From: a virus
DNA: 23,183 nucleotides
Direction: 5' to 3' (one strand)
IMG/VR virus record: IMGVR_UViG_3300042287_000204
Span: 1-23,183 of that record
The notes below the pieces were generated by a model that searched no databases, had not been told where the DNA came from, and was given only the letters and a program-made list of their open reading frames with translations. Made by a program: the position numbers and the translations under genes. Shown in pieces: positions 1 through 23,183 of this stretch (position 1 is the first letter of the stretch; the number at the start of each line of letters is the position of its first letter).

Positions 1-2
1 AA

Positions 3-134
3 GATATTCTTTTACAAGCCAAAGAAATGGAGAAGCAACAAATCATCAATTGCTATAATCAATCGTGGCATTTTAGAGATAAGCCATACGAAACAGCAGA
101 AAAATACTACAACGAAACATTTGGAAAGATATAA
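3..134 (+). CDS. C-terminal end of a truncated hypothetical protein
   Basis: An open frame enters from the left edge and ends at TAA 132-134, giving 43 visible residues. The peptide starts DILLQAKEMEKQQI and ends YETAEKYYNETFGKI, a charged, probably helical tail. Small proteins with an EMEKQQII...AE.YYNETF pattern are, as far as I recall, common in Bacteroidetes and their phages and have no assigned function. The start lies outside the window, so total length is unknown. The codon choice resembles the downstream phage genes. It is the last gene before the 618-base repeat-rich gap, so it may close the preceding transcription unit. The minus-strand ORF over 12-203 is treated as its shadow. Confidence 0.6.
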   Translation, partial: DILLQAKEMEKQQIINCYNQSWHFRDKPYETAEKYYNETFGKI

Positions 135-192
135 TATGACAAACAAAAAAAATAGTAAGCCTTTAGATTGACTAAAAATTATTACAACAAAA

Positions 193-227
193 TAGGTGGT
201 CAAATGGTAGTCAAGTAGGTGGTCAAG
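193..227. repeat. Three tandem degenerate 11-12 nt repeats
   Basis: The units read TAGGTGGTCAA (193-203), ATGGTAGTCAA (204-214) and GTAGGTGGTCAA (215-226), head to tail at nearly one unit per helical turn. They are followed at once by the small inverted repeat CGGAA-A-TTCCG (228-238). Iterated sites with this spacing commonly bind a protein (operator, iteron or small terminase site), but the partner cannot be told from the sequence. Confidence 0.6.
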
Positions 228-250
228 CGGAAATTCCGAACAACCACTCT

Positions 251-339
251 AATAATGGAAAATAATATCTAATTTTAGCGTTATAGTGGAAAAAATAGGC
301 GCAAAGCAAGAAAAATAGGCGCAATAATGGAAAATAATA
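251..339. repeat. Interleaved direct repeat pairs
   Basis: The 17-mer AATAATGGAAAATAATA is present exactly at 251-267 and 323-339. Inside that span the 14-mer AAAAATAGGCGCAA is present exactly at 291-304 and 311-324, 20 bases apart, about two helical turns. The second copies of both repeats overlap by two bases. The GGCGC core stands out in this AT-rich stretch. Function is unknown; a protein-binding array is the simplest reading. Confidence 0.65.
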
Positions 340-491
340 ACTTTTTAGCTCACTTTTATATTCTATAAAGTGCAATAAATTGCTTTTTTGAGCCACAAAT
401 ATTTGTATTTATACGCATTTGCATACAAAAGTGCTTTAAAAGGGATAATTATATGCAATTAAGGTTGTTTTATGACCAGTTAAATGCATGA

Positions 492-547
492 AACTTTACT
501 AAAACTTCATTCAATAGTTCCCAATTTGGGAACTTTACTAATACTTC
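492..547. repeat. 17-nt direct repeats around a 19-nt perfect palindrome
   Basis: AACTTTACTAAAACTTC (492-508) recurs with one change as AACTTTACTAATACTTC (531-547). Between them, and overlapping the second copy by four bases, is a perfect inverted repeat: AGTTCCCAA (516-524), a central T (525), TTGGGAACT (526-534). An odd-centred 9+9 palindrome is a typical homodimer binding site, though it could also form a hairpin in RNA. It is probably a regulatory or packaging element. Confidence 0.65.
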
Positions 548-620
548 CGTTTAGCGTTAGTAAGGGGGGGGGTGACCGAATTGACAGTTAATATATAAAG
601 TCAAAAAGGACACTATTAAT

Positions 621-658
621 GTTGGGGACTTCTTGGGGAATGTTAGGGACTTTTCCCC
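621..658. repeat. Repeated TTRGGRACTT motif and G/C-rich stem
   Basis: TTGGGGACTT (622-631) and TTAGGGACTT (643-652) repeat 21 bases apart. A related TTGGGAACTT lies in the palindrome at 526-535. GGGGAA (635-640) can pair with TTCCCC (653-658), a 6-bp stem. No T-run follows, so it is not a good terminator. The three related motifs suggest one binding factor for the whole region. Confidence 0.5.
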
Positions 659-677
659 TCTATACGATTTAGGATTG

Positions 678-693
678 TTTTGGATATCCAAAA
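678..693. repeat. 16-nt perfect palindrome
   Basis: TTTTGGATATCCAAAA reads the same on both strands. It ends 59 bases before the terminase ATG. CCAAAAT is then repeated at 688-694 and 698-704. It is a candidate operator for the terminase promoter; no binding protein is identified. Confidence 0.55.
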
Positions 694-717
694 TCTTCCA
701 AAATTTTTCTCTTTTAG

Positions 718-748
718 TTGTTTGTTATAGTAATTTGTAGTAATATTG
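718..748 (+). promoter_or_regulatory. Possible promoter of the terminase gene
   Basis: TTG at 718-720 is followed after 20 bases by TAATATTG at 741-748, close to the Bacteroidetes -33 TTTG / -7 TAnnTTTG pattern (one mismatch in the -7 box). The ATG at 753 lies only 4 bases after the box, so a transcript from here would be nearly leaderless. The same -7 variant and spacing recur at 17723-17754 on the minus strand. The match is weak in an AT-rich background. Confidence 0.3.
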
Positions 749-752
749 CATT

Positions 753-2153
753 ATGGCAGAATTAAGTGTTGAATTTCCTATGGTTAGCCAAATGGTTAAT
801 AAGAAGTTTGAGAGCATTTGGTATAATGAAGATAGATACTTGTTACTTTATGGTTCAAGGGGTTCTTCCAAGTCTAACTTTGCTGCTAAGAAAAAAGTAT
901 TTCAATGTTTGACCTTTCCTTACTTTAGGGATATTATGATTCGTGAGAGTTATAACACTATTAAGGATAGTCAGTTCCAAACTATTAAGGATATTATCTA
1001 TGAATGGGGATTAGAAAGCCTTTTCCACTTTAAAGAGAACCCTTTAGAAATCCATTGTAAGAATGGTAATATCTTTTATGCTCGTGGTTGCGATGATGTA
1101 GATAAAATCAAGTCTATTAAAGACCCTTCTGGTGCTTGGTACGAAGAAGCAAATAATATCTCTCAAGAGGACTTCTTAACCATCACTACTTCTATTAGAA
1201 CATCTAAAGCTCCGTATCTTCAAGAGGTAATGACACTTAACCCAGAATGCAAAGGAGATTATCACGACTTTTGGGTTTATAAGATGTTTTTTGAGCCTTT
1301 AGGAGGACAAATGGAAGGCAGAGCAAGTTTAGACATCCAATTAAGCGAGTTTGAAACATTAAGCACACCTTATACGGTTCATCACTCTACTTACAAAGAT
1401 AATCGCCATGTTGGTAAAGCATTTATGGCTCAATTAGAGCAATTAGCAAATATAGACCCTTATTACTATCAAGTTTATGCTTTAGGGCAATGGGGAGAGA
1501 AGAAAGCTCAAAATCCATTCTTTAGTGCTTATGACAAGAATAAACATACTAACGATGAGCCTAAATACGATTATAGAAAACCACTTTACATATCTATTGA
1601 CTTTAACTTAAATCCTTTCTCGGTTTCTTTCTATCATCTTTGGAGAGATGCTCACGGAGAACACTTGCATTGCTTTGATGAAATGGAGATTTATGGTGGT
1701 TCGATACCAGAACTGGCCGATAGAATCAATCAAAAGTACGGAAGAAGTTTACCTATGTGTAAAATAACTGGCGATGCTATGGGTAATAGAGGAGATATAT
1801 CTCAAAGGGATAATGCTTCACTTTACTTACAACTTGTTAGACTTTTAAAAGGAGTTAGAGTTACCCAGCTTTATACACCAGCCAATCCTACTCACGAAAA
1901 CAGTAGGGCCGATTGTAATTACTTTCTTTATCACTTTGATGACTTTAAGGTTAGTACAACGAGTTGTAAGGGTATGATTCGAGATTTAGCCAATATGCAA
2001 GTGGATTCATTTAACTCCATTATTAAGAAAAACCGTAAAGATGTGAACCAAAGAGCCGATTTTGGGGATAACTTTAGATATATGGTAAATACCTTTATGT
2101 TTGACTGGATTAAAAGACATTCAAAAGGAAGTAGTAGGATATATAAAAAATAA
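753..2153 (+). CDS. terL: Terminase large subunit
   Basis: This is the packaging motor that pumps DNA into proheads and cuts concatemers. The 466 residues show the expected two-domain layout. The N-terminal ATPase has a Walker A-like GSRGSSKS (residues 34-41), a Walker B-like AWYEEAN (128-134) and a coupling motif MTLNPE (160-165). The C-terminal RNase H-fold nuclease has IDFNLNP (D283), E310 and GDAMG (D341) as candidate metal ligands, plus DFGDN near 436-440. The length is normal for the family. ATG 753 is the first good start after the noncoding region. The next gene starts 13 bases after its stop. No small terminase gene is seen in the window; it would probably lie left of position 1. The ATPase and nuclease motifs make the call secure. 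Confidence 0.95.
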   Translation: MAELSVEFPMVSQMVNKKFESIWYNEDRYLLLYGSRGSSKSNFAAKKKVFQCLTFPYFRDIMIRESYNTIKDSQFQTIKDIIYEWGLESLFHFKENPLEIHCKNGNIFYARGCDDVDKIKSIKDPSGAWYEEANNISQEDFLTITTSIRTSKAPYLQEVMTLNPECKGDYHDFWVYKMFFEPLGGQMEGRASLDIQLSEFETLSTPYTVHHSTYKDNRHVGKAFMAQLEQLANIDPYYYQVYALGQWGEKKAQNPFFSAYDKNKHTNDEPKYDYRKPLYISIDFNLNPFSVSFYHLWRDAHGEHLHCFDEMEIYGGSIPELADRINQKYGRSLPMCKITGDAMGNRGDISQRDNASLYLQLVRLLKGVRVTQLYTPANPTHENSRADCNYFLYHFDDFKVSTTSCKGMIRDLANMQVDSFNSIIKKNRKDVNQRADFGDNFRYMVNTFMFDWIKRHSKGSSRIYKK

Positions 2154-2154
2154 T

Positions 2155-2162
2155 TATCTTTG
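2155..2162 (+). promoter_or_regulatory. -7-like box before the 2167 gene
   Basis: TATCTTTG matches TAnnTTTG exactly and lies 4 bases before ATG 2167, between the terminase stop and the next start. No TTTG is present 19-20 bases upstream, so the -33 element is missing. It is a weak candidate that may be chance. Confidence 0.25.
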
Positions 2163-2166
2163 TAGT

Positions 2167-2535
2167 ATGGAATGTATAAATTGCACAAGAACAAAACCAG
2201 TATTAAGCTGTGTAACTAATTTAAGAATTGGTACTTTAGCTAACTCAACTGCGTATTATGTTTATTTTAGAAATAGCTCAAGTGGTAAATTCAATAGATT
2301 AAGTGCTACCTCAAATGGTAGTGGCTTATTAACGGCTGTACTTGATTTTGACCCATTAGCTAACTCTCAATATGAAGTTTGGGTAACTTTACAAACTGCT
2401 GAAGATATAGAAGCTAAAGAAGCCATCAATATTGGTACTATTGAAGCTACTTGTCTTTTTATGCAATTCCAAAGAGTTTACAATAGTGCAAACACTTCAA
2501 TAACTGCAACTAATCAAACATTAGCCTTAGCATAA
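2167..2535 (+). CDS. Small beta-rich hypothetical phage protein
   Basis: I chose ATG 2167 because the longer reading from a TTG at 2101 would overlap the terminase end by 53 bases. The 122 residues start MECINCTRTKPVLSC, with a CxxC pair and a third Cys, then run through alternating polar and hydrophobic strands (AYYVYFRNSSSG, QYEVWVTLQT) rich in Ser, Thr and Asn. This suggests a beta-sandwich virion or tail accessory protein. There is no signal peptide and no membrane segment. Its stop overlaps the next start by one base (TAATG), so the two are probably translationally coupled. I do not recognise a family. Confidence 0.7.
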   Translation: MECINCTRTKPVLSCVTNLRIGTLANSTAYYVYFRNSSSGKFNRLSATSNGSGLLTAVLDFDPLANSQYEVWVTLQTAEDIEAKEAINIGTIEATCLFMQFQRVYNSANTSITATNQTLALA

Positions 2536-3017
2536 TGATTTACATATCTGTGATTATATCACTTGTAACTTGCTCAATAGCGATTATGAGTGATTACAAA
2601 GTAGGAGAGACTAAAAGGTTTCAGATGCTCTTATATTGGCTTAAAAAGCCTATCATTGACTTTAGAGAACGAATAGAACACATATCTACTTTAAAGAAAA
2701 GAGATGCAAGAGAATATTATTCAAATGCTATCAATTCTTTACAAGACAATGATGTAAGGAACTCTAAAGTAAAATACTATATGGACTTACAAGATAAAAA
2801 GATGGAAGAAATTGAATCTTGGAAAGAGCGTAAGCTTAATTATGAGTTTTACCTTAAACCAATCATTCTTTGCGTTTATTGTATGCCTTCTTTTTGGGGT
2901 TCTATTATCTATGTGAGCTTAAACGGATTTACCAACCCATTAGAGTGGATTTTATGTTGCACTATGAGTGTATTCATAAACGCTTTTATCTGGGACTTAT
3001 ATACTAAACTAAACTAA
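2535..3017 (+). CDS. Membrane protein of unknown function
   Basis: The protein has 160 residues. Residues 2-18 (IYISVIISLVTCSIAIM) form a hydrophobic N-terminal segment. A charged, probably helical middle (about 40-105) is rich in Lys, Glu and Arg. Two further hydrophobic stretches lie near 107-128 (PIILCVYCMPSFWG) and 137-155. That is about three membrane segments. Such small membrane proteins between terminase and tail genes are, to my knowledge, frequent in Bacteroidetes phages. A holin-like or superinfection-exclusion role is possible, but there is no lysis gene next to it to support that. It overlaps the upstream stop by one base and ends one base before the next ATG. Confidence 0.7.
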   Translation: MIYISVIISLVTCSIAIMSDYKVGETKRFQMLLYWLKKPIIDFRERIEHISTLKKRDAREYYSNAINSLQDNDVRNSKVKYYMDLQDKKMEEIESWKERKLNYEFYLKPIILCVYCMPSFWGSIIYVSLNGFTNPLEWILCCTMSVFINAFIWDLYTKLN

Positions 3018-3018
3018 A

Positions 3019-3681
3019 ATGATTATTGCCAAAAACTTACAATCTGTTTACAAAAACAACAAAGAAGAACTTTTAAAGCTTTTAGCGAAAGACCAAAACA
3101 AACCAATCGGATTTGATGAGTTAGAATACTCGTTTGTGGACTTTCAAGGCAAGAAATACTATTCATTTCCAGAAGCAACTGCTTTACCTATTGAAAGATT
3201 GGCTAAAATGGAAGAATACAAGGTTTATATGTCAAGTGGCCTTCACGCTGATATGGTTACAGAGATAACAGAGTATATGGAATCTATCTTAGGTAAGATT
3301 GTAAACTCTGGCCTTGACAACGAAGTAAAAAAGAACTCCTCAAAGAATATTGGAGATTTAGGAATGCTGATTAGAGAGTTAAAGGAAAGACAAAAGACTT
3401 TTATTCCTATTGAGATATATTATGCGTTCTTAGCTATCCAATTAGTTAGAGAGGATGAGAACCCACATATCTTTAACAATAGCGTTCATAACTCTAAAAT
3501 AGCTGCATTGATGGATTTAAACGAACACAATGGTGGGTTTTTTTTTGGCCAAAGGGAATCGAAACAGCTTCAAAGCTGGTTGAATATGTCAGAACCAGAA
3601 TGGAACGAATACTGGCAGAACTCAATACAGTTTCATCAAACAAGAATAAAAGCATTAGAAACTTACTTATCAATCAAATAG
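3019..3681 (+). CDS. Tail assembly chaperone-like protein (gpG-like, short form)
   Basis: The 220-residue product is mostly charged and helical with no catalytic motif. It begins MIIAKNLQSVYKNNKEELL. The call rests mainly on context: it lies directly before the tape measure gene, where many long-tailed phages encode gpG/gpGT chaperones that coat the tape measure during tail assembly. Inside it, codons 174-176 are TTT TTT TTT (3538-3546). The -1 frame is open across this site and on to 3830, the usual arrangement for the frameshifted long form. Unshifted translation ends at TAG 3679-3681. Another structural role is possible; sequence identity to a known chaperone was not tested. Confidence 0.6.
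   Translation: MIIAKNLQSVYKNNKEELLKLLAKDQNKPIGFDELEYSFVDFQGKKYYSFPEATALPIERLAKMEEYKVYMSSGLHADMVTEITEYMESILGKIVNSGLDNEVKKNSSKNIGDLGMLIRELKERQKTFIPIEIYYAFLAIQLVREDENPHIFNNSVHNSKIAALMDLNEHNGGFFFGQRESKQLQSWLNMSEPEWNEYWQNSIQFHQTRIKALETYLSIK
3538..3546 (+). promoter_or_regulatory. Candidate -1 programmed ribosomal frameshift site
   Basis: Nine T follow GGG and are read as three Phe codons. The heptamer T TTT TTT (3540-3546) fits the X XXY YYZ slippery rule. A slip of -1 makes the next codon TGG at 3546-3548. The -1 frame has no stop from 3498 to 3828. I did not find a strong downstream stem by eye. A homopolymer sequencing error is the alternative. Confidence 0.6.
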
Positions 3682-3830
3682 TCATTGCTATGCGTGATGA
3701 CAGAGAGCAGCTTCTGATGCGACTTTCTGATGGAGATAAAGTGCAGTATGATTCCTTAAAGAAGGCCAATGTAAGGGAGTTTTTGAATAAATTTACTATA
3801 TTTGTAGATGAGTTGAAAGTGCCAAAGTAA
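3546..3830 (+). CDS. -1 frameshift extension of the chaperone-like gene (gpGT-like C-terminus)
   Basis: Entered by a -1 slip on the T-run, this frame encodes 94 residues starting WPKGIETASKLVEYV and ending FTIFVDELKVPK before TAA 3828-3830. The fusion would be about 270 residues (176 + 94). The region is charged and amphipathic, and ends 38 bases before the tape measure ATG. The frame is open from 3498, well before its first ATG at 3600, which argues that it is entered by frameshifting. Independent initiation at ATG 3600 would give a 76-residue protein and remains possible. Confidence 0.6.
   Translation, partial: WPKGIETASKLVEYVRTRMERILAELNTVSSNKNKSIRNLLINQIVIAMRDDREQLLMRLSDGDKVQYDSLKKANVREFLNKFTIFVDELKVPK
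3789..3804 (+). promoter_or_regulatory. Candidate late promoter box before the tape measure leader
   Basis: TATATTTG (3797-3804) is preceded by AAATTTAC. The same arrangement (AAAATTAG then TATATTTG) precedes the gene at 10754. In both places the box ends 14-15 bases before the GTGCC of the leader motif. No -33 TTTG is seen at normal spacing. This box lies inside coding sequence, so chance is possible. Confidence 0.35.
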
Positions 3831-3850
3831 CAAGGCAAATAATGAGTTAC
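3819..3850 (+). promoter_or_regulatory. Predicted pseudoknot leader motif, copy 1 (tape measure)
   Basis: GTGCC (3819-3823), spacer AAA, stem arm GTAAC (3827-3831), loop starting AAGGCA (3832-3837), stem arm GTTAC (3846-3850). TGCC can pair with GGCA in the loop, which makes an H-type pseudoknot. It ends 18 bases before ATG 3869 and overlaps the stop of the frameshift ORF. Copies 2 and 3 are at 10694 and 19024. Confidence 0.6.
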
Positions 3851-3868
3851 CTTTAATAAGATACCATT

Positions 3869-6220
3869 ATGGCACAAGTAATAGAAACCGTATTTTCAAT
3901 TAGAACCGAGGAAAGCGTAGCTAACCTTAATGAAGTTGTTGGAGCTTTAGGCAGAACTGAAGCGGCTGGTAAAAAAGCAGCTAAAGGTGTTTCTGATGAA
4001 ATGGCTAAGATTCCAGCATCAACCAAAAAGGCAGCATCTGGATTTAACGGCTTAGCAAACTCAATAAATCAAGTTTCAAGGGAATTACCAGCTTTTGCGT
4101 TTTCAGCTCAAACTGGTTTCTTGGCTATATCAAACAACATACCTATTTTAATTGATGAGATTACTGCTCTTAGAAAAGCCAATGCTTTACTTAACGCTGA
4201 AGGTAAAGCTTCTGTTCCAGTATGGCAACAAGTAGCTAAATCTTTATTTTCGTGGCAAACAGCTATGTCAGTAGGTATTTCATTATCTGTACTTTATGCT
4301 AAAGAAATAGGAGCTTTCTTTAAGGAGTTATTTAAAGGTAAAGAAGCAATAGATGCTGCTAAAATAAGTTTAAATGCTTTAAATAAAGCTTATGAAAGCC
4401 AAGAGTTAAAATCTTCGATACAATCTTTATATGAAATGAGAATAAATCTTGCATCTGCAAATGCTGGTTTTATTAATCAAAAAGCAACTTTAGAAGAATA
4501 TAATAAGACTTTTGGTGTTACTTTTGGTATTGCTAAGAGTGTTAATGAAGCCGAACAAACTTTAATTAAAGGCACTCCATCTTATATACAAGCTTTAATA
4601 CAAAGAGCAGCAGCTCAAGAATTAATTAATGAAGCTTCTGCTGATTTATTAGCAAGAGATAAAGCTATTAGGGATAGAAATGCAATACAAGCAAAAATAG
4701 ATAAAGCAAACGCAGATGCTTTAAAAGATAAATCTGGAAGTGCAGCATTAGGTGGAAGTATGTTTGGCCCAACATCGCAACAAACTGGAGCTAATATTTT
4801 ATATTTAGAAAAACAGAAAAAAGTTTTAGGGGAAGAAATAAATAATTTTGATAAAGCACAACAAACTAAATTAAAATTAGCAGAAGGATATGCCTTTGAA
4901 TCTGCTAAATTTTTAAAGACTGGATTAGATGATGATGGTGGTAAAAATGCTACAAAGATACTTAAAACTCAATTTGAACTATTACAAGAGCAAATAGGTA
5001 AATTAAAAACTCAAATAGAAAATGGTATCTATACTGGCAAAAATGTAGATAAAGATATTGAATTATTAGCCAAATTAGAACAAAAGGTAAAAGATGTAGA
5101 AAAAGCATTTAGTGTTCTTACTGGAGAAGATGCTGAATTAAATTTTGAAGCTGCTATTAAAGATTCTGAAGACTTTTTAACCGAAATAGGTAAACAATCA
5201 AGTGATGATTTAAAAGATAGAAGAAAGGAAGATAAAAAAGCTATTGAAGATAAACTTTCAGCTAACAAGGAATTTTATCTAAGAAGAAAAGAACAAGCTG
5301 GAGATAATCAAGCACAATTAGACATTGAAAATGAAAATGAAATATTAGGCGATATTAAGGTTTATAAAGAAGCATTAGCTGCTGGAGAAGATTATGGAGA
5401 TAAATTATTAGCAGCAGAAGATAAATTAAGACTTCTTAGATTAGCTAATGATAGAAAATATGCTAAAGAGAAACAGAAAATAGAAGAAGAAGTTACAATG
5501 GCTTCAATTCAAATAGCTCAAACTGCTGCTGATGAAATATTTCAAAGACAAAGAAATAATGCTAACGCTAATGCTAATGCAGAAATATCAAATCTTGAAT
5601 CATTAGCAGAAAAGAAAATAATATCAGAAGAAGAACTTGGAAAGAGAAAAGCTGATATAATGAATAGAAATGCGGAAACTCAAAGACAATATGATTTAGC
5701 TCAAATTAGTGTAAATACTGCATTGTCTATTATTAAAACATTTGCACAACTTGGTTGGCCAGCTGGTATTGTTCCAGCCGCTTTAGCAGCAGCAGAAGGA
5801 CTTGTTCAATATTCATTTGCAGCTTCTCAACCATTACCTAAGTTTTATGCTAAGGGTACAGATAGAGTTACTGGCGGTATTGCTGGTAAAGATAGTGTTA
5901 GTGCTATGTTAATGCCTAATGAAGCAGTTATTCCAGCTAAGGCTAATATGGAAAGACAAGGCCTTGCAAAGGCTTGGATTAACGGCGATTTAGATAGACA
6001 TTTAGCTATGAATTATATTAACCCAGCTATTAATGAGGTTAATCGTAAATGGGAAACATCATTAAAGCTTAACCAACAAAGCACATTTATTAGAAATGAT
6101 AACTTTAGTGATAAGAAGATTGTAGGAGAATTAGTTAAATCTAATAGATTAAATAGAGTATTAATAAGTTCATTATCAGATAATAAATCATCAAAAAGAA
6201 ATAGGAGAAGCTGGAATTGA
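3869..6220 (+). CDS. Tail tape measure protein
   Basis: This protein sets tail length and is expected to be ejected during DNA entry. The 783 residues have the typical make-up: an Ala/Lys-rich N-terminus, a hydrophobic stretch near 120-151 (AMSVGISLSVLYAKEI), a long charged coiled-coil-like middle (about 155-610) with many Lys, Glu and Gln, a second hydrophobic segment near 613-655 (WPAGIVPAALAAAEG), and a C-terminus with FYAKGTDRVTGGIAGKDSV followed by MLMPNEAVIPAKANMERQG, a pattern I associate with tape measure C-termini. If about 1.5 angstrom per residue applies, the tail would be roughly 115 nm. It follows the chaperone-like gene and overlaps the next gene by 4 bases. ATG 3869 follows a noncoding leader carrying pseudoknot copy 1. 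Confidence 0.85.
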   Translation: MAQVIETVFSIRTEESVANLNEVVGALGRTEAAGKKAAKGVSDEMAKIPASTKKAASGFNGLANSINQVSRELPAFAFSAQTGFLAISNNIPILIDEITALRKANALLNAEGKASVPVWQQVAKSLFSWQTAMSVGISLSVLYAKEIGAFFKELFKGKEAIDAAKISLNALNKAYESQELKSSIQSLYEMRINLASANAGFINQKATLEEYNKTFGVTFGIAKSVNEAEQTLIKGTPSYIQALIQRAAAQELINEASADLLARDKAIRDRNAIQAKIDKANADALKDKSGSAALGGSMFGPTSQQTGANILYLEKQKKVLGEEINNFDKAQQTKLKLAEGYAFESAKFLKTGLDDDGGKNATKILKTQFELLQEQIGKLKTQIENGIYTGKNVDKDIELLAKLEQKVKDVEKAFSVLTGEDAELNFEAAIKDSEDFLTEIGKQSSDDLKDRRKEDKKAIEDKLSANKEFYLRRKEQAGDNQAQLDIENENEILGDIKVYKEALAAGEDYGDKLLAAEDKLRLLRLANDRKYAKEKQKIEEEVTMASIQIAQTAADEIFQRQRNNANANANAEISNLESLAEKKIISEEELGKRKADIMNRNAETQRQYDLAQISVNTALSIIKTFAQLGWPAGIVPAALAAAEGLVQYSFAASQPLPKFYAKGTDRVTGGIAGKDSVSAMLMPNEAVIPAKANMERQGLAKAWINGDLDRHLAMNYINPAINEVNRKWETSLKLNQQSTFIRNDNFSDKKIVGELVKSNRLNRVLISSLSDNKSSKRNRRSWN

Positions 6221-14390: not shown

Positions 14391-16295
14391 ATGTACAGTA
14401 TAGAAGAAATTGCAGCTAAGATTAAGCGTGTTTCTGCTCTTGCTATTGAAGCTGAGAGAGAACGCAAACAAAGAGCTTACAATAGTGATGTAGCTATGTT
14501 ATTCGGTAGCGAATACATTGATGTACTACCAGACTATTTTGAAGGCTATGATGAATCAGTTGAGGATTATGAAGCTATTAGAGTTCATAGTGAGAAAAAC
14601 TGTTTCCCAGCAAGATTGTTTGCAAAGAGAGCACCTAATCAAACGGAACAAGCAGCTCGTTGGATGCAAGATAACTATAAAAATGTTACGCAACCAGTAT
14701 TCGTTGATTTCTTAAATACTGTACTTCGTGCAACACACGACCAAAATTGGAGTATTCACTTTGGTTTAGATGCACCACAATACGAACAAGCTGGATTAAC
14801 ATTCCAAAAATATTTAGATAATGACATTAGAGATTATGGTTCATTGGAATCATTCTTTAAACAAGTAATGTTTGCATTGCAATTAAAAGATGCAATGGGT
14901 GTTATTGCTATTAGACCAGATTCTCTTGAAATGCTTGAGGATGAAAATGGTGGATATGTTTTAGATTCAACTAAACTTATTGAACCACAACCATATTATT
15001 TTACATCAAGACAAGTAGTTGGATTTGAAACAAGTTATTGTATTGTAGAATCTGATGAGCGTTCTATTGTAGAATATTACGGAAGCAAAAGAGAAAAAGG
15101 TAGAATCTATGAGTTTTATGATGACCAAAATATTTGGTTTTGTAAACAAGTAGGCAAATATGTAGATAATCAATTTGAGATTACTTTATTTTACAATCAT
15201 GGTTGGGGTAAAGTCCCAGCTACTCGTTTAAGAGGTATTCCAGTAGTTTACGAAGGTAAAGTATTATGGCAATCTCCTTTCTTATTTGCTACTGACTTAT
15301 TAGATTTAGTTGCACAGAATAGTGCTTACAAACAAGCAAGTATTGCTAAATGCGTATTCCCAGCTACAATTATGTTGGGAGATATTTGTGAGTTTGAAGA
15401 AAATGGGAATAGATGTAGTGATGGTATTATAGGATTTAATGATGAAGATGGTAACTATCATTCTCACACTTGTTCTAATTGCCACGGAGTTGGTTTAGTT
15501 TCTCGTTTAGGCCCATTGGAAACAATGTTAATTAAGCCAGAAGTTAGAGGACAAAACGAAAGTGAATTGCGTTCTTCTCAAGAGCCATTAAAATATGTTT
15601 CTCCAGAGGTTCATACTTTACAATTCTTAGAGGAATCTATTGATAAAACCGAGATGAAGGCTCGTAAGATTCTTCACTTGCAAACATCAAGCTCTGATAT
15701 TAAGGGTTATGAGAATATGACTGCTACTGGAACTGTATTAGACAATAAAGCTGCATTTGCATTTATTATGCCTATTGCACATACTGCATTTGAAACATTT
15801 GAGTTTATCATTAATGCTATTGGTTGGATGCGTTACAAGGATGATTATGTAAAGCCTTCTATTGCATATCCACAAAGCTTTGATATTGGAACTGAAAGAG
15901 ATATTTTAATGACTATCTCGGAAATGGTTAAGAACCAAGTTCCAGCAGTATTGATTCACGCAGAGATATTTAGATACTTAAAATCAGTATTCTACACAGA
16001 TGCTAAAACAACTGCTGTTTACGAATTAATGATTAATACAGATAGGTTATTAGTTTTAAGTGGCGATGAGGTTATGTTAAGACAAGCTAAAGGTCTTGCA
16101 GAAAGATGGGAAGTTATCTTACACGATTCATTTATGTCATTCGTTGACCAGATGATTGCTTTAGAGCCAGATTTCTTAACTCAAGATTTCGAGGTTCAAA
16201 AGACAAAGATAATTGATATGGCTAAATTAAAAGCTGCTCAAATAACTGAAAGTAATAATGTATCAGTACAAGGTATTGATTCAATGATTCAATAA
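14391..16295 (+). CDS. Portal protein
   Basis: This is probably the dodecameric ring at the capsid vertex that passes DNA and joins the tail. The 634 residues are acidic and soluble, with a long helical C-terminal half (FEFIINAIGWMRY, ILMTISEMVKNQVPAV) and a place directly before a Mu F-like head gene, the usual portal position. The length is at the upper end for siphovirus portals. It holds an unusual Cys cluster, C333-x8-C342-x18-C361-x2-C364, with the last pair in CSNCHGVG, which resembles a DnaJ-type zinc motif. The stop overlaps the next start by one base (TAATG). The call depends on position, size and pattern; a direct family motif is not obvious. Confidence 0.75.
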   Translation: MYSIEEIAAKIKRVSALAIEAERERKQRAYNSDVAMLFGSEYIDVLPDYFEGYDESVEDYEAIRVHSEKNCFPARLFAKRAPNQTEQAARWMQDNYKNVTQPVFVDFLNTVLRATHDQNWSIHFGLDAPQYEQAGLTFQKYLDNDIRDYGSLESFFKQVMFALQLKDAMGVIAIRPDSLEMLEDENGGYVLDSTKLIEPQPYYFTSRQVVGFETSYCIVESDERSIVEYYGSKREKGRIYEFYDDQNIWFCKQVGKYVDNQFEITLFYNHGWGKVPATRLRGIPVVYEGKVLWQSPFLFATDLLDLVAQNSAYKQASIAKCVFPATIMLGDICEFEENGNRCSDGIIGFNDEDGNYHSHTCSNCHGVGLVSRLGPLETMLIKPEVRGQNESELRSSQEPLKYVSPEVHTLQFLEESIDKTEMKARKILHLQTSSSDIKGYENMTATGTVLDNKAAFAFIMPIAHTAFETFEFIINAIGWMRYKDDYVKPSIAYPQSFDIGTERDILMTISEMVKNQVPAVLIHAEIFRYLKSVFYTDAKTTAVYELMINTDRLLVLSGDEVMLRQAKGLAERWEVILHDSFMSFVDQMIALEPDFLTQDFEVQKTKIIDMAKLKAAQITESNNVSVQGIDSMIQ

Positions 16296-17218
16296 TGACT
16301 TTAGAAGAAATTATAAAGCTTAAATTATCAAGGTTAGATGATATTCCTACTGCATACACCAATGGTATAAAAGATACGCAGAAGGAGATTATGTTGGAGA
16401 TGTTGGATTCTTTAGAACAACTAAAGAGGGATGAGAAAGGAAACATAAAAAGAACTCAAGCTAACCTATCAATCATTGAAGATATTAACGATGACCTTCA
16501 AAAGATATTTAAAGCTTCAGAGTACCTTTCACTTACTTCAGTATTCTTAAAAGAGTTTGATGAACAAGCAAAAATAACAGATGACTTCTTTAAGAAAGCA
16601 TTTGGAGATTTTGAGGTATCTTCTTTTAATTTAAAAGCATTAGAGGTAAGCCGTAAACAAGCATTTGAATTAATGGCTGGACAAGCTTATTTAACTTCTA
16701 ATCTATACAATCCAGTAAAGAATATCTTAACAGATGCAGTAGTTGCTGGGGATGCCTACGGTAAGACAGTTAAAGCTATCAGCCAAGCCATACAAGGTGG
16801 TACAATCAACGGAAACAAGTTAGAGGGTAGATTATATCGTTATGCTAAACAAATGGCTTTTGACACCTTCGCAGTAGCTGACAGAGGATATACTAATAAT
16901 ATAGCTCAAGATTTAGATGTGGAATGGTATGCTTATAGAGGTGGCCTTGTTGAAGATTCAAGACAATTCTGTATTACTCGTAACGGAAAATACTACCATA
17001 AGAAAGAAGTAGAAGCTTGGGGAGATTTAAAGCAATGGGATGGTAAAATACCAGCAACTGATAGCAAGACAATATTTGTTTACGCTGGAGGTTATAGATG
17101 CAACCATTCTATACTTCCTAATGCCATATCTGCTACACCAGTAGATGTTATCCAAAGGAACATTGAAAATGGTAACTTTACCCCTACAAAAGCAGAGATA
17201 GAAATATTAGGATTGTAG
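16295..17218 (+). CDS. Minor head protein, Mu gpF-like (head morphogenesis)
   Basis: The 307 residues have an N-terminal helical region and the conserved C-terminal block of the Mu F-like family: EDSRQFCITRNGKYYHKKEV, then a Trp-rich WDGKIPATDSKT, then AGGYRCNHSILP. This Cys/His-containing module is typical of minor head proteins encoded next to the portal, which help to build proheads. The gene follows the portal with a one-base overlap. Its TAG stop (17216-17218) overlaps by three bases the 3' end of the minus-strand tRNA-like gene, so the two converge. Confidence 0.85.
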   Translation: MTLEEIIKLKLSRLDDIPTAYTNGIKDTQKEIMLEMLDSLEQLKRDEKGNIKRTQANLSIIEDINDDLQKIFKASEYLSLTSVFLKEFDEQAKITDDFFKKAFGDFEVSSFNLKALEVSRKQAFELMAGQAYLTSNLYNPVKNILTDAVVAGDAYGKTVKAISQAIQGGTINGNKLEGRLYRYAKQMAFDTFAVADRGYTNNIAQDLDVEWYAYRGGLVEDSRQFCITRNGKYYHKKEVEAWGDLKQWDGKIPATDSKTIFVYAGGYRCNHSILPNAISATPVDVIQRNIENGNFTPTKAEIEILGL

Positions 17219-17340
17219 TTAGGATAGGATTTGAACCTATATGGTAGGCTTATCTAGAAAGCCGTTTGAAGTACCTATTACAAAAGTCTTATAGCTATTA
17301 ATGCTTTTGATTTTAGCGTTTACCGTTTCGCCACCTAACT
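17216..17340 (-). tRNA. Abnormal 125-nt tRNA-like gene (Leu-like features)
   Basis: On the minus strand, 7-bp acceptor arms AGTTAGG (17340-17334) and CCTAACT (17223-17217) pair perfectly, followed by a discriminator A. The D-arm has TGGCG, a loop with CGGTAAA, and CGC, close to the Leu-type box. The T-arm is canonical: ATAGG, TTCAAAT, CCTAT. Between D- and T-arms, however, lie 75 nt where about 23 (class I) or 32 (Leu class II) are expected. One 5/7/5 hairpin there, GGCTT-TCTAGAT-AAGCC, would carry anticodon UAG (reads CUA, Leu), but position 33 would be C. CCA is not encoded. It is an intact-ended tRNA with about 45-50 extra bases, a decayed tRNA, or a tRNA mimic. Confidence 0.6.
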
Positions 17341-17345
17341 ATTTT

Positions 17346-17537
17346 TTATAAAGATTTAAGCTCTTTAATCTCTCTAATTTCTTCTTTATGTACTCCATCA
17401 ATCATCACGAAGATAACTGTACTTTGCACAATAAAGTTTACTTTGTTTAAATGCACATCGTGCTTTTTAGCATAGAACTCTTTTAACTTATGAAGTGTTT
17501 GATATAATACTTCAATTTCTCTTTTCCTTACAATCAT
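17346..17537 (-). CDS. Small hypothetical protein
   Basis: The 63 residues begin MIVRKREIEVLYQTLHKLKEF. They have an amphipathic N-terminal helix, a hydrophobic strand (VNFIVQSTVIFVMID) and a charged C-terminus rich in Glu and Lys. There is no known motif. It overlaps the stop of the ribbon-helix-helix-like gene by one base (TAATG) and ends 5 bases before the tRNA-like gene, so the three probably share a transcript. It is one of only three genes on the minus strand here. It could be a partner or antitoxin-like companion, but nothing proves that. Confidence 0.6.
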   Translation of the reverse strand: MIVRKREIEVLYQTLHKLKEFYAKKHDVHLNKVNFIVQSTVIFVMIDGVHKEEIREIKELKSL

Positions 17538-17698
17538 TATTTTCCTAATAAAAGTTTATTAACTGCTGTTTCAATACTAATCTTAACTCCACTTTCAGTT
17601 AGAGCCTTAGCTTGTCTTGCGTGAATGATAGCCATTGCTTCTCCACAGAATTTAATTGTTGCTGTTATACAGTCTTTATTTTTGCGTTCCCTTGCCAT
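17537..17698 (-). CDS. Small ribbon-helix-helix-like DNA-binding protein
   Basis: This 53-residue ORF begins MARERKNKDCITATIKFCGEA and ends SIETAVNKLLLGK. The pattern is a basic N-terminus, a short strand (ITATIKF), a helix (GEAMAIIHARQAKALTES) and, after GVKI, a second helix. That fits Arc/MetJ-type ribbon-helix-helix repressors, which bind DNA as dimers. The gene is first in the minus-strand cassette. ATATAGT repeats at 17697, 17707 and 17756 around its start and the divergent promoter are plausible operators, so it may regulate itself and the + strand gene at 17791. The fold call is by eye from a short protein. Confidence 0.6.
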   Translation of the reverse strand: MARERKNKDCITATIKFCGEAMAIIHARQAKALTESGVKISIETAVNKLLLGK

Positions 17699-17762
17699 AT
17701 AGTAACATATAGTAATAAACTACAATATTAGGTATAAATATTCACATTTCCAAACATATAGT
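17697..17762. repeat. ATATAGT repeats in a divergent promoter region (operator candidates)
   Basis: ATATAGTAAC (17697-17706) and ATATAGTAAT (17707-17716) are tandem 10-base repeats, one helical turn apart, at the start of the ribbon-helix-helix-like gene. A third ATATAGT lies at 17756-17762, just before the -7 box of the opposite gene. ACATATAGT, 9 bases, is shared by the second and third copies. Small dimeric repressors often bind such iterated sites. Confidence 0.45.
17723..17754 (-). promoter_or_regulatory. Candidate promoter of the minus-strand cassette
   Basis: Read on the minus strand, TTTG (17754-17751) is followed after 20 bases by TAATATTG (17730-17723), one mismatch from TAnnTTTG with normal Bacteroidetes spacing. 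The expected start is near 17716, which falls in the ATATAGT repeats and 18 bases before ATG 17698. Confidence 0.45.
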
Positions 17763-17764
17763 CC

Positions 17765-17772
17765 TATATTTG
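17765..17772 (+). promoter_or_regulatory. -7-like box for the gene at 17791
   Basis: TATATTTG matches TAnnTTTG exactly and ends 18 bases before ATG 17791. A TTG inside it (17770) could be read as a start codon, but use as a promoter box is more likely. No -33 element is clear. Confidence 0.4.
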
Positions 17773-17790
17773 AAGAAAAAACAAATATTT

Positions 17791-18102
17791 ATGTCAGTAA
17801 GATGCCTAAATGAGAAGGGAACAGTAGTCTTTATCCCAGAAAAGCTCGTAGCAATGCCAGACTACATGAGGAGAAATAAACTTGTCGTAGATGAGATAAA
17901 ACCTCAAGAACCATTAAAACCTTTATCACAAGTTAATTTAGAGGTAGAAAAACCACAAGAAGTAGTAGATGATTCTCCAATCGTTGAAATAGAAGAAGAA
18001 CTCACTAAAGAGGAATACTGGGCTATTTTAGATGAAAAAGGAATTGAATACAAAAAAACTTACGGAATTAATAAACTTAAAGAATTAGCAAATGCCAATT
18101 AA
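17791..18102 (+). CDS. Small protein with C-terminal HeH/LEM-like helical motif
   Basis: I take ATG 17791 as the start (MSVRCLNEKGTVVFIPEKL) and not the TTG at 17770, which lies in a promoter-like box. The product has 103 residues: a small N-terminal beta-like part (1-40), an acidic and Pro-rich linker (about 41-70), and a C-terminal EEYWAILDEKGIEYKKTYG then NKLKELA, which fits the short HeH/LEM or SAP-like helix-extended-helix motif seen in many phage proteins encoded near head genes. It overlaps the scaffold gene by 11 bases. A role in capsid assembly or head completion is inferred from position. Confidence 0.65.
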   Translation: MSVRCLNEKGTVVFIPEKLVAMPDYMRRNKLVVDEIKPQEPLKPLSQVNLEVEKPQEVVDDSPIVEIEEELTKEEYWAILDEKGIEYKKTYGINKLKELANAN

Positions 18103-18952
18103 AGAAGAAGAATTAAAACAATTTGTGTCTGAATATTTAGACATCAATGTTGATTCAATCGAATCATTAGACAACTTAAAAGAAACATTTGGTTCATCAT
18201 TCGCAAGAAAAGATGTTTACAAGTCAGAATTATCAAAAGACCCAAATTTCATTAATCCATTAATCGGTAAAAGATTAGGAACTATTGAAACAAAGATTAA
18301 ACAAGCAGCTAAGGATAAACTATCTTTAGAGTTTGATGCTGGGGATTTCAAGGATAAGTCTGTTGAGGATTTACTTGATTTAGTAACTGACAAAGCAAAA
18401 GGCAAGTTTGAAAAAGAGCTTGGCGATATGCGTTCAAAGGTAACTGGCGATTCAAGTGAAATTGAAACTAAATACCAAGAGCAATTAAAGTTACTTCGTG
18501 AAGAAGCATCTAATTGGAAAAACCAAGCTACTAATGCAAACCAAGAGTTTGAATCATTCAAGACTGGGTTAGTAGTTAAAGAGAAACAACAAAAGCTAAA
18601 CTCTAATTTAGAGAAAGCATTTAACTCTGTTAAGTATGCTCCAGAAGCAGATGAGCTTCGTAAAGAAGGCTTTAAGACAAAGATTATGTCAGATGTAAAG
18701 TTTGATTTTGATGAAAATGATAATTTTAGTATCTTTGACAAAGAAGGTAAGACTTTATTCCATCCTAACAAGGCTGGAGTTCAATACTCTCCAGAAGATT
18801 ATTTAAGAGATAAAGCTATTGAATATAAGATTTACCAAATGAATCCAGATGGAGGCAGACAAACTAATCAGAGAGTGGTAACACAAGCTGAAGTTAATGC
18901 TCCAGAAGGGCCAAGAGGAAGAATAATACACCCATCGGCTTCTCAGTATTAA
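18092..18952 (+). CDS. Capsid scaffolding protein candidate
   Basis: The 286 residues are highly charged and predicted helical, with a coiled-coil-like core near 110-190 (KFEKELGDMRSKVTGDSSEI, then EEASNWKNQATNANQEFESF). This is typical of scaffolds that shape the prohead and are then removed. It sits directly before the major capsid gene, the standard place. No protease triad is visible. The C-terminus (GRQTNQRVVTQAEVNAPEG) is basic and flexible, as in scaffold tails that bind the coat. The start overlaps the previous gene by 11 bases. A 6-bp hairpin covers the stop codon. Confidence 0.75.
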   Translation: MPIKEEELKQFVSEYLDINVDSIESLDNLKETFGSSFARKDVYKSELSKDPNFINPLIGKRLGTIETKIKQAAKDKLSLEFDAGDFKDKSVEDLLDLVTDKAKGKFEKELGDMRSKVTGDSSEIETKYQEQLKLLREEASNWKNQATNANQEFESFKTGLVVKEKQQKLNSNLEKAFNSVKYAPEADELRKEGFKTKIMSDVKFDFDENDNFSIFDKEGKTLFHPNKAGVQYSPEDYLRDKAIEYKIYQMNPDGGRQTNQRVVTQAEVNAPEGPRGRIIHPSASQY

Positions 18953-19024
18953 CTGAGTTGCCCTTGTGGCAAAATATACACATCGCAAGTGCGTGGATGC
19001 CTTATCCAATAATTAAGGAATAAG
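18942..19024 (+). promoter_or_regulatory. Tandem hairpins in the capsid gene leader
   Basis: Four small stems follow one another. CTCAGT-ATTA-ACTGAG (18942-18957) spans the scaffold stop. TTGCC-CTTGT-GGCAA spans 18958-18972. CGC-AAGT-GCG spans 18984-18993. CTTATCC with GGAATAAG (one bulged A) spans 19001-19024. None is followed by a T-run, so they are not typical terminators. They may be mRNA 5' stability structures or processing sites ahead of the capsid message. Individual stems are short. Confidence 0.45.
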
Positions 19025-19061
19025 TGCCGAAAACTTACAAGGCAATATGAAATATGTAAGT
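19024..19061 (+). promoter_or_regulatory. Predicted pseudoknot leader motif, copy 3 (major capsid protein)
   Basis: GTGCC (19024-19028), spacer GAAA, stem arm ACTTACA (19033-19039), loop starting AGGCA (19040-19044), stem arm TGTAAGT (19055-19061), 7 perfect pairs. TGCC/GGCA again gives a crossing helix. It ends 23 bases before ATG 19085, the same distance as copy 2. Confidence 0.65.
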
Positions 19062-19084
19062 GCATTTATTTTAATTTAATTATT

Positions 19085-20134
19085 ATGTCGTATGTATTAG
19101 GACAATTAACAGCGTGTCCAACCATCCAAAGAGAACTGACAGATTATTTTATGACTTGTCCAGTTAATGAGTTTATGCCATTCTTTGAATTCGTAAACTC
19201 TCCAGTAAACAATATCGGCCTTACTCAAGAAGTAGCCCCAGGCGGAGGAAAGATTAGAACTGTAAGATTAACTTACACTCCTCGCCAATTAGAATCAGCA
19301 GTTACAGCTAACATTGCTAACCCTAAGTGTGATGTATCTAACTTCATCGGAGATAGATTTACAGATTACACATTAGATACAGATGAAAACCAAGGTATTG
19401 GTTTCTCAATGACTGCTCAAGAATTAGAAGCAGCTTGTATTGCTAACGAAACATATTTTGTTCGTAGATTAGCAGATTTAGTTGATGCTTTAGACCGTAA
19501 ATTAGCTACTGAGCATACTGCTGACTTAGCTTCTTTAGTAGGTAAATGGGCTTCAAATGTAACTATGAACGCATCTAATGAGTTTGTAGTAAATACATTA
19601 CAAGCTGGTTCAACTATGATTGACCCACAAACAACTGCAAAGATTGACTTTGCAATGCAAAAGACTGGTTATTGCAATGAATCAATGATTTTTGCTGGTT
19701 CTACTCTTGCTGAGTATTACAGAGCAACTTCATCTGCTGGATGTTGCACACAACAAGGTATTGATGTTGCGACTATCTTCAACCAATACGGTAAAGCGGT
19801 AGCTTATGACAGAAGAATCGAAGCGATTTTTGGAACAGCTAATGCTGTTGCAATTCAAGCTGGTTCATTAACTTTGTTAAGTTACACTCGTAGCCCTTGG
19901 AAAGAAGGTATGCCACTTCCTTATCGTGATGCTGGTAACTACATTTCAACTGTAATTCGCTCTCCAAGAACTGGAATCCCTATGGATTTAACAGTTTCTG
20001 ATAGCTGTGGTACAGTTTCGGTTTCGCTTGTAGCAACTACAAAACTTGTTGGATTACCTTTGGACATTTATGCTCAAGGCGATTTCATGAGTGGTGTAAA
20101 CTATATGGCACAAATCAAAGTTACAAATTCATAA
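19085..20134 (+). CDS. Major capsid protein
   Basis: The 349-residue product begins MSYVLGQLTACPTIQREL. Its size, place after the scaffold, structured leader and strong terminator all point to the main coat subunit. GGGKIRTVRLTYTPRQLES, AAEL-like helices (QELEAACIANETYFVRRLAD) and a late RSPRTGIPMDLTVSD beta segment fit an HK97-type fold with spine helix and P-domain. There is no obvious N-terminal delta domain, which agrees with a separate scaffold gene. ATG 19085 follows a 132-base noncoding leader. No other gene here fits the coat role better. Confidence 0.85.
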   Translation: MSYVLGQLTACPTIQRELTDYFMTCPVNEFMPFFEFVNSPVNNIGLTQEVAPGGGKIRTVRLTYTPRQLESAVTANIANPKCDVSNFIGDRFTDYTLDTDENQGIGFSMTAQELEAACIANETYFVRRLADLVDALDRKLATEHTADLASLVGKWASNVTMNASNEFVVNTLQAGSTMIDPQTTAKIDFAMQKTGYCNESMIFAGSTLAEYYRATSSAGCCTQQGIDVATIFNQYGKAVAYDRRIEAIFGTANAVAIQAGSLTLLSYTRSPWKEGMPLPYRDAGNYISTVIRSPRTGIPMDLTVSDSCGTVSVSLVATTKLVGLPLDIYAQGDFMSGVNYMAQIKVTNS

Positions 20135-20146
20135 TTTTCATTCATT

Positions 20147-20182
20147 GGTGGGGGGCTAAAACCCCCTACCTTTATTTTTTTT
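20147..20182 (+). terminator. Rho-independent terminator after the major capsid gene
   Basis: GGTGGGGG (20147-20154) pairs with CCCCCTACC (20162-20170 region), about 9 bp with one G-U, around a loop of CTAAAA type. TTTATTTTTTTT follows (20171-20182). The next ATG is 4 bases downstream, so read-through must supply the following genes unless an unseen promoter exists. Confidence 0.85.
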
Positions 20183-20185
20183 AAT

Positions 20186-21199
20186 ATGGCTTGTTTTGAC
20201 AATCTTATAGGATTAAAAGGCTCTTGTGGAGAGAGTGCATTACCATCTGATGGTTTATATTTAAACACACTTGGTATTAGCAGAGAATTTATAGAGGATA
20301 TAATCAATGAAGATTATGCTGATGTAGATTCTTTTGTGTTAGATAAGATTTCTTTGGCTCAAGACCAAATTAAAAGCGATATTTATTCTAAGTTTACAGC
20401 CAAGTTTAATGTAACATCAATCTTAGAATCTGTAAGATTAGGACAATTTAACGAAACACCAACCATTGTTCCAGCTATTGCTGGTAGTTCAAAGGGTATT
20501 CAAATGAGAATTTGGAATGATACAACCTTTGCTAAATGTTATGTTTCTACTGTACAAACTTACTGGAATTATACTGGTAATGTTGATTTAAAAGTATATG
20601 ACCTTACACAAGGTAAATTATTAGATACTATTGTAGTGGCTTCGGTTGCTAATCAAATAGTACAAACTACAATCAATAAAGTTTACAAAAGCTCAAGCCA
20701 AGACTTAAACATTGTGTTTATTTATGATGCTGCTTTCCCTTCTTATGCTTCAAGTTTCTTAAACTCTGGATGTGTAACTTGTAATAGAGGTGGTGCTTAT
20801 ATGCAAAACAAATATGTTTACTCTACTGGTGTAACCTTTTTAAATACAGACCCTAAAACACAAACATACTTGAATGGTAATAGTGATACTGGTGGTATCT
20901 CTGTTGTTTATTCTTTACAATGCGACCACGAAGCTTGGATATGCAGTAATGCTAACTTCTTTGTGAGTGCAATGTTATACAAAACTGCTTATTTGATTAC
21001 TCAATATGCAGATTTAATGAGCAATTCATTCTCAAGTGCTAATATTGATAGAGATAGATTAAGGAGCAAGATGGAATATTACGAATTTGAGTACAATAAT
21101 AGATTAGAAGCTGGAGTAAAAAACTTAAAGATACCTTCTTATGATGTTTGTTTTTCTTGCAATAGGTTAAGAATGAACAAAACAATCTTGCCAAGTTGA
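20186..21199 (+). CDS. Probable head-tail connector or head structural protein
   Basis: The 337 residues begin MACFDNLIGLKGSCGESALP. The first 80 residues are helical (REFIEDIINEDYADVDSFVL), similar in feel to head-completion adaptors. The middle is beta-rich (NVDLKVYDLTQGKLLDTIVV). The C-terminus returns to helices (RLRSKMEYYEFEYNNRLEAG) and ends CNRLRMNKTILPS. It directly follows the capsid gene, where connectors are encoded. Several Cys residues occur (CVTC, CFSC). Its TGA (21197-21199) is overlapped by a 37-residue ORF that starts at TTG 21196. Family membership is not recognised. Confidence 0.55.
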   Translation: MACFDNLIGLKGSCGESALPSDGLYLNTLGISREFIEDIINEDYADVDSFVLDKISLAQDQIKSDIYSKFTAKFNVTSILESVRLGQFNETPTIVPAIAGSSKGIQMRIWNDTTFAKCYVSTVQTYWNYTGNVDLKVYDLTQGKLLDTIVVASVANQIVQTTINKVYKSSSQDLNIVFIYDAAFPSYASSFLNSGCVTCNRGGAYMQNKYVYSTGVTFLNTDPKTQTYLNGNSDTGGISVVYSLQCDHEAWICSNANFFVSAMLYKTAYLITQYADLMSNSFSSANIDRDRLRSKMEYYEFEYNNRLEAGVKNLKIPSYDVCFSCNRLRMNKTILPS

Positions 21200-21309
21200 T
21201 TTACAGCGAGGTAGATGGCATATATGAAACATTCTTCATTTCAAGCTTTTGGATTGAAGGAGATGAGTTTATCCAACAATTAGTAACAATTAAAATAATA
21301 TTAAACTGA
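21196..21309 (+). CDS. Short ORF with TTG start between connector and tail-completion genes
   Basis: An open frame fills what would otherwise be a 109-base gap. It reads IYSEVDGIYETFF, then ISSFWIEGDEFIQQLV and ends TIKIILN at TGA 21307-21309, 37 residues if TTG 21196 starts it. TTG overlaps the upstream stop (TTGA), and its own TGA overlaps the next ATG (TGATG), both typical of coupled genes. The frame is open back to a TAG at 21163-21165 without an ATG or GTG after that point. It may instead be a frameshifted tail of the preceding gene. Function is unknown. Confidence 0.5.
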   Translation: MIYSEVDGIYETFFISSFWIEGDEFIQQLVTIKIILN

Positions 21310-21929
21310 TGACAGTAGCAGACTACCAAACCAAACTAAGGAATCAAATCAAGGCTTTAAAGTCTGATAAGATTATGCAGTTGGCTGTTTATTCTGTTAA
21401 TCAGCAAAGGATTGAAAGGATATTTGAGAAGGGGCAAAACACTTATGGTTTTAAGATTGGAGATTACAATAGTACAACCCCAGTTTACATTAGACCAGAA
21501 GATGCTCCTAAAGCAGTTAAGTTAGGTGGTAAGCCACAAGCTATTAAGGGGAAATCTTATAAGAACAAGACTGGAGTTACTTTTAAGAGTACAGAAAAGA
21601 ATCCAGAAACAGCTTATTACCCAAGTTATAAGGCATTTAGAAGGGCTATGGGTAGAGAAACTGGCTTTGTTAATATAAGGCTTAATAACCGATTACAAGG
21701 CGATTTAGCTAACGCTACTATAAGTAAAGCTACAACTAACTTAGCAAATAATAAACCTATTAAGGTTGATAACCATAGATACATTGTTACTCTTAAAAAC
21801 CAAGAAAACATTGATAAGGTTCAGTCTTTAGAAAAAAGATATGGTAAGATAATTGACTTAACTGGGCGAGAGGTTAAATTTTACCACGAGATATTAGAAA
21901 AAGAATTTAGATTAGCTTTAGCAAAATGA
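21309..21929 (+). CDS. Probable tail completion / head closure protein
   Basis: The 206 residues begin MTVADYQTKLRNQIKALKSD, are basic, and combine an N-terminal helix, a loop-rich centre with GKSYKNKTGVTFKS, and YKAFRRAMGRETGFVNIRLN, a pattern I associate with gp10-like virion morphogenesis proteins. The C-terminus (REVKFYHEILEKEFRLALAK) is helical. Position after the connector and before a tail-terminator candidate supports a role in joining head and tail. It is coupled to the 37-residue ORF upstream and overlaps the next gene by four bases. The role is inferred; no catalytic motif is present. Confidence 0.5.
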   Translation: MTVADYQTKLRNQIKALKSDKIMQLAVYSVNQQRIERIFEKGQNTYGFKIGDYNSTTPVYIRPEDAPKAVKLGGKPQAIKGKSYKNKTGVTFKSTEKNPETAYYPSYKAFRRAMGRETGFVNIRLNNRLQGDLANATISKATTNLANNKPIKVDNHRYIVTLKNQENIDKVQSLEKRYGKIIDLTGREVKFYHEILEKEFRLALAK

Positions 21930-22555
21930 TACAAACGATAGTAAGATATATGCAAAATAAGCTGGATGCTGAAACTATCTTCCAAAGAAACTACGGATTA
22001 ACCGAGTTAATAGAAAGAGATGGTAGGGTATTCCCTTTATTTTACGAAACTGATGGTAAATATAAGCTTGACTTCCAACCCAATAAATGGTTTGGAGTTT
22101 CTTATTTTAGAAAGAATGGTAATGTAAGCTTTTCTGATGGCAGTTTCCCTTCTTTAAAGCCTTGTGAAGTACCAGTTACTGTTACAGTCCCATTGAAGTT
22201 TATTTGTTCGATTAAGAAGGCTAAATTGAAGTGTGATGACAATTATGCTGGGGATGACTTGGCTTTTTATATAGCAAAATTATTTGAGGATATTAATGGT
22301 CTTAGAACGGAATTAAACGCAAAAAGAGCTACCTTTGTAGTAGGAGAATATAGTACAGATTCACAAAAAGTTCTTGATTCAGAATTTAATGGTATGGATG
22401 CTATATTTAAACCAGAATATGTTTACTTATCAATGGACATAGAGATAAATGTTCAAACAACTAAAGAGTGTATGTTTGATTATTGTGGTGGAGTAATCAT
22501 TGATGAGGATGCAGATAAAGTAGTAGATTCAAGAAATAACAAATTAAGAGCATAG
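21926..22555 (+). CDS. Probable tail terminator-like or other neck protein
   Basis: The 209 residues begin MIQTIVRYMQNKLDAETIFQ. An alpha/beta pattern follows, with central strands (CEVPVTVTVPLKFICSIKKA), a helix (LAFYIAKLFEDINGLRTEL) and late strands (PEYVYLSMDIEINVQTTKEC). Size and place at the end of the head-completion block suit a tail terminator or neck protein, but the sequence alone does not prove it. It overlaps the preceding stop by four bases and ends two bases before the tail fibre ATG. Confidence 0.45.
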   Translation: MIQTIVRYMQNKLDAETIFQRNYGLTELIERDGRVFPLFYETDGKYKLDFQPNKWFGVSYFRKNGNVSFSDGSFPSLKPCEVPVTVTVPLKFICSIKKAKLKCDDNYAGDDLAFYIAKLFEDINGLRTELNAKRATFVVGEYSTDSQKVLDSEFNGMDAIFKPEYVYLSMDIEINVQTTKECMFDYCGGVIIDEDADKVVDSRNNKLRA

Positions 22556-22557
22556 AA

Positions 22558-23183
22558 ATGGCAGATGTAAGAATACAACAATATCCACAAAAATCAATCG
22601 TATCAGATAATGATATATTTTTGATTGCAGATTCTAATGATGTAGATGTAAATGGATTTTTAAAATATAAAAAAGTAAGAGCAAAAGACTTACCTTCTAT
22701 TGTTAATACAGCAGAAAGTATAACTTATGCTAACTTGATTGCTTCTATTGCAGCAGATGACCTTATTATAGGTACATTTTATAAAATTACTGATTCTACT
22801 TCTGGAGTTTCTCCATTATTAGTTCAAGCAGTAGGAATTGATGCTATTGGTTATTTAGCTTTTGATGCTGCTAATCCACTTGTAACAATCAATTATGATG
22901 TTATTACTGATACTATTAGATGGAGTTTAAATCAAACTGTTGCACCTGTTCCAACAAATCGTACAATTACTGCTGGAACTGGTTTAACTGGTGGCGGAGA
23001 TTTAACCGCTAATCGTACTTTTGCTATTGATAGCACGGTTACTACTTTAACAGGAACGCAAACATTAACTAACAAAACTTTAACATCTCCTATAATTAGC
23101 GAGGTTTTAGATAGTAACGGAAATGAAATATTAGGTTTTACTCCTATTGCTTCTGCTACTGATTATATTACAATCAAAAATGG
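22558..23183 (+). CDS. Tail fibre or appendage protein, N-terminal part (runs off the window)
   Basis: An open frame from ATG 22558 continues to the right edge with no stop, giving 208 complete codons. It begins MADVRIQQYPQKSIVSDNDI and contains two signatures common in fibre proteins: TAGTGLTGGGDLTANRTF (138-155) and a Thr-rich TLTGTQTLTNKTLTSP (163-178), which occur before triple-stranded shafts. The full protein is probably much longer, with an adhesin at the C-terminus. It may be a second host-binding protein besides the modular tail protein at 8010. Confidence 0.75.
   Translation, partial: MADVRIQQYPQKSIVSDNDIFLIADSNDVDVNGFLKYKKVRAKDLPSIVNTAESITYANLIASIAADDLIIGTFYKITDSTSGVSPLLVQAVGIDAIGYLAFDAANPLVTINYDVITDTIRWSLNQTVAPVPTNRTITAGTGLTGGGDLTANRTFAIDSTVTTLTGTQTLTNKTLTSPIISEVLDSNGNEILGFTPIASATDYITIKN

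Follow-up and report, generated by a model that had tools for sequence, protein, structure and literature searches.

The window analysed here is an entire IMG/VR contig of 23,183 bp from an uncultured tailed phage, and coordinates refer to it unless a relative is named. Its large terminase gene, terL, lies at 753..2153 on the plus strand (Terminase_3 PF04466, E 8.9e-43; TIGR01547, PBSX-type, over cut-off) and is preceded by 619 bp of non-coding DNA (134-752). The contig starts 134 bp upstream of the block flagged in the first-pass annotation (135-752), inside a small ORF, so the block is seen here without its left half. The phage apparently infects Bacteroidota, since TAnnTTTG-type promoter boxes occur in its relatives and its MAG relatives are labelled Bacteroidetes or Bacteroidales. 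Among the matches listed, the nearest annotated TerL is that of Pseudanabaena phage Pan5, at 31.5% identity. No annotated phage in the collection searched resembled the first 2.2 kb of the window DNA, no DNA similar to the island between terS and terL was found among the annotated phages or plasmids searched, no cultured member of the phage group was found in the data searched, and a literature search found nothing in print on the terS-terL island of this clade.

Beyond terL the late gene order is unusual (753-20134), with long ORFs standing between terL and the portal gene (14391-16295, phrog_7376). One of these, at 3869-6220, is tape-measure-like by look and matches a PHROG virion structural protein. 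Four consecutive late-region ORFs at 11354-14257 possibly encode glycan-modifying enzymes; one has DUF6492 and weak glycosyltransferase-2 similarity, one resembles an FkbM-type methyltransferase, and the remaining two have no Pfam match. Farther downstream, a 132-bp gap (18953-19084) folds as a long hairpin that is not significant (z -1.8), followed by a long ORF (19085-20134) that is possibly the capsid gene.

No plus-strand ORF longer than 35 aa was found inside 135-752, where stops are abundant in all three plus frames, and the other late gaps are 38-232 bp, which bears out the first-pass annotation in calling this the one large non-coding gap; it is the largest of the contig. Its closest rival (17219-17769) contains a tRNA-like gene and two small minus-strand ORFs. 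The tRNA-like gene (17216-17340, minus strand) scores 38.4 bits against the Rfam tRNA family, which exceeds the threshold; its acceptor and T stems are perfect, about 50 extra bases lie between its D arm and its T arm, and ARAGORN makes no call. Against contig L004, which is 93-95% identical elsewhere, this gene stands out as an insertion of about 128 bp. The two ORFs (63 and 53 aa, 17346-17698) sit in an otherwise plus-strand late region and may form a small regulatory or cargo unit, with Bacteroidota-type promoter matches at 17751 (minus, divergent) and 17656 (plus), both also present in L004.

The flagged block holds five direct-repeat families. Direct repeats (14-mers, up to 1 mismatch) cover 160 bases of it, compared with a mean of 5 in dinucleotide shuffles, and this cover was matched by none of 300 shuffles and none of 110 other windows of the contig, in agreement with the several repeat families first reported. 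The palindromes reported alongside them fared less well: as a class they are not above chance, the observed cover being reached in 65 of 300 shuffles, and the best symmetric dyad (centre 685.5) was reached by 15 of 500. Two single dyads are of note, at 570-614 and 667-704; for the first, a spaced dyad, 2000 shufflings of its sequence in the L004-type form, where it is strongest, never gave an equal one.

Most of the left part of the block can be matched to relatives. The small ORF at the contig edge (3..133, plus strand) is the 3′ end of a small cassette ORF that starts beyond the edge; its C-terminal 43 aa (...QAKEMEKQQIINCYNQSW...YYNETFGKI) are in the same frame as an 81-aa ORF of contig L005 (5740-5985) and a 66-aa ORF of contig L071 (2001-2201). 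Window 14-173 is 98% identical to L071 2081-2240, and the first part of the cassette 3′ tail (134..173) lies inside this match as well as inside matches of 88-90% to L003 and L005. The next 82 bp (174..255), which carry GTGGTCAA repeats and a nested inverted repeat, have no match in relatives, and a 19-mer from them gave 0 matches in IMG/VR; since in L003, L005 and L071 the flanks corresponding to 173 and 256 lie side by side, at a distance of 1 base, this stretch is an insertion seen in the window only. The tail continues at 256..352 (90% identical to L071 2242-2339 and, over 256-338, likewise 90% identical to L005) and bears the repeat pairs AATAATGGAAAATAAT (251, 323) and AAAAATAGGCGCAA (291, 311); the 14-mer repeat pair keeps its 20-nt spacing in L005. 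A second window-only stretch without a match in relatives (353..376) lies within an AGCTCA...TGAGC inverted repeat, and at 389..505 are the cassette-associated elements D (TACGCATTT...) and the first part of E (TGCATGAAACTTTACTAAAAC). Here window 389-486 is 71% identical to L071 2344-2431 and window 482-505 (24 nt) is 95.8% identical to L071 1668-1691; these elements are also matched in L003 and L005, and E in L002 too. By homology, window 14-173 and 256-505 thus comprises the last part of a small gene together with the 3′ tail that follows it. Scans found no plus-strand terminator inside this tail.

Together, the L071 matches and the 174-255 insertion indicate that most of the repeats first noticed belong to, or copy, cassette-tail elements, among them the AAAAATAGGCGCAA pair, TGGAAAATAAT and the first AACTTTACTAA copy. 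The repeats are conserved in relatives, so the original reading is not refuted on that point, but they are conserved as parts of a cassette, and for the original observation this means that the repeats are mostly cassette tail and not a packaging signal.

The other end of the cassette is seen in relatives. A candidate promoter, TTGG-N18-TAACTTTG, lies after an invariant block (block A, below), outside the window, in four of the six islands whose left half is seen (L003, L005, L012 and L013), and is absent from L002 and L004, both of which lack a cassette ORF. In a Bacteroidota genome, an ORF that we take to be Ffh-like has a 24/25 match to this promoter at its start. Behind the promoter L005 carries the 81-aa ORF and a second short ORF; in L012 and L013 other ORFs begin there and are cut by the contig end; and L003 has the promoter and tail with no clear mini-gene. 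The number of mini-genes thus varies, from two in L005 to none in L003, L002 and L004, and at the same place the module is present in some close relatives and absent or replaced in others. Three different mini-genes follow exact copies of a 19-nt leader, TTAAACAACAAACAAAATG, and a fourth follows only the final 17 nt of it, so that in four phages different mini-genes start behind a common leader of 17-19 nt. Scanning 439 kb on one strand, in a set chosen by homology that does not serve as a population estimate, turned up no other match with up to 2 mismatches.

The same module also occurs in an unrelated genomic context. Relatives of the 81-aa cassette protein were found in 18 other viral contigs, and a TerL-like match lies within about 2 kb of its gene in one of these (L083). 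Contig L071 (G404, 30,621 bp), to which L072 is identical in cassette sequence, holds a GTCCAGTT...AACTGGAC dyad, a fragment of E, two ORFs (one of the L013 type and one of the window/L005 type) and the tail. The TerL of G404 is a Terminase_6N protein to which the window TerL gives no match, and the two large terminases are not recognisably related. The order in G404 runs from the cassette through an HNH gene, a RusA-like gene and a putative terS, named by position with no family hit and overlapping terL, to terL itself, and so the cassette lies outside the terS-terL junction. Besides the cassette, only 2 proteins (63-68%) are common to G404 and the clade of the window, in a comparison of plus-strand ORFs of at least 80 aa from 24 kb of G404.

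That clade consists of the window and four contigs with TerL 98-100% identical to it (L002, L003, L004 and L005), and three more contigs (L012, L013 and L015) have terS or the upstream half of the island in common with it. The terS-like gene encodes 91-102 aa, is DUF5681-like below Pfam's own cut-off and was named terS by position. The gap between it and terL is 972 bp in L002, 1007 bp in L003, 634 bp in L004 and 1441 bp in L005, giving a clade range of 0.6-1.4 kb. In more distant relatives the ORF before terL ends no more than 60 bp away or overlaps it in all 32 loci examined (27 viral, 5 MAG), which makes the gap a peculiarity of the window's clade. These 32 are what is left of 38 loci after the removal of four clade members (L023-L025 and L039) and of L048 and L052, which had too little upstream DNA or were not examined; the genome loci L061-L064 are outside the count. 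Start codons were taken mechanically, and larger gaps seen in a first pass in L028, L047, L057 and L058 were removed once overlaps of up to 75 nt were allowed. Two distant relatives have a GIY-YIG endonuclease ORF directly upstream of terL (L029 978-1664 and L032 1034-1726), by its placement another kind of insertion at the terL junction.

The remainder of the block, window 506-752, was found only in the five-member clade; of E, only the first 24 nt recur in L071, and exact IMG/VR scans with parts of block B and of the terL-proximal element returned clade contigs alone. The rest of element E (506..560) has a TTCCCAATTTGGGAA palindrome and CTTTACTAA repeats. The core, CCCAAWTTGG, is present in the island of 7/7 contigs tested and occurs nowhere else in them; the full palindrome is missing from L004. 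Block B (570..614) is the spaced dyad TTGAC-N14-GTCAA with outer arms TG(A/T)CC...GGACA, found in 5/5 clade members with that part and nowhere else in their contigs. The variable block F (617..664) aligns between the window and L002, partially in L004, and is absent from L003 and L005. Block G (667..710, plus strand), a hairpin TTTTGGATATCCAAAA followed by a T-rich tract, could be an attenuator or terminator, and by reading its hairpin is kept in 5/5, including L004 after a 10-bp deletion. At mean identities of 95% (B) and 97% (G), these blocks are conserved no better than the neighbouring terL coding DNA (97%), so selection on them is not proven; because their conservation equals that of the start of terL, the functions suggested for them come from position, dyads and hairpins.

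Immediately before terL, TATAGTAATTTGTAGTAATA (726..745, plus strand) forms paired decamers around TAATTTGT (731-738) and is a candidate non-canonical terL promoter, being exact in the window, L002, L003 and L005 and present in L004 by reading. The available text of a study of Flavobacterium psychrophilum (PMC9723704) describes TAnnTTGY as an alternative SM5 box. TAATTTGT fits this box, weak evidence given that so short a motif is expected about once per kb by chance (our own estimate). In 5/5, the plus strand from the cassette promoter (or terS) up to terL has no TAnnTTTG sequence (sigma-A -7 box), and E. coli-type sigma-70 promoters number 3 compared with 4.8 in shuffles. The paired decamer TATAGTAANNTRTAGTAATA (TATAGTAA..) occurs exactly twice in the window, at 726-745 and 17698-17717, as a possible shared operator; 0.26 occurrences are expected with up to 3 mismatches, for a motif chosen after both copies had been seen. 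The late (terL) operon probably has its 5′ control region in window 506-752. The promoter control proposed in the first-pass annotation would suit the terL-proximal ~250 bp, which are conserved in 5/5 and lie between the terS unit and the late operon.

The reading that we consider well favoured is that the block is a composite, in which the tail of an exchangeable cassette is joined to a late-operon 5′ region. Window 1-505 would be the end of a mini-gene and the non-coding 3′ tail of a small cassette placed between terS and terL. A full cassette runs from the Bacteroidota-type promoter, whose activity we infer from its sequence, through a 5′ leader with a GTCCA...TGGAC dyad and a single mini-gene or a pair of them, with TTAAACAACAAACAAAATG as the leader in every case, to the repeat-bearing tail; as the window lacks the left half, promoter and leader are attributed to it from its relatives. 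We infer that mini-genes are probably swapped by homologous recombination at the common leader and tail sequences; no recombinase turned up, and no exchange was observed directly. The internal repeats would have arisen by local duplication and insertion in the non-coding tail. Window 506-752, with the operator-like dyad B, hairpin G and the candidate promoter immediately upstream of terL, would allow control of terL separate from that of terS.

The left half of the island, outside the window, would fit such a separation. A TAMCTTTG -7 box precedes terS in 7/7, and a scan found a terminator after terS in 3/6; by reading, a compensatory change distinguishes the terminator stem of L002 from that of L013 (GCCC/GGGC vs GGCC/GGCC). 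On these signals terS is a unit of its own, with its own promoter box and often its own terminator. Just downstream, two A3T9 tracts 140-142 bp apart (in L012 by reading) enclose block A, 70 bp that are invariant in 6/6; of the 265 ungapped columns outside it, 129 show no variation, and terS DNA has a mean identity of 79% with a longest invariant run of 9 columns. The probability computed for block A, about 3e-20, assumes independent columns and is illustrative only. Its region gave short AT-rich partial matches alone in Bacteroidota genomes (12/395). In L002 and L005 block A is overlapped by a minus-strand ORF, which was discounted on inspection by eye because L004 reads it in another frame. 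The resemblance between block A and reverse-complemented block B (score 27 vs mean 18, reached in 39/2000 shuffles) was judged too weak to use.

Block A is our strongest candidate for a cis-site, and with it comes the question of packaging, cos and pac being used as in the available text of a small-terminase review (PMC9611059). The first-pass annotation had suggested a cos or pac site in the flagged block. For 135-505 this is not supported by the sequence comparisons: window 14-173 and 256-505 do not travel with a cognate terminase, as these segments recur in G404 beside a non-homologous one and outside the terS-terL junction. For 506-752, seen in the clade only, that comparison has no second terminase to draw on. 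A packaging site within the island, at block A between its A3T9 tracts or at dyad B, is possible and in our judgement unlikely. The invariance of block A against the background of terS and the near-constant spacing of the tracts speak for it, as does SPP1, where pac and late promoters adjacent to terS overlap, according to the available part of its genome paper (PMC6316719). Assembled contig ends also fall in or near the island in 6/8 clade contigs, compared with 2.4 expected (P 0.006, in a zone chosen afterwards). However, these six ends lie at six different positions, and such scatter is equally expected from strain mosaicism, mosaic-driven assembly breaks fitting it at least as well as genome ends; the cassette parts beside an unrelated terminase and the 32 of 32 more distant relatives with homologous TerL and no such gap weigh against it further.

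Mini-genes are gained and lost at the island and its repeats resemble local duplications, as would be expected if it were decayed coding DNA, left over from small genes since lost and itself without function; the invariance of block A and the confinement of CCCAAWTTGG and TTGAC-N14-GTCAA to the island argue against this, and we hold it to be quite improbable. Least probable, by a little, is that the island encodes a structured RNA (a leader or small RNA), since the long plus-strand hairpin of block A (-18.7 kcal/mol, z -2.9, with G-U pairs, the minus strand folding worse) and further hairpins in E (region z -2.3) and G are set against no covariation, block A never varying and its RNA and DNA roles hence being indistinguishable, no Rfam family at threshold and no canonical -7 box directly before block A. 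Rfam matches to known structured RNAs over the island were all below the gathering threshold and were taken as chance.

We suggest, tentatively and with the balance somewhat against it, that Bacteroidota phages share a plug-in mini-gene system, in which a constant promoter-dyad-leader head and a repeat-bearing tail take different tiny ORFs behind an identical 19-nt leader. In one clade an array of this kind would have invaded the junction of terS and terL, beside an ultra-conserved element of 70 bp, and so separated terS from the late operon. The data suggest that tiny cargo genes may swap between structurally unrelated phages via a common non-coding leader and tail, and that terS and terL, normally a tight pair, can be driven apart by an array of this kind. 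Next to terS, the invariant block of 70 bp offers a defined target for tests of packaging or late-gene control.

Several known systems offer partial parallels. The PeSL elements of T4-type phages, attributed to Arbiol et al. (2010), are reportedly mobile, non-coding regulatory cassettes that promote small-gene shuffling, each defined by a T4 early promoter and a stem-loop. The present cassette likewise appears to be a non-coding regulatory cassette associated with small-gene shuffling, but it is not T4-like, differing in host, in its promoter (of Bacteroidota type) and in its hairpins, and it was seen at a single locus per contig. It also recalls the morons, or added phage transcription units, a concept set out in the available part of the SPP1 genome paper (PMC6316719), in being a small accessory gene with its own, here predicted, promoter at a gene boundary in some relatives only. 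Unlike those units, it has several unrelated mini-genes with one identical 5′ leader and one 3′ tail, and its set recurs in a phage with an unrelated terminase. With no terminator in its tail, and the G hairpin before terL merely terminator-like, we call it an exchangeable cassette, a variant and not a textbook moron. In Phi13 (Ltr/P23) and TP901-1 (Alt), late-operon control regions carry direct repeats, according to the available portion of PMC13123087, and the present locus similarly has a repeat-bearing region before a late operon with packaging genes; it differs in lying between terS and terL, and its operator role is a prediction. The SPP1 pac, as far as PMC6316719 describes it in that part, likewise adjoins the terminase genes and overlaps promoters, which here are candidates, but it overlaps the start of terS, whereas the present gap follows terS and is known from sequence alone. 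The points that set this island apart from the known systems are the leader common to several mini-genes and the placement between terS and terL.
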